DNA from: Limnohabitans sp. Rim8
GTDB taxonomy: Bacteria > Pseudomonadota > Gammaproteobacteria > Burkholderiales > Burkholderiaceae_C
Assembly: GCA_945901045.1 (NCBI GenBank)
Contig: CAMDKK010000007.1
Coordinates: 33,288-97,287 of the forward strand
Reading direction: 5' to 3'
Length of the DNA: 64,000 nucleotides
The position numbers were made by a program, and so were the translations under genes. Of the stretch, positions 1 through 64,000 are shown piece after piece; the first letter of the stretch is position 1, and each line of letters begins with the position of its first letter. The notes under the pieces were generated by a model. That model was not told the origin of the DNA. It made no database searches and saw only the letters and a program-made list of their open reading frames with translations.

Positions 1-485
1 GGCAACTGGCCAAAGGCAAAGACCCTATGCGCTTGGCAGCTTACGGTGCATTGGCAGGTTTGCCGGCATTTGCAGCCGTGATTTTTTCAGCACCACTGGA
101 TGCGGGATGGCTATTCAGGTTTGGCGCCTTGGGTATTGGTTTTGGCGGCGGCTTGTTTGCGGTAGGCACTTTGTTCACGGCCATGCGCTTAGAGGCGGCC
201 TTTGTAGGCTTGGCCTTAGGTGCTTGGGGCGCGGTGCAAGCTGCTTCTGCGGGTCTGGCCATGTTTTTGGGTGGTGCCTTGCGTGATGCGGTCAATACGC
301 TCACCTCACAAGGTTCCTTGGGCACGGGTTTGACTGATCCCTCGGTGGCGTACAGCATGGTCTACCACGTCGAAATGCTTTTGTTATTTGTAACCCTGAT
401 TGCTGTAGGACCCTTGGTCAAGAGCAGTACCTCTTTTTTACCCGCTGTTCCCCAAACTCTCGGCTTGACCGAGTCACGTATTTAG
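1..485 (+). CDS. lhaA: LhaA/PucC-family light-harvesting 1 assembly protein (C-terminal part)
   Basis: The reading frame is open from base 3, so this is the 3' end of a gene that starts before the window. The visible ~160 residues are hydrophobic, with four or so membrane segments and a conserved-looking end (GGALRD, then VYHVEM followed by LLFVTLIAVGPLV) typical of the PucC/LhaA branch of the major facilitator superfamily. LhaA helps assemble the LH1 antenna around the reaction centre. Its position directly before puhA is the standard order in purple bacteria, where bchM-lhaA-puhA-puhB-puhC is common. Identification rests on this context plus the family-like C-terminus; the N-terminus cannot be seen. 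Confidence 0.85.
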   Translation, partial: QLAKGKDPMRLAAYGALAGLPAFAAVIFSAPLDAGWLFRFGALGIGFGGGLFAVGTLFTAMRLEAAFVGLALGAWGAVQAASAGLAMFLGGALRDAVNTLTSQGSLGTGLTDPSVAYSMVYHVEMLLLFVTLIAVGPLVKSSTSFLPAVPQTLGLTESRI

Positions 486-506
486 TTATCACAAGGAGAA
501 ATCGTT

Positions 507-1268
507 ATGCAAACCGTAGGAAACATTACTGGCTATGTCGATCTAGCACAAATACTGTTGTATGTGTTTTGGATCTTTTTCGCTGGCCTCATTTATTATC
601 TTGTTCAAGAAGGTCATCGCGAGGGCTACCCCTTGGAGTCCAGTAGCAGTGGGCGCGCAGTGGTCAAGGGTTTTCCAATCCCTGAGCCTAAAACTTTTTT
701 GTTGGAAGGTGGAAAAAGTGTCACTGTCCCTGACCTGATGCGCAAAGAGCCTGCTTACAACGCTGTAGCCACCAGCCCCACTTCTGGTGCGCCTATCGAA
801 CCCAAGGGTGATGCCATGTTGGCAGCTGTAGGCCCAGGTGCTTACGCCAGCCGTGAAGATGTGCCAGAAATGACATCACATGGCAAGCCACTGATTCAGC
901 CACTTCGCGTGGTCAGTGATTACACGGTGGCCAAACAAGATGTGGACCCGCGTGGTCTGCCAGTGATGGCGGGGGACGGTAAACAAGGCGGTACTGTCAA
1001 AGACATTTGGATTGATTCGGCTGAGATGATGTTTCGTTACTTGGAAGTGGAAATTGCCGGTGGCCGAAGCGTTTTACTGCCCATGATGTTTTCCCGAATT
1101 CGCAGAAATCAAGTTGAAGTGCATTCAGTCTATGCGCGTCATTTTGCAGATGTACCTGCCCTTAAAAACCCTGACCAGATCACCAAATTGGAAGAGGAGA
1201 AGATCAGTGCTTATTACGGCGGCGGTACGTTTTACGCTGATCCAAAACGAAGCGAACCGCTGATCTGA
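507..1268 (+). CDS. puhA: Photosynthetic reaction centre H subunit
   Basis: 253 residues, the usual length for PuhA. There is one transmembrane helix at about residues 12-34 (ILLYVFWIFFAGLIYYLVQ), followed at once by the GYPLE stretch seen in H subunits and a soluble cytoplasmic PRC-barrel-like domain (the region with DIWIDSAEMMFRYLEVE). The H subunit caps the L/M core on the cytoplasmic side and shapes proton delivery to QB. The start is supported by a strong AAGGAG Shine-Dalgarno at 493-498. It lies 21 nt after lhaA and heads puhA-puhB-puhC. Confidence 0.97.
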   Translation: MQTVGNITGYVDLAQILLYVFWIFFAGLIYYLVQEGHREGYPLESSSSGRAVVKGFPIPEPKTFLLEGGKSVTVPDLMRKEPAYNAVATSPTSGAPIEPKGDAMLAAVGPGAYASREDVPEMTSHGKPLIQPLRVVSDYTVAKQDVDPRGLPVMAGDGKQGGTVKDIWIDSAEMMFRYLEVEIAGGRSVLLPMMFSRIRRNQVEVHSVYARHFADVPALKNPDQITKLEEEKISAYYGGGTFYADPKRSEPLI

Positions 1269-1322
1269 CATACAGGTTATTGTCAATTGAAGTTGAATTG
1301 AAAATGTGTTGAGGAAAAGAAA

Positions 1323-2003
1323 ATGGCGATCGAAAATCTAGGTCATGAACACGAGTTTGAACCGCAGTTTGGTCTTCCCGAACGTCTTCCAAGTGACGAA
1401 TTCATTGTCTGGCAGGGCGCACCCGATGTAGCAGCCTTGGCCTACTCAGCCTTTCACTTCAAAAAATTAGCGCTGTATTTCGCAGTCTTGATCGCAGCCT
1501 GTGCTTGGCCTGCTTTAGAGGAAGGTGCTGGCTTCACCGCTGTTTTGTTGGCGATTAAATGGATTGTGCCCTTGGCCATCATTGCCATGGCCACTGTCTG
1601 GATGTTGGCCTATTTCACAGTTCGCACAACGGTCTACACCATCACCAACAAACGTGTGGTGATGCGCTTGGGCATTGTATTGACAGTTTCGTTCAACCTG
1701 CCGCTGATGCAACTGGCTTCTGCCGATGTGCGTGTACTGCAAAACGGCTATGGCGATATTACCTTGGCCCTGAAAGGTGCTGACCGTATTGGTTGGGTGC
1801 ATTTGTGGCCCAGCGTGAGGCCGTGGCGAATTGCAAAGCCTGAGCCTACTTTGCGTGCAGTGCCTGATGTGCAAATGGTGGCTGCTAAATTGCGTGACGC
1901 ATGGACGCACAACACAGGCCTTGCTGCCAATGCGGTTGAAGTTACAGGCGCTTCTCCAAATGCGCGCCTTGAGGGTAGCTTCTTGCAAGTGAGTGCAACA
2001 TGA
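1323..2003 (+). CDS. puhB: Photosynthetic complex assembly protein PuhB
   Basis: 226 residues. Membrane segments lie near residues 47-63 and 73-100, followed by a bacterial PH-like region (TITNKRVVMRLG), which matches the PuhB family. PuhB is known to be needed for reaction centre assembly and affects LH1 in Rhodobacter. GAGG lies shortly before the start. The gene overlaps the next start by an ATGA junction, suggesting translational coupling with puhC. The 54-nt gap from puhA is AT-rich and holds a TGTCAATTGA sequence at 1281 that resembles half of a PpsR site, which alone is not convincing. Confidence 0.93.
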   Translation: MAIENLGHEHEFEPQFGLPERLPSDEFIVWQGAPDVAALAYSAFHFKKLALYFAVLIAACAWPALEEGAGFTAVLLAIKWIVPLAIIAMATVWMLAYFTVRTTVYTITNKRVVMRLGIVLTVSFNLPLMQLASADVRVLQNGYGDITLALKGADRIGWVHLWPSVRPWRIAKPEPTLRAVPDVQMVAAKLRDAWTHNTGLAANAVEVTGASPNARLEGSFLQVSAT

Positions 2004-2479
2004 CCCAAGCTCAAATTGCTCAGTCTTCTCAAGCCCGCGTGCCACTGGCACCTGACAGCTTCCCACGTTGGATACTGTATTTCTCCGCTGGCATCATTGC
2101 GTTTTCACTGATCTCTGTAGGCCTGATTCGCATCACAGGGAATGGTCCAGACCAACGGGCAGCCGCCCCCACAGTGCAACGTTCACTTGTTTTCCAAGAT
2201 CAAAAAGATGGTGGCGTCCGAGTAGAAGATGGCCTGACGGGTGAAACCTTGACGGTATTGCACGGAGAGCAAGGCTTTGTTCGCGGGTCTCTGCGAGCTT
2301 TGATGCGAGAGAGGTATTCACGGGGTATTGGTTCTGCAGCACCATTTGATTTGATTGCCCGTGTGGATGGCCGTGTCACTTTGTTTGATCCCAGTACAGG
2401 CCAAAGGGTGGACTTGGAGTCTTTTGGCCCTACAAATACAGCTGAATTTTCAAGGTTTTTAGCCATGCGACCTGAATAA
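2000..2479 (+). CDS. puhC: Photosynthetic complex assembly protein PuhC
   Basis: 159 residues with a single N-terminal transmembrane helix (about residues 26-46, ILYFSAGIIAFSLISVGLIRI-like) and a periplasmic domain carrying the GFVRG...LMRERYSRG and FDPSTGQRVDLESFGPTN stretches typical of PuhC. PuhC takes part in LH1-reaction centre core assembly. It overlaps puhB by four bases (ATGA) and is followed by a 45-nt gap before acsF. Confidence 0.93.
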   Translation: MTQAQIAQSSQARVPLAPDSFPRWILYFSAGIIAFSLISVGLIRITGNGPDQRAAAPTVQRSLVFQDQKDGGVRVEDGLTGETLTVLHGEQGFVRGSLRALMRERYSRGIGSAAPFDLIARVDGRVTLFDPSTGQRVDLESFGPTNTAEFSRFLAMRPE

Positions 2480-2524
2480 ATAACAGTAACGTGTATTATT
2501 TTAAAAAATTCTGAGTAAGCTTTT

Positions 2525-3601
2525 ATGCAACCCACCTCAACCATTGACAGTGCTGAAAAAGCATCCCAAAAAGCAGTCGAGAGCACCATGCTCAGTCCCC
2601 GCTTTTACACCACAGATTTTGCGGCTATGGACAAGCTGGACATGTCCCCCATGCGAGCCGAGTGGGACAAAATGATGGCGGAATACGAGGGTGACAATAA
2701 CCACGACCATTTCCAGCGTGACGCAGAATTTACCAAGGAAGTTGCCGAAAGATTTTCTCAAGTCAGCCCTGAAATGCGCCAAGAGTTTTTAGACTTTTTA
2801 ATTTCTTCGCTCACCTCTGAGTTCTCGGGTTGTATTTTGTACAACGAAATTTTCAGAAACGTTGAAAATCCCGATATCAAGCAATTGATGCGTTACATGG
2901 CACGCGATGAATCGCGCCACGCCAGTTTCATCAATCAGTCTCTTAAAGACTTTGGTCTGGGCATTGACTTGGGGGATTTAAAGCGCACCAAGGCCTACAC
3001 TTATTTCAAGCCCAAATACATTTTCTACGCCACTTACTTGTCCGAAAAAATTGGCTATGCCCGTTACATCACCATTTACCGTCAATTGGAAAAAAACCCA
3101 GACAAGCGCTTTCATCCTATTTTTCGTTGGTTTGAGCGCTGGTGTAACGACGAGTTTCGCCACGGCGAATCATTTGCATTGATCATGCGCGCCAATCCGC
3201 ATTTGCTGCGCGGTGGTAATGTTTTCTGGATTCGGTTTTTCTTGTTGGCCGTTTACGCCACCATGTACGTGCGTGACCACACGCGCCCCATGCTGCACCA
3301 GGAGATGGGTTTGGAGTCGTCCACCTACGACTACGAGGTGTTTCGCATTACCAATGAAATCACCAAACAGGTTTTTCCGGTCAGCTTGGACATTGACAAC
3401 CCTGTTTTCAGGGACGGCTTGGCGCACTTGTTCCATGTGCAAACTCAAATGACTGCCGCCAAAGCCCGTGGTGGCTTGGTGGGCAACCTGCAGCGTGTGC
3501 GTTGGGCTATTTCAGGTGGCCTCACTTTCCTTCGCTTGTACTTTTTACCGGTCAAGCACCACGCGCTGCCAGTTGATGTTCGCATGGTGCCTGCTTGGTA
3601 A
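2525..3601 (+). CDS. acsF: Oxygen-dependent Mg-protoporphyrin IX monomethyl ester cyclase
   Basis: 358 residues, full length for AcsF. This membrane-associated diiron enzyme forms the isocyclic ring E of (bacterio)chlorophyll, using O2 to make divinyl protochlorophyllide. The ligand-type motifs are visible: [17 protein letters not shown] and [11 protein letters not shown] (E/ExxH type). The O2-independent counterpart bchE is not in this window, so the enzymes seen here point to pigment synthesis under aerobic conditions. It lies between puhC and puhE, the usual place in proteobacterial clusters. Confidence 0.97.
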
Positions 3602-3632
3602 TTTTGCGACCCACTTAAACTTAAAGCCTAGA

Positions 3633-4481
3633 ATGACCGGCACCTTTGTTGCGTTGGGATTTGCGATTTTTATCTGGTGGTTCAGCACCGGTATCGTGAT
3701 TCTTTTAAATCGCATGTCGCGCACGGCAGTTACCATGAGTTTGGTTACTTCCTCTTTGCTGGGACTTGGTGCCTTGGTAGGTTTATCCCATACAGCGCAG
3801 CAAACGGGCGTCTTGGGCGCTTATTGCGCTTTCACATGTGCCTTGTTGGCTTGGGGTTGGAATGAGTTGAGTTTTCTCACGGGGTGGATCACAGGCCCTC
3901 AAAAAACAGCCATCTTGAAAAGCACAACAGGGATGCCGAGATTTGTGGCGTCCTTTAATGCTGTGCTTTGGCACGAGTTGGCGATTCTCATGGTGGGCTT
4001 GACGATAGTGGCCATCACTTGGGATGCCCCAAATCAAGTGGGCACCGGCACGTATTTGGTCTTGTGGATCATGCGCACCAGTGCCAAATTGAATTTGTTT
4101 TTTGGCGTCCGCAATTTGAGTGAAGAATTCTTGCCTGCCCACTTAGCCTATTTGGAAAGCTTCTTCAAGCGCCGGCGTATGAATGCATTTTTTCCATTTG
4201 CTGTGGCCTCAGCCAGTGCCTGTTTGTGGTTGTTGGTGGATTTCGCCAACCAACCCATGACAACACCTGCGCAGACTGTGGGAACGGTCTTGGTGGGCAC
4301 CATTTTGGCTTTGGCCATTGTCGAACACCTGATGTTGGTACTGCCCTTAGACACCACTGCCTTGTGGCGCTGGGCCATTCGCAAGCATCAATCAGAAAAG
4401 CCTGCAGCCTACGAGGGCCATGTGGCTCCGGTTTTGCCTGCCCACTTGGACTCCCATGACAAATCTCTACAAGTCAATTAA
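3633..4481 (+). CDS. puhE: Photosynthetic complex assembly protein 2 (PuhE)
   Basis: 282 residues from the ATG at 3633; the open frame extends upstream into acsF, but that part encodes no plausible protein. The protein is polytopic, with about six to seven hydrophobic segments, and contains WNELSFLTGWITGP and the tail-like stretch FFGVRNLSEEFLP typical of PuhE. In Rhodobacter PuhE modulates bacteriochlorophyll synthesis. It follows acsF by 31 nt, and its 3' end overlaps the proposed crtI start by 26 nt. Confidence 0.92.
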   Translation: MTGTFVALGFAIFIWWFSTGIVILLNRMSRTAVTMSLVTSSLLGLGALVGLSHTAQQTGVLGAYCAFTCALLAWGWNELSFLTGWITGPQKTAILKSTTGMPRFVASFNAVLWHELAILMVGLTIVAITWDAPNQVGTGTYLVLWIMRTSAKLNLFFGVRNLSEEFLPAHLAYLESFFKRRRMNAFFPFAVASASACLWLLVDFANQPMTTPAQTVGTVLVGTILALAIVEHLMLVLPLDTTALWRWAIRKHQSEKPAAYEGHVAPVLPAHLDSHDKSLQVN

Positions 4482-6039
4482 CACAGACGGTGGATCGGGA
4501 GGCGGGGGAAGCGCTCAAAACCACCGCACGGGTTCAGCCTCTGAACTCGGTGATCGTGCGCCAACCGCCATTGTGATTGGCACTGGCTTTGGTGGCTTGG
4601 CCGCAGCCATTCGTTTGAGCGTGAAAGGTTATCGCGTTCAAATGCTGGAAAAACTCGACGCGCCAGGTGGCCGTGCGTATGTGCACAAGCAAGATGGTTT
4701 TACCTTCGATGCAGGCCCCACCATCATCACCTTGCCGCACCTTATTGCTGAGCTTTTCACACTGTGTGGCAGAGAGATGAAAGACCATGTCGACTTGCGC
4801 TTGATGTCGCCTTTCTACCGCATTCGGTTTGACGATGGCTCGCACTTTGACTACAGCAACAACGATGCGCAAATGCTCGAGCAAATTGCAAAATTCAGTC
4901 CTGAAGATGTGCAAGGTTTTAAGAACCTGATGGTGGCCTCAGAGAAATGTTTTCAGCTGGGCTTTGTAGAACTGGGCATGGTGCCCTTTGAGACGATTGG
5001 CGATGTGTTAAAGGCCATGCCCAATTTGGTCCGTATGCAAGCTTGGCGCTCTATTTACAGTTTGGTGGCACAGCACATCAAGCACCCAAAATTGCGCATC
5101 GTCATGAGCTTTCACCCCTTGCTCATTGGTGGCAATCCTTATTCTGTCACATGCATTTATTCCCTCATCCATTCATTGGAGCGTCGCTGGGGTGTTCACT
5201 CGGCAATGGGTGGCACCGGTGCCATTGTGTGTGAACTGGTGAAATTGCTGGACGAACGGCAAGTGCCCATTCGGTACAACGCACCCGTCACACGCATTCG
5301 GGTGGAGAATGGCCGAGCCAAAGGCGTCGAGCTCGCCAATGGTGAATACTTGCCTGCCGACATTGTGGTGAGCAACGGCGACGCATCTTGGACTTACCGC
5401 CACCTTATTGAGCCCCAGCACCGCAAGCATTGGACCGATAAGCGCATTGCCAAAGGCAAGTATTCATCGGGGTTATTCGTTTGGTACTTTGGTACCAATC
5501 GGAAGTACGAAGATGTGCCGCACCATATGATGGTCTTAGGTCCACGCTACAAAGGCTTGTTGCAAGATATTTTCAAAAATCACAAACTATCTAAAGATTT
5601 CAGTTTGTATTTGTACCGCCCAACCGCCACCGATCCCTCTTTGGCACCTGAGGGCTGCGACAGTTTTTATGCACTTTCTGTGGTGCCCAACCTGAGCAGC
5701 GAAACCGATTGGCCGGCCATCACCGAGCAGTACCGCGATGCCATTGCCACGGTTTTGCAAGAAAGTGTTCTTCCTGATTTGAAACAGCACGTGGTCTCTT
5801 CCAAAATCACCACGCCGCAAGATTTCCAAGACCGCCTATGGTCTTACAAGGGAGCAGGTTTTGGTCTTGAGCCCATCTTGGTTCAAAGTGCATGGTTCAG
5901 GCCGCACAACAGATGCCAAGATGTGGATGGTTTATTCATGGTGGGTGCCAGTAGCCAGCCAGGCGCTGGCGTGCCCAGTGTCTTGATGTCCGCAAAAATG
6001 CTTGAACAGGTGGTCCCCGATGTCAAATCCTTTGTCTGA
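4456..6039 (+). CDS. crtI: Phytoene desaturase (CrtI type)
   Basis: 527 residues from the ATG at 4456. The N-terminus holds a Gly/Ser-rich lead, then a dinucleotide-binding GTGFGGLAAAIRL motif near residue 40 and the PGGRAY and GFTFDAGPTIIT motifs of bacterial phytoene desaturases. The end has GLFMVGASSQPGAGVPSVL, the usual C-terminal FAD signature. The enzyme desaturates phytoene towards neurosporene or lycopene at the membrane. The start inside puhE (26-nt overlap) is the first ATG that gives the whole FAD domain; a later start would also keep the motif. Pairing with crtB directly downstream favours CrtI over the related CrtD. Confidence 0.92.
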   Translation: MTNLYKSINTDGGSGGGGSAQNHRTGSASELGDRAPTAIVIGTGFGGLAAAIRLSVKGYRVQMLEKLDAPGGRAYVHKQDGFTFDAGPTIITLPHLIAELFTLCGREMKDHVDLRLMSPFYRIRFDDGSHFDYSNNDAQMLEQIAKFSPEDVQGFKNLMVASEKCFQLGFVELGMVPFETIGDVLKAMPNLVRMQAWRSIYSLVAQHIKHPKLRIVMSFHPLLIGGNPYSVTCIYSLIHSLERRWGVHSAMGGTGAIVCELVKLLDERQVPIRYNAPVTRIRVENGRAKGVELANGEYLPADIVVSNGDASWTYRHLIEPQHRKHWTDKRIAKGKYSSGLFVWYFGTNRKYEDVPHHMMVLGPRYKGLLQDIFKNHKLSKDFSLYLYRPTATDPSLAPEGCDSFYALSVVPNLSSETDWPAITEQYRDAIATVLQESVLPDLKQHVVSSKITTPQDFQDRLWSYKGAGFGLEPILVQSAWFRPHNRCQDVDGLFMVGASSQPGAGVPSVLMSAKMLEQVVPDVKSFV

Positions 6040-7099
6040 TCCAGGCTTGAATTCACCGCCCGTGTCCTTGCCTTACGACTTAGAGGCTTGCACCGAACTC
6101 ATGCGCGGGGGTTCAAAATCTTTTTTTGCCGCCTCCAGATTGCTACCGACTCGTTTGCGTCCTCCCGCTATCGCCCTGTATGCTTTTTGCCGCTTGGCAG
6201 ACGACGCCATTGACGAAGGCGATGACCCGGTTTTGGCCATGGCCGATTTAAAGTCGCGCTTAGCTGCTATCTATGCAGGGCGTCCTGGTGCCGAAGACGC
6301 TGACCGCGCGCTGACCATTGTGGTTCATCGCTATGGCATTCCCTGCGGCTTGCTTGAGGCCTTGCTGGATGGTTTCTTGTGGGATTCCCAAGGCCGCCGC
6401 TACGAAACCTTGGCCGATGTGGAGGCCTATGGTGCCAGAGTTGCTGGCACCGTGGGTGCCATGATGTCCATCATCATGGGCGCGAGCACAGACACCGCCA
6501 TAGCACGCGCAAGCGAGCTGGGGGTCGCGATGCAACTGACCAACATCGCCAGAGACATTGGGGACGACGCGCGTATGGGGCGCTTGTACATTCCCCGGGC
6601 TTGGTTCCGTGAAATCGGCATGGATGCAGATGCCTGGTTGGCCGATCCGATTTTTGATTCGCGCATTGCGGGTTTCACGCAACGTTTGTTGTTGCGTGCA
6701 GACGCGCTTTACCGCAGGGGCGAATTTGGTTTGGCTGAGCTGCCTTGGGACTGTCGGCCTGCTATTCAAGCCGCTCGCTTGGTTTATGCGGAAATCGGTA
6801 AACAATTAGAGCGAGAAGGTCTCAATTCTGTTGGCCACCGCACGGTGGTTTCAACAGCGCGCAAACTGGCCCTGATTGCCCGTGCTACTGCAGTCGCGGT
6901 CAAGGCGCCTGCAATACCTGCAGTCCCCTTGAGTCCTGTGCCTGCTATTCATTATTTGGTCGATATCGTCAGCAGTGAGCGACATCCCTTGGTCCAGCAA
7001 CTGCCCTGGACGGTTCCTTCGCGAAGTTTCGATGAGCGCGTGGAATGGATGGTAGATTTATTCGGTCGTTTGGAGCAACGCGAAAGAATCAACCGTTAA
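6020..7099 (+). CDS. crtB: Phytoene synthase
   Basis: 359 residues from the ATG at 6020, which overlaps the end of crtI by 20 nt. Both Asp-rich prenyl diphosphate-binding motifs are present: FCRLADDAIDEGDD near the start and TNIARDIGDDARMGRLYIP in the middle. CrtB condenses two geranylgeranyl diphosphates into phytoene, the first committed step of carotenoid synthesis. Overlap and order indicate co-expression with crtI. A second in-frame ATG at 6002 would add six residues and is less likely. Confidence 0.95.
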   Translation: MSNPLSDPGLNSPPVSLPYDLEACTELMRGGSKSFFAASRLLPTRLRPPAIALYAFCRLADDAIDEGDDPVLAMADLKSRLAAIYAGRPGAEDADRALTIVVHRYGIPCGLLEALLDGFLWDSQGRRYETLADVEAYGARVAGTVGAMMSIIMGASTDTAIARASELGVAMQLTNIARDIGDDARMGRLYIPRAWFREIGMDADAWLADPIFDSRIAGFTQRLLLRADALYRRGEFGLAELPWDCRPAIQAARLVYAEIGKQLEREGLNSVGHRTVVSTARKLALIARATAVAVKAPAIPAVPLSPVPAIHYLVDIVSSERHPLVQQLPWTVPSRSFDERVEWMVDLFGRLEQRERINR

Positions 7100-7107
7100 C
7101 CATCGTG

Positions 7108-7296
7108 ATGTTGAAAATTATCGAGGTTGTGGTTTTGATCGTCGCTGGAATTTGCTTTGTGAGCTGGCAGTTTCGCGATCTGAGGCGTGCCCGTGAGATC
7201 ACACGCAAGCAGCGCGAGGCAGAACAATCAGAATCCATGAAGAGCAGCCTAGGGCCTTCTGACACCTTTGTGAAAAGAGGTCCGCATGGGGGCTAA
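7108..7296 (+). CDS. Small single-span membrane protein of unknown function
   Basis: 62 residues from the ATG at 7108, just after the crtB stop. One N-terminal transmembrane helix (IIEVVVLIVAGICFVSWQF) is followed by a basic, polar tail rich in Arg, Lys, Glu and Gln. It overlaps the next gene by 11 nt, which argues that it is translated as part of the crtI-crtB run. I do not recognise a family. The topology would suit a small membrane-anchored partner, but no function can be assigned. Confidence 0.6.
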   Translation: MLKIIEVVVLIVAGICFVSWQFRDLRRAREITRKQREAEQSESMKSSLGPSDTFVKRGPHGG

Positions 7297-7738
7297 CCTG
7301 AAAATAATTCACTTGGTCTGCGCTTGTTTATTTTTAGGCAATGTGATTGTCAGCGGCATATGGGCATTGTTGGCCGAGCGAACGGGCAACCACGCCATCA
7401 TTCAATTCAGCAATCGCATGGTGCTGATCACCGACGGGCTTTTTACCTTGCTTGGATCAATCGGGATCGTTTGGACAGGTCATGGCTTGGCTGAAAACAT
7501 CGGAGGTGCTGAAGGGCATCCATGGATTCAATGGTCCTATGCTTTGCTCAGTTTTTCAGGTTTGATTTGGTTGTTCATCTTGGTGCCCATCCAGCTCAAG
7601 CAGCGTGCCTTGCTGCAAAACACCGACAAGGTCTGCGAAGACTATTGGCGGCTGTCCCGGATCTGGCAAATTGCGGGCGCAATCGCCACGGTGCTACCCT
7701 TGCCCATTGTGTATTTCATGGTCACCAAGACCCTGTGA
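7286..7738 (+). CDS. DUF2269-like integral membrane protein
   Basis: 150 residues with four predicted membrane helices and the pattern KIIHLVCACLFLGNVIVSGIW near the start, which resembles the DUF2269 family of predicted membrane proteins (recognised from memory). No catalytic function is known for the family. It overlaps the upstream small membrane gene by 11 nt and is followed 13 nt later by the SDR gene, so these three genes form an extension of the carotenoid operon. Confidence 0.75.
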   Translation: MGANLKIIHLVCACLFLGNVIVSGIWALLAERTGNHAIIQFSNRMVLITDGLFTLLGSIGIVWTGHGLAENIGGAEGHPWIQWSYALLSFSGLIWLFILVPIQLKQRALLQNTDKVCEDYWRLSRIWQIAGAIATVLPLPIVYFMVTKTL

Positions 7739-7751
7739 GTCAGGTCCTTTG

Positions 7752-8696
7752 ATGACGGGCGAATCTCTTCGTAAATCGAACACCTTGCCGCTCAAAGGGC
7801 TTGTTGTTTTGATCACGGGCGCTGCTTCTGGTATCGGCGCCGCAACAGCCATCGAAGTTGTGAGCCATGGCGGCATCCCTGTTCTGGTCGATTGCGACGC
7901 AGAACCGCTGGCCCTGATGGCTCAGCGTTGCGGTCAAGACACCCTGCATTTTGTTGCGGACGTCACAGAACTGACGGCGATGCTTGACGTGGTTGCGCGA
8001 ACGCTGTCTGTGTATCACCGCATTGATGTGGTTTTTGCGAATGCGGGCGTGGCAGCTTTTGGGCCTGTGGCCTATGTGGACCCGCAAGCGTGGCAACGCT
8101 GTGTGGAGGTGAATATCTTCGGCGTTTTCAACACGGTTCGATCTGCGCTTCCCGCTTTGAAAGAGCAGCGTGGTTATGTCTTGATTAATTCTTCTGTTTC
8201 CTCCTTTGCCCATCCCCCCGCGATGTCTGCCTATGCGGCCAGCAAGTCTGCAGTGGAAGCCATGGGCAATGTGCTTCGCATTGAACTCGCGGCCCACGGG
8301 GTCGGAGTCGGTGTGATGTATGCAGGTTGGGTCAGCACACCGCTTGTGACAGAGGGTGCGCTGCATCCTGGCTTTGTTCGACTGCGTGCCACCATGCCAG
8401 CAATTTTGAACAGGGAAATTTCTGCGCAAGAAACGGCACGAGCCATTGTTCACGCAATGATTCAACGCAAACGCAGGATTTTCTTGCCCAGTTGGTTGCG
8501 AATTTTGTTTGGTCTGAGGGCCTTGCTGCACTTGCCATTTGCTGAGCGCGAACTGGTCAAAGCAGCGCCTGAAATTGAGAAGTCTTACCTCGAGGGTTTG
8601 GCATCAGAAGGCGCCTTGGCATCCAGCTTTGGTCCCAGAGAGCGCGAAAGGACATTGGCTCGCGCTCGACAAAAAAATGAGGACAGTGTCTTGTAA
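7752..8696 (+). CDS. Short-chain dehydrogenase/reductase in the photosynthesis cluster
   Basis: 314 residues from the ATG at 7752. It has the classical SDR layout: cofactor motif TGAASGIG near residue 22, NAG (ANAGVAAFG) and catalytic YAASK (SAYAASKSAVEA). The last ~70 residues form a long tail with a hydrophobic patch (SWLRILFGLRALLHLPF), suggesting membrane attachment. Substrate is unknown; it could act on a pigment, an isoprenoid or a lipid. It converges with bchD, with only 11 nt between the two stops. Confidence 0.8.
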   Translation: MTGESLRKSNTLPLKGLVVLITGAASGIGAATAIEVVSHGGIPVLVDCDAEPLALMAQRCGQDTLHFVADVTELTAMLDVVARTLSVYHRIDVVFANAGVAAFGPVAYVDPQAWQRCVEVNIFGVFNTVRSALPALKEQRGYVLINSSVSSFAHPPAMSAYAASKSAVEAMGNVLRIELAAHGVGVGVMYAGWVSTPLVTEGALHPGFVRLRATMPAILNREISAQETARAIVHAMIQRKRRIFLPSWLRILFGLRALLHLPFAERELVKAAPEIEKSYLEGLASEGALASSFGPRERERTLARARQKNEDSVL

Positions 8697-8707
8697 TTTT
8701 GAATCGA

Positions 8708-10630
8708 TCATGCGGTAAGTCGCCTTATATTGTCCATCGCCGCGGCCATGCGTTGCGCTTGAACTTGGGGCATGGGCATGTAACTCCCTCCCATGATGTG
8801 AGCCATGTTTTGCACTTGGGCGTCGGGCTGAAGTGAGGTGTCAATCCACAAAGCGCGATGCCCGGTTTGTCGCCATTGGGCAGCCCACAGTTGCGCATCT
8901 GCCTGCGCTTGTGGACGGCCCCCTAATCCTTGCAGGTTCACGTTGGCGCGACCATCACTGAGCACCACCAAGATGGGTGTCACGCCTTGGCGCTGAAGCT
9001 GGGTGGCTTGTTCGCAAGCCATTTTCAAGGCCAGTGCCAAGGGCGTTCCACCGCCACCTGGCAGACCTGTCATGGCTCGTTTTGCGCGCACCAATGACCG
9101 TGTCGCGGGCAACAGCAATTGGGCCTGCGCGCCCTTGAAAGCCACAATGCAAACACTGTCACGCCGAGCGTATGACTGTTGCAGTAAAAGCTCCACCGCC
9201 CCTTTGGCTTCGGCTAATCTTTGAAGCGCGGCTGAGCCTGAGGCATCGAGCGCCAAGATGAGGCAGCTCGAACTGTGCTGCTGGTAGCGATGCACATGAA
9301 AGTCCTCGGCTCGAATGGCGACGCGCCCTTGTTGAGCGCCAGACCTCAAGCGTTGTTTAGGCGCTGCGGCGCGCAAGGTGGCCAAAATGTGCAAGCGAGC
9401 GTGCCCGCCAGGTCGTCCAGGTCTTGGGGGCAAAGGTCTACCGCGTTGCGTGCCCGTGCGGAATTGTCCAGACCTTCCGGCCGTATTGCCTTGGCTGCGA
9501 CCTGGTTTCGTCAGCAAGCCGGCCAGTACATCGGGCGGCAAACTGGCCAATGCAGCCGCAATCATCATTTCTTGCAGGTTTTCAGACAAAGGCGTGTTGG
9601 GCGAGTCCTCTTCTGCAGTGCCAGGATCTTCTTCAGACTCATCCGTTGACGAAGCCTCTTCTGCGTCCCTGCTTGGTTCTTGCGGTGAAGGGGGCTCTGG
9701 AGGGGTGGCCGCGTGAGGGTCATCAGGGGCTTGATCGGGCTCTGAATCAGAATTGGCGCTGTTTTCAGCTTCCGTGTCTGAAGCATTTTCAGCAGGTGCA
9801 GGCAATTGGGTGGCACGGGGCGCCAAGACGCGACGCGCAGCAAATGCCAAATCTTCGTCATTCACTTGCTTGCGTAAATGCAAAGCGGCATGGCAGCTGG
9901 CTACGCGCAGTGCCAAGGTCGGGATGCGCAAGGACTCAATACCTAAGCCTTGTGCGGTGATGCAAACGGCCAAGGCTTGATCGTCGGTCCATTCAACCTG
10001 AGACCGGGCCTGTTGCATACCAGCCAAGGCATCGGCTGCAATTCTGATATTGACAGTCTCTTGAGCGTTATGCGGTTTGAGTGTGTCCAAAGAGACCCCT
10101 GTGATGTCTGAAGGCACGAGGTCTTCCAGGTCAAACCACAAGCCAAGTCGCTCTTGAAGTGCTGGGCTGACAGGGGGATCGTCTTTCATGGATTCATCCA
10201 GGGCCACCACGCCAAACTGCGTGCGAATTGGGAATTCTTCGTGGGGGGTGAATTTCAAAGGCGGCAATGATTGCGTGTCCATGGCCTGTGTCATGGGGGC
10301 AACCAAGGCCGTTGCAAAACGTTCCGCCATGCTGATTAAAACCAAGCCTTGGTCTGCTTGCTGAAGCAAACCCGGTTGCATGTGCAAACGGCCAGATTGA
10401 AGCGTGAGCGACAAATCAATGCCTCCCAATAAGCGTTCAATATCGATATTGCCGGGCAATTTCACGGTGTTCAAACCCGCTTGCAACAGATGTTGCAACC
10501 AGTGTTCGCGCACGGGCCCAAATGGCGCACGCAACCAAACTCCCCCAAAGCCGTGCGGATCAATTTGCAGCAGCTGCAACGATGTCATGGCATCGTTCCA
10601 AGTTTCAAGTCCTTTCAAGTCATCTGCCAT
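8708..10630 (-). CDS. bchD: Magnesium chelatase subunit D
   Basis: 640 residues. The N-terminal part is an AAA+-like domain with degenerate nucleotide-binding motifs, as in other BchD proteins. The middle (about residues 285-350) is an acidic, Pro-rich linker (Asp/Glu/Ser/Pro). The C-terminal third is a von Willebrand A domain with a MIDAS-type DASGS motif and the GGGGTPL loop. Together with BchI and BchH it inserts Mg2+ into protoporphyrin IX. It follows bchI on the same strand with a 9-nt gap. Confidence 0.95.
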   Translation of the reverse strand: MADDLKGLETWNDAMTSLQLLQIDPHGFGGVWLRAPFGPVREHWLQHLLQAGLNTVKLPGNIDIERLLGGIDLSLTLQSGRLHMQPGLLQQADQGLVLISMAERFATALVAPMTQAMDTQSLPPLKFTPHEEFPIRTQFGVVALDESMKDDPPVSPALQERLGLWFDLEDLVPSDITGVSLDTLKPHNAQETVNIRIAADALAGMQQARSQVEWTDDQALAVCITAQGLGIESLRIPTLALRVASCHAALHLRKQVNDEDLAFAARRVLAPRATQLPAPAENASDTEAENSANSDSEPDQAPDDPHAATPPEPPSPQEPSRDAEEASSTDESEEDPGTAEEDSPNTPLSENLQEMMIAAALASLPPDVLAGLLTKPGRSQGNTAGRSGQFRTGTQRGRPLPPRPGRPGGHARLHILATLRAAAPKQRLRSGAQQGRVAIRAEDFHVHRYQQHSSSCLILALDASGSAALQRLAEAKGAVELLLQQSYARRDSVCIVAFKGAQAQLLLPATRSLVRAKRAMTGLPGGGGTPLALALKMACEQATQLQRQGVTPILVVLSDGRANVNLQGLGGRPQAQADAQLWAAQWRQTGHRALWIDTSLQPDAQVQNMAHIMGGSYMPMPQVQAQRMAAAMDNIRRLTA

Positions 10631-10639
10631 GCATAAGAC

Positions 10640-11680
10640 TCACCGGGCCAGAATATCTTGAAGGCATCTGTTGACGCGTTGACCCGAGTCGGTATCGTCC
10701 AGCGGGTTGCGTCTTAAGCGATGGCGCAATGCCAGGGGCGCGATGGCCGTCAGGTGCTCGGTTTTGACGGCCTTGTGGCCTTGCATGGCAGCGAGTGCGC
10801 GTGTGGCTCTGAGCAGTGTTAGCTCCGCGCGCAAGCCATCGGTGCCAAGTTGTTGACACAGCGTTGCGCACAGGGTGAGCATGTCATCGTCGACCACCAC
10901 CGATGCCAGCAATTTACGGGCTTTCACAATGCGTTTTTGAAGTTTGTCACTCTCGCCTTGCCACTGGGCTTTGTAGGCAGAGGGGTCTTTGTCGAAGGCG
11001 TCTCGTCGCTTAATGACTTGCACACGCAGTGCGATGTCTTGGGGCGTTTTGACTTGTACCGATAAACCAAAGCGGTCCAGCAGTTGCGGGCGAAGTTCTC
11101 CTTCTTCGGGGTTGCCGCTGCCGACCAGTACAAAACGAGCAGGATGTCGAATGCTTAATCCTTCGCGTTCAACCAAATTTTCGCCCGATGCAGCAACATC
11201 AATTAAAAGGTCCACCAAATGGTCATCCAGCAAATTCACTTCGTCAATGTACAAAAAACCGCGGTGCGCCTGGGCCAATAAGCCGGGTGCAAACTCTTTG
11301 ATACCTTGGGAGAGGGCTTTTTCTAAATCGAGCGCACCCACAATGCGGTCCTCTGTTGCGCCCAGTGGCAAGTCCACCACACTCACGGGCCTGAGCTCTG
11401 TCAGTAATTTGCGCGTTTGACCTGAAGGCAAGTTCATTTGCGGTTGGCACACGGGGCATGCTTGAGCGGGTTTTTGGGGATCACATTTGTAAGGGCAACC
11501 CTTGACGACCTGAATCGGAGGCAGCAAGTCCGCTAAAGCCCTGACCGCGGTTGACTTGCCCGTACCCCTGTCACCCAAGACCAACACGCCGCCAATGGAG
11601 GGATCAATGGCGACGATTTGAATGGCCAGCGTCATTTCATCTTGACCGACGATCGCTGCAAAGGGAAACGTAGTTGCCAT
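10640..11680 (-). CDS. bchI: Magnesium chelatase ATPase subunit I
   Basis: 346 residues, normal for BchI. Walker A is GDRGTGKST near residue 38, Walker B is LYIDEVNLLDD, and a sensor-type VGSGNPEEGELRPQLLDRFG follows. A Cys-rich insert (CPYKCDP..ACPVC) lies between them, as in other BchI proteins. BchI is the AAA+ motor of the chelatase and works with BchD next door. It is transcribed divergently from dxs, and the shared 326-nt intergenic region carries PpsR-like operators. Confidence 0.97.
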   Translation of the reverse strand: MATTFPFAAIVGQDEMTLAIQIVAIDPSIGGVLVLGDRGTGKSTAVRALADLLPPIQVVKGCPYKCDPQKPAQACPVCQPQMNLPSGQTRKLLTELRPVSVVDLPLGATEDRIVGALDLEKALSQGIKEFAPGLLAQAHRGFLYIDEVNLLDDHLVDLLIDVAASGENLVEREGLSIRHPARFVLVGSGNPEEGELRPQLLDRFGLSVQVKTPQDIALRVQVIKRRDAFDKDPSAYKAQWQGESDKLQKRIVKARKLLASVVVDDDMLTLCATLCQQLGTDGLRAELTLLRATRALAAMQGHKAVKTEHLTAIAPLALRHRLRRNPLDDTDSGQRVNRCLQDILAR

Positions 11681-11741
11681 AACTGATTTCTATTCATCGA
11701 CTGAGTTCGCTGAAATGCATCATCCATGAGTGACCGCTAAC

Positions 11742-11759
11742 TGTCAATTTAAATTTACA
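11742..11759. promoter_or_regulatory. PpsR/CrtJ-like operator, bchI-proximal
   Basis: TGTCAATTTAAATTTACA matches the TGT-N12-ACA consensus of the photosynthesis repressor PpsR/CrtJ and is a near-perfect palindrome. It starts 62 nt upstream of the bchI start codon, a fitting place for redox- or light-dependent repression of Mg chelatase. The consensus is known from Rhodobacter; binding here is inferred. Confidence 0.7.
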
Positions 11760-11934
11760 CTTTAAGGTTTTTCGGGTCACCCAAACAAGGTTTTAAATTT
11801 TTTTACACCCCTTAATTTTCTCCTGCAAATATTAAAAACAGCTTTTGTTCTTATCAGGAAGGCAAATAAAGAGCGGTTGAACCTAGGGAAAACCAGAATT
11901 TCTCAAGACTGTCAATTAAATATTTTTTAAAAAG

Positions 11935-11952
11935 TGTCAATTTAACTTGACG
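11935..11952. promoter_or_regulatory. PpsR/CrtJ-like operator, dxs-proximal
   Basis: TGTCAATTTAACTTGACG differs by one terminal base from TGTCN10GACA, and its arms TGTCAA/TTGAC(G) are symmetric. It lies 55-72 nt before the proposed dxs start. A further half-site, TGTCAATTAAA, begins exactly 25 nt upstream at 11910. The pairing of sites fits the cooperative binding known for CrtJ/PpsR, but the regulator gene is not in the window. Confidence 0.6.
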
Positions 11953-12006
11953 TATTTTTAAATCCCGTTAAATTAAAGCCTCGTCAACCCTTGCTTGAAG
12001 TCAATC

Positions 12007-13884
12007 ATGGACGCATTACTGGAACGGATTCAATCACCTGCTCACTTGAGACAGCTCTCGCCTGCAAGTTTGCAAGGATTGGCGGTTGAACTGCGCGAGC
12101 GTTTGATAGAAACAGTTTCAAAAACGGGTGGTCACTTCAGTTCGAATTTAGGGACTGTCGAATTAACCATTGCCTTGCACTATGTTTTCAACACACCTGA
12201 AGACCGACTCATATGGGATGTGGGGCACCAAACCTATGCGCACAAAATTTTGACGGGCCGAAACTTGCGCATGGGCAGTTTGCGTCAGCAAGGGGGCTTG
12301 AGTGGCTTTCCACGCCGCGAAGAAAGTATCTATGACGCATTCGGTACCGCGCATTCCTCAACCAGCATATCTGCCGCCTTGGGGATGGCCGTGGCGGCCC
12401 AACTGACGGGCAGTCAGCGCAAAGCAGTTGCGATCATTGGTGATGGTGCTTTGACAGCCGGTATGGCTTATGAGGCCTTGAACAATGCAGGTGCAAGCAA
12501 TTGCGATGTGCTTGTGATTTTGAATGACAACGACATGTCGATCAGCCCGCCTGTCGGTGCCTTGAACCAATATTTGGCAGAGTTGATGTCCGGTCGCTTT
12601 TATGCACAGGCTAAAAAAATAGGTGAGCGGGTGCTCCGCAACGCGCCGCCGCTGTTTGCTTTAGCCAGGCACATAGAACAACAAACGCAAACCCTGATTC
12701 AATCAAATACTATTTTTGAAAAACTAGGTTTTACCTACACAGGCCCCATAGATGGTCATGATGTGGATGGCTTGGTGGATGCGCTTGAGAAAATTTCCAA
12801 GGCAAAAGGACCTCAGTTTTTACATGTAGTCACTCGCAAAGGCAAGGGCTATGAAAAGGCCGAAATAGACCCTGTGACTTATCACGGCCCGCCGAAATTC
12901 AATCCTTCTTTAGGGGTGGTGGGTGCTGCCAGCAGCAAAGTCACATTCACGCATGTCTTTGGTCAATGGCTGTGCGATATGGCGGCAAAAGATCCACGCG
13001 TGATAGGCATCACGCCAGCCATGCGTGAGGGGTCTGGCATGGTGGAGTTCAGTCAGCGCTTTCCGAATCGTTACCACGACGTGGGCATTGCCGAGCAACA
13101 TGCAGTTACTTTTGCGGCAGGCTTGGCGTGTGAGGGCCTCAAGCCTGTGGTTGCCATTTACTCCACATTTTTACAGCGCGCCTATGACCAACTGATTCAC
13201 GATGTGGCCTTGCAAAATTTACCCGTAGTGTTTGCACTGGACCGGGCTGGCTTGGTCGGCGCAGATGGGCCGACGCATGCCGGCATGTTTGACATTGCTT
13301 TTACGCGTTGTATTCCCAACATGAGCGTAGCCTGCCCCGCAGACGAGAATGAGTGTCGCCAGTTGTTGAGTTCGGCCTACGCGCAAGATCATCCCGTTAC
13401 CGTTCGCTACCCCAGGGGCGCTGGCGCTGGGGTCGAGGTTGAAAAGTCTTTAACTCCGCTGCCATTGGGCCAAGCCAAGATTGTGCGAGAGGGAGAAGGC
13501 TTGGCAATTTTGTGCTTTGGACCTTTGCTTTACGAAGCACTCAAAGTGGCGGAACCATTGAATGCAACCGTGGTAAACATGCGTTGGGCCAAGCCACTTG
13601 ATTTGAAAATTTTGCAAGAGATTGCCCAATCGCATGACCGACTGGTCACGCTAGAGGACGGGACGCGAATGGGCGGTGCGGGCTCAGCAGTTCTTGAGGC
13701 TTTGCAAGATATGGGAATCTCTCGCCAAGTGCTGATTATGGGCTTTGAAGACCAGTTCACTGAGCATGGTGACCCTGGGTTGTTAATGCAGCAATACGGG
13801 CTCACTGCAAGCGGGATACAACAACGCATTGAAGCGCTTTGGCCGGTGGCCCAGGTCACATCTGTTCTCAGAAGGGTTGTTTAA
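12007..13884 (+). CDS. dxs: 1-deoxy-D-xylulose-5-phosphate synthase
   Basis: 625 residues from the ATG at 12007; a TTG at 11995 would add four residues. The thiamine diphosphate-binding [18 protein letters not shown] and downstream [15 protein letters not shown] are clear, as are DVGHQTY, GPIDGHD and the transketolase core [20 protein letters not shown] makes the first intermediate of the MEP isoprenoid pathway from pyruvate and glyceraldehyde 3-phosphate, feeding carotenoids and the bacteriochlorophyll tail. hemA begins on the base after its stop, so the two are surely co-transcribed. No strong Shine-Dalgarno is visible. Confidence 0.96.
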
Positions 13885-15138
13885 ATGGCTGTCTGGACAT
13901 TAGGGCTGAATCACCGCACCGCACCAATTGATTTGCGGGAGCGGTTTGCTTTTGCTTCAGAAAAATTAGAGCAGTCCTTGCAGGGTCTACGCCAAAAATT
14001 TGAAACGCACAAAGAAGTCACGATTCTGTCGACCTGCAACAGAACCGAAATCTATTGCGCAGGCGACCAGTCGCACTTACCCCAAACACTGGCATGGCTG
14101 GCAGAAACAGGCAAAACCCAAGTCGACATTTTGGCTTCTCATACCTATCGACTTGAGGGAGATGCTTCCGCACGCCATGCCTTCAGAGTGGCCAGCGGCC
14201 TCGACTCTATGGTCTTGGGCGAGTCGCAAATATTGGGGCAACTTAAAGATGCAGTGAAGTTGGCCACAGACACAGGCGCTTTAGGCACCACACTCAATCA
14301 ACTCTTCCAACGCTCCTTTGCAGTTGCCAAAGAAGTTCGAACCACCACTGAAATCGGTGCCCACTCCATCAGCATGGCGGCAGCTTGCGTTCGATTGGCG
14401 AGTGGTATTTTCGAAAATATCAAAGACACCCGCATTTTGTTTGTGGGTGCAGGCGAGATGATTGAATTGTGCGTGGCGCATTTCGCTGCCAAGTCGCCAC
14501 TGTCCATCACCATTGCGAATCGATCTGCGCAACGGGCGGAGGACTTGGCGTCTTTGCATGGCGCAACCTGCATTGCATTGGCTGACCTGCCCAAAAAGCT
14601 GCACGAATTTGATATCGTGATCAGTTGTACGGCAAGCACTTTGCCCTTGATTGGTTTGGGGGCCGTGCAAAGTGCACTTCGCGCGAGAAAAAATCATCCC
14701 ATGTTCATGGTCGATCTCGCCGTTCCAAGAGACATTGAGCCAGAAGTCAAAAAGCTAAATGATGTTTATTTGTACACCGTAGACGACCTCAATGAGATTA
14801 TCCAAAGCGGCCAGGCACATCGGCAGGCCGCAGTCCTTGATGCGGAGGTGATCATCGATGAGGGCGTTCAAAAATTCATGTCTTGGCTTGAGCACAGAAG
14901 ACACGTGCCTTTGATTCGCGAATTGAATTTGCAAACTGAATCCTGGCGACAAACTGAATTGAACAAAGCGCGAAGACAAATTGAAAAGGGCGAAGATCTC
15001 AACGCCGTTTTGGATTCGTTGTCTATGGGATTGATGAAAAAAATGTTGAACGGACCTCTGCGAGAACTCCACCACGCTGAAGGCAGGCAAACGGACAAAA
15101 CGCACGCTGCCATTCGCCAAATGTTTTTGAGAGCCTAG
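13885..15138 (+). CDS. hemA: Glutamyl-tRNA reductase
   Basis: 417 residues. The catalytic Cys is in [10 protein letters not shown] (Cys51), followed by [17 protein letters not shown], the Rossmann motif VGAGEM and [13 protein letters not shown]. This is the C5-pathway HemA, which reduces glutamyl-tRNA to glutamate 1-semialdehyde and is usually the control point of tetrapyrrole synthesis; it is unrelated to the alphaproteobacterial HemA (ALA synthase). It abuts dxs with zero spacing and lies 36 nt before bchG, so isoprenoid and tetrapyrrole entry enzymes share one operon. Confidence 0.97.
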
Positions 15139-15174
15139 CACCTGACATTCAAGGTGCCGTGAAAAAATTTGCAC

Positions 15175-16062
15175 ATGCAACGCCCTCAACTTTCAACTGT
15201 CGCTGAGCTTCTCAAGCCCATCACATGGTTCCCCCCTATGTGGGCGTTTTCATGTGGTGTGGTGTCTTCGGGAAAATCACTGGCTGACAATTGGATTTTG
15301 ATCGTCTGGGGTGTTTTGTTGGCGGGCCCTTGGGTCTGTGCCAGCAGTCAAGCCGTGAACGACTGGTTTGACCGGCACGTCGATGCCATCAATGAGCCCA
15401 ATCGACCCATACCCTCGGGACGAATGCCGGGTCGATGGGGTTTTTATATCGCTGTCTTGTGGACTTTGCTGTCCCTGCTTTGGGCTTGGCCGCTCGGAAC
15501 TTGGGGTTTCGCGGCGACGGGCTTAGGCTTGTTGTTGTCATGGGCCTACAGCATGCCGCCGATTCGCTTGAAAAACAATGGCTGGTGGGGTAACTCGGCC
15601 TGTGCATTGAGTTATGAAGGTTTGGCTTGGGTCACTGGGGCTGCCGTGATGCTGGGGGGTGAGATGCCCGCTGACAAGATCATTTTGCTGGCTTTACTTT
15701 ACAGCTTTGGTGCCCACGGCATCATGACTTTGAATGACTTCAAAGCTGTAGAAGGCGATGCACAGATGGGCGTGCGCTCTTTGCCCGTTCAATTGGGCGT
15801 GACCCGAGCGGCCTGTTCAGCCTGCAGCTTCATGTTGGTGGCGCAATGGGCTGTGGCCATCTTGTTGTTGGCTTGGGGCTCGCCCATTTCTGCTTTTGCT
15901 GTGCTGGTTTTGAGTATGTGCCAACTGCCTTTGATGATCCGCTTTGTAAGAAGTCCTGTGGACAAGGCACTGAGTGTCAGTGCTTTTGGCGTGCCTTTGT
16001 TTGTGAGTGGAATGATGGTGAGTGCCTGGGCCTTAAGAGCGCAACAAGAGGGGGCTTTATGA
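15175..16062 (+). CDS. bchG: Bacteriochlorophyll synthase (UbiA-type prenyltransferase)
   Basis: 295 residues from the ATG at 15175; a TTG two codons earlier is possible. Membrane protein with eight or nine helices and the UbiA-type Asp motif NDWFDRHVDAINEPNRPIPSG, plus the second motif LNDFKAVEGD. The proline-rich INEPNRPIPSG is diagnostic of chlorophyll/bacteriochlorophyll synthases rather than other UbiA enzymes. BchG esterifies bacteriochlorophyllide a with geranylgeranyl diphosphate. The stop overlaps the next start as ATGA. Confidence 0.95.
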   Translation: MQRPQLSTVAELLKPITWFPPMWAFSCGVVSSGKSLADNWILIVWGVLLAGPWVCASSQAVNDWFDRHVDAINEPNRPIPSGRMPGRWGFYIAVLWTLLSLLWAWPLGTWGFAATGLGLLLSWAYSMPPIRLKNNGWWGNSACALSYEGLAWVTGAAVMLGGEMPADKIILLALLYSFGAHGIMTLNDFKAVEGDAQMGVRSLPVQLGVTRAACSACSFMLVAQWAVAILLLAWGSPISAFAVLVLSMCQLPLMIRFVRSPVDKALSVSAFGVPLFVSGMMVSAWALRAQQEGAL

Positions 16063-17462
16063 GCCCATTGCCCATGTTCGGCTGGCTGCATATTGCTCGC
16101 TTGGGCCTGGTTCAGGCTTGTATGGGGGCCGTGGTGGTGGTCACCACATCAACACTCAACCGCATCATGGTGGTCGAGTTGGCGCTTCCTGCCATCCTGC
16201 CAGGCTTTTTGGTCGGCTTTCATTACCTTGTTCAAATGGTGCGCCCTCGTATGGGCTTTGGCGCTGATCAAGGCAGGCGTTGCACGCCTTGGATGATGGG
16301 CGGCATGTTTGTTTTGGCATTGGGTGGCTTTTTGGCAAGCCTTGCCACGGTGTGGATGGGCCAAGAACTCAGCCACGGCATTGCCTTAGCGGTCTTGGCA
16401 TTCACCTTGATTGGCTTCGGCGTGAGTGCTTGCGGCACATCTTTGTTGGTTCTGATGTCTAAGCGCGTGGCTGATGCGCGGCGTGCGCCCGCTGCTACCG
16501 CAGTCTGGATGATGATGATTGTGGGTTTTGCCGTGACAGCCATCACAGTGGGTAAGTTGTTAGACCCCTATTCACCAGCGCGTTTGTTGGAGATCAGCGG
16601 CGGACTGAGCTTGTTGGTGGTGTTGATCTCATGCCTCAGCCTCTGGAATTTAGAAGGTCCTGTCGACTCGGCAGTTTCAGCAGCCACCGATTTGCCCCAT
16701 TCTCTCGAAATGGCTGCCGTACCTCTTCAGAAGCAGCAAGAAAAGAGACAAGGGTTCAAAAAAACCTTGCACATGGTTTGGTCAGAGCCGCAGGCCAAGG
16801 CCTTCACCGTGTTTGTTTTCCTTTCGATGTTGGCCTACAGCTCTCAAGACTTGATTTTAGAGCCCTTTGCAGGCGCTTTGTTTGGACTCACACCAGGTGA
16901 AACCACCCAGTTGTCAGGCCTGCACCACAGTGCTGTTTTGTGTGGAATGTTGGCTGTTGCGCTGGCCGGAAGTGGGCGTGTGGCGGGGCGCCTAGGGTCG
17001 ATTCAAAGTTGGATGGTGGGCGGTTGCGGGCTCTCCGCCCTGGCGATGTTGGGCTTGTGCTTGGCCGCTGCTTACGGGCCGCCTTGGCCATTGAAGCCGA
17101 ATGTTTTTTTGCTGGGTGTTGCCAATGGCGCTTTTTCTATTGCAGCGATCGCCACCATGATGCGATTGGCGACGCAAGGCGGTGAACAGCATGCGGGCAC
17201 CCGGATGGGATTATGGGGTGCCTCACAAGCCATTGCCTTTGGCTTGGGGGGCTTACTTGGCACCGCTGCGAGTGACTTAGCCTACTTCGTGTTGGGCGAG
17301 CAAGGTACTGCCTATGCCTTCGTGTTTGGTTTTGAATGTGTCATGTTTGTGATGGCCGCCGCGTGTGCTGTTTGGGTAGGTCGGTATGACCTCCAAAAAG
17401 CACTGCAACGCCATCCTTCCCCCGTTGTTAGTTCAAGAAAGGATTTAATCCATGAGTACTGA
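16059..17462 (+). CDS. PucC-like antenna/bacteriochlorophyll delivery MFS protein
   Basis: 467 residues from the ATG at 16059, which overlaps the bchG stop by four bases. Twelve hydrophobic segments and PucC-family features are visible: STLNRIMVVELALPAILPG, VRPRMGFGADQGRR, and APAATAVWMMMIVGFAVTA. Members between bchG and bchP (ORF428-like genes in Rhodobacter) are thought to move or channel pigment during antenna assembly. The frame extends upstream inside bchG but is not coding there. A second PucC relative, lhaA, lies at the left edge of the window. Confidence 0.9.
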   Translation: MSPLPMFGWLHIARLGLVQACMGAVVVVTTSTLNRIMVVELALPAILPGFLVGFHYLVQMVRPRMGFGADQGRRCTPWMMGGMFVLALGGFLASLATVWMGQELSHGIALAVLAFTLIGFGVSACGTSLLVLMSKRVADARRAPAATAVWMMMIVGFAVTAITVGKLLDPYSPARLLEISGGLSLLVVLISCLSLWNLEGPVDSAVSAATDLPHSLEMAAVPLQKQQEKRQGFKKTLHMVWSEPQAKAFTVFVFLSMLAYSSQDLILEPFAGALFGLTPGETTQLSGLHHSAVLCGMLAVALAGSGRVAGRLGSIQSWMVGGCGLSALAMLGLCLAAAYGPPWPLKPNVFLLGVANGAFSIAAIATMMRLATQGGEQHAGTRMGLWGASQAIAFGLGGLLGTAASDLAYFVLGEQGTAYAFVFGFECVMFVMAAACAVWVGRYDLQKALQRHPSPVVSSRKDLIHEY

Positions 17463-18663
17463 AACATATGATGTGGTCGTAATTGGTGGTGGACCTTCTG
17501 GTGCCACTGCCGCAGATGACCTTGCTGGCCGAGGATGGAAAGTTTTGTTATTGGACCGTCAAGGCAGGACCAAGCCTTGCGGAGGTGCGATACCACCACG
17601 CTTGATCAAAGACTTTGAAATACCTGATCATTTGTTGGTAGCCAAAGCACGCTGTGCAAGAATGATTTCACCCAAAGACAACAAAGTGGACATTCCAATT
17701 GAGAATGGCTTTGTGGGCATGGTCAACCGCGATGAGTTTGATGAGTGGTTGCGTGAAAGAGCACGCTCGCACGGGGCTCATCGTCTGAGGGGTTCATTTG
17801 AAAAAATAACCCGCGACGACGATGGCGTCGCACGCATTCATATCGCATTGCAATCGTCTTCCTCCTCTGGTGCACATTTCTCCGCCCCTGAAACCAAGAG
17901 TATTCGGGCGCGTTTTGTGGTCGGTGCAGACGGTGCCAAGTCTGAAGTGGCTCGACAAACTGTCAAAGGCGCTGAGCGCACCAAGTATGTGTTTGCTTAC
18001 CACGAGATCGTGCGTGCGCCAACGCACCAAGCGGATTACGATGCTGACCGATGCGATGTTTACTACCGTGGTGCCTTGTCACCCGATTTTTACGGCTGGG
18101 TATTTCCACATGGCAACACCATGAGCATTGGCACTGGCAGCGCAGATAAGGGATTTTCTTTGCGAAGTGCAGTGACAAGGCTGCGCGAAACTGCAGGCTT
18201 GCAGAACGCTGAAACATTGCGTCGCGAGGGTGCGCCAATACCCATGAAACCATTACCCTATTGGGACAATGGGAAGGATGTTGTGTTGGCTGGCGATGCT
18301 GCAGGTGTTGTAGCGCCGGCTTCAGGTGAGGGCATTTACTATGCCATGGCATGCGGTCGGATGGCGGCTGATGCGGTCGAAGAGGCCTTGACAACCGGCA
18401 ACGCGTCTTGCCTCAAGAAAGCACGAAAAACATTCATGAAGCAACATGGAACGGTGTTTTGGGTGCTCGGCATCATGCAGTATTTTTGGTACCAGAACGA
18501 CAAGCGACGTGAGAAATTTGTCACCATTTGCGAAGACAAGGATGTGCAGCAACTCACGTTTGAGTCTTATATGAACAAAGTACTGGTGAGAAAAAAACCA
18601 ATGGCGCACGTACGCATCTTTTTCAAAGATCTGGGGCACCTGTTTGGCTTTGTGAGGACATGA
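17452..18663 (+). CDS. bchP: Geranylgeranyl reductase
   Basis: 403 residues. N-terminal FAD motif VVVIGGGPSGATAADDLAGRG, then LLLDRQGRTKPCGGAIPP and RFVVGADGAKSEVARQ, and the second FAD-binding stretch DVVLAGDAAGVVAPASGEGIYYAM. BchP reduces the geranylgeranyl tail to phytyl in three steps at the membrane. The start overlaps the PucC-like gene by 11 nt and the end overlaps tspO by four bases, so the order bchG-pucC-bchP-tspO is translationally compact. Confidence 0.96.
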   Translation: MSTETYDVVVIGGGPSGATAADDLAGRGWKVLLLDRQGRTKPCGGAIPPRLIKDFEIPDHLLVAKARCARMISPKDNKVDIPIENGFVGMVNRDEFDEWLRERARSHGAHRLRGSFEKITRDDDGVARIHIALQSSSSSGAHFSAPETKSIRARFVVGADGAKSEVARQTVKGAERTKYVFAYHEIVRAPTHQADYDADRCDVYYRGALSPDFYGWVFPHGNTMSIGTGSADKGFSLRSAVTRLRETAGLQNAETLRREGAPIPMKPLPYWDNGKDVVLAGDAAGVVAPASGEGIYYAMACGRMAADAVEEALTTGNASCLKKARKTFMKQHGTVFWVLGIMQYFWYQNDKRREKFVTICEDKDVQQLTFESYMNKVLVRKKPMAHVRIFFKDLGHLFGFVRT

Positions 18664-19145
18664 TCATTTCAAATCGATTGTTCGGATTGACAATCGCATT
18701 GGGGTGTAGTTTTTTGGTCGCTTCTGTCGGCGCTTCATTGACAGAGATAGGGCCTTGGTACCTGGCCCTGAAGCAGCCGTCTTGGAAACCGCCTGATTTT
18801 GCCTTTGGCATCATTTGGTCGGCTGTTTTTACATTGTGTGCTTTCAGTGGCTGGGGCGCATGGCAAGTTTCGAAAAACAGCGCACAGAAGTTTCGCATTG
18901 CTTTTTTATTTGCACTGAATAGCCTGTTGAACATTCTTTGGAGTTGGTTGTACTTCAACCAACACCGACCAGACTGGGCCATGACGGAGTTGTATTTCTT
19001 GTGGGCCTCTGTATTGCTGCTCATCGCAGGTTTGTGGCGCATTTCCAAAATTTCCAGTGCGCTGCTTGTGCCTTACTTGGTGTGGGTCACAACAGCGGGC
19101 TTCTTAAACGCTGCGACGGTTGAACTCAACGGACCCTTTGCGTAG
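18660..19145 (+). CDS. tspO: TspO/MBR family tetrapyrrole-binding membrane sensor
   Basis: 161 residues with five membrane helices and the TspO signatures PSWKPPDFAFGIIWSAVF, LNSLLNILWSWLYF and WVTTAGFLNAATVELN. In Rhodobacter sphaeroides TspO is an outer-membrane protein that represses photosynthesis genes in response to oxygen, probably by affecting porphyrin export or turnover. Its start overlaps the bchP stop (ATGA), suggesting that its level is tied to pigment synthesis. Confidence 0.93.
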   Translation: MIISNRLFGLTIALGCSFLVASVGASLTEIGPWYLALKQPSWKPPDFAFGIIWSAVFTLCAFSGWGAWQVSKNSAQKFRIAFLFALNSLLNILWSWLYFNQHRPDWAMTELYFLWASVLLLIAGLWRISKISSALLVPYLVWVTTAGFLNAATVELNGPFA

Positions 19146-19375
19146 GCTTGCAGCGCAAAATTGGGTTGATTTGGATGGATGAATTTCAGCGGTATGTCCC
19201 TTTCTTGCAGATCGTTTTCTAAGTGAGGGCGATAAACTGAGCCTGTGACATCTTCTCCCAAATCGCTGTCTGGATGACTGCCATTCATTCGTCCTTACAG
19301 AACGCAAGTCTCCACGCGTTGGCTTGTCTGCCAGTTTGGCTGCGGCGCACTTTGCGGGATAAATATTGACAGACA

Positions 19376-20422
19376 ATGGAATACGACCACACCATGTTAG
19401 CGAATGACTTTTCTGCGCCTGAGACAGTTGGCCCTTCTTTGCGAGTGCTCTTGCTGGGTGCCACGGGCACGATCGGTTTGGCTACGGCGCAGGCATTGAT
19501 AAAGCGTGGGCATGAGGTGGTTTGTTTTGTGCGGACTCGCAAAGGTGGAGAGAAGAGATTTGGGGGAGACCTCAAGGCATCGCCTTTACACGGGACAAGG
19601 ATTCGTTATGGTGACCCCACCAACCCTGAGTCCTTGACGCGCGATGGTTTCGCACAGGAGGGTTTTGATGCGGTGATTTCATGCATGGCCTCCAGAACCG
19701 GTAGCCCTCGAGATGCCTGGCGGGTAGACCATCAAGCCCATGTTGATGCACTCGAAGCGGCTCAAGCTGCAGGGGTCAAACACTTTGTATTGCTCTCGGC
19801 GATTTGCGTCCAAAAACCATTGCTGGCCTTTCAGCATGCCAAGCTCGCTTTTGAAAAAGCCTTGATAGAGTCAGGACTGACCTACTCCATCGTACGTCCG
19901 ACAGCCTTCTTCAAATCTTTATCAGGTCAATTGGAACGGGTGAAAAAAGGCAAACCCTTTTTAATCTTTGGTGATGGTCAGCTCACCGCTTGCAAGCCGA
20001 TCAGTGACCATGATTTGGGTGATTTCATCGCCAGCTGTTTGGATGACCCGGGTCGGCATAACCAAGTCTTGCCGATTGGCGGCCCAGGCCCCGCCGTTAC
20101 GCCGCGTCAGCAAGGTGAGTATCTGTTTCAATTGCTGGGAAAAGAGCCCCAATTCAAAAGCGTGCCTGTTGGTTTTTTAGACTTTATCATTGGTACTTTA
20201 AGTTGGATTGGCAAACTCATTCCCGTCGTTGCGGACAAAGCGGAACTGGCCCGCATTGGTCGCTACTACGCAACGGAGTCCATGCTGGTGTGGGATGCCT
20301 CATCGAATCGTTACGACGCCCAACTCACGCCATCGCATGGCACGCAAACATTATTTGAGGCCTATGAAATGTGGGTGAGCGGGCAAGCTGCGCCAGACAG
20401 AGGCGAGCATGCTGTTTTTTAA
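19376..20422 (+). CDS. bciA: Divinyl (proto)chlorophyllide 8-vinyl reductase, BciA type
   Basis: 348 residues. The NAD(P)H-binding motif LLGATGTIGLATAQALIKRGHEV and the atypical-SDR body (SCMASRTGSPRDAW, LLSAICVQKPLLAFQHAK, YSIVRPTAFFKSLSGQ, GDGQLTACKPISD) match the plant/BciA type of 8-vinyl reductase. It reduces the C8 vinyl group with NADPH. An alternative start ATG lies at 19394. The 230-nt gap from tspO shows no gene and could carry its own promoter. Confidence 0.9.
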   Translation: MEYDHTMLANDFSAPETVGPSLRVLLLGATGTIGLATAQALIKRGHEVVCFVRTRKGGEKRFGGDLKASPLHGTRIRYGDPTNPESLTRDGFAQEGFDAVISCMASRTGSPRDAWRVDHQAHVDALEAAQAAGVKHFVLLSAICVQKPLLAFQHAKLAFEKALIESGLTYSIVRPTAFFKSLSGQLERVKKGKPFLIFGDGQLTACKPISDHDLGDFIASCLDDPGRHNQVLPIGGPGPAVTPRQQGEYLFQLLGKEPQFKSVPVGFLDFIIGTLSWIGKLIPVVADKAELARIGRYYATESMLVWDASSNRYDAQLTPSHGTQTLFEAYEMWVSGQAAPDRGEHAVF

Positions 20423-20441
20423 GACGGGCCATTGACGCAAG

Positions 20442-21437
20442 TTAATCTGCCATGCCTACAAGCTTGTTGCTGAGTTCCCACAACCGAATGCCCATCGTCA
20501 ACTGAGTCGCTTTGGCAGACAAAGGCTGGGCAAACGCCTGGCGACCGGGGACTTGGCGGTTGCCCCAGCTCCAATGCACACCTGATGCGCAGAAATCCTT
20601 GTCAACCAGTACTTGTGCCACGCGCTGCCCAGCCAAGGTTTGGGTGACGTAGCCCTTGGTGATGTTTTTTTGAAACCAAGGAAAGATGGTTTGAAAAGCC
20701 TTGGGTGTGTCGCGAAACAATGCCGTATCTGCCACGCACCCAGGATAAACCGTGCTGAAGATAATGCCGGTGTTGTCGTGGTAGCGACGGTGCATTTCAC
20801 GGCTGATGATCATGTTGCACAACTTGCTGTCTTTGTAGGCCTTGCCGGCTTTGAAAGTCTTCCCATCAATCATCGCAATGGGATCATGAAAGCCTTGTTC
20901 CAGACCTGCGAGATCCCCCAGATCGGCGGGTGCGGGAATCGGCACCTTGCCACCAAATTCTTCAGAATTGGCCGTGACTGTGCCCAAGGTCACCAGTCTT
21001 GATTGAAAATTTGGCTTGAATTCTTGTTCAGAAGTTTGTGTTTGGATGAGCAAGGGCATGAGCAAACGGCTTAGCAAAAAATGCCCCAAGTGGTTGGTTG
21101 CAACGCTGAGTTCAAAGCCCTCTGGTGACCTGGCGGGTGTTTTCAAGCGCGGCTGATAACTGGCTGCGTTGTTGAGCAGTGCGTGCAGTGCAAAGCCCTT
21201 GGATTCAAAGTTTTTCACAAACTCGCGAACGCTTTGCAAAGAGCCCAAGTCCAATTGCATGATGCTGAACTGTGTGGGATTCAATTGCAGTTCAGATGCA
21301 ACCCGCCTTGCTTTTTGTGAATCTCGGCAGGCCATGACAACATGCCATCCCTGTTGGATGAGGGCCTCAGTGGCGTAAAGCCCTACGCCTGAAGAAGCGC
21401 CCGTGACGATGACGTGGGGTTGTTGAGTGGTTTTCAT
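20442..21437 (-). CDS. por: Light-dependent protochlorophyllide oxidoreductase (LPOR)
   Basis: 331 residues, a size typical of cyanobacterial LPOR. Visible: cofactor motif GASSGVG (13-19), NNAA (89-92), catalytic pair Tyr201 and Lys205 in [14 protein letters not shown]-type [12 protein letters not shown] (231-242) and the C-terminal [11 protein letters not shown]. Cysteines at 37, 207 and 234 fall where LPORs keep conserved cysteines. These signatures are much closer to LPOR than to generic SDRs. LPOR reduces ring D of protochlorophyllide using NADPH and light and, unlike nitrogenase-like DPOR, is oxygen-tolerant. LPORs are known in a few aerobic anoxygenic phototrophs such as Dinoroseobacter shibae. 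It is on the minus strand, downstream of the hemE remnant. Confidence 0.88.
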
Positions 21438-21505
21438 ACAGTGATTCTGACGTCCATTTTATGTGCGAGATCGATCCAAGAGTTCATCAGCTTTAGCCAA
21501 ACTTT

Positions 21506-22183
21506 TCAGTGCTTTCTTTGGGCACGGGAATAGCTGTGCACTGCGTCTACCACTACAGCCGCATGATCAGGGGGTGTGAACTGACTGATGCCATGGCCGA
21601 GGTTGAAAATATGCGTGGGGCCAGAGCTGTTGGGGTCTGTATGGGGCGTTCCAAAGCTGTCAAGAACTTTGAGTACCTCTTGTTCAATGGCAGAGGCATG
21701 GGCAAACAACACATTCGGGTCTAAATTACCTTGTAGCGCTTTGCCAGCTTGACCCGCCAAACCGCCAACAACTTGCCGTGCCTTCGCAAGATTGACGGTC
21801 CAATCGAGGCCCAAGACGTCTCAGTCCAGTCTGTTCATGTCTTCCAGCCACAACCCGCCACCTTTGGTGAACACAAGACGGGGGACCGTGTGACCTTCAT
21901 GGCTGCGAATCAATTGGTCGAGCACCCGCCGGGTGTAAGCCAAACTGAATTTTCGAAACGCGCCTTCTGCCAGGACGCCGCCCCAACTGTCAAACACCAT
22001 CATCACTTCGGTGGCAAAGTCGACATTGGTGGCCAGTCCCATGAAACTGCCCGCCTTTACACGCGTAGCGCAGTATTCAGGCAAGTAGCGTCCCGATTGC
22101 CGCATCAGCCAAAAGGGGGTGTGGTTGGTGGCTTGCCGCATGCAAGCCTTGAGGAATGTGTTGTTTTGAAGAGGTGTGACCAT
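21506..22183 (-). pseudogene. hemE: Decayed uroporphyrinogen decarboxylase gene
   Basis: The minus strand encodes HemE in pieces in one frame. Residues 1-60 carry an N-terminal segment with [11 protein letters not shown] and [17 protein letters not shown]; this joins directly at about 22003/22004 to the later [10 protein letters not shown] and FTKGGG segment, so roughly 145 codons are missing compared with E. coli HemE as I recall it. The lost part includes the SDIL region with the catalytic Asp. A TGA stop at 21821-21823 sits where the family has a Cys (xCDALGLDW), a likely TGC-to-TGA change. The C-terminus (LDWTVN to FNLGHGI) is otherwise well kept. The product cannot be functional; an intact hemE should exist elsewhere. 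Confidence 0.85.
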
Positions 22184-22645
22184 GCGATCTGAAAAATTTT
22201 AGAGTTTGGATCAGAGGCGGCGCGCTGGTATGGTGGCATGCCATTGGGCAAGACGGCTTTCTCGTGTGGCAATAGTCAGTTGTGTTGTCGTGAAATGAGA
22301 TGGATTTTTCAAGGCATTTTACAAATGGAAGAAGGCGAAATGTCATTGTTTCATTTTTTTCTGTGGCATCGCTTACACAGCAGGTCAGTCAAAATCTAGC
22401 CATCAGGGTTTGAGGCTTATTGATCGCATGGCTTTTTGAGGTGAGCACTCTCAAACGGTTTCGCAGCAGAGGTAAACAAGCCCTTCACGGAGAAGTAAAA
22501 TACCGTATTCATTCAAGCGATCCGCCACCACCCACAAAAGCGCTTAAATCCCTATCAATACTGGGTTTTAAGCTGATGCACAATGCTCATATCTCTCAAA
22601 TAGATATCCAATAAGTTCATTTCTAACGTTGACGATTTAAATCTT
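22184..22645. other. Gene-free AT-rich spacer between hemE remnant and ccmA
   Basis: No open frame here looks like a gene on either strand. The region is AT-rich and must hold the ccmA promoter, and possibly one for the leftward hemE remnant and LPOR. A TGT-N12-ACA string at 22362-22379 has only short symmetric arms (TGTG/CACA) and I do not call it an operator. I see no hairpin, tRNA or repeat. Confidence 0.55.
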
Positions 22646-23260
22646 ATGTTGTCTGTGACTGGTCTTTCATGTACGCGTGGTGAACGCCAACTCTTTTCAG
22701 GCGTTGATTTCCAATTGAAAGTGGGAACTTGCTTGCATCTGCAGGGAGACAACGGGGTAGGGAAAACAAGTTTGCTGCGCCAGGTCAGTGGTTTGTCCCC
22801 TGTGGCTGCAGGCCATATTTCTTGGTATGGGCAGCCTGTTGCGGACAACGAATCCTTTCGTGCACAGCGCATTTATCTGGGGCATGAGCTGGCCATGAAA
22901 GACGATCTCTCGGCCATGGAGAACTTGCAATTTGATGCATCCATTGCAGGTCGAACGGTCACCGCTGAAACTCTACGCAGCGCTTTGAAACGATTGGGGC
23001 TGAGAGGACGTGAACATCTGCCCATGCGGGTCCTGTCGCAGGGCCAAAAACACCGTGCCGCATTGGCCAGGTTGCTGGTCCGTCAAGCCACTTTATGGAT
23101 TCTGGATGAACCGGTGGTCGCGCTCGATGTGCCAGCCCAAGCGGCTGTAGGGCAACTGCTGGAAGCACATCTGAACGAAGGCGGCATGGCCTTGGTCACC
23201 AGCCATCAACCCTTGCCCATACCCCATGCGCTTATCGCTTCTTACAGGTTGCAGGGATGA
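22646..23260 (+). CDS. ccmA: Heme exporter ATP-binding protein CcmA
   Basis: 204 residues, an ABC ATPase of the cytochrome c maturation type. Walker A is GDNGVGKTSLLR, the signature is LSQGQKHRAALARLL and Walker B is LWILDEPVVALD. CcmA powers release of holo-CcmE from CcmC with CcmB. It opens a nine-gene system I operon and overlaps ccmB by four bases. No obvious Shine-Dalgarno precedes the ATG. Confidence 0.95.
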   Translation: MLSVTGLSCTRGERQLFSGVDFQLKVGTCLHLQGDNGVGKTSLLRQVSGLSPVAAGHISWYGQPVADNESFRAQRIYLGHELAMKDDLSAMENLQFDASIAGRTVTAETLRSALKRLGLRGREHLPMRVLSQGQKHRAALARLLVRQATLWILDEPVVALDVPAQAAVGQLLEAHLNEGGMALVTSHQPLPIPHALIASYRLQG

Positions 23261-23922
23261 ACCCCTACATGGCGGTCCTTCGCCGGGATTTGTCGCTCGC
23301 CTTACGTCGCAAAAACGAAGTCATGACTTCGGTCTTTTTCTTTGTCGTGGTGGCTGCTTTGTTTCCATTGGGGATTGGCCCTGAAATGAACACATTGCGC
23401 CTGATCGCTCCTGGCGTCTTGTGGGTTGGGGCGTTGCTGGCCAGCATGCTTTCGCTGGGGCGCTTGTTTGCGAGCGATCACCAAGATGGCACGCTGGAAC
23501 AAATGGTGTTGTCTTCTGCTTCATTGCCGGGTTTGGTGGGGGCCAAAATCCTGGCCCATTGGTTGTTGTCTGGTTTGCCCTTGGTGGTGTTGTCACCGGT
23601 GCTGGCGCTGCAATTTGATTTGAATGCCCAAGCCATTGAAGTGCTCATGGCCACCTTGCTTTTGGGCACACCCTTGTTGTCATTGATCGGTGCCGTGGGG
23701 GCTGCTTTGACGCTGGGCGTGCGGGGCGCAGACGTTTTGTTGTCGCTCTTGGTTTTACCTCTTTACGTACCTGCACTCGTTTTTGGTGCGGGCGCAGTAC
23801 AAGCACAAACCGCCGGTTTGGGGGCCTCGGCCCATCTGTCTATTTTGGCGGCTATGCTGCTTGTAGCCGCCGTGTTCAGCCCTTGGGCGTGCGCGTCGGC
23901 TTTGCGCATTGCACTTGAGTAA
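23257..23922 (+). CDS. ccmB: Heme exporter membrane protein CcmB
   Basis: 221 residues with six hydrophobic helices; the N-terminal RRDLSLALRRKNEVMTSVFFF and LASMLSLGRLFASDHQDGTLEQM are typical of CcmB. It is the membrane partner of CcmA in holo-CcmE release. ATGA overlap with ccmA; the stop falls 13 nt before the ccmC start. Confidence 0.95.
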   Translation: MNPYMAVLRRDLSLALRRKNEVMTSVFFFVVVAALFPLGIGPEMNTLRLIAPGVLWVGALLASMLSLGRLFASDHQDGTLEQMVLSSASLPGLVGAKILAHWLLSGLPLVVLSPVLALQFDLNAQAIEVLMATLLLGTPLLSLIGAVGAALTLGVRGADVLLSLLVLPLYVPALVFGAGAVQAQTAGLGASAHLSILAAMLLVAAVFSPWACASALRIALE

Positions 23923-23935
23923 GTTTTTGATTGTC

Positions 23936-24694
23936 ATGACTCAGCATTCCAACCTCTTATTTCGATTCGCTGCACCTCAGGCCTTTTACGGCTTGGCAGG
24001 GCGCCTGTGGCCGTGGTTCGCTGCTTTGGCGTCCGTCTTGGGTGTCTGGGGTTTGTGGATGGGGATGTTTGTCGCGCCTGCTGATTTTCAGCAAGGGCAG
24101 GCGTACAGAATTATTTATGTGCATGTGCCTGCTTCCTGGATGTCGATGATCATTTACCTGGCCATGGCGTTTTGGGCCTTGCTGGGTTTGACCTTCAATA
24201 CCCGCTTGTCCGGCATGATGAACCGGGCTCTGGCGCCAACGGGCGCGATGTTCGCATTTTTGTCTCTGTGGACGGGTGCACTTTGGGGCAAGCCCATGTG
24301 GGGAACATGGTGGGTCTGGGATGCCCGGTTAACCTCTGAGCTTATTTTGTTCTTTTTGTATTTGGGCTTCATGGGCTTGACCGCATCGATTGATGATCCA
24401 CGCCGCGCAGACAAAGCGGGTGGCTTGCTGGCCCTGGTCGGCGCCATCAATGTGCCTGTCATTTACTTTTCGGTGCGCTGGTGGAACACCTTGCACCAAG
24501 GCGCCTCGGTTTCGGTGACGCAGGGCTCCAGCATGGCGCAAACCATGCTTTGGGCCATGTTGCTGATGGCTCTGGCATTCTGGTTGTATGCCATTGCCAT
24601 CGCTTTGTACCGCATTCGCACCCTTATCCTTGAACGTGAAAAACATACGCTTTGGGTAAAGGCTGAACTCCGCTCTGAAGGAGGAGCATCATGA
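23936..24694 (+). CDS. ccmC: Heme lyase component CcmC
   Basis: 252 residues from the ATG at 23936; a TTG at 23909 inside ccmB is less likely. Six membrane helices and the tryptophan-rich motif WGTWWVWDARLTSELIL that binds heme on the periplasmic face. CcmC attaches heme covalently to CcmE. Also visible is IYVHVPASWMS, a conserved region with one of the axial His ligands. ATGA overlap with ccmD. Confidence 0.95.
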   Translation: MTQHSNLLFRFAAPQAFYGLAGRLWPWFAALASVLGVWGLWMGMFVAPADFQQGQAYRIIYVHVPASWMSMIIYLAMAFWALLGLTFNTRLSGMMNRALAPTGAMFAFLSLWTGALWGKPMWGTWWVWDARLTSELILFFLYLGFMGLTASIDDPRRADKAGGLLALVGAINVPVIYFSVRWWNTLHQGASVSVTQGSSMAQTMLWAMLLMALAFWLYAIAIALYRIRTLILEREKHTLWVKAELRSEGGAS

Positions 24695-24894
24695 TTTGGA
24701 ACAGCGCCAGTGAATTTTGGGCCATGGGGGGCTATGGCCTCTACGTTTGGGGCAGCTTGGGTGTTACAGCCCTGTTGATGGGGGGTGAAGTCATACTGGC
24801 CGCGCGGCGTCATCAGCACACCCGCGAAAGCTTGCAAATGCAAGTGACGACAATAGATTCTGATCAGGACACGGCAAAGGATTGGCAACCATGA
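24691..24894 (+). CDS. ccmD: Heme exporter small membrane protein CcmD
   Basis: 67 residues: a single transmembrane helix ([28 protein letters not shown]-like, in the first 35 residues) with a polar cytoplasmic tail. Size, topology and position between ccmC and ccmE identify CcmD, which stabilises the CcmABC-CcmE complex. It overlaps ccmE by four bases. Confidence 0.9.
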
Positions 24895-25337
24895 AAGCAC
24901 GGCACAAACGCTTGATTGTGATCATGGTGGGATTGCTGTTTTTGTCTGCAGCCGCAGCGCTGGTGCTCAGCGCCTTTCGCAGCAATTTGGTTTTCTTTTT
25001 CACGCCCACGCAGGTGGCCGATGGTGAGGCGCCTCGGGGCACCGCGTTCCGTGTGGGCGGCATGGTCAAAGTAGGCAGCCTTTTGCGCGATTCAGAAAAA
25101 GGTTATTTCGTGGTGACCGACACCCAAAAAGATATTGTTGTGAAATACAAGGGTATGTTGCCTGATTTGTTCAAAGAAGGGAGCGGCGTGGTCGCTCAAG
25201 GCCAGCTCAATGCACAGGGTGATTTTGTCGCCAGTGAAGTGCTGGCCAAGCATGACGAAAACTACATGCCACCCGAAGCCAAACACGCTATGGACCAGGC
25301 GGCTGCGCGCAAGGCGGCCGAAACAGTCAAGCCGTGA
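24891..25337 (+). CDS. ccmE: Heme chaperone CcmE
   Basis: 148 residues from the ATG at 24891. N-terminal signal anchor ([19 protein letters not shown]), an OB-fold domain ([14 protein letters not shown]) and the heme-binding site [10 protein letters not shown], where the His binds heme covalently and the Tyr acts as a ligand. CcmE carries heme across the periplasm to CcmF. Confidence 0.96.
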
Positions 25338-25367
25338 AACTTGTTGATTGATTTGAAAGAACGCTGA

Positions 25368-27326
25368 ATGATTCCCGAACTTGGGCACTATGTCTTGATC
25401 CTGGCTTTTTGGATCGCTTTGGCGCAGGGCGTGCTCCCCTTGGTGGGTGCGGCTACGGGACACCTGGGATGGCAGTCCATGGCCAAGCCAATGACCACAC
25501 TCCACTTTGGTTTGGTGCTGTTGGCATTCCTGGCCTTGACGTGGTCCTTCGTGATCAACGATTTTTCGGTGCTCTACGTCAGTCAGCACTCCAATTCGCT
25601 GCTGCCCACGGTTTACCGAGTAGCCGCAGTTTGGGGTGGGCATGAGGGCTCCTTGCTTCTGTGGGCATTTTTGCTCGCCTTGTGGTCGGTTGCTGTGGCT
25701 GTTTTTTCGCGCACGCTGCCGCTGGCCATGTCGGCCAGGGTGCTGGGCGTTTTGGGCTTGGTTTCCACCGGCTTTCTGGCTTTCATACTGACCACCTCCA
25801 ATCCTTTTGATCGCTTGCTGCCCGCTGCAGCCGATGGGCGAGATCTGAACCCTTTGTTGCAAGACGTAGGTCTGATCATCCACCCCCCCATGCTGTACAT
25901 GGGCTATGTGGGGTTTTCGGTGGCCTTTGCTTTTGCCATCGCGGCCTTGTTGTCCGGGCGTTTGGATGCGGCCTGGGCCAGGTGGTCTCGCCCTTGGACT
26001 TTGGTGGCATGGGTCTTCATGACTTTTGGCATTGGCTTGGGCTCTTGGTGGGCTTACAGCGAGTTGGGTTGGGGCGGGTGGTGGTTCTGGGATCCTGTTG
26101 AAAATGCGTCTCTCATGCCTTGGTTGTTCGGTACCGCATTGATCCATGCCCTGATGGCGACAGAAAAGCGCGGCGGCTTCAAAGCCTGGACTGTGTTGTT
26201 GGCCATTGGTGCCTTTTCTTTGTCTTTGCTCGGCACATTCCTGGTGCGTTCCGGCGTATTGACTTCCGTACACGCTTTCGCCTCTGATCCCAGTCGTGGT
26301 GTGTTTATTTTGATTTTTTTGGTGGTGGTGGTCGGCAGTTCACTCACGCTGTTTGCCTGGCGCGCGCCCAAGGTCAGCGTGGGGGGCCGGATGGGCTTGA
26401 TTTCCCGCGAGTCTTTTTTGTTGGCCAACAGTGTTTTGCTGGTTGTGGCCACCGGCGCTGTGCTCTTGGGCACCATTTACCCTTTGGTCATTGATGCCTT
26501 GAACATGGGCAAACTATCGGTGGGAGCCCCGTACTTCAATGCCGTTTTTGTACCCTTGCTCTCACCGCTGCTGTTCTTGATGGTGCCCGGGGTCGCGGCC
26601 TCCTGGAAAGAAGCCCAGATCAGCCAGTTGGTCAGCCGTCTGCGTTGGGTGGCTTTGGGCTCCTTGCTGCTGGCTTGCGGTGTGCCCGCACTCTTGCAGG
26701 AGCTTGGCCAGGGCGAGTGGCTTTGGAGCACATCGCTCGGCTTGTTCTTGTCCGCATGGATCGTTCTCGGATCTGTCAAACACGCCGTCATGCGCTTACG
26801 CCAACCCGGGCGCATTGCCTTGTCGTATTGGGGAATGCAAACAGCGCATCTTGGTATGGCGGTGTTGGTGGTCGGCATCACCATGGTCAAGGGCTATGAA
26901 CTCGAGCGAGATGTGCGCATCGGCATTGGCGAGACGGTCACGCTCAGAGATTTCACCTTTGAGTTGAAGCGCATGGAAGACGTTGACGGCCCTAATTACA
27001 AAGCCTTGCGTGCCACGCTGGAAGTGACAAAAGACCAACGCGTCGTGGCGCAACTGACGCCAGAAAAACGGCGTTATTTTTCAACGGCCATGCCTATGAC
27101 TGAAGCGGCCATCGATTCGGGATGGATGCGTGATCTTTACGCATCCTTGGGGGACCCCGTGGAGCCTCACCCTCAAACACGCGCACCTCGCTGGAACTTA
27201 CATGTCTATGACAAGCCGTTTATTTCTTGGCTCTGGGCCGGTGCGTTGTTGATGGTTTTGGGGGGGGTGATCGCAGCACTGGACAAACGTTATCGCCGTG
27301 CCGCATCGCCTGCGAAGCTGGCTTGA
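25368..27326 (+). CDS. ccmF: Heme lyase CcmF
   Basis: 652 residues with about fourteen membrane helices. The tryptophan-rich motif is GWGGWWFWDPVENASLMPWL, and several periplasmic His residues are present (for example in IIHPPMLYMGYVG and WGGHEGSLLLW). CcmF receives heme from CcmE and ligates it to apocytochrome c with CcmH and CcmI. Its 3' end does not overlap the ccmG start at 27349. Confidence 0.96.
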   Translation: MIPELGHYVLILAFWIALAQGVLPLVGAATGHLGWQSMAKPMTTLHFGLVLLAFLALTWSFVINDFSVLYVSQHSNSLLPTVYRVAAVWGGHEGSLLLWAFLLALWSVAVAVFSRTLPLAMSARVLGVLGLVSTGFLAFILTTSNPFDRLLPAAADGRDLNPLLQDVGLIIHPPMLYMGYVGFSVAFAFAIAALLSGRLDAAWARWSRPWTLVAWVFMTFGIGLGSWWAYSELGWGGWWFWDPVENASLMPWLFGTALIHALMATEKRGGFKAWTVLLAIGAFSLSLLGTFLVRSGVLTSVHAFASDPSRGVFILIFLVVVVGSSLTLFAWRAPKVSVGGRMGLISRESFLLANSVLLVVATGAVLLGTIYPLVIDALNMGKLSVGAPYFNAVFVPLLSPLLFLMVPGVAASWKEAQISQLVSRLRWVALGSLLLACGVPALLQELGQGEWLWSTSLGLFLSAWIVLGSVKHAVMRLRQPGRIALSYWGMQTAHLGMAVLVVGITMVKGYELERDVRIGIGETVTLRDFTFELKRMEDVDGPNYKALRATLEVTKDQRVVAQLTPEKRRYFSTAMPMTEAAIDSGWMRDLYASLGDPVEPHPQTRAPRWNLHVYDKPFISWLWAGALLMVLGGVIAALDKRYRRAASPAKLA

Positions 27327-27348
27327 GGCCACATTAAAAAATTTTTTT

Positions 27349-27936
27349 ATGAAAAAATTTTTAATTCCACTGGGCTTGTTTTTGGGTTTGGCCATTTTCT
27401 TGGCTTTGGGATTGCAGCGCGACCCCAAAGAAATTCCTTCGCCACTCGTGGGTCAAGCGGCTCCTGCATTCAAACTTTTCACTTTGGCAGCAGACAATCA
27501 AACCTTTGAGCCGAAAGACATGCAGGGTCAAGTTTGGATGCTGAACGTGTGGGCCACTTGGTGCGTGGCTTGCCGGGAGGAGCACCCCCTGTTGGTTGAA
27601 TTCTCCAAACAGCACAGTGTGCCCATTGTGGGCCTGAGCTACAAAGAGGTTCAAGCCCAGGATGAGCCACCTGGCGCCAAGTTGAGCCCAGAGGACAAGC
27701 GCCTTTTGGCCCGACAGCGCAGTGAAAAATGGTTGCGAACCAGAGGCAACCCTTATGTCGTGACGGCCTTGGATCTGGATGGCCGCGTGGGCATTGATTA
27801 CGGCGTTTATGGCGTGCCCGAAACTTATGTCATCGATAAGCAAGGGGTGATTCGTTACAAACTGGTGGGCGCCATCACGCCAGAGGTTTTGGCGAAAAAA
27901 ATCTTGCCTCTGGTCAGCGATCTTCAAAAAACCTGA
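27349..27936 (+). CDS. ccmG: Periplasmic thiol:disulfide protein CcmG (DsbE)
   Basis: 195 residues from the ATG at 27349. N-terminal membrane anchor (FLIPLGLFLGLAIFLALGL), then a thioredoxin fold with active site WATWCVACREEHP and the cis-Pro region YGVPETYVID. It keeps the CxxCH cysteines of apocytochrome c reduced. It is preceded by an A/T tract and lies 22 nt downstream of ccmF. Confidence 0.95.
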   Translation: MKKFLIPLGLFLGLAIFLALGLQRDPKEIPSPLVGQAAPAFKLFTLAADNQTFEPKDMQGQVWMLNVWATWCVACREEHPLLVEFSKQHSVPIVGLSYKEVQAQDEPPGAKLSPEDKRLLARQRSEKWLRTRGNPYVVTALDLDGRVGIDYGVYGVPETYVIDKQGVIRYKLVGAITPEVLAKKILPLVSDLQKT

Positions 27937-27943
27937 GTCTCCC

Positions 27944-28435
27944 ATGCAGCGATGTTTTTCTCTTTTCTGTCGGCCATCGGTGCTCGTGGCCTTGCTTTGG
28001 ATGTGCCTGGCTGGCTCCTTGATGGCCAGGGAGGCAGAACCCAGCGCCCAGGACCCCGTGGTCGAGGCCCGGATGGTGCATATTTCTGAAGAGTTGCGTT
28101 GTATGGTGTGCCAAAACGAATCCTTGGCGTCATCGCATGCTGAGTTGGCCGGAGACTTGCGTGAAGAGGTGCGCAGCCTGATTCGGCAAAACAAAACGGA
28201 TGACGAAATCAAGGCGTTTTTAATCACACGGTATGGCGATTTTGTGCTGTACCGTCCCACGGTCAAGCCCATGACGTGGGCTTTGTGGTTTGGCCCATTT
28301 GTTTTGTTGTTGCTGGCCTTGACGGCCATGGTGATGTATTTGCGACAGCGGCAAAGGCAAACACCCCAGGCCGGCTGGACTGACGAAGAGTTGAAAAAAG
28401 CAGAACGGCTGCTGAAAGACGGGGAGTCTGCGTGA
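27944..28435 (+). CDS. ccmH: Cytochrome c maturation protein CcmH
   Basis: 163 residues. Signal peptide, then the redox motif LRCMVCQN, ESLASSHA and DLREEVR, followed by one C-terminal transmembrane helix (ALWFGPFVLLLLALTAMVMYL). CcmH presents apocytochrome to CcmF. The C-terminal TPR part seen in fused E. coli CcmH is a separate gene here (ccmI). GTGA overlap with the next start. Confidence 0.94.
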   Translation: MQRCFSLFCRPSVLVALLWMCLAGSLMAREAEPSAQDPVVEARMVHISEELRCMVCQNESLASSHAELAGDLREEVRSLIRQNKTDDEIKAFLITRYGDFVLYRPTVKPMTWALWFGPFVLLLLALTAMVMYLRQRQRQTPQAGWTDEELKKAERLLKDGESA

Positions 28436-29679
28436 ATTCGAATTTTGTATTTATCTTGATCGCCTTGGCCCTGACGGCGGTAGTGGTGGTGGTGTTGATG
28501 TGGGGTTTGCTGCGCAGCCGTTTGACGCCAGAACACAAGCATGAACAGGCCAACACCAAGGTCTACCGCCAGCAGCTGCTGGACTTGGAAAAAGAACACG
28601 CGGAAGGCGTGATCAGCGCATTATCTTTCGAGCAGACCCGTGCCGAGTTGTTGGGCCGCATGCTGGAGGACACGGCGCAAACCGAAAATGCTGCAGGCTC
28701 AAAATCACCCCGCGCCTTGGTCAGCGCTATGGTCCTGGCGGTTTTGTTGCCTGTGGCTGCCATGTCCACTTATGTGTGGTTAGGTCAACCGCAAGGACTT
28801 GATCCGCAAATGACTGCGGCCGAGGCGTCTCAACAGCCTGATCTGCAAGCCATGGCGGACAGCTTGGCGCAAAAACTGCAGACCGATTCGAGCGACCCCC
28901 AGCGGTGGGTCATGCTGGGCCGTACCTACCGGGCACTGAATCAGTATGACAAAGCACTTCCCGCCTACCAAAAAGCATTGGATTTGAGGGGGGACGATGA
29001 CATTGCCTTGGAGCGTGCGGAAGTTCTGGCGCTGCGCCGTGGTGGGGATTTCTCTGGCGAACCTTGGGCTGTGATTCGGCAGGTGCTGGCCAAGAATGCC
29101 CGTCATTTCAACGGCTTGGCATTGGCCGGTAGCGCATCGTATGCACAAGGCGATTACAAGAAAGCCATTCAATACTGGCAACTGGCGCGCAGCGAATTGA
29201 ATGAAAACGACGAAGAGTTGAAGGGCTTGGATATCGCCTTGAACACGGCGCGTGAAAAAGCGGGAGAACCTGCGATGGCTCCAAAACAGCCTGCGCCATC
29301 GCAAGCTTCCGTTGCCTCGACCGTGTCTGCGTCGGGTGCAGCGCTCAGCGGCCGCGTGTCGATCGATCCGAGTGTCAAAGCACAGATTGCGCCCACGGAC
29401 GTGGTCTTTGTCTATGCCACGCCCACAGACGGCCAGAAGATGCCCTTGGCCATTCTGCGCAAGACGGTAGACAATTTGCCCTTTGATTTTGTACTGGACG
29501 ACAGCATGGCTATGAATTCTGCAAGCAAACTCTCTTCGCAAACCAAAGTCATGTTGAAGGTGCGCATCTCCAAATCCGGCGAAGCCATGACACGCCCAGG
29601 CGACTGGATGGGCGTGCTGGAGAACGTGGCCGTGGGTTCGCGCAATTTGAAGTTGGTTGTCAACCAGCAGGCCCCGTGA
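28432..29679 (+). CDS. ccmI: Cytochrome c maturation protein CcmI (TPR)
   Basis: 415 residues starting with GTG, overlapping the ccmH stop. Two N-terminal membrane segments flank a short loop (EHKHEQANTKVYRQQLLDLEKEH), followed by periplasmic TPR repeats (RWVMLGRTYRALNQYDKALPAYQKALDL) and a C-terminal beta-rich domain. CcmI binds the C-terminus of apocytochrome c and hands it to CcmH/F. It ends the operon; the next 234 nt to 29913 hold no gene. Confidence 0.93.
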   Translation: MNSNFVFILIALALTAVVVVVLMWGLLRSRLTPEHKHEQANTKVYRQQLLDLEKEHAEGVISALSFEQTRAELLGRMLEDTAQTENAAGSKSPRALVSAMVLAVLLPVAAMSTYVWLGQPQGLDPQMTAAEASQQPDLQAMADSLAQKLQTDSSDPQRWVMLGRTYRALNQYDKALPAYQKALDLRGDDDIALERAEVLALRRGGDFSGEPWAVIRQVLAKNARHFNGLALAGSASYAQGDYKKAIQYWQLARSELNENDEELKGLDIALNTAREKAGEPAMAPKQPAPSQASVASTVSASGAALSGRVSIDPSVKAQIAPTDVVFVYATPTDGQKMPLAILRKTVDNLPFDFVLDDSMAMNSASKLSSQTKVMLKVRISKSGEAMTRPGDWMGVLENVAVGSRNLKLVVNQQAP

Positions 29680-29913
29680 AGGGATGTTTGGGGGGGTGAA
29701 CAGGGTGTTTAGTGTCATAATGAACATGGTTTTTTGTTCTTTTTTAACACCACTTGCCGTTGCAAAAATCCTTGCATGACGAATTTTTCAACACGCTAAC
29801 CCGCATAAAAACATGACTCCAGCAGTGGTTACGCTTTTCTTGAAATCTGCCGATTCTCGAGAGAATGCGTGTCGGTTCGGTTCCGCCGCGCAGCTTCATC
29901 GAATGAGGACACC

Positions 29914-30549
29914 TTGAGCTCATACAACACCCCTTTCGAAATTCATGTGCATGGTGATGTCTTGCTCCGCAGTGACGTCGACCTGACTGCGCTGCAAGAG
30001 GCACTGAAGCCGCTGTGGAAGTATGCCGGTGCCCGTTCTTTGTCGGAGGGTGCAAAAAGCCTTTACGAAGAAGAGCCCGGGATCGTTTTCGAACATTCAG
30101 AGCATCGCTTGCAGTTGTGCTGGACGGTTCGTGGCAGCGAAGATTTTCGTCAGGTCTTGGACGACATGTGCATGAACATCAATGAGGTGTCGGCTACAGG
30201 TGCGCAAATCGAAGTCACTTTTTACGACACAGAATACGACGACGAAGATGAAGAGCACGGCACCGAGTCCCGCGACGACTTCTTGATTTTGTTCGTTGGC
30301 CCCGACCCCGCGTCCATCATGCAGGCGCAGCGTAATTTGCTGGTGCAGGATGTGGTCAGCCTGATGGAGCGACATTTTGATGGCGCAGAGTTGGGCGGCG
30401 TTGTGGCTGAAATTGACAAGCTCTTTGGCCAACGCTTTGAAGACTTGGTGAGCTCATTGGAACTCGGCAAGCCGCCACGCGGAGGTATGGGGGGCTCCGG
30501 TCCGCAGGGGCATGGTGGTGGCGGTCGCCGGCCTCGCCATTTGCATTGA
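29914..30549 (+). CDS. Conserved acidic hypothetical protein with Gly-rich tail
   Basis: About 211 residues if the TTG at 29914 is used, which has GAGG six bases upstream; a GTG at 29869 would add 15 residues. The protein is soluble and acidic, with an Asp/Glu-rich stretch (YDDEDEEHGTE) in the middle and a Gly/His/Arg-rich tail. I recall related proteins in Burkholderiales annotated as DUF6806, but cannot confirm the number. It contains no membrane segments or catalytic motif that I recognise. No function is proposed. Confidence 0.7.
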   Translation: MSSYNTPFEIHVHGDVLLRSDVDLTALQEALKPLWKYAGARSLSEGAKSLYEEEPGIVFEHSEHRLQLCWTVRGSEDFRQVLDDMCMNINEVSATGAQIEVTFYDTEYDDEDEEHGTESRDDFLILFVGPDPASIMQAQRNLLVQDVVSLMERHFDGAELGGVVAEIDKLFGQRFEDLVSSLELGKPPRGGMGGSGPQGHGGGGRRPRHLH

Positions 30550-30567
30550 TTTCACTGACTGTTCGGC

Positions 30568-31878
30568 ATGGCCTTGTTTTCTGCTGATGCGCTGAACCCC
30601 GGGGTTCGCAAGCGGGAGGTTTTTGGCTGGGCCATGTACGACTTTGCCAACTCAGGTTACACCACGGTGGTTATCACCGCGGTGTTTGCGGCTTATTTTG
30701 TGGGCGGTATTGCGGGCGGTGCGGCGTGGGCGACGCTGGCTTGGACGTCTGCCTTGAGCCTGTCCTATGCGATTGTCATGCTGACCATGCCGGGCTTGGG
30801 GGCGTGGGCTGATCGGCATGCGGCCAAAAAGAAATTGTTGTCATGGGTCACCGTAGCGTGTGTCATCAGCACCGCCGCATTGGCTTGGGTTGGGCCTGAT
30901 CAGGTGGCCTTGGCCGTCGTGTTGATTGTGGTTTCCAATACCTTTTTCTCTTACGGCGAGTCTCTGACGGCGTCTTTTCTACCAGAGCTTGCCAAGCCCG
31001 AAGCCATGGGGCGCGTGAGCGGATGGGGGTGGTCTTTGGGTTATATCGGCGGCATGTTGGCCTTGGGGATCTGCCTGGGGTATGTCCTGTGGGCCCAAAG
31101 TCAAAACATTCCTGCCGCCCAATTTGTGCCGGTGACGATGCTGATCACGGCCAGCATCTATGCCTTGGCGGCTTTGGTGACTCTTGCCTTGCTCAAGGAG
31201 CATGCACAAGCGCAACCGAACAGGCCCCGTCCCGCAGGCTTGACGGGTCAGATGCGCCAACTCTGGCAGACTTTGCAGGAGGCGCGTCAGTTCAAAGATT
31301 TCAGCCAGTTGCTGGCTTGCTCTGTGGCTTACCAAGGAGGGGTGGCGGTGGCCATTACCTTAGCGGCCATTTATGCCGAGCAGGTGATTGGTTTTGAAAA
31401 ACAAGAAACGATGGTGCTGATTTTTGTACTGAACTTGGCTGCTTTTGCTGGGGCATTCGGTTTTGGTTATGTGCAAGACCGGATTGGGCACAAGATCGCT
31501 TTGGGCATCACCTTGCTGGGCTGGATGTTGACCTGTGTGATTGCAGCCTTGTCCACAACCAAGGGGCAATTTTGGTGGGCGGCTGCCATTGCGGGCATTT
31601 GCATGGGCTCAAGTCAATCGGCTGGCCGCGCCATGGCCGGTTTGTTAGCACCCCCCGATCGTTTGGGTCAGTATTTCGGACTCTGGACCTTTGCCATTCG
31701 CCTGGCCAGTATCGTGGGCCCCCTCACCTATGGTCTGATCACTTGGCTGACCGATGGCAATCAGCGCCTGGCCATCGCTTCCACCGCCGTGTTGTTTTTA
31801 CTGGGCTTGGTGCTCTTGATCCCGATCGACATGCAGCGTGGACGCCAAGCTGCATTGGCTGCGTCATCTTTGCGCTGA
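30568..31878 (+). CDS. MFS permease of the UMF1 type
   Basis: 436 residues with about twelve membrane helices. The opening GWAMYDFANSGYTTVVITAVF is the hallmark of the UMF1/Atg22-like branch of the major facilitator superfamily, whose substrates are not known in most bacteria. It starts 18 nt after the preceding gene and overlaps the start of the YgjP-like gene by 41 nt. Confidence 0.88.
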   Translation: MALFSADALNPGVRKREVFGWAMYDFANSGYTTVVITAVFAAYFVGGIAGGAAWATLAWTSALSLSYAIVMLTMPGLGAWADRHAAKKKLLSWVTVACVISTAALAWVGPDQVALAVVLIVVSNTFFSYGESLTASFLPELAKPEAMGRVSGWGWSLGYIGGMLALGICLGYVLWAQSQNIPAAQFVPVTMLITASIYALAALVTLALLKEHAQAQPNRPRPAGLTGQMRQLWQTLQEARQFKDFSQLLACSVAYQGGVAVAITLAAIYAEQVIGFEKQETMVLIFVLNLAAFAGAFGFGYVQDRIGHKIALGITLLGWMLTCVIAALSTTKGQFWWAAAIAGICMGSSQSAGRAMAGLLAPPDRLGQYFGLWTFAIRLASIVGPLTYGLITWLTDGNQRLAIASTAVLFLLGLVLLIPIDMQRGRQAALAASSLR

Positions 31879-32416
31879 GCTCCAAGTGTCGGTAACTGAT
31901 TTGCCCTTGCTGCGGGGCTATCCAGAATCTTTGCAAAGCCAGGTTCAGACGCTCATCTCGCAAAACCACTTGACTGAGTGGTTGCTCAACAAATACCCGC
32001 AAGCGCATGGCATTCGCACAGACGGTGCGCTGTACAACTACGTGACCGAACTTAAAAACGAATGCATGCGCAATGCCGATGCGGTGAGCAAGGTGGCATT
32101 TGACAGCAAAATTCACGTGATTCAAAACGCATTGGGCTTGCATTCGACCATTTCAAGGGTGCAGGGCAGCAAGCTCAAATCCAAAAGAGAAATCAAATTG
32201 GCGGCAGTGTTTAAAGACGCACCCCTTGAATTTTTACGCATGATCACAGTACACGAATTGGCGCACCTGCGCATTCGTGACCATGACCGCGCTTTCTACC
32301 AGTTGTGCCTTCACATGGAGCCGGCTTACCACCAATTGGAGTTTGATCTGCGGGTCTACCTCACGCATTTGGAGCTGAAAGGGGCGCGTTTATGGGCTCC
32401 AAGCCCAAAGTCCTAA
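31838..32416 (+). CDS. YgjP-like zinc metallopeptidase-domain protein
   Basis: 192 residues. Zinc-binding HELAHLRIRDHDRAFY near residue 145 matches the YgjP/DUF45 family (HExxH plus a downstream His). It is probably cytosolic since no signal peptide is seen. The start lies inside the 3' end of the MFS gene in another frame, which is long for an overlap (41 nt), but no later ATG leaves the N-terminal part intact. Substrate unknown. Confidence 0.85.
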   Translation: MDAKLHWLRHLCAELQVSVTDLPLLRGYPESLQSQVQTLISQNHLTEWLLNKYPQAHGIRTDGALYNYVTELKNECMRNADAVSKVAFDSKIHVIQNALGLHSTISRVQGSKLKSKREIKLAAVFKDAPLEFLRMITVHELAHLRIRDHDRAFYQLCLHMEPAYHQLEFDLRVYLTHLELKGARLWAPSPKS

Positions 32417-32436
32417 AGCAATTCTCAATGCAATTC

Positions 32437-33288
32437 TCAATGCAAGTCATTAGCCTGGCTGCATTGCTGGGCGGGCAAATCCAGCCACCGCAGGGCTGCA
32501 GCTTGCAAATCAATTAACGCGCCTGTTGTCAGAAGTTGCGTCAAGTGTGCCGCATCGGGTTGATCTGGTATCGCCAGCAGGCCTTGGGTTTCAAGCAAAC
32601 GCCGGGTTTGCCTGGCCACGGGCTCACCGGTCGAAAAAAAGGCAATCTCCGAACCCACAATCGCACGCAATTCGTCGACGGCAAAGACATAGTGGGTGCA
32701 ACCTAAAACCAAGCTGTCTATTTGCCCCGCCCCTTTGCCGAACGGGCCCATGGCTTGGGTATAGGTTTGACACAGTCGGTGAATTTCAGAATTTTGCGCA
32801 GCGCTTGCGGGGGGGTGTCCGGTACTCCATTCAATGGCGTTGGCCAAACCCTTGCAGTGTTGGATCACAAACTCGGCTTGGCCTTGCAGGCTGTCCAGAA
32901 GTCTGGCGAACTTGGCACTGGCCAAGGTGCCGCGAGTACCGATGACCCCGATTCGCCCGGTTTGGCTTTGTGCCACGGCGGTTTTGAGCGCCGGTTCCAC
33001 GCCAATCAAGGGCATTTGCGGATAGCGCATACGCACTTCGTGAATGGCGGCTGCCGTTGCCGTGTTGCACGCGACCACCAAGGCTTTGATGTGGTGATGC
33101 GCAAGCAGATAGTCGGCAATGGCATGGGTGCGTTCAGCCACAAAAGCATCCCCGCGCTCGCCATAGGGCGCATGACCGCTGTCGGCCACATACACAAAGC
33201 GCTCATGCGGTAATTCGGCCATCAAGGCCTGTAAAACGCTCAGTCCGCCAATGCCGCTGTCAAAGACGCCAATGGGTTGATCGGCCAT
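32437..33288 (-). CDS. murI: Glutamate racemase
   Basis: 283 residues. The catalytic cysteines lie in VACNTATAAA and GCTHYVF; the N-terminus is GVFDSGIGGLSVLQAL with the family's first Asp/Ser. MurI makes D-glutamate for peptidoglycan. It lies 33 nt downstream of the fumarase gene on the same strand. Confidence 0.96.
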   Translation of the reverse strand: MADQPIGVFDSGIGGLSVLQALMAELPHERFVYVADSGHAPYGERGDAFVAERTHAIADYLLAHHHIKALVVACNTATAAAIHEVRMRYPQMPLIGVEPALKTAVAQSQTGRIGVIGTRGTLASAKFARLLDSLQGQAEFVIQHCKGLANAIEWSTGHPPASAAQNSEIHRLCQTYTQAMGPFGKGAGQIDSLVLGCTHYVFAVDELRAIVGSEIAFFSTGEPVARQTRRLLETQGLLAIPDQPDAAHLTQLLTTGALIDLQAAALRWLDLPAQQCSQANDLH

Positions 33289-33321
33289 GACACGCCTGTG
33301 TTGTTTTGTTAAGCCGCAGTA

Positions 33322-34875
33322 TCAAGTCGCAGTGACCGCAATGCCTTTGAACTCACCCGTGGCAATGCGTTTTTGCCATTCGGCGGGCCCCGTGATATGG
33401 GCGCTGGTGCCGCCAGCGTCCACCGCCACGGTCACGGGCATATCGACCACGTCGAACTCGTAAATCGCTTCCATGCCCAGGTCTTCAAACCCCACTACCT
33501 TGGCGTGCTTGATGGCTTTGGAGACCAGGTAAGCGGCGCCGCCCACCGCCATGAGGTAGGCCGACTTGTGTTTTTGGATGGCTTCAATGGCGCTCGGGCC
33601 GCGCTCAGCTTTGCCGATCATGGCGATCAAACCGGTTTGTGCCAGCATCATCTCGGTGAAGCTGTCCATGCGGGTGGAGGTGGTCGGACCGGCCGGTCCC
33701 ACGGCCTCGTCACCGACCGGGTCCACAGGACCAACGTAATAAATCACGCGGTTGGTGAAGTCCACGGGCAATGTCTCGCCTTTGCCCAGCATGTCTTGGA
33801 TGCGCTTATGGGCCGCGTCCCGGCCTGTCAGCATTTTGCCGTTGAGCAACAGGGTTTGGCCAGGTTTCCAACTCGCCACTTCATCTTTGGTGAGGGTGTT
33901 CAGATCAACGCGCTGGCTCTTTTGGGTGTCGGGAGTCCAATTGACATCGGGCCAAAGATCAAGTGATGGCACCTCCAGATAGACCGGGCCTGAGCCGTCC
34001 AACACAAAATGGGCGTGGCGTGTGGCTGCGCAGTTGGGGATCATGGCAACCGGCTTGCTGGCGGCGTGCGTGGCGTACATCTTGATTTTGACGTCCAGCA
34101 CGGTGGTCAGGCCGCCCAGACCTTGGGCGCCAATGCCCAAGGCGTTGACCTTGTGGTACAGCTCCAGACGAAGTTCTTCGACTTGCGTGAGCTTGTCGCC
34201 TTGGCTGGATTTTTCGAGCAACTGGTACATGTCCAGGTCGTCCATCAGACTTTCTTTGGCCATGAGCACGGCTTTTTCTGCGGTGCCGCCAATGCCGATG
34301 CCCAGCATGCCTGGAGGGCACCAGCCCGCGCCCATGGTGGGCACTGTTTTGAGCACCCAGTCGACCACGCTGTCACCGGGGTTGAGCATCACCATCTTGG
34401 ATTTGTTTTCGCTGCCGCCGCCTTTGGCTGCAACGGTGACATCGACTTTGTTACCTGGCACGAGTTGCGTGAAGATCACAGCGGGGGTGTTGTCTTTGGT
34501 GTTTTTGCGGGCGAACTGCGGGTCATCGACCACCGAGGCACGCAGCATGTTGTCTGCGTAGTTGTAGCCACGGCGCACGCCTTCGTTGATGGCGTCTTCG
34601 AGACTGCCCGAAAAGCCCTCGAGCCGCACATCCATGCCGACTTTCAGGAACACGTTCACGATGCCGGTGTCCTGGCAGATCGGACGGTGACCTATGGCGC
34701 TCATTTTGCTGTTGGTCAAAATTTGTGCAATCGCGTCTTTTGCTGCAGGGCTTTGCTCACGCGCATAAGCCGTTGCCAGATGCGAAATAAAGTCTGCCGG
34801 GTGGTAGTAGCTGATGTACTGCAGCGATGCTGCGACCGATTCAATCAGGTCTTCTTGTTGGATGCGTGTGGTCAT
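33322..34875 (-). CDS. fumA: Class I fumarate hydratase
   Basis: 517 residues, with a cluster-ligand Cys in ICQDTGIVNVF and others in GWCPPGMLGIGIGGTAEKA and PNCAATRHAHF. The C-terminal domain has GPTTSTRMDSF, the swivelling fumarase beta part. Class I fumarases carry an oxygen-labile [4Fe-4S] cluster and hydrate fumarate to malate in the TCA cycle. Single-chain form. Confidence 0.94.
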   Translation of the reverse strand: MTTRIQQEDLIESVAASLQYISYYHPADFISHLATAYAREQSPAAKDAIAQILTNSKMSAIGHRPICQDTGIVNVFLKVGMDVRLEGFSGSLEDAINEGVRRGYNYADNMLRASVVDDPQFARKNTKDNTPAVIFTQLVPGNKVDVTVAAKGGGSENKSKMVMLNPGDSVVDWVLKTVPTMGAGWCPPGMLGIGIGGTAEKAVLMAKESLMDDLDMYQLLEKSSQGDKLTQVEELRLELYHKVNALGIGAQGLGGLTTVLDVKIKMYATHAASKPVAMIPNCAATRHAHFVLDGSGPVYLEVPSLDLWPDVNWTPDTQKSQRVDLNTLTKDEVASWKPGQTLLLNGKMLTGRDAAHKRIQDMLGKGETLPVDFTNRVIYYVGPVDPVGDEAVGPAGPTTSTRMDSFTEMMLAQTGLIAMIGKAERGPSAIEAIQKHKSAYLMAVGGAAYLVSKAIKHAKVVGFEDLGMEAIYEFDVVDMPVTVAVDAGGTSAHITGPAEWQKRIATGEFKGIAVTAT

Positions 34876-34912
34876 AGGTCGCTCTGTTTTGAAAGAAATC
34901 TAAATTGAAAAT

Positions 34913-35524
34913 TCAATGTCCGCCGGAGGACTGGTGGTGAGACATCAGTTTGTCTGTGTAGGCAATGGCCATGGCGCTGAGCAAAAAAGTAATGTGAATG
35001 ACGGTTTGCCACATCATTACTTTTTCGTCGTAATTGGCTGCATTGATGAAGGTTTTAAGCAAATGGATCGAGCTGATGCCAATGATGGCCGTGCCCAGCT
35101 TGACTTTGAGAACAGAGGCATTCACGTGGTCCAGCCATTCTGGTTGGTCGGGATGATGTTCCAGATTCATGCGCGAGACAAAGGTTTCGTAGCCTCCCAC
35201 AATGACCATGATGAGCAGGTTGGAGATCATGACCACGTCAATCAGGCCCAGCACCACCAGCATAATGATGGTTTCATTGAGGCGGGTGATGCTGGCATCG
35301 GATTTGTAGCCAATGCCAACGATAAGGGCTTGCAAGGCGTTTTGGTTGCCAAATACCGCTTCCAGTAAATGCACCAACTCGACCCAGAAGTGGAAGACGT
35401 AGACGGCTTGCGCGGCAATGAGTCCCAAATACAAAGGCAGCTGCAACCAGCGACTGGAAAAAATCAGACTGGGCAGGGGGCGCAAGGCGGTTGGCTTTCC
35501 TTTGGACTGGGGCGAAGAGGGCAT
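34913..35524 (-). CDS. YqhA-like (UPF0114) membrane protein
   Basis: 203 residues with four hydrophobic helices. VLGLIDVVMISNLLIMVIVGGYETFVSR is the diagnostic core of the TIGR00645/YqhA family. Function is unknown. It lies 37 nt upstream of the fumarase start on the same strand. The 165-nt gap to acs (35690) should hold the promoters for both directions. Confidence 0.9.
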   Translation of the reverse strand: MPSSPQSKGKPTALRPLPSLIFSSRWLQLPLYLGLIAAQAVYVFHFWVELVHLLEAVFGNQNALQALIVGIGYKSDASITRLNETIIMLVVLGLIDVVMISNLLIMVIVGGYETFVSRMNLEHHPDQPEWLDHVNASVLKVKLGTAIIGISSIHLLKTFINAANYDEKVMMWQTVIHITFLLSAMAIAYTDKLMSHHQSSGGH

Positions 35525-35689
35525 GGACGGGCTTTGTAAAGGATCAGACCAATGAAAATGGAGAATACAGATTTTAGAGGTTTGTCAGCTTCTTTGATTG
35601 AAAGAATGCTGTCAGTCAGTGCTTTGTAAGAGCCAGGCCCGACATTCAGCTTAAATTTTCAGTTTCAGCTTTTTCAGGAGACATATTCA

Positions 35690-37648
35690 ATGAGTGCTAT
35701 TTACAACCCCAGCCCTGCCTTTGTGCAGAATGCCCATATCTCTGGTATGGCCGCATACGATGCCTTGTGTCAAGAAGCGGAAAACGATTACCAGGCCTAC
35801 TGGGCCCGGCTCGCCAAAGAGTTCATCACCTGGAAAACGCCCTTTACCCGAGTGCTCGATGAGTCGAACGCGCCATTTTTCAAATGGTTCGAAGATGGCA
35901 CCTTGAATGCCTCTTACAACTGCTTGGACCGCAACGTCGAAAAGGGGCTGGGCGACAAGACAGCCATCATCTTCGAATCCGATGGCGGTGAAGTGTCCAA
36001 GATAACTTACAGCCAATTACTGGCCAAGACCTGCCAATTTGCCAACGCCCTGAAATCATTGGGCATCCAAAAGGGCGACCGCGTCGTTATTTATATCTCC
36101 ATGTCGATTGATGGCGTAGCCGCCATGCAAGCCTGCGCTCGCATTGGGGCGACCCACTCGGTGGTGTTTGGCGGGTTCTCTGCCCAGTCCCTGCGGGACC
36201 GGATTGAAGACACCGGTGCTGTGGCCGTCATCACCGCAGACAACCAGGTGCGCGGCGGAAAATTGTTGCCTTTGAAGTCCATCGTGGACGAAGCCATCGC
36301 TTTGGGTGGATGCGACTCGATCCGTCACGTGTTGGTCGTCAAGCGGTCAGGCGCAGACATGGCCATGATGGCCGGTCGTGACCTGTGGCTGCAGGAATTG
36401 GCCGACAAGCAAGCCCATACCTGCGAGCCAGAGTGGGTGGGCGCTGAGCACCCCCTGTTCTTGCTCTACACCTCGGGATCGACCGGCAAGCCCAAAGGCG
36501 TGCAGCATTCCACGGGTGGCTACCTGCTGCACGCAGCGCTCACCACCCAATGGACTTTTGACTTGAAGCAAGACGACGTCTTCTGGTGCACGGCCGACAT
36601 CGGTTGGGTCACAGGCCACACCTACATCACCTATGGTCCTCTGGCTTTGGGCGGCACCGAGATTGTCTTCGAAGGCGTACCCACTTATCCCGACGCTGGC
36701 CGCTTCTGGAAGATGATCCAAGACCATAAAGTCTCTATTTTCTACACTGCACCTACCGCCATTCGCTCGCTCATCAAGGCGGCTGAAGCCAAGGACGCCG
36801 TGCACCCCAAGAGCTACAACTTGTCTAGCCTGCGTTTGCTCGGCTCGGTCGGCGAGCCGATCAATCCCGCGGCCTGGGAGTGGTACCACAAGCACGTGGG
36901 CGGTGGCAACTGCCCGATCGTCGACACCTTCTGGCAAACCGAAACCGGTGGCCACATGATCACGCCCTTGCCGGGTGTGACGCCCATGGTGCCGGGCTCC
37001 TGCACCCTGGCGTTTCCGGGTATCCACGCCGCTATCGTGAGCGAAACCGGCGAAGACATGCCCAACGGCCAAGGCGGTATTCTGGTCGTGAAGCGCCCAT
37101 GGCCTTCAATGATTCGCAATATTTGGGGCGACCCCGAGCGTTTCAAGAAGAGCTACTACCCTGAAGAATTCCACGGCAAGTACTACTTGGCTGGCGACGG
37201 CGCGATCCGCGACGAAAAAACGGGCTACTTCACCATCACCGGCCGCATCGACGACGTGTTGAACGTCTCGGGTCACCGCATGGGGACGATGGAAATTGAA
37301 TCCGCCTTGGTCAGTTGCACTGAGTTGGTCGCTGAGGCCGCCGTGGTAGGCCGCCCTGACGATACCACCGGCGAGGCCATCTGCGCCTTCGTGGTGCTCA
37401 AGCGCGCGTTGCCCAGCGGCGAAGAGGGCAAAGCCATTGCCAAGCAATTGCGCGATCACGTTGCCAAAGAAATTGGTCCGATTGCGAAGCCGAAAGACAT
37501 CCGCTTTGGTGAGAATTTGCCCAAGACCCGCTCCGGCAAAATCATGCGCCGCCTGTTGCGCTCACTGGCCAAGGGTGAAGAAATCACGCAGGACACCAGT
37601 ACCCTTGAGAACCCGCAAATTTTGAGCCAGTTGGGCCAAGCCTACTGA
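35690..37648 (+). CDS. acs: Acetyl-CoA synthetase
   Basis: 652 residues. AMP-binding loop [39 protein letters not shown] and the C-terminal catalytic Lys in [14 protein letters not shown], a site often controlled by lysine acetylation. Acs activates acetate to acetyl-CoA via acetyl-AMP. AGGAG precedes the ATG. Its TGA is directly followed, with no spacer, by the stop of the convergent ggt gene. Confidence 0.97.
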
Positions 37649-39436
37649 TCAGTCGCCCAGCACGATGCCTTCTTTGCGCGGGTCTGCGCCGCCAAACCAG
37701 CCCTGCGGTGTTTTTTGAATCGCTTGCAAACCGCTCGTCATGTCAATTTCCAGAACGTCGTGCCCGCGGGCTTTGAGCATGTTTACAGTGAGCGCCGGAA
37801 AACGCTTGGTTTCAAGCAGGGTAGGGCCATTTAAGGATGCAAAATTTGGCAGATTGATGGCTTCTTGTGTGTTGAGTTGCCAATGCAAAGTACCCACCAG
37901 CAGCTTGGCTGTGTAATGGATGATCAGGGCACCGCCCGGGCTGCCCCCGGTCATCAGCACTTGGCCTGAGGCTTTGTCAAAGACCAGTGTGGGGGACATG
38001 GCTGAACGAGGCCGTTTGCCTGGCTCCACGCGGTTGGCAATCGGAAGGCCTTGTGCATCTGTGGGCGCGAAACTGAAGTCGGTTAATTGGTTGTTGAGCA
38101 AGAACCCGCCAGGACGCGAGGCATCGGTGGTGACCATGCGGCGTGAGCCAAATGCGGCCTCAATGGTGCTTGTCATGGCCACGACCCGGCCTTTGGCATC
38201 CACCACACTGATGTGGCTGGTGCCGTATTCGGTTTGCTTTGGCATGGGTGCGTAGGATGATTTGTAGCCGCCAGGTTGCCCGGGTTGCGCCTCGCGTATC
38301 GATTGCGACCCGATCATTTGACTTCGCTCGCGCAAATAGTCTGGCGCCAGCAGGCTGCGCCAGTCACCGGCGGGTGCCGATACAAAGTCCGGATCGGCCA
38401 CATACTGCGCCCGATCCGCAAAGGCCAGTTGCGAAGCTTGTGTGTACCGGTGGACATAGTCGGGGGAGGGCAGACCATTGGCATATTCGCTGCCTTGCGG
38501 CGTGGTGTTGCCCAGCAAGCCCAGAATCTGGCCGATGGCGATGTGACCCGACGAGGGCGGCGGAAAGCCGCAAAGTTGGTAGGTGCGTGCAAGGGCCGTG
38601 TGGTCAAAGCACAAGGCTTGCCGATCACGGCTTTGGTACTGGCTCAGATCTTGCAAGCTCAGGCTGCCCGGGTGCGGCGGCATGGCCGTGCGCGCCACAA
38701 TGGCTTGGGCTACCGGTCCTTCGAGCAGGGCGCGGCTGCCTTGCGTGGCGATGAGTCTAAGCACATGGGCGTATTCCGGATTGCGCAATACTTGGCCTAC
38801 CGGCCTGGCTTGTCCTTGTGCATCGTAGAAAAAGCGCAAGGCGAGGGGGTCTTTTCTCAGGTGCGGGTCGGCTTGCAGCAGGGTGTTCAGCCGCGGGCTG
38901 ATTTGAAAACCTTGCTCGGCCAGGTCAATCGCCTGTTCAAATAATCTTGCCCAAGGCAAGACCCCGTGTTTGCGGTGTGCGGCTTCGAGCATGCGCACCG
39001 CGCCAGGCACGCCGACCGATCGGCCGCTGAGCACGGCATCGTTAAAAGGCAAAGGTTTGCCTTGGAGGTCCAAGAACAACCTCGGGTCTGCTCCCGCGGG
39101 CGCTGTTTCCCTTCCGTCGTGTGCTGAGACTTGCTGACCGTCAAAGTACATCAAAAAGGCGCCGCCCCCGATGCCACTCGATTGGGGTTCGACAAGCCCC
39201 AAGACCATCTGAGCGGCAATGGCGGCGTCCACCGCCGATCCGCCAGCACGCAAAATTTGGTGTCCTGCTTGCGTGGCCAACGGGTTGGCCGCCGCTACCG
39301 CCTGGCGTGCATAGGCCCAACCGGGTTTGTCAGTGATCTCGCTGGCCATTTCGGGCTGCACCGGCATGCGGGTGGGCAGGGTTGGCGTGCAAGCGGCCAG
39401 CAAGGTCAAGGTGATCAGGCTCAAAATTTTGTGCAT
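37649..39436 (-). CDS. ggt: Gamma-glutamyltransferase, lipoprotein-type
   Basis: 595 residues. The N-terminus has a lipobox (LITLTLLAAC), so it is probably a lipid-anchored periplasmic or outer-membrane enzyme. Autoprocessing site QTEYGTSHISVVDAKG (Thr as N-terminal nucleophile of the small subunit) and the oxyanion region TGGSPGGALIIHY are visible. It cleaves glutathione and gamma-glutamyl compounds. The opposite strand has several open frames that are shadows. Confidence 0.93.
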   Translation of the reverse strand: MHKILSLITLTLLAACTPTLPTRMPVQPEMASEITDKPGWAYARQAVAAANPLATQAGHQILRAGGSAVDAAIAAQMVLGLVEPQSSGIGGGAFLMYFDGQQVSAHDGRETAPAGADPRLFLDLQGKPLPFNDAVLSGRSVGVPGAVRMLEAAHRKHGVLPWARLFEQAIDLAEQGFQISPRLNTLLQADPHLRKDPLALRFFYDAQGQARPVGQVLRNPEYAHVLRLIATQGSRALLEGPVAQAIVARTAMPPHPGSLSLQDLSQYQSRDRQALCFDHTALARTYQLCGFPPPSSGHIAIGQILGLLGNTTPQGSEYANGLPSPDYVHRYTQASQLAFADRAQYVADPDFVSAPAGDWRSLLAPDYLRERSQMIGSQSIREAQPGQPGGYKSSYAPMPKQTEYGTSHISVVDAKGRVVAMTSTIEAAFGSRRMVTTDASRPGGFLLNNQLTDFSFAPTDAQGLPIANRVEPGKRPRSAMSPTLVFDKASGQVLMTGGSPGGALIIHYTAKLLVGTLHWQLNTQEAINLPNFASLNGPTLLETKRFPALTVNMLKARGHDVLEIDMTSGLQAIQKTPQGWFGGADPRKEGIVLGD

Positions 39437-39476
39437 GTTTTTTCCGACAAGAAGCTATGCTGAGGCCCCAAAAGAC

Positions 39477-39498
39477 AACAGGCCCCGAAGGGTCTGTT
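39477..39498 (-). terminator. Rho-independent terminator after the SDR gene
   Basis: On the minus strand AACAGACCC, a TTCG tetraloop and GGGCCTGTT form a stem with one G-U pair, followed by GTCTTTTGG. It lies 26 nt past the stop of the dehydrogenase gene and before ggt. Confidence 0.65.
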
Positions 39499-39523
39499 CA
39501 TTTGGCAGGGATTAAGCCTCAGG

Positions 39524-40282
39524 TCATTTCGGTGCCAGCCGGATGGCGCCATCGAGCCGGATGACTTCGCCGTTGAGCATGTCGTTTTCAAAAATGTGCT
39601 TGGCCAGTTTGGCGTAGTCCTGCGGCGTGCCCAAACGACTGGGGAAGGGCACACTGGCACCCAGCGCGTCTTGCAGCGCTTGCGGCATCCCGAACACCAT
39701 GGGCGTGCCAAAAATGCCGGGCGCAATGGTCATGTTGCGAATGCCGTTGCGGGCCAAATCACGTGCAATCGGCAGGGTCATGCCGACCACGCCACCTTTG
39801 GAGGCCGCATAAGCGGCTTGACCGATTTGGCCGTCATAAGCCGCCACGCTGGCGGTGCTGATCAGGACGCCGCGCTCGCCGGTGACTTCGGGCTCGTTTT
39901 TGCACATGGCTTCAGCAGCCAAACGGATCATGTTGAAGCTGCCCACCAGATTGACCATGATGGTCTTGGTATAGACGCCCAGGTTGTGTGCACCGTTCTT
40001 GCCGACTGTTTTTTCGGCGGGTGCAATGCCTGCGCAGTTGACCAATCCCATGAGCTTGCCCATGGACACGGCTTTGTCGACCACGGCTTGGCCATCAAGT
40101 TCTTTGCTCACATCGCAGGGGACGAAAGCGCCGCCCAACGCTTTGGCAATGGCCTGGCCTTTTTCGATTTGCATGTCGGCGATCACCACGTGACCACCGT
40201 TGGCGACCAACATGCGGGCTGTGCCTTCCCCCAATCCTGACGCGCCGCCAGTGACGATGAAAACCTTGCCTTGAATGTCCAT
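39524..40282 (-). CDS. Type II 3-hydroxyacyl-CoA dehydrogenase (SDR, HSD17B10-like)
   Basis: 252 residues. Cofactor motif TGGASGLGEGTARML, NCAGIAP and catalytic SVAAYDGQIGQAAYAASKGG; the overall sequence resembles the HSD17B10 branch that oxidises 3-hydroxyacyl-CoA or 2-methyl-3-hydroxybutyryl-CoA in fatty acid and isoleucine breakdown. A LiuR-like palindrome just upstream supports a catabolic role. Exact substrate is not proven by sequence. Confidence 0.88.
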   Translation of the reverse strand: MDIQGKVFIVTGGASGLGEGTARMLVANGGHVVIADMQIEKGQAIAKALGGAFVPCDVSKELDGQAVVDKAVSMGKLMGLVNCAGIAPAEKTVGKNGAHNLGVYTKTIMVNLVGSFNMIRLAAEAMCKNEPEVTGERGVLISTASVAAYDGQIGQAAYAASKGGVVGMTLPIARDLARNGIRNMTIAPGIFGTPMVFGMPQALQDALGASVPFPSRLGTPQDYAKLAKHIFENDMLNGEVIRLDGAIRLAPK

Positions 40283-40303
40283 GGATCTTTCCTTAAATTG
40301 GCG

Positions 40304-40319
40304 TTGACGTTGACGTCAA
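40304..40319. promoter_or_regulatory. LiuR-like palindrome upstream of the dehydrogenase
   Basis: TTGACGTTGACGTCAA is palindromic at 14 of 16 positions and lies 22-37 nt upstream of the dehydrogenase start. It resembles the operator of LiuR-type MerR regulators that control branched-chain amino acid and fatty acid breakdown. The assignment is by resemblance from memory. Confidence 0.45.
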
Positions 40320-40355
40320 TTATGAATCACTGTTGCGGGTGCGTCCACGCTCTAT

Positions 40356-40374
40356 AATGAGAACTGTTCGCATT
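40356..40374. promoter_or_regulatory. Fur box overlapping the feoAB promoter
   Basis: AATGAGAACTGTTCGCATT is a 19-bp inverted repeat with a single mismatched pair and matches the AATGAGAAT-type Fur box. It overlaps a TATAAT -10 element at 40353-40358, and a GGAGG ribosome site follows at 40376-40380. This implies iron-Fur repression of ferrous iron uptake. Confidence 0.7.
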
Positions 40375-40384
40375 TGGAGGCCTC

Positions 40385-40642
40385 GTGTCAACCCCCACCT
40401 TGAATGAGTCACAGCCTAAGGTTTGGCGGCGCATCAGCAGTTTGAAGTCTGTGGGCGCGCCTGCGGCTGAGGGCGTGGGTGGACTGGCAAAGCGACTGTC
40501 TGATCTGGGTTTTGTGCCCAATGAGCGTGTCTGTGTATTGCGTCGTTCTTGGTGGAAGGGCGGCGCCTTGGTGGTGCAGGTAGGCAATGCCAAATTTGCA
40601 TTGCGCGACAGTGAAGCTGCCTGCATTGAACTTGTCGCATGA
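40385..40642 (+). CDS. feoA: Ferrous iron transport protein FeoA
   Basis: 85 residues from a GTG start preceded by GGAGG at 40376-40380. Small SH3-like protein with LAKRLSDLGFVPNERVCVLRR, typical of FeoA. It supports FeoB-mediated Fe(II) uptake. The stop overlaps the feoB start (ATGA). Confidence 0.92.
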   Translation: MSTPTLNESQPKVWRRISSLKSVGAPAAEGVGGLAKRLSDLGFVPNERVCVLRRSWWKGGALVVQVGNAKFALRDSEAACIELVA

Positions 40643-42507
40643 AGTCCCAAGTCATCGACTTGAACCGCTTGGCGCAACGCCGCGTGGCTTTGGTGGGCAA
40701 TCCGAACTGCGGAAAATCATCGCTTTTTAACCGTTTGACAGGCAGCCAACAAAAGGTGGCCAACTACGCAGGCGTTACGGTGGAGCTTAAACGCGGGCTC
40801 ATGAAAACCGCACAAGGCAAAAGCATCACCCTGTTGGACTTGCCGGGCACCTACACTTTGAACCCTGGGGCAGAAGACGAAGCCCTCGCCTGTCAGGTGA
40901 TTCGAGGCGAAAGCTTGCAAGAGGCGGCACCTGACCTGGTGGTCGCCGTGCTGGATGCCACCCGATTGCGCCGCAGCTTGCGGCTGTTGTCTTCTTTACG
41001 GAGTTTAGGTTTGCCTTTGGTGGTGGTGCTCAACCGTGTCGACAGCGCCAAATCGAATGGCTTGCATGTCGATGTGAAGCGCTTGGAGCACGTTTTGGGT
41101 TTGCCACTTGTGGCCACGGTAGCCGTGCTAGCGCAGGGCGCTGACCCCTTGCGCACTGTGCTTGACAATCCAAATGTTTGGGCAGCTGCGGCATCGCCGC
41201 CAAGGCATACCAACGACGACATGCAAGCCCTCAGCTGGATGCTGGCTGCTGGGTTGGCGCAGGACGAACCTGTTGATGGATGGTCCCTGAAATTCGATAC
41301 CGTTTTATTGCACCCTTTCTGGGGTGGCCTGATTTTGATGAGCTTGCTGTTTTTGATTTTTCAGGCCGTGTTTGCGGGCGCCCAGGCGCCCATGGATGCG
41401 ATCAAAGCAGGCGTGGCTTGGTTGGCCGAGCTGTTGGCGCAGGCCCTGCCTGATGGCCTGCTCAAGAGCCTGTTGATTGACGGCGTTTTAGCGGGCGTGG
41501 GCAGCGTGCTGGTGTTTTTGCCGCAAATTCTGATTCTATTTTTCTTCATTTTGGTGTTGGAAGAGTCAGGCTATTTGCCTCGTGCCGCTTTGCTGTTGGA
41601 CCGCATCATGGGCAGTATGGGCTTGTCCGGACGCTCCTTTATTCCCTTGCTGTCCAGTTTTGCCTGCGCCATTCCGGGCATCATGGCCACGCGCAGCATA
41701 CCCAATCAGCGTGACCGCTGGGTGACCATCATGATCGCCCCGCTGATGACGTGCTCGGCCCGCTTGCCGGTGTATGCCTTGCTGGTAGGGGCATTCATTC
41801 CTGCCATTGATGTGGGGCCCGGCTTGCAACTCCAAGGTTTGGTGCTTTTTGCTTTGTACATGTTGGGCATTGTGTCGGCCATTGCAGTCGCCAGCCTCAT
41901 CAAGCTGTGGCACGGAGCTGGCCCTGTGGCCCAATTGATGATGGAATTGCCCGACTACCACTGGCCAAGGCCAGTCGATGTAGCGCTGGGCTTGTGGCAA
42001 CGCGCACGCATTTTTTTACGCAACGTGGGCGGCATCATTTTGGCGTTGACGGTGGTGCTGTGGTTTCTCTCGAGCTTTCCCGCTGCACCGGCTGGCTTTA
42101 CCGGCGCCCCTATCGAGTACAGCTTGGCCGGTCGCATGGGCAAAGTCTTGGCTGTGGTGTTTGAGCCGATTGGTTTCAACTGGCAAATCGCCGTGGCTTT
42201 GATCCCCGGACTGGCCGCCCGTGAGGTGGCTGTCAGCGCTTTGGGTACTGTCTATGCTTTGTCCAACACCACGGATGCTGTGGGTGCCGCCTTGGGCCCG
42301 ATCATCGCTGCGGAGTGGTCTTTGGCCACCGGTATGTCGCTCTTGGTTTGGTACGTTTTTGCCCCCCAATGCGTGGCCACCTTGGCCACGGTGCGGCGCG
42401 AGTTGGGTGGCTGGCGAGCACCTGCCTGGATGGCGTTTTACTTGTTTGGCATGGCCTATGCCACTTCGTGGGTGACCTACCGCACAGTTTTACACTGGAA
42501 CACCTGA
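40639..42507 (+). CDS. feoB: Ferrous iron transporter FeoB
   Basis: 622 residues. N-terminal GTPase domain with G1 GNPNCGKSSLFN (from residue 20), G3 LDLPGTYTLNP and G4 NRVD, followed by a membrane part with the Gate motif regions (ESGYLPRAALLLDRIMGSMGLSG, SCARLPVYALLVGAF-like). It imports Fe2+ across the inner membrane. Shorter than the E. coli protein (773), as in many proteobacteria. It forms feoA-feoB-42508 with no gaps. Confidence 0.96.
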   Translation: MKSQVIDLNRLAQRRVALVGNPNCGKSSLFNRLTGSQQKVANYAGVTVELKRGLMKTAQGKSITLLDLPGTYTLNPGAEDEALACQVIRGESLQEAAPDLVVAVLDATRLRRSLRLLSSLRSLGLPLVVVLNRVDSAKSNGLHVDVKRLEHVLGLPLVATVAVLAQGADPLRTVLDNPNVWAAAASPPRHTNDDMQALSWMLAAGLAQDEPVDGWSLKFDTVLLHPFWGGLILMSLLFLIFQAVFAGAQAPMDAIKAGVAWLAELLAQALPDGLLKSLLIDGVLAGVGSVLVFLPQILILFFFILVLEESGYLPRAALLLDRIMGSMGLSGRSFIPLLSSFACAIPGIMATRSIPNQRDRWVTIMIAPLMTCSARLPVYALLVGAFIPAIDVGPGLQLQGLVLFALYMLGIVSAIAVASLIKLWHGAGPVAQLMMELPDYHWPRPVDVALGLWQRARIFLRNVGGIILALTVVLWFLSSFPAAPAGFTGAPIEYSLAGRMGKVLAVVFEPIGFNWQIAVALIPGLAAREVAVSALGTVYALSNTTDAVGAALGPIIAAEWSLATGMSLLVWYVFAPQCVATLATVRRELGGWRAPAWMAFYLFGMAYATSWVTYRTVLHWNT

Positions 42508-42642
42508 ATGCCTTGGTTCGACATTGTTGCTGTCACCCTTATTCTGGCTTGGGCCTGCGTTTTTTTGTGGCGTCGCTGGAGCGCGCGCAAAGCCCACGCT
42601 GACCAGTGCGGGCATTGCAACAACGCCAATTGCGGCAAGTAA
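42508..42642 (+). CDS. Small Cys-rich FeoB-associated membrane peptide
   Basis: 44 residues starting on the base after the feoB stop: one transmembrane helix (FDIVAVTLILAWACVFLWRRW) and a tail with CGHCNNANC. Three cysteines and a His in this tail suggest metal binding. Similar tiny cysteine-bearing proteins often follow feoB and are called FeoB-associated Cys-rich membrane proteins. It may stand in for FeoC. Position and topology support a real gene. Confidence 0.7.
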   Translation: MPWFDIVAVTLILAWACVFLWRRWSARKAHADQCGHCNNANCGK

Positions 42643-42697
42643 TTCATATTGCTCACGGGGCTGATCTATGATCGGCCGCATGTATCCTTGTGCCCAC

Positions 42698-43663
42698 ATG
42701 AAAAATTGTCTCTTGTCGCCCTTTTTACTTCGTCTGCGTCTTTCTTTGCTGGGCGTTGCGGTTTCTTTGCTGGTGGGCTGCGCCAGTGTGCCAGTACCAA
42801 CGGGTACTGATGCCAGCTCCGCGCCATCGACTTCAACCCCGACACAAGCTGTTCAACCCCCGTTAGGTGAGAAAAGAATCCCGCACATTGGCCTGGCCCT
42901 TGGGAGTGGCGCGGCGCGTGGGTTTGCGCATGTGGGCGTGATCCAAGCTCTGGAAGAAGCAGGCATTCGCCCTGAACTGGTGGCCGGCACATCGGCTGGC
43001 AGTTTGGTCGCTGCTTTGTACGCCAGTGGCAAAAACAGTGCACAGCTCAAAAAAATAGCGGACAGCATGGAGGAGGCCGAAATCACCGACTGGATGATTC
43101 CGATCTTGAACCGGGGTGCCTTGCGCGGTGAGGCTTTAGCCCGCTATGTGAATACGCAAGTAGGTGGCCAGGCCATCGAGAGCATGAAAATCCCACTGGG
43201 TATCGTGGCGACCGACTTGCAAAGCGGTGAGGCCATGCTGTTTCGCCGCGGCAGCACGGGCACTGCGGTGAGGGCTTCAAGTGCCGTACCTGGCGTGTTT
43301 CAGCCCGTCAAGATCGGCAGCCGTGAGTATGTGGATGGTGGTTTGGTGTCGCCTGTGCCCGTCAAACAGGCGCGCGAGATGGGGGCCAATTTTGTGATTG
43401 CAGTGGATATTTCGACCGACCCAGAGGGCAATCCTGCCGGAGACACTTTCCAAATTTTGATGCAAACCTTCACCATCATGGGCAAGAGCATCAACAGTTT
43501 TGGTCTTAAGGATGCCAATCTGGTGGTCCGTCCATCGCTGCTAGGCGTCAAGAGTGCCGATTTCACTGCACGCAGGCGCTCAATTGAAGCCGGCTACACC
43601 GCGATGCACAAACTCATTCCGCGTTTGCGGGAGTTGTTGTTGCAATTTGAACAAGGTCAGTGA
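42698..43663 (+). CDS. Patatin-like phospholipase lipoprotein
   Basis: 321 residues from the ATG at 42698; ATGs at 42668 and 42680 would add up to ten residues. Signal peptide with lipobox LLVGC, then a Pro/Ser/Thr-rich linker. The patatin fold is shown by GSGAARGFAHVGVI (oxyanion hole), nucleophile elbow GTSAGS and the DGG of YVDGGLVSPVP. Likely a RssA/NTE-like serine hydrolase tethered in the envelope. Substrate unknown. Confidence 0.88.
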   Translation: MKNCLLSPFLLRLRLSLLGVAVSLLVGCASVPVPTGTDASSAPSTSTPTQAVQPPLGEKRIPHIGLALGSGAARGFAHVGVIQALEEAGIRPELVAGTSAGSLVAALYASGKNSAQLKKIADSMEEAEITDWMIPILNRGALRGEALARYVNTQVGGQAIESMKIPLGIVATDLQSGEAMLFRRGSTGTAVRASSAVPGVFQPVKIGSREYVDGGLVSPVPVKQAREMGANFVIAVDISTDPEGNPAGDTFQILMQTFTIMGKSINSFGLKDANLVVRPSLLGVKSADFTARRRSIEAGYTAMHKLIPRLRELLLQFEQGQ

Positions 43664-43675
43664 GTAGACGTTTGG

Positions 43676-43701
43676 CATTGCGCCAACGCCTTTGCGCAAT
43701 G
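43676..43701 (+). terminator. Hairpin after the patatin gene
   Basis: CATTGCGC and GCGCAATG form an eight-pair perfect stem with a ten-base loop, 13 nt after the patatin-like gene stop. There is no T-run right after it, so it may be a weak or Rho-assisted terminator. Confidence 0.45.
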
Positions 43702-43711
43702 GCACATAAAA

Positions 43712-43737
43712 AAGGGCAGATCTTTCGATCAGCCCTT
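43712..43737 (-). terminator. Rho-independent terminator of the phasin gene
   Basis: Read on the minus strand, AAGGGCTGATC, loop GAAA and GATCTGCCCTT form a stem with one mismatch, followed by a run of T (TTTTTTATG). It lies about 65 nt past the phasin stop. Confidence 0.8.
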
Positions 43738-43802
43738 GGGTGTGATCCCTGAATCAGCTGTTGATGTCCAACGGATCCGTGGAGACAACTTGAAAATTCA
43801 AA

Positions 43803-44345
43803 TTAACGCTTTTTGGCGGGTGTTTTGACAGCAGCGGCTGCTTGTTTGTTCATGGCATTGAAGTTGGACTCTGCCATTTCTGTCGCTTGTTTGACGGCTT
43901 GTTGAACGGTTTCAAAAGCAGTGCTGGCCGCTGAAACAGCGTTTTTCATGACAGCCACAGCGGATTCAGAACCTGCAGGCGCATTGGCCAGGGTGCTTTC
44001 CAGCATGCTCGAAAATTGCTTTTGTGCGCCGGCGGTTTGGGCTTCAATAGCTTTGGCAAATTCGCTGGTGGTGCCTGTCGAAATTTCGTAGAGGTGACGG
44101 CTGTATGCGGCTGACTTCTCGGCCAAAGGCTGGAACAACGAAGCTTGCAAAGACATCAACTCCTGAGCGTCTTTCACGCTCAGGCTGGCTTGGGTGCTGT
44201 TTGCGGAATCACTCAAAGCAGCTTTGGTGGCCGTCAGGTTCAGTTCGACCAATTTTTCAACGCCTTCAAAGGCTTTGCTGGTCAGACCAAACAAAGTTTC
44301 AAGGTTGGCTTTGTGCGCAGCCATCAGTTGTTCAGCAGTCATCAT
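43803..44345 (-). CDS. phaP: Phasin family protein (PHA granule coat)
   Basis: 180 residues from the ATG at 44345, which has GGAG seven bases upstream. All-helical, Ala- and Glu-rich without cysteines: [33 protein letters not shown] is the phasin core, and the tail is Ala/Lys-rich. Phasins coat polyhydroxyalkanoate granules. Two identical-type palindromes upstream suggest control by PhaR. A second ATG at 44342 is equally usable. Confidence 0.93.
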
Positions 44346-44411
44346 GAGAATCTCCAAAAGATTAAAAAGGTTGAAACATCTGCGCTGAAGTTGGCTGGGG
44401 GCCTTCTCTTA

Positions 44412-44426
44412 TGTTGCAGTGCAGCA
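44412..44426. promoter_or_regulatory. PhaR-like palindrome 1
   Basis: TGTTGCAGTGCAGCA, a TGC-rich inverted repeat about 67 nt upstream of the phasin start. The same 15-mer with one central change recurs at 44471. Such TGC...GCA repeats are known operators of the PHA-synthesis repressor PhaR in proteobacteria; the regulator is not in this window. Confidence 0.55.
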
Positions 44427-44470
44427 GGATTGGATTTTTACTGATTTAAGAACAGAAAACAAGGGGTTTT

Positions 44471-44485
44471 TGTTGCAATGCAGCA
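44471..44485. promoter_or_regulatory. PhaR-like palindrome 2
   Basis: TGTTGCAATGCAGCA, identical to the first copy except for the central base, 59 nt away. It lies in the divergent gap between the phasin gene and the deacetylase gene, so one regulator could act on both promoters. Confidence 0.5.
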
Positions 44486-44525
44486 ATTTAGAGTTGGCTT
44501 TCTAAAATCGCTGTCAAAATGGCCC

Positions 44526-45455
44526 ATGCATGCTTTTTACGCTGACCACTTTGTGCTGCCTCTTCCCGAAGGCCATCGTTTTCCGATGGGCAAATACAGC
44601 CGTTTGCGTGCGCGATTGCGGCAGGAGTTGACAGGTTTGCAAATCACACAAGCGCCAGCCGCGACGGACGGTGAGTTGGCCTTGGCGCATTCGCCGGCCT
44701 ACATTCAAGCCGTCTGCACAGGCACATTGAGCGCGCAATTACAGCGAGAAATTGGTTTCCCCTGGAGCGAGGCGATGGTTGAGCGCTCGCGCCGATCGGT
44801 TGGGGCGACGGTGGCTGCTGCGCGTGCAGCAATGGCGCACGGCATGGCCACGAACTTGGCGGGTGGGACTCACCATGCATCTGCTGACAAAGGGGGAGGT
44901 TTTTGTGTATTCAACGACGCGGCAGTGACGGCCCGTTTGATGCAGGCCGAGCGATTTAGGCACAGTAAAAGAGTGATGCCGGTGGCCGTGATCGACCTGG
45001 ATGTTCACCAAGGCAACGGGACAGCCGAGATTTTTGCCAACGATCCGAGCGTATTCACCTTGTCGATGCATGGTGAAAAGAATTTCCCGTTTCGCAAAGT
45101 CAAGAGTGATCTGGACGTGGACTTGCCCGATGGCACCACCGATGACGTTTATCTGGCTGCCCTGCACCAGGCCCTGGAAACCCTGGGGCAGCGGTTTGAC
45201 AGCGAACTGGTGATTTATTTGGCGGGCGCCGATCCGCATGAGGGCGACCGCCTTGGACGGCTGAAACTCAGCTACGACGGCTTGATAGCCCGAGACCGCG
45301 CAGTCATGGATTGGGCTTTCCAGCGGCGCATTCCACTGGCCATGTGCATGGCGGGCGGTTACGGCAGAGACATCGAGACCACCGTGCAAGTTCAGCTCAA
45401 TACCTTGTCGGTTGCGTTGGCGTATTGGGAACGCTGGCAAAATGTCATTCCATGA
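44526..45455 (+). CDS. Histone deacetylase-family protein
   Basis: 309 residues from the ATG at 44526; the upstream frame extension overlaps the operator region. Zinc hydrolase motifs of the HDAC/acetoin-utilisation family: GGTHHASADKGGGFCVFNDAAV, VIDLDVHQGNGTAEIF and LAGADPHEGDRLGRL. Bacterial members deacetylate proteins, polyamines or small molecules. Substrate unknown. It overlaps the thioesterase start by four bases. Confidence 0.9.
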   Translation: MHAFYADHFVLPLPEGHRFPMGKYSRLRARLRQELTGLQITQAPAATDGELALAHSPAYIQAVCTGTLSAQLQREIGFPWSEAMVERSRRSVGATVAAARAAMAHGMATNLAGGTHHASADKGGGFCVFNDAAVTARLMQAERFRHSKRVMPVAVIDLDVHQGNGTAEIFANDPSVFTLSMHGEKNFPFRKVKSDLDVDLPDGTTDDVYLAALHQALETLGQRFDSELVIYLAGADPHEGDRLGRLKLSYDGLIARDRAVMDWAFQRRIPLAMCMAGGYGRDIETTVQVQLNTLSVALAYWERWQNVIP

Positions 45456-45889
45456 CTGCGCTCAAACCCCAAGCTTTGCCCCGGACGGCTTACCCCGTTT
45501 TTCGCAACATCACCACCCGTTGGATGGACAACGATGCCTATGGCCACGTGAACAACGTGGTGTACTACAGTTGGTTCGACACCGCCGTGAACGCCCATTT
45601 GATTGAGCATGGCGTGCTGGACATTCACAACGGTGACTCGATCGGTTTGGTCGTTGAAACCCAATGCAACTATTTCGCCCCTTTGGCTTTTCCGCAAACC
45701 GTAGAGGCCGGCATTCGTGTGGCCCACCAAGGCAGCTCCAGCGTGCGGTATGAAGTGGGATTGTTTGCCCAAGGAGAAGCCCTGACCGCCGCCCGAGGCC
45801 ACTTTGTGCACGTTTATGTGGACCGAATCACCCGCCGCCCCATGCCATTGGCAGCCAAATTTCAATCAGTTTTGGACAAACTCAAATGA
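45452..45889 (+). CDS. Hotdog-fold acyl-CoA thioesterase
   Basis: 145 residues from the ATG at 45452, overlapping the deacetylase stop (ATGA). The 4HBT signature TRWMDNDAYGHVNNVVYYSWFDT contains the catalytic Asp. Likely hydrolyses acyl-CoA. It overlaps the nitroreductase start by four bases, so the three genes form one unit. Confidence 0.88.
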   Translation: MTALKPQALPRTAYPVFRNITTRWMDNDAYGHVNNVVYYSWFDTAVNAHLIEHGVLDIHNGDSIGLVVETQCNYFAPLAFPQTVEAGIRVAHQGSSSVRYEVGLFAQGEALTAARGHFVHVYVDRITRRPMPLAAKFQSVLDKLK

Positions 45890-46611
45890 CCACATCGCAA
45901 GTCAGCACCCGAATTCAAGACCCTGCCAGCGTTGACGCAGCCATAGAGAGCCGCTTTTCAGCCCGCGCCTTCGAGCCTCGTCAAGTCGAGCGAGACGTGC
46001 TGGAAGACCTGTTGCGTGTTGCTGCCCGTGCGCCCAGCGGCACCAACACCCAACCTTGGAATGTGTATGTTCTGCAAGGCGCAAGCCGTGATGCGCTGAT
46101 CAGCAAAGTCTGCGAGGCGCATAACGCCATCGCTGCAAACCCGGCGATGTCCAAAGATTTCGCCGATGCTTATGACTACTACCCCACCCAATGGATCAGC
46201 CCCTACATTGACCGACGTCGGGAGTGCGGTTTTGGTTTGTATGGTGTGCTGGGTATCGGAAAAGGCGATCGCGAGAAAATGCACGCGCAGCACCAGCGCA
46301 ACTTCATGTTCTTTGATGCGCCAGTGGGCCTGATGTTCACCATTGACCGCGTCATGGGGCGAGGCAGCTTGCTCGACTTTGGTATGTTTTTACAAAGCAT
46401 CATGGTCGCCGCCCGTGCCCGCGGATTGCACACCTGCCCGCAAGCCGCATGGAATAACTTCAGCAAAATCATCCTGCCACACATTGGAGCAGCTGAAAAC
46501 GAAATGCTGGTGTGCGGCATGTCCTTGGGCTATGCAGACGAATCGGCTTTGGTGAATACCTACCAAACCACCCGTGTGGATGCCAAATCCTTCACGCATT
46601 GGGTCGATTGA
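45886..46611 (+). CDS. Nitroreductase family protein
   Basis: 241 residues. FMN-binding motif SRFSARAF, AARAPSGTNTQPWNVYVL and the C-terminal CGMSLGYAD. NAD(P)H-dependent flavoenzyme; substrate not predictable. It ends the three-gene unit; 170 nt without a gene separate it from the convergent regulator gene. Confidence 0.9.
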   Translation: MTTSQVSTRIQDPASVDAAIESRFSARAFEPRQVERDVLEDLLRVAARAPSGTNTQPWNVYVLQGASRDALISKVCEAHNAIAANPAMSKDFADAYDYYPTQWISPYIDRRRECGFGLYGVLGIGKGDREKMHAQHQRNFMFFDAPVGLMFTIDRVMGRGSLLDFGMFLQSIMVAARARGLHTCPQAAWNNFSKIILPHIGAAENEMLVCGMSLGYADESALVNTYQTTRVDAKSFTHWVD

Positions 46612-46781
46612 TTCGTTTTCTTTCATAAGAGCGCAGCAGGCGCAGCGGTGGGTGAATGTGGATGTTCCCACTGGGATGACCGAGTCGCTTGACCTGGAGG
46701 TCATCAAAATGGGCGTGACCCGGCGATCGGTCTGATGGGCTGGTTGGCCCCAGGCCTGTCAACCAGCGCAGGCGTGAGCGC

Positions 46782-47477
46782 TCAGGCCAATCCGATCGGG
46801 GCGGTGAAAGCGTAGCCAATTTTGTGCACGGTTTCCAAGGGCAAGTCACTGCCCAATAACTGTTTGGCTTTGTTGCGCAGTCTGCGGACCAGAATTTCCA
46901 GACGTCTGAAGTCATAGGTTTGCGGGTCATGACCCAATCGGGTCACCAAGGCTTGGCGTGCCACCGCTTGGCCAGTTTGTTCGGCCATGACCTGCATGAA
47001 CATGAATTCAGAGTGGGTGAGTTTGAGGGCCATGCCAGAAGGATGGTGCAGCATCCAGTTCATACGGTGCAATACCCAGCTGGGTGTGGTTTGAGCCCGT
47101 ATCCGCCGCATCAGATTGTGGGCTAAGGAGGCCAGCTCCTCCAACTGAATGGGTTTGACCAAGTAGACATCCGCGCCGGCTTTGATGCCCTCAATGCGTT
47201 GGCTGCTCTCGCCTCGCGCTGTGGTGATGATGACACCTTTATTTTGCAGCAGGGGGTTATCCTTGAGCCAGACCATCCCATCGCCATCGGGCAAACCCAG
47301 GTCGATCACGGCCACATCGAATTGGTGTGTGCGCATCCATTGGGTGGCCATCTTCAGGCTGCTCACGCCATCGGCTGCAAAGCCTTCCATGTTCAGGTAA
47401 GTGACCATGGCTTCCATCAAATCGACCTCGTCTTCGATCACCATGATGCGTCCGTGCAAAGGATTGAAATTGCTCAT
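46782..47477 (-). CDS. OmpR-type response regulator
   Basis: 231 residues. Receiver domain with acidic pocket IEDEVD and phospho-acceptor Asp in VIDLGLPDGDG, plus the conserved Lys in YLVKPI. C-terminal winged-helix DNA-binding domain with RRLEILVRRLRNK and TVHKIGYAF. Its start overlaps the kinase stop (ATGA), so they form one pair. Confidence 0.93.
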   Translation of the reverse strand: MSNFNPLHGRIMVIEDEVDLMEAMVTYLNMEGFAADGVSSLKMATQWMRTHQFDVAVIDLGLPDGDGMVWLKDNPLLQNKGVIITTARGESSQRIEGIKAGADVYLVKPIQLEELASLAHNLMRRIRAQTTPSWVLHRMNWMLHHPSGMALKLTHSEFMFMQVMAEQTGQAVARQALVTRLGHDPQTYDFRRLEILVRRLRNKAKQLLGSDLPLETVHKIGYAFTAPIGLA

Positions 47478-49495
47478 AGGATCCGATTGTCACTGGTTTT
47501 GCTGGGCAGCCAAAGGCAAAAACGACTGCCTTGACCCACAGCGCTTTGCAGCTCCAGTTTTCCGTGGTGCATTTGTACGATGCGCCTGACAAATGCCAGA
47601 CCCAGTCCCAATCCGGTGATGGTGCTCTCAGACGCCACGCGAAAGTAATCCTCAAAAACTGCTTCATGGTGCACGGTATCAATGCCTTGTCCCTCGTCGC
47701 TCACACAAATGCCAACCCATCCCGGTTTTTGCAGGGTTTCGACCACCACCTTCGTGCCCGCATTTGAGTATTTACAAGCGTTGTCAATCAGGTTCAAGAC
47801 GGCCACTTCCAACAGGTTTTCATCTGCCCATAGATCACCCAGAGCGCGGTTGATTTTCAACTCCAAGCGGTGGTTGGCGTGGTAACTGGTTTGGTCGTCG
47901 ATCAACTCGCGAAGCCATGCCGCCAGTGGCAGGTGTTGCGGCTTCATTTCTTGCATGGCTTGCTGCAAACGATCACCACGCAGCCAAGTTTCAAACAGTG
48001 AAAGCAATCGTCGGGTAGCGCCGTCGACGGTTTGCAGTCGTTTTTCCAAATTCAATTGCCCCAGTTCATGCTCTTTGCGCATCAGGCTGATTTGGCTGTT
48101 GATGATGCCCATGGGATTGCGAAATTCGTGAGAAATCAAAGCCCCAAAACGCATGTATTGGCTGAGCAATTGGGTTTCCGAGCTGAGAGCGAGCTTGAGT
48201 TGCTCGGTGCGTTCTTGCACAGCGCGTTCAAGTCGCTCCTCGGCCAGGCGAGCACTTTCAAGTAGACGCTGGTTGGCTTCGATGGCTTGTTGCTGTGCCG
48301 CTTCGCGGTCTTTGCGTTCGATGTGCACGATGTCGGCCAAGGCCAAGGCCAAGAGCAGCATCTCAATGGCTGAAGAAATTTGCAGACTGTAGGACGTGAA
48401 TGTGTTGGTGGGCAGAAGGTCAAAAGCTCGCAAGGCGGCAATGCTGGCCCCAGACCAAAGAACCAGCCAAGCCAGCAAGAAAAAACGAGCTCCTTTTTCG
48501 CCCCGAAGCACGATCATGGTCCCCGCGACCGCCACCAAGCCTCCGGTGGGCAGCACGATCACAAACAAGCCCATCAACAACCATTCTTTGAACTGCCCGT
48601 GCCACAGTGTACTGAGCAAGGCGATGGCAATAAGCAAGTAAAAACTGCAAAAGAGCATCAAACCCCTTGAGGCCCAGGGCAGGTGTTGCCGCGCACGCAA
48701 AAAGCGGTCGGCAAACAGCATGGAAAAGCACCCCACCAAACTCAAAAAAACCGATTGCGCAATGCCATCAAATGCAGTTTGGCCGGGCCACAGGAACAAC
48801 TGTCCCAAACCATTGCCAGCCAGCATGGCCAATCCAAAATGACCCACAAACAGGGAGTAAAGCAAAAACCGCAGGTCCTTGAGCGATAGCCACAAGAAAA
48901 GGTTGTAGATGAGCAAAGCGATCAATCCACCGAAATACAGGGCTTGAAGAATGAACTTGTTTTGAATGTGGTGACGAAACGGCTGCTCTTGCCACAGGTT
49001 CAAAGGCACCGTCAGGCTGTGATCGCTGGTCACACGCAGATAAAAGGCTGCTGAGTCGGTGCTGATCTGGACGGGAAATGCATAAAAACTGTGCAAAAAA
49101 GGCCTTGTCGAAATGTCCAAGGCGTTGCCTGTGCGAACGGGCAACTGGTTGGGCGCAAAGAAATCGACGGTTGTCAATTGAAAAAAAGGCAACTCCAAAA
49201 CCCAGTTTGCGGGTGCATCGCTGGTTCTTTGCAGGGGGATGCGGATCCACAATGCCGATCGGCTGAAACCCAAATTGATATCCCCGCGTTCGGCGTTCCA
49301 AGCTTGAAAACGGCTTGCCAATGCGGGACTGCGCACGTCTTCTAGAGTCCATTGGCCAGTTGTGTCTTCCAACACGGCCAAATTTTGCAAACGTTGTTGA
49401 TCAGTTGTGTCCCTGTCCAGCACGTGGGTTTGAGCCTGCGACAGCAGGCTGCACACAGTGGCCAGGAAGATAAGCAGGGAACGGATGAGTTGCAT
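47474..49495 (-). CDS. 7TMR-DISM sensor histidine kinase
   Basis: 673 residues. Signal peptide (ending SQAQ), an extracellular DISM-like beta domain (about 35-170), seven hydrophobic helices (about 180-390), a coiled coil, then the His-kinase core: ISHEFRNPMG with the phospho-His, NLIDNACKYS (N box), DEGQGID and GLGLGLAFVRRIV. The extracellular fold often binds carbohydrate-like ligands. It is encoded divergently from the SapC-TolC locus, 242 nt away, and might regulate it; that is inference. Confidence 0.92.
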   Translation of the reverse strand: MQLIRSLLIFLATVCSLLSQAQTHVLDRDTTDQQRLQNLAVLEDTTGQWTLEDVRSPALASRFQAWNAERGDINLGFSRSALWIRIPLQRTSDAPANWVLELPFFQLTTVDFFAPNQLPVRTGNALDISTRPFLHSFYAFPVQISTDSAAFYLRVTSDHSLTVPLNLWQEQPFRHHIQNKFILQALYFGGLIALLIYNLFLWLSLKDLRFLLYSLFVGHFGLAMLAGNGLGQLFLWPGQTAFDGIAQSVFLSLVGCFSMLFADRFLRARQHLPWASRGLMLFCSFYLLIAIALLSTLWHGQFKEWLLMGLFVIVLPTGGLVAVAGTMIVLRGEKGARFFLLAWLVLWSGASIAALRAFDLLPTNTFTSYSLQISSAIEMLLLALALADIVHIERKDREAAQQQAIEANQRLLESARLAEERLERAVQERTEQLKLALSSETQLLSQYMRFGALISHEFRNPMGIINSQISLMRKEHELGQLNLEKRLQTVDGATRRLLSLFETWLRGDRLQQAMQEMKPQHLPLAAWLRELIDDQTSYHANHRLELKINRALGDLWADENLLEVAVLNLIDNACKYSNAGTKVVVETLQKPGWVGICVSDEGQGIDTVHHEAVFEDYFRVASESTITGLGLGLAFVRRIVQMHHGKLELQSAVGQGSRFCLWLPSKTSDNRIL

Positions 49496-49737
49496 ATTTT
49501 ATAAAAATTCTTTTTTTGACTGCATTTAAATTAATTTTTCAAAAAATGTCGTTTTTTGATGTTATTTGTCGAATTTGACGACTTCAAGACCATGTAAATC
49601 AAAATTATCATCTTCTAACCAAAGTCCGAGCGGGTTCTTTGCCATTTCCGAGCCATGTGCAAGGGGGGAATGTCAGATGGGTCCCCGAACGTGTAACCAC
49701 AGGTGCATTTTGATGAATTTTTCTTGGAGAAAAAAAT

Positions 49738-50493
49738 ATGTTTGAACAAGTCGTTCCCGTTAACAAAGACCGTCACGCCAGAAAAAAAATTCGCACCAGC
49801 AACGATTTCCGTTTTGCGTCCAAATTCCATGTGGCCTATGTGACTGTGCATGAATTTGCCCGCGCTGCCGCGATTTACCCCTTGGTTTTCCTTGAAGACA
49901 AAGCCAACGACGATTTCCGTCCTGTGGCGCTGATGGGTTTGGATGCCGGTGAAAACCTGTTCGTCGATAGCCAGGGCCAATGGGCTGGATCGTACATCCC
50001 CGCCATCATCCGCCGCTACCCCTTTGCGCTGACCAAAGCGCCAGAGGCAGACCGTTACATCGTGTGTGTGGACGAAGCCAGCGAGTTGTTGAGTGATACC
50101 GAGGGAGCGCCCATGTTTGATGAGCAAGGCAACCCAACGCAGGTCATTGAAAACGTCAAGCGTTATTTGGGCGAGTTGCAGCAAATGGACACCATGACGC
50201 ATGAATTCAGCAAGTTTCTGGTGCAAAACAACCTGTTGACGCCCTTGAACATGCGCGTCAATGCTGCGAATCAAGTGCGCAATATCAGCGGCTGCTACGT
50301 CCTTAACGAAGAGCGCCTGAACAATTTCAGCGATGCCAAATTCATTGAAATTCGTCAAAAAGGTTATCTGCCCGCCATCTACGCACACCTGATTTCCTTG
50401 TCGCAGATCGAGCGACTGGCCTCCATGAAAAAACCGGCCCCAATGGTCAGTGAGAAGGCTGCCGCTCCGATGGGTACCGAAACCCTGCAATAA
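49738..50493 (+). CDS. SapC family protein
   Basis: 251 residues with no signal peptide. FHVAYVTVHEFARAAAIYPLVF, ALMGLDAGENLF and YIPAIIRRYPFAL are the family's N-terminal pattern. SapC is encoded beside the S-layer secretion genes of Campylobacter fetus, though its role is not established. Here it precedes TolC and HlyD genes and a giant surface-type protein, which echoes that context. The 242-nt upstream region is AT-rich and divergent to the kinase gene. Confidence 0.88.
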   Translation: MFEQVVPVNKDRHARKKIRTSNDFRFASKFHVAYVTVHEFARAAAIYPLVFLEDKANDDFRPVALMGLDAGENLFVDSQGQWAGSYIPAIIRRYPFALTKAPEADRYIVCVDEASELLSDTEGAPMFDEQGNPTQVIENVKRYLGELQQMDTMTHEFSKFLVQNNLLTPLNMRVNAANQVRNISGCYVLNEERLNNFSDAKFIEIRQKGYLPAIYAHLISLSQIERLASMKKPAPMVSEKAAAPMGTETLQ

Positions 50494-50588
50494 GCAGCCA
50501 CCACCGCCCCGATGGCTGCTTTGCAACAAGTGGTGTCGGGGTTATTTCATTTTGAATCTTCAATGGAATTGAGCGAAGGGGTCAGAGC

Positions 50589-52118
50589 ATGGTCAATTTT
50601 TCTGAGGCACGGGGGCGGCGAACACTGCCATGGTGTTTGTTCGCTGTGTTGGCGGCAGCGTCCACTGGGGTTCAGGCCCAAGACAAGCCTTCGACGCTGA
50701 GTTTGCAAGCACTGGTCTCACAGGTGCGTGAACTGAACAAAGACATACTCATTAAGCGCGCTGAAAAGGGCATTGCCGCTACGGGGCTTGACCGTGCAGC
50801 CGCAGCTTTTCAACCCGTTGCCAGTGTATCTGCCACCGAGGGTCGTAACCGCCAACCCAGCACCTACGAAGAAAAGTTGACCAGACCCGGTTCAGTCGGT
50901 TCGTTTTATCAGCGCGATGGCCAGGATTTCACGGCTGGCGTGAGCCAGTTGCTGCCATCGGGCGCCAAACTCGAAGCCAAAAGCAGTCTGTCCCGCTTCA
51001 TCACCAACGTCAATCAAGCCCAACCGGATCGCCCTGCAGGGGCCAAAGACAACCGCACTTTTTGGGGCCTGACGGTGACGCAACCCTTGGCCAAAGATGG
51101 GGGTGCCGAGGTGACCCAGGCACGTGGTTTGGTGGCCCAACTCGATTTGGCTGTGGCGGAGCAGACCCAGTTCGATACCGAATCCAGTGTGGTGGCCGAT
51201 GCCACATTGGCCTACTACGAGCTGGTCTTGGCGCAGCACCGCGTGAGCGCAGCCCATGAAAAAATCCGCACTGGGCAGGGTTTGCTCAGCCAAGCGCGAG
51301 ACTTATCACGCCAGGGTCGCTTGCCTGAAACCGAAGTCTGGGAAGTCGAAAACTCTTTGGCGCGTTTTCAGGCCGGACTCAGTGAGGCCATGCAAGCCGA
51401 GCGCGAGCGCTTGAATCGACTGAACACCTTGCTCATGCGTGCGACCGGTGCAGAAGCACCCGTTTGGCGTGCAGGCGATCCTTTGCCTGAAGTGACCATT
51501 CGCGATGCGGCGCCTTCTCATTCGCTGAGCTTGGCCATGGAAAATCGGCCAGACTTTTTGATGTACAAGAAACTGATCGAACGTGAGGGCGTGCAGTTGG
51601 TATATGCCAAAAACCAAGCTTTGCCTCGCATTGATTTGGTGGCCAGTTATGGCCAAAACGGACTGGCCTATGCCGCCAGAACAGCACTCAACCCCAGCAC
51701 CATGGCTGACAACCCGACCTGGACCCTGGGCTTGCAAATGCAGATCCCTTTGGGCGAAAACCGCCAAGGCCGCGCAGACGTTGTGGCTGCGCAGTTGCGC
51801 CGCGAAAACGCTCTGCTCACGCTCAAAGCCCTCGAAGTTCAAATTGCCAACGACATTGACACCAGCCTGAGCATGCGCGCCAGTGCCATCGAGCGATGGA
51901 CGCACTGGCAATCGGTAGCGAAACGTGAACAGCAGCAATTGGAATTGGAGCGCAAACGATTTACCGCTGGACGCAGTGAAATGCGCGAAATCCTCATGCG
52001 TGAAGAGCGAGCTGTCAACTCGCGACTGATGCAACTGGAGCAGCAACTGGCATTTGCCAAGGCGCAAGTTGTGCTGGAGTCGGCCCAGGGCACATTGCTC
52101 CAGCGATGGCCATCATGA
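50589..52118 (+). CDS. TolC-family outer membrane efflux/secretion protein
   Basis: 509 residues. Signal peptide (about 1-31, ending VQAQ). Two TolC-like halves of long helices with LAKDGGAEVTQARGLVAQLDLAVAEQTQF and NPTWTLGLQMQIPLGENRQGRADVVAAQLRRENALLTLK. It would form the outer-membrane exit duct of an export system. The next gene's ATG overlaps its stop (ATGA). Confidence 0.92.
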   Translation: MVNFSEARGRRTLPWCLFAVLAAASTGVQAQDKPSTLSLQALVSQVRELNKDILIKRAEKGIAATGLDRAAAAFQPVASVSATEGRNRQPSTYEEKLTRPGSVGSFYQRDGQDFTAGVSQLLPSGAKLEAKSSLSRFITNVNQAQPDRPAGAKDNRTFWGLTVTQPLAKDGGAEVTQARGLVAQLDLAVAEQTQFDTESSVVADATLAYYELVLAQHRVSAAHEKIRTGQGLLSQARDLSRQGRLPETEVWEVENSLARFQAGLSEAMQAERERLNRLNTLLMRATGAEAPVWRAGDPLPEVTIRDAAPSHSLSLAMENRPDFLMYKKLIEREGVQLVYAKNQALPRIDLVASYGQNGLAYAARTALNPSTMADNPTWTLGLQMQIPLGENRQGRADVVAAQLRRENALLTLKALEVQIANDIDTSLSMRASAIERWTHWQSVAKREQQQLELERKRFTAGRSEMREILMREERAVNSRLMQLEQQLAFAKAQVVLESAQGTLLQRWPS

Positions 52119-52978
52119 GGCGTTTGAACAGCATGAGCGCATGCTTGTCTGTATTCAGGGTCACGGTGTTGGCCCTTTTGCCTTGGGGGGGAGCGGTCGC
52201 ACAACCTGCCGCACCCTTGAACAATGGCGCAATGAAATCTCAGAGTGCTGCGGTGGGCGTGACACAAGCCTTGCGCGATGTCAAGCTCAGCATGACCGTG
52301 GCCGGTCGCATTGATGGGGTTTTTGTCCGCGAAGGCTCGCGGGTGCGGCAAGGCCAGTTGTTGATGCATCTGGACCGAATACTGGAAGAGCTGGAGGTGC
52401 AGCGCCGACGTCTGTTGGTGGAAGACAACGCCCGGCTCCAAGAGCTTCAGCAAAAAGAAAAAATACTGATCGAGCAAGTCAACGCTTTGCAGCCCTTGCT
52501 GGCCAATGGCGGCGTTTCGCGTAAGCAAGGGGAGGACGAGGTCATGGCGCTGGGCTCTGTGAGTGCAGAGCGCAAAGCCATAGAAGCGATGAAGGTCCGT
52601 GAGGGTGTTGAATTGGCCTTGGCGCAAGAGGCTTTCGAGCGGCGTCACCTGCGTTCGCCGATTGACGGTGTCATCACCAAGGTGGCACTGCGTGTGGGTG
52701 AAAGTGTGGGGCCGCATGAAGCCGTGATCACCGTGGTGGACATCAGCCGAGTGCGTTTCATTGGCACCGTCCCCGCCCGTGCAGGTCTCTCATTGAAGCC
52801 GGGCAGTACCGTCAAGATTGAATTGGGGCAAGACACGCAATCCAAAACGCGATCGGCCAAGGTGGTGTTTGTTTCGCCCATCACCGACCCCTCCAGTGGC
52901 TTGATTGAACTGATTGCAGAGTTTGACAACGCCGATGGTTCCATCCGACCCGGCATCAGTGGCCGACTGTTGTTCTGA
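52115..52978 (+). CDS. HlyD-type periplasmic adaptor protein
   Basis: 287 residues from the ATG at 52115; an ATG at 52106 adds three. Signal peptide followed by a barrel-sandwich (MTVAGRIDGVFVREGSRVRQGQLLMHLD), a coiled coil (about 85-170, LEELEVQRRRLLVEDNARLQELQQ), the second half-motif RSPIDGVITKVALRVGESVG, and a beta-barrel domain. It would connect TolC with the inner-membrane components. ATGA start coupling with TolC. Confidence 0.9.
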   Translation: MRRLNSMSACLSVFRVTVLALLPWGGAVAQPAAPLNNGAMKSQSAAVGVTQALRDVKLSMTVAGRIDGVFVREGSRVRQGQLLMHLDRILEELEVQRRRLLVEDNARLQELQQKEKILIEQVNALQPLLANGGVSRKQGEDEVMALGSVSAERKAIEAMKVREGVELALAQEAFERRHLRSPIDGVITKVALRVGESVGPHEAVITVVDISRVRFIGTVPARAGLSLKPGSTVKIELGQDTQSKTRSAKVVFVSPITDPSSGLIELIAEFDNADGSIRPGISGRLLF

Positions 52979-52988
52979 CCGTCTGCCC

Positions 52989-54887
52989 ATGAACGCGTTC
53001 TCTCAAAAATTGAACTCAGCAGTCCAAGACGCTGAGTCTGTCAGTTCGGTGTGGACCGAGCTGGCGGCATTGCAAGGCACCGTGCAGGTGTTTTGGGAGC
53101 AGTACCTGCAAGCCGTGGGGCAGCAATTGGGTGCACGGCGCGTATTGTTGTTGTCCTCTGGCGTGGGACAGCCTTGGCAAGCCCTGGCCCAATGGCCAGC
53201 GCAGGCACCCGAACTGCCCAGTGATGCCGATGAGGCTTTGCAACTGTTGCAGCGGGCCCAACCTGGTGAACCCGTCTTGAGCTACAAGGCGCAAGGCGCA
53301 TGCGTTTTGGCCATGCCGCTGCCGAACGCCCCCGTTGCTGCCAGCCGTGTCGCTGCTTTGGTGGCCTGGTTGACAGTGAGCGAAGAGCAGTCCCCAAATC
53401 AATGGCAGGCTTGGGCTGAGTCGGTGGCCAAAGTGCCTGCTGCTTATGTCAGGCAATCGGCCGAGACCTCTGCACTGCAGACCGCCCAAGTGCAGGGCGA
53501 CGCGCAAGACCCGCTTTCGGCCGAGCCCCATGCCCAGCGGCTCTACCAAATCTTGCGCTTGTCCATCGACTTGTCCCAGCAGGACCGGTTTTTGCACCGT
53601 GCCTACGAGCTGTGCAACGCACTGGCTGTGCGTTTTGACACCGACCGTGTCTCCTTGGGCTGGATGCACCCGCCTTATGTCCAGTTGACCGCCATCAGTC
53701 ATATTGAAAAATTCGATCCGCAATCCAACCTGACACGGGCGTTGGAAAGTGCCATGGAAGAGGCGGCAGACCAATCGGACGATTTGGTCTACCCCTTGTC
53801 AGAGGCGTCTCGCCAGGTGCACCGCGCGCACGAGTCTTACGCCTTGATGCAAGGCGTAGCGGCTTTGGCCAGCGTGCCGCTGCGTGAGGGCGCTGACGTC
53901 AAGGGCGTTTTGTGTCTTGAAAGGCGTCTGGGCGTGTGGACCCCCGAGGAGTTGTGGGAGCTGCACCTGATTGCGCAGACGGTGGTGCGTCCTTTGGCCC
54001 AATTGCAGCAAAGCGACCGATGGTGGGGCGCACGCGGCAAATCCAGACTGCAAAAATGGCTGTCACAAAGCCTGCAACCCAAGCAAAGCGCCTGGAAACT
54101 GGGGGGGCTGCTGTCTTTGGTGACCTTGCTGGTCTTGATTTTCTTGCCCTGGTCATTCCGAGTCGACGCTACCTTGACTTTGCGCAGCAAGGATTTGCTG
54201 TTCATGCCCGCGCCGTTTGATGGCTATTTGCAGCAAGTGCATGTTGAAGTGGGTGACAAAGTTGAAGCCGCTCAAGTGTTGGTGCAACTGGACACACGCG
54301 ACCTGGTGCTTGAAGAATCCATGGCACAAGCCGATGTCATGCGCTACAGCCGCGAAGCCGAAAAAGCCCAAGCCACCCGACAACTGGCCGAGATGCAGAT
54401 CAACCTGGCGCGTCAGGACCAATCGGCCTCGCGCCTGGCCCTGGTTCGCCACCAATTGGCGCATGCCAAAGTGACCGCGCCCCATGCCGGCGTGGTGGTG
54501 GAGGGCGAGCTCAAGAAAAACCTGGGTGCCCCTTTGCGCAAGGGCGACTTGTTGCTCAAACTGGCCCAAACCGACGACACCTATTTGGAGTTGGAAATTG
54601 ACCAGGTCGATGTCCACGAGGTCAAATCCGGCACACGTGGCGAATTTGCCCTGGTCGGACGGCCCGACCAGCGCTTTGACATCGAGTTGGTACGCATCGA
54701 TCCGGCCTCTACTTTGCGTGAAGGCCGCAGTGTTTACCTGGCGCGGGCCAAGGTGTTGTCGCCCACTCCGGCGTGGTGGCGTCCCGGCATGGGGGGCAGC
54801 GCCAAGTTGTCAGCCGGTGACCGCCCATTGATCTGGGTCTTGACGCACCGCACCGTCAGGTTCTTGCGGGAGTTTTTCTGGCTATGA
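52989..54887 (+). CDS. GAF-domain/HlyD fusion membrane adaptor
   Basis: 632 residues from the ATG at 52989. Residues ~1-180 are an undefined cytoplasmic part; ~185-345 resemble a GAF domain (DRFLHRAYELCNALAVRFDTDRVSLGW and ASVPLREGADVKGVLCLERR). One transmembrane helix at about 370-388 precedes a HlyD barrel-sandwich (LLFMPAPFDGYLQQVHVEVGDKV) and a coiled coil. GAF domains sense small ligands, so this adaptor may carry a cytosolic sensor or docking module. Architecture unlike common type I adaptors. It begins 10 nt after the first adaptor. Confidence 0.82.
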   Translation: MNAFSQKLNSAVQDAESVSSVWTELAALQGTVQVFWEQYLQAVGQQLGARRVLLLSSGVGQPWQALAQWPAQAPELPSDADEALQLLQRAQPGEPVLSYKAQGACVLAMPLPNAPVAASRVAALVAWLTVSEEQSPNQWQAWAESVAKVPAAYVRQSAETSALQTAQVQGDAQDPLSAEPHAQRLYQILRLSIDLSQQDRFLHRAYELCNALAVRFDTDRVSLGWMHPPYVQLTAISHIEKFDPQSNLTRALESAMEEAADQSDDLVYPLSEASRQVHRAHESYALMQGVAALASVPLREGADVKGVLCLERRLGVWTPEELWELHLIAQTVVRPLAQLQQSDRWWGARGKSRLQKWLSQSLQPKQSAWKLGGLLSLVTLLVLIFLPWSFRVDATLTLRSKDLLFMPAPFDGYLQQVHVEVGDKVEAAQVLVQLDTRDLVLEESMAQADVMRYSREAEKAQATRQLAEMQINLARQDQSASRLALVRHQLAHAKVTAPHAGVVVEGELKKNLGAPLRKGDLLLKLAQTDDTYLELEIDQVDVHEVKSGTRGEFALVGRPDQRFDIELVRIDPASTLREGRSVYLARAKVLSPTPAWWRPGMGGSAKLSAGDRPLIWVLTHRTVRFLREFFWL

Positions 54888-57061
54888 GCATGGACAGCGC
54901 CAGCGGACGAATCTACAGCGATGCCTGGCATCGCGTGGCTGGCGTTCGTGCGTGTTTGCGCAGCAGCGTGCGGGCGCACCGCCAAACTTTCCGGGGCGAA
55001 GACTGGGTTGTGCTGCGCGACAGCTTGGGCAGCGATTTTTTCCGTGTCACGGCTGACGCCTATGCTTTTTTGAGCCGACTGAGCGCCCAGCGCACCATCG
55101 ATGAAGTCTGGGGCGACTTGATGGAGACACAACCCGATGTGGCGCTGACCCAAGAAGAAGTGGTGCAGCTGCTGGGTCAGTTGCAACTGTCCAATTTGCT
55201 CCAGTTCGACCGTGGTGCCGCAGCGGCCAGTTTGTTTGAACGCCATCAACAACGCCGTGGTCGCGAGATCAAGGCCATGTTGATGGGATTTTTGTCCATC
55301 AAGATCCCCTTGATCGATCCGGACCGGGGTTTGGACCGGGCCTTGCCTTGGATCCGATGGCTGCTCGGCCCCATCGGTGTGGGGTTGTACCTGCTGTTGT
55401 TGGTGTGGGGCGGCAAAGCGCTGCTGGACAACTCGGACCGTGTGTTTGACCAGTCTGCGGGCTTGTTGGCACCGGCCAATTTGGGCTTGCTTTACATCGG
55501 CCTGGTGCTGGCGAAGCTGGTGCATGAATTTGGCCACGCCGCTGTGTGCAAACGCTATGGCGGTGAAGTCCACAAAATGGGCGTGATGCTGCTCATGTTT
55601 GCGCCGCTGCCTTACATGGATGCCACGGCCAGCTGGGGATTTCGCAGCCGCTACGAACGCCTGTTGGTGGGGGCCTCGGGTGTCCTCAGCGAGTTGGCTG
55701 TGGCCGCCGTGGCGGCCTTGGTCTGGGCCCATACCGCGCCCGGCGTGGTGAATGCACTGGCTTACAACGTGATCTTTGTGGCCAGCGTGTCCACCCTGCT
55801 GTTCAACCTGAATCCGTTGATGCGCTTTGACGGTTACCACATGCTGGTGGACTTTTTAGATGTGCCCAACTTGTTCCAACGCTCGCGAGACCAGCTCAAG
55901 TACTTGGGCGAATTCTGGGTTCTGGGCCTGAAGAATGCGCAACCGGCTGCCCGCTCCGCCAACGAGGCGTTGTTGCTGCCGCTGTATGGCGCCATCAGTC
56001 TGGTGTATTGGGTGGTCTTGATGTCCACCATCATTTTTTTCATCGCCGAGCAATATCTGGACTTGGGCGTGGCCTTGGCCTGGTTTTTATTTTTCACCAT
56101 TGTGGTTTTACCGCTGTTCAAGTTCGTGAAATACCTGGCCTCCAGTCCCAATCTGCAGCATCAGCGCGCCCGCGCCTTGTTGACGGCCATGGGCCTGACC
56201 GGTCTGAGCTTGGGGCTGTTGGCGGCCGTGCCCTTGCCTGACCGAGTCAGGGTCAAGGGGGTGCTGCAAGCCACGCAGTTCAGGGCCCTGTACAGCGACA
56301 GTGGTGGCGCATTGGTGGCCTTGAAAGTGCGTCCGGGCAGTTGGGTGGAACCGGGTCAAGCGCTGCTCACCCTCAGCAATCCCGAACTGTTTTTTGAAAT
56401 TCAATCAGCCCAGCAGCAGCGTCAACAACTGATCTCGCAGGAGCTGCAAGCCATCAGCCAGGCTGTGGCCAATTGGGAGCCCCTGCGGCGTCAGCGTCAA
56501 GCGGTGGAACAAAAGCTGCTTGAACTGCAAAGGCAACAAGCGTCCTTGACGGTGCTGGCTCCGGTGGCGGGCATTTGGAGCGCCAGCGAGCTCGAATCCA
56601 GCCAAGGCCAGTGGTTGGCCCGAGGCGCCAGCCTGGGCACGGTGGTCGATGAGCGTGCTTGGCGGTTTGTGGCCGTGCTGCCCCAAGTGGGCACGCATCT
56701 GTTTGAAGCCGGTGTTTTGCAAACCGAAATTCGTTTGGCCGGTCAGCAAGAATTCAATGTGTTGGCCCGTCAAACCGAAGTAATGCCCTTTGAGCAGGGC
56801 CAACTGCCCTCGCCAGCATTGGGCATGGCCGGTGGCGGAGACATTGCTGTGCAAAGTTCTGACCCCCATGGTCTGACAGCCGCTGAGCCATTTTTCAGGG
56901 TCCAGGCCGAATTGCCTGACTTGCGCGGCCAAGATGCGCAGTCTCTGCGTTTGCTGCACGGTCGGGTCGGCACCATGCGCATCAGCTTGCCCCATTCGCC
57001 TTTGTTGTACCAATGGGAGCGCGGTCTGCGGCAGTTCCTGCAAAGGAAATTCAGGGTATGA
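54884..57061 (+). CDS. PqqD-like / M50 peptidase-like / HlyD membrane fusion protein
   Basis: 725 residues. Residues about 30-105 look PqqD-like (VLRDSLGSDFFRVTADAYAFLSRL). The membrane core holds the site-2 protease motifs HEFGH (214-218) and NLNPLMRFDGYHM (Asp316). After several helices comes a HlyD-like half (GVLQATQFRALYSDSGGALVALKVRPGSWV) with a coiled coil around Gln/Arg-rich residues 510-555. It may process, release or conduct the exported protein; proteolysis is only inferred from motif integrity. It overlaps neighbours on both sides by four bases (ATGA). Confidence 0.83.
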   Translation: MSMDSASGRIYSDAWHRVAGVRACLRSSVRAHRQTFRGEDWVVLRDSLGSDFFRVTADAYAFLSRLSAQRTIDEVWGDLMETQPDVALTQEEVVQLLGQLQLSNLLQFDRGAAAASLFERHQQRRGREIKAMLMGFLSIKIPLIDPDRGLDRALPWIRWLLGPIGVGLYLLLLVWGGKALLDNSDRVFDQSAGLLAPANLGLLYIGLVLAKLVHEFGHAAVCKRYGGEVHKMGVMLLMFAPLPYMDATASWGFRSRYERLLVGASGVLSELAVAAVAALVWAHTAPGVVNALAYNVIFVASVSTLLFNLNPLMRFDGYHMLVDFLDVPNLFQRSRDQLKYLGEFWVLGLKNAQPAARSANEALLLPLYGAISLVYWVVLMSTIIFFIAEQYLDLGVALAWFLFFTIVVLPLFKFVKYLASSPNLQHQRARALLTAMGLTGLSLGLLAAVPLPDRVRVKGVLQATQFRALYSDSGGALVALKVRPGSWVEPGQALLTLSNPELFFEIQSAQQQRQQLISQELQAISQAVANWEPLRRQRQAVEQKLLELQRQQASLTVLAPVAGIWSASELESSQGQWLARGASLGTVVDERAWRFVAVLPQVGTHLFEAGVLQTEIRLAGQQEFNVLARQTEVMPFEQGQLPSPALGMAGGGDIAVQSSDPHGLTAAEPFFRVQAELPDLRGQDAQSLRLLHGRVGTMRISLPHSPLLYQWERGLRQFLQRKFRV

Positions 57062-59091
57062 GCGCCATCATCAGCCCCGCACCACAAAGCACCCAACGAC
57101 CCCTGCGCCAGCGCAGTGCGGTGTTGGAGAAACTGCGTCCTCTGGAAAAGCTGCCTGAAGGCCTGGACTCTTGGGTGGACCGCAGCCAAGGCTGGCTCAA
57201 GCGCCGCCCCAGCCAGGCCAGAGGGCTGTCCCACGAAGCCCAAGCTTGTGCGCGCTTGTGCACCGAGATGCGCCAGCTGGATGAGCCGGCCCTCAATCAA
57301 GCCCTGGTTTTGGCCAAAGAAAATCTGCGCCGTGACCCGGTGCACGCCAAAGGCCAACTCATCGAGGCCCTGGCCCTGGTGGGCCAAGTGGCCTTTCGGG
57401 TGTTGGGCATGCAGCCCTATCCGGTTCAGTTCATGGGGACTTTCGCATTGCACCGCGGCTGGTTGGCCGAGATGGCCACCGGCGAGGGTAAAACACTGAC
57501 GGTGGCGGTGGCGGCCGTCTTGGCTGGCTGGAGTGGCCGCCCATGTCATGTCATCACCGCCAACGATTACCTGGCTGAGCGCGACGCAGACACCATGCGC
57601 CCGTTGTTCGACGCCTGCGGTGTGAGCCTGGCATCCGTGCATACCGAGGTGCCTCCCGAGCAACGCCCAGAGCGTTATGCCTGCGATGTGGTGTATGTCA
57701 CCCCCAAAGACTTGCTGGCCGACCATTTGCGCGACCAATTGGCCGCCGGTCAGGGACAAGATGCCAATTGGCAGCAGTTTCAGCAATGGCTGGGCCACCC
57801 CCCCAGTGCCCAGCCTGCCCAATTGTTGCTGGTGCGGGGTTTGCACACCGCCATCGTGGACGAGGCCGACAGTGTCTTGATCGACGAAGCCGTGACCCCG
57901 CTGATTTTGTCGGCACGCCGCCCCAGTCGGGGCTTGAGCGAAGCCGTGGTCTTGTTGGCCCAATTGGCCCCCCAATTGGTCCCACAAGAAGACTATGAAC
58001 GCCTCTCACGCACGCGCACGGTGGTACTCAAACAAGGTGCAATCCAAGCGCTGGCGGCTTTGGCCGATCAGTTGCCGCCCGTGTGGCGGCCCGCCCCCAG
58101 GCGCGAAGAACTGTTGCGCCAGGCCTTGCAGGTCCATTGCTTCTTTCGGGCTGGACATCAATACCTCGTCCATGACGGTGAAATCGTTTTGCTTGACGAA
58201 TTCACGGGTCGCATGACACCTGGCCGCACCCTCACAGCGGGTTTGCATCAAGCTGTAGAGGCCAAGGAGGGGCTGGAGATCACCGACCCCAACGAGGCAC
58301 TCAGCCAAATGAGTTTTCAGGCTTTTTTCCGCAGCTTCCCCCGCTTATCGGGCAGTTCCGGCACCTTGTGGGAAGCCGTCAACGAGTTGTGGCAGGTCTA
58401 CCGCATGCGAGTGGTGCGCGTGCCAACACACCGTCCCCGCCTGACCCGCGTCTTGCCGGCACAGTTGATGGTCAGCACGCAAGACAAGTGGCGGGCTGTG
58501 GCGCGTGAAGTGATCGCGGCGCAACAAGCCCATGGCGCGGTTTTGGTCGGTGTGCGCAGTGTGGAGTCGAGCGAAATTTTGGCCCAGCTTCTGCTCAGCC
58601 AGGGCGTTGAAGCAACGGTGCTCAACGCCGTGCACCACGCAGAAGAAGCCGACATCGTGGCCGTAGCCGGTGAACCCGGCCGCATCACCATCGCCACCAA
58701 CATGGCCGGTCGTGGCACCGACATTCGCTTGCACCCCGAAGTTGAAGCCCAGGGGGGCTTGCATGTGGTCATTGCCGAAGTGAATGAATCGGCGCGCATT
58801 GACCGCCAACTCGCAGGCCGCTGTGGTCGCCAGGGAGATCCGGGCAGTGTGTCGGTCTACCTGTGCCTGGAAGACAACTTGGCCAGCCGTTATATGCCCG
58901 TAGCCTTGCGTTCGGGCCTGCGTTGGCTCCATGGCCGCTCAGTGGAGCAGGCTTCATGGCTTGGCTTGCGGGCCTTTCTGTGGGCCCAGCGGCGCGCAGA
59001 GTCGGATGCCTTTGAGCGGCGGTTTTCAATCCTGCGCAACGATGACTGGATGGCTTCGGCCTTGCCCTTTGCCCAAAGGGGCGGCGCATGA
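57058..59091 (+). CDS. Shortened SecA-like ATPase
   Basis: 677 residues from the ATG at 57058 (canonical SecA is about 900). DEAD motor motifs are intact: GEGKT (142-146), DEAD (268-271), GRGTDI (551-556) and GRCGRQGDPG (587-596). The protein ends about 70 residues after the last motif, in the region matching the beginning of the long scaffold helix (AQRRAESDAFERRF). The two-helix finger, helical wing and Zn-binding tail of housekeeping SecA are therefore missing. The only ATPase in this export locus; a SecA2-like role is inferred. Confidence 0.85.
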   Translation: MSAIISPAPQSTQRPLRQRSAVLEKLRPLEKLPEGLDSWVDRSQGWLKRRPSQARGLSHEAQACARLCTEMRQLDEPALNQALVLAKENLRRDPVHAKGQLIEALALVGQVAFRVLGMQPYPVQFMGTFALHRGWLAEMATGEGKTLTVAVAAVLAGWSGRPCHVITANDYLAERDADTMRPLFDACGVSLASVHTEVPPEQRPERYACDVVYVTPKDLLADHLRDQLAAGQGQDANWQQFQQWLGHPPSAQPAQLLLVRGLHTAIVDEADSVLIDEAVTPLILSARRPSRGLSEAVVLLAQLAPQLVPQEDYERLSRTRTVVLKQGAIQALAALADQLPPVWRPAPRREELLRQALQVHCFFRAGHQYLVHDGEIVLLDEFTGRMTPGRTLTAGLHQAVEAKEGLEITDPNEALSQMSFQAFFRSFPRLSGSSGTLWEAVNELWQVYRMRVVRVPTHRPRLTRVLPAQLMVSTQDKWRAVAREVIAAQQAHGAVLVGVRSVESSEILAQLLLSQGVEATVLNAVHHAEEADIVAVAGEPGRITIATNMAGRGTDIRLHPEVEAQGGLHVVIAEVNESARIDRQLAGRCGRQGDPGSVSVYLCLEDNLASRYMPVALRSGLRWLHGRSVEQASWLGLRAFLWAQRRAESDAFERRFSILRNDDWMASALPFAQRGGA

Positions 59092-60029
59092 CGGCCAGTG
59101 CCCAAGCCATGCGCCGTCTGTGGCCCGATTGGTGTGCTGCTGCGCAGCAAATGCTGGGCGCGATGTTGGGCGAGCTGCAAGGTTTGGTCATCACTGGCGG
59201 GGAGGCCTCTGTGCGCTTGTCCCCACGCGGCATCTGCCGTGGCCGCTGGGTGGCCGGTTTTTCTCCGGTAGGGGTCTCTCCAGACCGTTTGCTGGGTTTG
59301 CCCCAACGCTTGGGCATGCCCGCAGCCGGTGCGCAGCATTTCCTTGAACAACACCAGCGTGCCCGGCAAATTTACCTGGCCTTGGCCCAAACCGGCCACC
59401 AAGTCGTTGCCAAGGTCTACCTCGAATACCCTTTGCCGGCGGTCGACTTGCGTGCCCACCCCGCGCAGAGACGTTCGGTGGCCTTGCAAATTGAATCGTG
59501 CAAATGGCGCGTTGACCCGATCAGACCCTTGGATCCGATAGAGCAAACCGAATATTGGCGTGTCTCGGGTCTGGATGGCCTGGCCATGCTTGAACTGCTG
59601 CGCCAAACATCCGATCTTCCACCTGCTGTGCAGGCTGTTTATGCCGGTGTGGCCACAGTGCTGGAGCAAGCACTTCGGGGTCAGCCCGACTGGCAAGGCT
59701 ACCGCCTGTTGTCGGTGCGCGAGCCCAGCCAAGGCCGCCAAGGTGTGGGCGTGCGTTTTTATGGCAGTGAGCAGTGCGTCAGCGCTGTATGGCCCGCACT
59801 GGCCCCTGTATTCACCGATTGGGGGCTGCCGCAGCAAGAGCTGAGCGACCTCCAAGAGATCTGGAGCCATCAAGAACTGGGTTGGCTGCTCGCCGGCCTG
59901 GACAAGCATGGCCAGCCCTATCTCAATGTTTATGGCGCGATCAACCGCGCCCAAACCCGTGCCGTGTTGACACCGGCCGGGTCTGCTCTGGACGAGCAGG
60001 TCAACCCATTGCAGGAAAAATCACGATGA
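59088..60029 (+). CDS. Unrecognised protein between SecA-like gene and giant gene
   Basis: 313 residues; ATGA overlap with the SecA-like gene and again with the giant gene. Soluble-looking with no signal peptide or membrane helix. Possible small motifs: GLVITGGEASVRLSPRGICRGRW near the start and YGAINRAQTRAVLTPAG near the end. I recognise no family. By position it may be a chaperone or escort of the giant protein; this is only a guess. Confidence 0.75.
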   Translation: MTASAQAMRRLWPDWCAAAQQMLGAMLGELQGLVITGGEASVRLSPRGICRGRWVAGFSPVGVSPDRLLGLPQRLGMPAAGAQHFLEQHQRARQIYLALAQTGHQVVAKVYLEYPLPAVDLRAHPAQRRSVALQIESCKWRVDPIRPLDPIEQTEYWRVSGLDGLAMLELLRQTSDLPPAVQAVYAGVATVLEQALRGQPDWQGYRLLSVREPSQGRQGVGVRFYGSEQCVSAVWPALAPVFTDWGLPQQELSDLQEIWSHQELGWLLAGLDKHGQPYLNVYGAINRAQTRAVLTPAGSALDEQVNPLQEKSR

Positions 60030-63000
60030 AAAATACAAAACGCTGGGGCTCTGGTCACATTCGTCACGCTTTTCGCCGCAGTCGCAGCACGGTAGAGCGC
60101 CTGGAAGACCGCATCTTGCTGTCCGCTGAACCGCTGGTGCAGTTCAATCGGTTGGACAGCGAGCAGCCCTTGGCCGTGGAAAACATGGACTATGCTGCGA
60201 AGAAAAGCCCCACGCATCCGCTGGACCTGGACACCATCTCCAGCATTGCCAGTTTGATCGATCTGACCAAGCCACAGTCGCAGCAAAGCACACGATTCAA
60301 CTGGTCCGGCTCCAGTGCGTCCTTGCTCAAGCTCAATTCGCAGTTGTCAGCCTTGGTGCTGGATCTGGGCGCGGGCAGCAACCAAGTGAGTCTGAGCGAT
60401 GAAGGCAACGGCATGTTGCGCCTGGCCAGCCAAAACGGGAACTCGATTTACGATCTGGTCTTTGCCAAACCCACCAGCATTTTGGGAATCCGTGGAGCGG
60501 CGGGCTTGGACAGCCTGGTGCTCAACAATGTGGATCTGGGTTCGACCAGTTTGTCGGTGGATTTTGAAAGCATCTCCATCCCTCAAGAAGCCAAAATCAC
60601 CAGTGATAACCAATTGCTGCTCATGGCCAAGAGCAGTTTTGCGGGTGACTTGGGGCAATTGACCATCGGTTCAGACAAACTGGATTTGACGGCCAGCATC
60701 GATGTCGCTGGCACGCTTGAAGTCAAAGGCAATGTGGTGCTGGCGGCGCGGGTTGATGTCGATTTGCAGCAAGACGTGGCGCTCACCGGTTTTTACACCG
60801 TCAACGGCACCACCAGCTCGCGCGTGCGCGTTGCCGATGGTGCCCAAATCACGGCGCAAAGCCTGGAGCTCAATGCCATCACTGAATCTCGCTGGTCATT
60901 GGCCGCCAACGATGGTTTGATCGGTGGTCGCTTGGCGCTCAACCTCAACCAGTCCACCGAGGCTTTGGTTGACGGGGGTGTCAGCATTTCTCTGGCCCCA
61001 CTGGCCAATGCAGACGGCAGTGTCGGCGTGGGCTTGTTGGTGCAAGCCCAGGACTGGACAGATGCCTCGGTGGTGCTGGACATGGCCGATGGCGACATCA
61101 CCGGCTTGTCCAAAAACACCGTAGCCGGACAGGCGCTGGAGGGTTTTGAATTGGGCTGGACCCAAATTGACTTGGTGCGCAAGACCGTGGCCAGTTTGGG
61201 CAGTGCAGCAGCCGGTCAAGCCTTGAGCAGCGTGGGCGGTCAAAACGGCCAAAGCGCAGGTTGGGTTCAGGTCTCGGCAGGCAGCTTTGATGGCGCAGGC
61301 GATGAAGACGGCGAGAACGCCGGTGTGCATGGCTCGGTGATGTCTTCCCTGGTGGGCTTGCACATCAACAACATTGACCACAACGTGCTGGCTTCGGTGG
61401 CCAATGCCGCGCTCGAAGTGGGCGCTCTGAACGTCTATGCGATCAATGACAGCAGCCACCTGGCCAACGGCAAGATCGCCAAAAACACGGCCCAAGGCAG
61501 TACAGCCGCTTGGCTCAACAGCGTGGACCTCAGCAGTGAAGGCGAAGTGGCGGTCATTGCCAGCGACTTGGCCGTGTTTTTGGCCACCAGCGAAGGTTTT
61601 TCTGCTGACATTCCCAAACTGGACACCCTCAAAGTCGGCGTAGCCTCCACCTCCAACACCGTTAATCGCCAAGTTTCGGCTTACCTGGTCAGCAGCACCG
61701 TCAGTGCCAGCAGCTTGGCCGTGTTGGCCAGCAGTGCGGGCACGCTGTCCGTCTCACTGGAATCCATGGCGGTTGCCGGTGGCAAATCAGAGCCTTCCGC
61801 TGAAGGTTCGGGTGGCAGCTTCCAGATGGCCTTTGGTGGCAGCTTGGCGTGGAACCAACTCAACGGCAAAACGCAAGCCTATGTGGACAACAGCACCGTC
61901 GAAGCGACAGACGGTGACGTGATGCTGCAGGCAGTCAACAGCACCGCCATGAATGCCCAAAGCAAGGCAGGCACCGCGGTCAGCAACAGTTCGGGCGTGG
62001 CTGCAGGGGCCTCTTTGGCCTTCAACGCAGTGGGCTGGGACATGGGCAATATCGCCGCAGCCGGTCTGAACAGCCTGTTGGGCACCGACATCGGCACCGA
62101 GTCGCCCCTGCAGACCTTGGCTGACTTGCGCGGCAGCGATGTCACGGCCAGCGGTGAGGTGAGCGTTCTGGCCCAAGACGAATTGGCCCTCAATGCACAC
62201 ATCAGCAACGCCTCGGACGTGATCGCAGGCGACGCCGCCAGTGGCATGTCGGTGGGTGCGGCCATGATCTTGGCCAGCAACCGCGTGCGCTCTGAAACCC
62301 GCGCCTATGCAGACGGCAAAAAACGCCTGGAGGGCGCAGCCCAAGCCACCTTGGATGTGGGTGGCGGGCTGACTGTGTCTGCCACAGACGATGCCAGCAT
62401 CACAGCCGATGTCGCCATGTCGGCCAATGTCAACAGTGGATCCGGTGGGGCTGTCGCTGCTGGGGGTGTTTTTTCCCTCAACGACGTGCGCTCCACGGTG
62501 GCAGCCGATGCCTGGAGCCTGACGCTGACCACCGGCGGCGACGCTTCGATCACCGCCTCAGCGACGGCGCAGATTTCCGCCGTACTCAGTGGCGAGGTGG
62601 TGGCCTCGTCTGAAGAAGCGGACGCGGCCGAGGGCGGCGATGAAGCCGCGGCAGAGCCGGCAGCCGATGCTGGAGCCGATGCAGGGGCCGATACCGAATC
62701 AGGCGATGCCGCAGGCGGTGGGGCCACCTCGGTGGCAGCCAACGGCCTGATTGCCACCAACCGCATCCTGATCGATGCCGACGCCTCGCTGCGCGACAGC
62801 GTGGTCACCGTCAGTGGCAGCCTGGGCGTGGAGGCAGAAAACACCGCCACCATCGACGCTGAAAACACCGCCAGCACCGAAAGCTCGGGCACCGCCGCTG
62901 GCGTGGTGCTGGCTTTCAACACCATCGGTTGGAAGCCGCAGAACATTTTCTCGGCCGCCATCGACACCTTGATCGGCACCGACGGTCTGGGCCAGACCGA

Positions 63001-64000
63001 CAGCGCCCAGTCCGGCGCCGAGATCACCAACACCACACTTGATGTGGGCGAAGACCTGACGCTCACGTCCGTGACGGTGCCGCAGATCAACGCCTCGATT
63101 GAAAACACCGTCCAGTCCAGCGGCGGTGTGGCGGTGGGCTTGACACTGGCCTCCAACCTGGTCAGCGCTGACTCGCATGTGCTGCTCACGCCCAAGACCG
63201 AAGCGGGCGTGATGGCGTTGCCCGACGACACGGTGTTTGCGGTCGGTGGCAATGTGCTGGTCAAGGCCAGTGACACCTCGGGCATCGTCGCGCGCATCGG
63301 AGCGGCCACGGGCAGCGAAGGCAAAGCCGCATTGGGCGCGCAGTTGGTGCGTAACGACGTGCGCAGCACCGTCAACACCCTGGTGGACAGTGCGGCGATC
63401 GAGGCCGAAGGCGATGTGAGCTTGCTCGCACGGGGCTCGGCCAGCATCACCGCCTTGCTGTCGGACCAGGAGCTGCCGGAACTCAAGGAGAGCGAGCCTG
63501 AGGATGGGCAGGCCGTCGCTGAGGAAGAAGCAGCAGCCGAAGAGGAAGTCGTGGCAGAAGAAGTCGCGGCCGAAGAAGAGCCCACATCTGAGGAATTGAT
63601 TGCTGCCGAGGAAGAGGCTGCTGCTGAAGAAGAGGCTGCGGCGGCCTCCATGGCCTTTAAAGGCCTGATTGCCACCAATCTGGTGCTTTCCGATGTGCGC
63701 GCCACGGTTCTGGACAGCGACATCAGCGCGGGCGGTGACCTGATTGCGCGCGCCCGCAACGCGGCGCAGATCGAGGCCGAAAACACCGCCAAGGCCGATG
63801 CCGACGGTGCGGCCGTGGGCGTGACCCTGGCCTTCAACACGATCGGTTGGAAGGCACAAAACGTGTTGTTCAACGCGCTCGATGCGCTGCTGGGCACCCG
63901 CATTGGCAACGAACAGCCGGCGCAGATCCTGGCCACCGTCTCGGGCTCGAATCTGTCGGCCGGAGGCGATCTGTCGGTGCTGGCGCAGGCCGCGGAGACG
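60026..64000 (+). CDS. Giant repetitive surface-type protein with LEPR-XLL-like N-terminus (partial)
   Basis: The frame is open from the ATG at 60026 to the window edge: 1,325 codons visible, no stop. Basic N-terminal stretch (RRSRSTVER) then LEDRILLSAEP at residues 26-36, a close variant of the LEPR-XLL motif found at the start of large repetitive proteins, presumed a sorting signal. No classical signal peptide is seen. The rest is Ala/Thr/Ser/Val/Asp-rich beta-type sequence with repeats and acidic linkers. Its gene is translationally coupled to the export genes and probably encodes their substrate. Confidence 0.85.
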   Translation, partial: MKNTKRWGSGHIRHAFRRSRSTVERLEDRILLSAEPLVQFNRLDSEQPLAVENMDYAAKKSPTHPLDLDTISSIASLIDLTKPQSQQSTRFNWSGSSASLLKLNSQLSALVLDLGAGSNQVSLSDEGNGMLRLASQNGNSIYDLVFAKPTSILGIRGAAGLDSLVLNNVDLGSTSLSVDFESISIPQEAKITSDNQLLLMAKSSFAGDLGQLTIGSDKLDLTASIDVAGTLEVKGNVVLAARVDVDLQQDVALTGFYTVNGTTSSRVRVADGAQITAQSLELNAITESRWSLAANDGLIGGRLALNLNQSTEALVDGGVSISLAPLANADGSVGVGLLVQAQDWTDASVVLDMADGDITGLSKNTVAGQALEGFELGWTQIDLVRKTVASLGSAAAGQALSSVGGQNGQSAGWVQVSAGSFDGAGDEDGENAGVHGSVMSSLVGLHINNIDHNVLASVANAALEVGALNVYAINDSSHLANGKIAKNTAQGSTAAWLNSVDLSSEGEVAVIASDLAVFLATSEGFSADIPKLDTLKVGVASTSNTVNRQVSAYLVSSTVSASSLAVLASSAGTLSVSLESMAVAGGKSEPSAEGSGGSFQMAFGGSLAWNQLNGKTQAYVDNSTVEATDGDVMLQAVNSTAMNAQSKAGTAVSNSSGVAAGASLAFNAVGWDMGNIAAAGLNSLLGTDIGTESPLQTLADLRGSDVTASGEVSVLAQDELALNAHISNASDVIAGDAASGMSVGAAMILASNRVRSETRAYADGKKRLEGAAQATLDVGGGLTVSATDDASITADVAMSANVNSGSGGAVAAGGVFSLNDVRSTVAADAWSLTLTTGGDASITASATAQISAVLSGEVVASSEEADAAEGGDEAAAEPAADAGADAGADTESGDAAGGGATSVAANGLIATNRILIDADASLRDSVVTVSGSLGVEAENTATIDAENTASTESSGTAAGVVLAFNTIGWKPQNIFSAAIDTLIGTDGLGQTDSAQSGAEITNTTLDVGEDLTLTSVTVPQINASIENTVQSSGGVAVGLTLASNLVSADSHVLLTPKTEAGVMALPDDTVFAVGGNVLVKASDTSGIVARIGAATGSEGKAALGAQLVRNDVRSTVNTLVDSAAIEAEGDVSLLARGSASITALLSDQELPELKESEPEDGQAVAEEEAAAEEEVVAEEVAAEEEPTSEELIAAEEEAAAEEEAAAASMAFKGLIATNLVLSDVRATVLDSDISAGGDLIARARNAAQIEAENTAKADADGAAVGVTLAFNTIGWKAQNVLFNALDALLGTRIGNEQPAQILATVSGSNLSAGGDLSVLAQAAET
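61916..64000 (+). repeat. About 300-residue protein repeats in the giant gene
   Basis: The hallmark LAFN(A/T)(V/I)GW occurs at 62018, 62912 and 63830 (codon of the Ala), giving periods of 894 and 918 nt (298 and 306 residues). Each copy is followed by a segment like LLGTDIGTE or LIGTDGLG and then a beta-rich SGEVSVLA-type stretch. The second and third copies share the preceding AENTA motif. The third copy runs past the window end, so the copy number is unknown. Confidence 0.8.
62594..62730 (+). other. Acidic Ala/Asp/Glu-rich linker within the giant protein
   Basis: About 45 residues dominated by Glu, Asp, Ala and Gly lie between repeat units, with a second longer Glu/Ala-rich linker at about 63460-63650. 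They look like flexible, Ca2+- or surface-associated spacers; no defined domain is recognised. Confidence 0.6.

Follow-up and report, generated by a model that had tools for sequence, protein, structure and literature searches.

Gene content of the locus

The window, which is the whole 64,000-nucleotide stretch of DNA that was analysed, closes with a gene set at 49738-64000. The ORF listing, together with Pfam and NCBIfam searches, gave the following features:

49738..50493, + strand: SapC-family protein, accessory rather than core (PF07277, 1.6e-73)
50589..52118, + strand: TolC-family outer-membrane duct (OEP, 3.6e-28)
52106..52978, + strand: short periplasmic adaptor of the HlyD/RND type with an N-terminal hydrophobic stretch (TIGR01730, 1.1e-35, above cut-off; hydropathy)
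52914..54887, + strand: GAF-HlyD protein (GAF, 6.5e-8; HlyD_3, 6e-13; hydropathy)
54884..57061, + strand: RRE-M50-HlyD fusion (PqqD-like at aa 1-130, HExxH at aa 214-218, HlyD C-terminal)
57058..59091, + strand: SecA-like ATPase without the C-terminal third of SecA (SecA_DEAD, 3.3e-82; SecA_PP_bind, 5.8e-20)
59088..60029, + strand: protein with a predicted ABBA prenyltransferase fold (model and Foldseek; no sequence family)
60026..64000, + strand: giant LEPR-XLL gene, 5' part, cut by the contig end (LEPR-8K, 22.6 bits; LktA_tand_53 repeat, 1.6e-29)
60101..60121, + strand: LEPR-XLL motif (LEDRILL) of the proposed leader (sequence)

The coordinates bore out the sequence-only reading of eight consecutive ORFs, all on the + strand. 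It had also described most of them as joined by ATGA overlaps, which is the case at four of the seven junctions (54884, 57058, 59088, and 60026) and not at the other three. The SecA-like start at ATG 57058 agrees with the overlap to M50-HlyD. The GAF-HlyD start is likely ATG 52989, and hydropathy places GAF N-terminal and HlyD C-terminal of a single hydrophobic stretch (aa 393-411).

The window giant belongs to LEPR-XLL (NF012209), its N-terminal motif scoring 22.6 bits against a cut-off of 17. The contig terminates 287 bases beyond the window end. The giant frame hits a stop in the final bases, where the tail is an out-of-frame repeat of the preceding stretch (window 63700-64000, locus L008), and we take that for an assembly-end effect. 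In genomes G023 (10,011 aa) and G029 (6,149 aa), the giant gene is open to the contig end.

Using the seven ABC exporters of the window's own genome as queries (E 1e-8), we found no ABC-exporter-like ORF of at least 150 aa in a region running from 20 kb ahead of the window to the contig end 287 bases beyond it. Thus, the window carries no such transporter, as had been claimed, and the neighbouring ABC gene that had been named as evidence against a dedicated system was not seen, the visible DNA beyond the window being those 287 bases.

Divergent from the cassette, on the - strand at 46782-49495, lie a 7TMR-DISM histidine kinase and a response regulator, which are possible regulators. ORFs with the same start sequence occupy the same place in G023 and G029.

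Conservation of the cassette and its link to LEPR-XLL giants

A conserved neighbourhood, the expected outcome of the co-occurrence search that the sequence-only reading had proposed, was found in each sample of loci. Among the matches listed from 60 related genomes, we chose 14 short SecA-like loci by hand (10 genomes), and GAF-HlyD and M50-HlyD adjoined all 14. An M50-HlyD alignment was also searched against GTDB genomes with a single search pattern, and the best 80 of 547 loci were taken. The NPLxRxD motif is part of this pattern, so it has no evidential value for M50 identity. The records are mostly MAGs, and their titles in these best 80 of 547 loci name nine phyla: Pseudomonadota, Thermodesulfobacteriota, Verrucomicrobiota, Kiritimatiellota, Planctomycetota, Fibrobacterota, Elusimicrobiota, Spirochaetota, and Nitrospirota. 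One record titled Akkermansia (L070) is 60% identical to the window protein, and its placement is possibly wrong. At 96% identity, the best named match of the window M50-HlyD among them lay on a contig with the title Limnohabitans sp. Rim8.

Neighbours were counted within 8 kb at a profile score above 40 bits. In the best 80 of 547 loci, a SecA-like gene lay at this distance from M50-HlyD in 72 (66 scoring above 600 bits), and in 67 of the 70 loci having at least 2.2 kb of downstream DNA. GAF-HlyD was present in 72, the short HlyD in 54, TolC in only 30, SapC in nine, the ABBA-fold gene (own profile) in seven, and an ABC match in five. Two of these ABC matches, at L127 and L140, share 52-53% identity with an ABC protein of 594 aa from the own genome; the remaining three were weak. 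SapC, proposed as part of the apparatus, is present in the window but was rejected as a core part on its count of nine loci. In a wider sample of 299 Pseudomonadota, the SecA-like gene lay within 3 kb of M50 in 39/48 loci and was missing in nine cassettes, some of these at contig ends; few candidates per genome were scored, and some M50 loci were possibly missed. The distances of the three core proteins at 55 of the 80 loci were correlated (r 0.857, 0.858, and 0.92; 0/999 permutations), as for a trio that would move together as a set.

Other genes also occur at these loci. At L044:6150-6455, L035:4853-5200, and L039:1270-1593, giant and cassette are separated by a DUF3467 protein of some 100-115 aa, as they are at plasmid loci L228, L229, and L230. 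The G028 cassette contains a small SPOR-domain protein (L042:4783-5124), and a two-partner secretion pair (ShlB-type transporter and TPS-domain protein) directly follows one cassette (L044:13211-19999).

On finished plasmids of isolates, the cassette order is the same. We examined five of 30 matching records, many of the 30 being Lactobacillus or Listeria SecA. The Mesorhizobium ciceri R30 plasmid carries a giant gene of 31,557 bases (LEPRLLL) with DUF3467, two adaptors, a 'hypothetical protein' at the M50 place, and a SecA-like gene annotated as 'DEAD/DEAH box helicase'. That of Methylosinus sp. C49 carries a giant gene of 26,544 bases (LEPRVLL) and a cassette of DUF3467, adaptor, 'PqqD family protein', SecA-like (annotated as 'prepilin peptidase'), adaptor, and TolC. 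Adaptor, M50, and SecA are found on the Rhodobacteraceae M382 plasmid, together with an annotated LEPR-XLL gene, and DUF3467, adaptor, PqqD family, and SecA-like on that of Pseudohalocynthiibacter; an Ensifer plasmid record, unannotated, matches too. Because the set occurs on finished replicons of bacteria in culture, it is open to experiment.

Regarding the giants, an ORF above 1,300 aa adjoins 11/14 of the short SecA-like loci in related genomes; only contig-end-cut ORFs lie beside the SecA-like gene in G029 C54 and G040 C31, and none in G045 C55. Complete giants reach 14,206 (G026 C2), 9,584 (G026 C17), 6,860 (G002), and 4,601 aa (G051 C27). The G021 giant has 17,687 aa by open frame, and a convergent one in G028, which is cut, has at least 17,478 aa. 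RTX repeats occur in some of the giants. For one viral-fraction sample from Lake Baikal, the excerpted text of PMC9611531 ranks a Limnohabitans LEPR-XLL protein first for unique transcripts.

NF012209 matched in 9/60 relatives, all nine among the 10 with a full-length M50-HlyD (>800 bits), and in none of the other 50; since the model misses leaders visible by eye (G050, G243), this and the following counts without LEPR are upper bounds. The G050 giant, beside a more distant M50 protein, starts LEPRFMF by eye. Among the 299 Pseudomonadota, the cassette protein (E 1e-150) occurred in 37, LEPR in 39, and both in 30 (Fisher 1.1e-26, for genomes that are not independent), which leaves 7/37 cassette genomes without a LEPR match. 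This agrees with the tie between cassette and giants that had been claimed. Genome size alone, as a source of the coincidence, was weighed against adjacency: a LEPR gene lay within 10 kb of 17/48 M50 loci, and on the same contig for 20/48. In other phyla (the 46 genomes of the best 80 of 547 loci titled outside Pseudomonadota), LEPR matched in 32 and did not in 14, with cassette-free controls of 14 named genomes only (0/14). Three genomes titled Phycisphaerae, Phycisphaeraceae or Phycisphaerales (G385, G390, and G376) hold seven to nine LEPR-XLL matches each. The gene set is genuine, has a wide distribution, and goes with LEPR-XLL giants.

A more distant M50-HlyD was found in 8/9 Pseudomonadota genomes with LEPR and without the cassette. 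This sister system combines that protein with an HlyD of about 450 aa and an outer-membrane efflux protein, the latter identified as such in 5/5 genes tested; in many cases a short HlyD is present as well. It adjoins LEPR giants in G141, G250, G123, G096, and G050, and no SecA-like gene was found in those stretches; weak ABC ATPase matches (66-75 bits, 320-348 aa) occurred in two sister-system stretches. The residue after XLL was D in 6/6 sister-type leaders, whereas in main-type leaders it was S in 17/20 and D in one, in rows compiled by hand that include near-copies. Complete giants had a median of 3,697 aa at SecA-less loci (n=6) versus 9,292 aa at SecA-bearing ones (n=19), a small comparison of rows hand-picked as apparently complete; it omits G200 (4156 aa, its M50 being on a different contig) and G073 C1 (15434 aa) as well as all cut giants. 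Adding G073 C17 (13412 aa) to the SecA-less side changed the length p from 4.5e-5 to 0.003. The SecA-like protein looks like an addition accompanying the longest chains. In G354 (Marinobacter) and G243, which both hold a main-type M50 and a LEPR giant, we found canonical SecA only and no short SecA-like gene. Because of these genomes and the sister system, the SecA-like power proposed earlier, which may apply to many cassettes, is not universal.

Predicted properties of the cassette proteins

For the SecA-like ATPase, the alignment to solved SecA (7xha chain A) covers residues 34-603 of 778 and then ends. From GRGTD to the end, 80 homologues have 41-139 aa (median 126) versus 383-418 in 10 canonical SecAs, and Walker A, Walker B, and GRGTD are present in 80/80. 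Compared with the SecA motor, NBD1, PPXD, and NBD2 with intact ATPase motifs are present, and the scaffold/wing domains, the two-helix finger, and the C-terminal tail are absent; in SecA, the two-helix finger and wing belong to the absent part. We built trees of 78 short and 10 canonical SecAs and of 43 and 13, with SecA2 left out. In the latter, one branch with support 100/100 splits short from canonical, the 13 canonical SecAs being from Burkholderiales, Marinobacter, and seven other cassette genomes (one row cut at a contig end). By alignment and tree, the SecA-like protein is a separate lineage without the C-terminal third of SecA.

For the M50-HlyD protein of the window, the M50 match (3e-4) and that of the daptide HExxH protease model (1.6e-56) both fall below cut-off, and HlyD is also present. 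HExxH lies in the membrane domain of 78/80 homologues, the two misses being one 5'-cut and one long ORF. The first 130 residues matched PqqD in 23/38 homologues at E 1 or better (best 1.9e-7), the window's own match being weak (E 0.085). Their model (pLDDT 86.5) had no Foldseek match in the PDB at E 0.001. The best matches were lasso-peptide RREs with bound leaders (5v1v, which is TbiB1, E 0.012, probability 1.00; 5v1u; 6jx3), at probabilities of 0.99-1.00, and lower down came ThcOx (0.97) and a sactipeptide enzyme (0.85), with one unrelated methyltransferase in between. Two homologues, from Methylosinus sp. C49 and Pseudohalocynthiibacter, bear the NCBI label 'PqqD family'. Based on the PqqD profile matches, the Foldseek RRE matches, and these labels, we take the modelled N-terminus for a PqqD-like RRE. 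Since the protein starts with an RRE, it may, by analogy, read the LEPR-XLL leader.

For the protein at 59088-60029, neither Pfam/NCBIfam nor further sequence searches found a sequence family. Its model (pLDDT 82.1, 10 sequences) has a predicted PT-barrel fold, the best Foldseek match being the ABBA prenyltransferase 4yzj (E 8.8e-6, TM 0.47). Residues E39, R53, Y111, K139, Y156, R217, and Y282 are kept in 10/10 homologues, and K109 in eight. A secretion chaperone was rejected for this gene, since the model is an ABBA barrel. In a few lineages, the giant may be a substrate that this protein modifies.

Readings of the gene set and likeness to known systems

LEPR-XLL giants have beside them the RRE-M50-HlyD protein, a short adaptor, another HlyD adaptor of the inner membrane (with GAF here), and often TolC, to which a large subset of loci adds the SecA-derived ATPase. 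Export by the set is the simplest reading. From the sequences, we consider it rather probable that these genes make up an exporter dedicated to the giant LEPR-XLL surface protein, because of the conserved loci, the trio correlation, the LEPR coincidence, the plasmid order, the RRE fold, and the leader-letter split. In its best reading, this exporter would have RRE/M50/HlyD as its core and TolC as its exit, with a SecA-derived motor added in many lineages. The RRE would bind the LEPR-XLL leader at the N-terminus, much as the RREs of RiPP systems do with theirs, and the M50 site would cut it. The SecA-like ATPase would thread the very long chain, for which SecYEG and the membrane part of M50 are candidate routes across the inner membrane. 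Its passage outwards would be by the HlyD parts and TolC, and the GAF domain would gate export. Against the exporter reading, we counted the modest TolC count, the weak PqqD match of the window, the Foldseek RRE matches at E 0.012 or worse, the cassettes that lack a SecA-like gene, the cassette genomes without LEPR, the two genomes with canonical SecA only, and the loss of the SecA C-terminal part, which is thought to act in SecY. A bolder form, which we advance tentatively and hold to be possible, is a new secretion class in about nine phyla, where an RRE-M50-HlyD leader reader would pass the chain to a SecA-derived motor without the SecY-engaging part and on to TolC, the cargo being modified by a prenyltransferase-like enzyme in some lineages.

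The same missing C-terminal third fits two-step export, where SecYEG and housekeeping SecA would act first and the cassette later, in cleavage and HlyD/TolC passage, with the SecA-like ATPase in an auxiliary or regulatory role. The existence of SecA-less loci and of the sister system fits this too. However, the LEPR leaders of this data set are not ordinary signal peptides, as judged by eye, and the SecA-like gene is co-inherited with the cassette, and we regard two-step export as rather unlikely. It is quite improbable that the giant leaves by an ordinary ABC type I secretion system (T1SS) encoded elsewhere while the cassette only processes or anchors it. Seven ABC_membrane proteins in the own genome and the RTX repeats of some giants would suit such a route, but the set has no ABC gene, the best 80 of 547 loci gave those five matches only, and the set brings its own adaptors, often with TolC. 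The annotation of one homologue as a DEAD/DEAH box helicase would suit a helicase or regulator unrelated to transport; the preprotein-binding domain (PF01043) is kept, however, and the gene travels with membrane transport genes, which makes this role highly improbable.

Little is understood of how proteins with 5,000 to 17,000 residues leave bacterial cells, and the set is a concrete candidate machine for the LEPR-XLL group. It also brings in a SecA lineage that has no C-terminal third, and through it the recognition of RiPP leaders may be linked with the secretion of proteins.

At the level of known systems, we found no account of the gene set in the open-access literature, a search with few subscription papers covered and preprints outside it. 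The set shares an adaptor and an outer-membrane factor with tripartite pumps, for which the excerpted text of a review lists ABC, RND or MFS energisers only (PMC8277102); none of these is in the set. For both reasons we call the set new, as far as this search and that excerpt go. With the ABBA prenyltransferases TleC, PatF, and LimF, the ABBA-fold protein shares the predicted fold and conserved charged and Tyr positions, but no sequence match, and TM-scores are about 0.4-0.55. With RiPP machinery (the RRE of PqqD and TbiB1; the HExxH proteases of daptide and YydH/LiaK), the cassette shares the RRE fold and a daptide-type protease region, here fused to HlyD and beside giant proteins rather than peptides.

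In Gram-positive bacteria, the accessory Sec system (SecA2/SecY2) sets a SecA paralogue aside for large surface adhesins. A SecA paralogue beside large surface proteins is common to both, whereas the one described here is without the C-terminal third and is accompanied by TolC/HlyD envelope parts. Finally, T1SS shares with the set HlyD-type adaptors and a TolC-family duct, both present in the window, and very large, sometimes RTX-bearing cargo. Membership was rejected, since the locus is without an ABC exporter ATPase. The adaptor here is fused to RRE and M50, and T1SS cargo carries a C-terminal secretion signal, whereas the leader proposed for the giant is the N-terminal LEPR motif.
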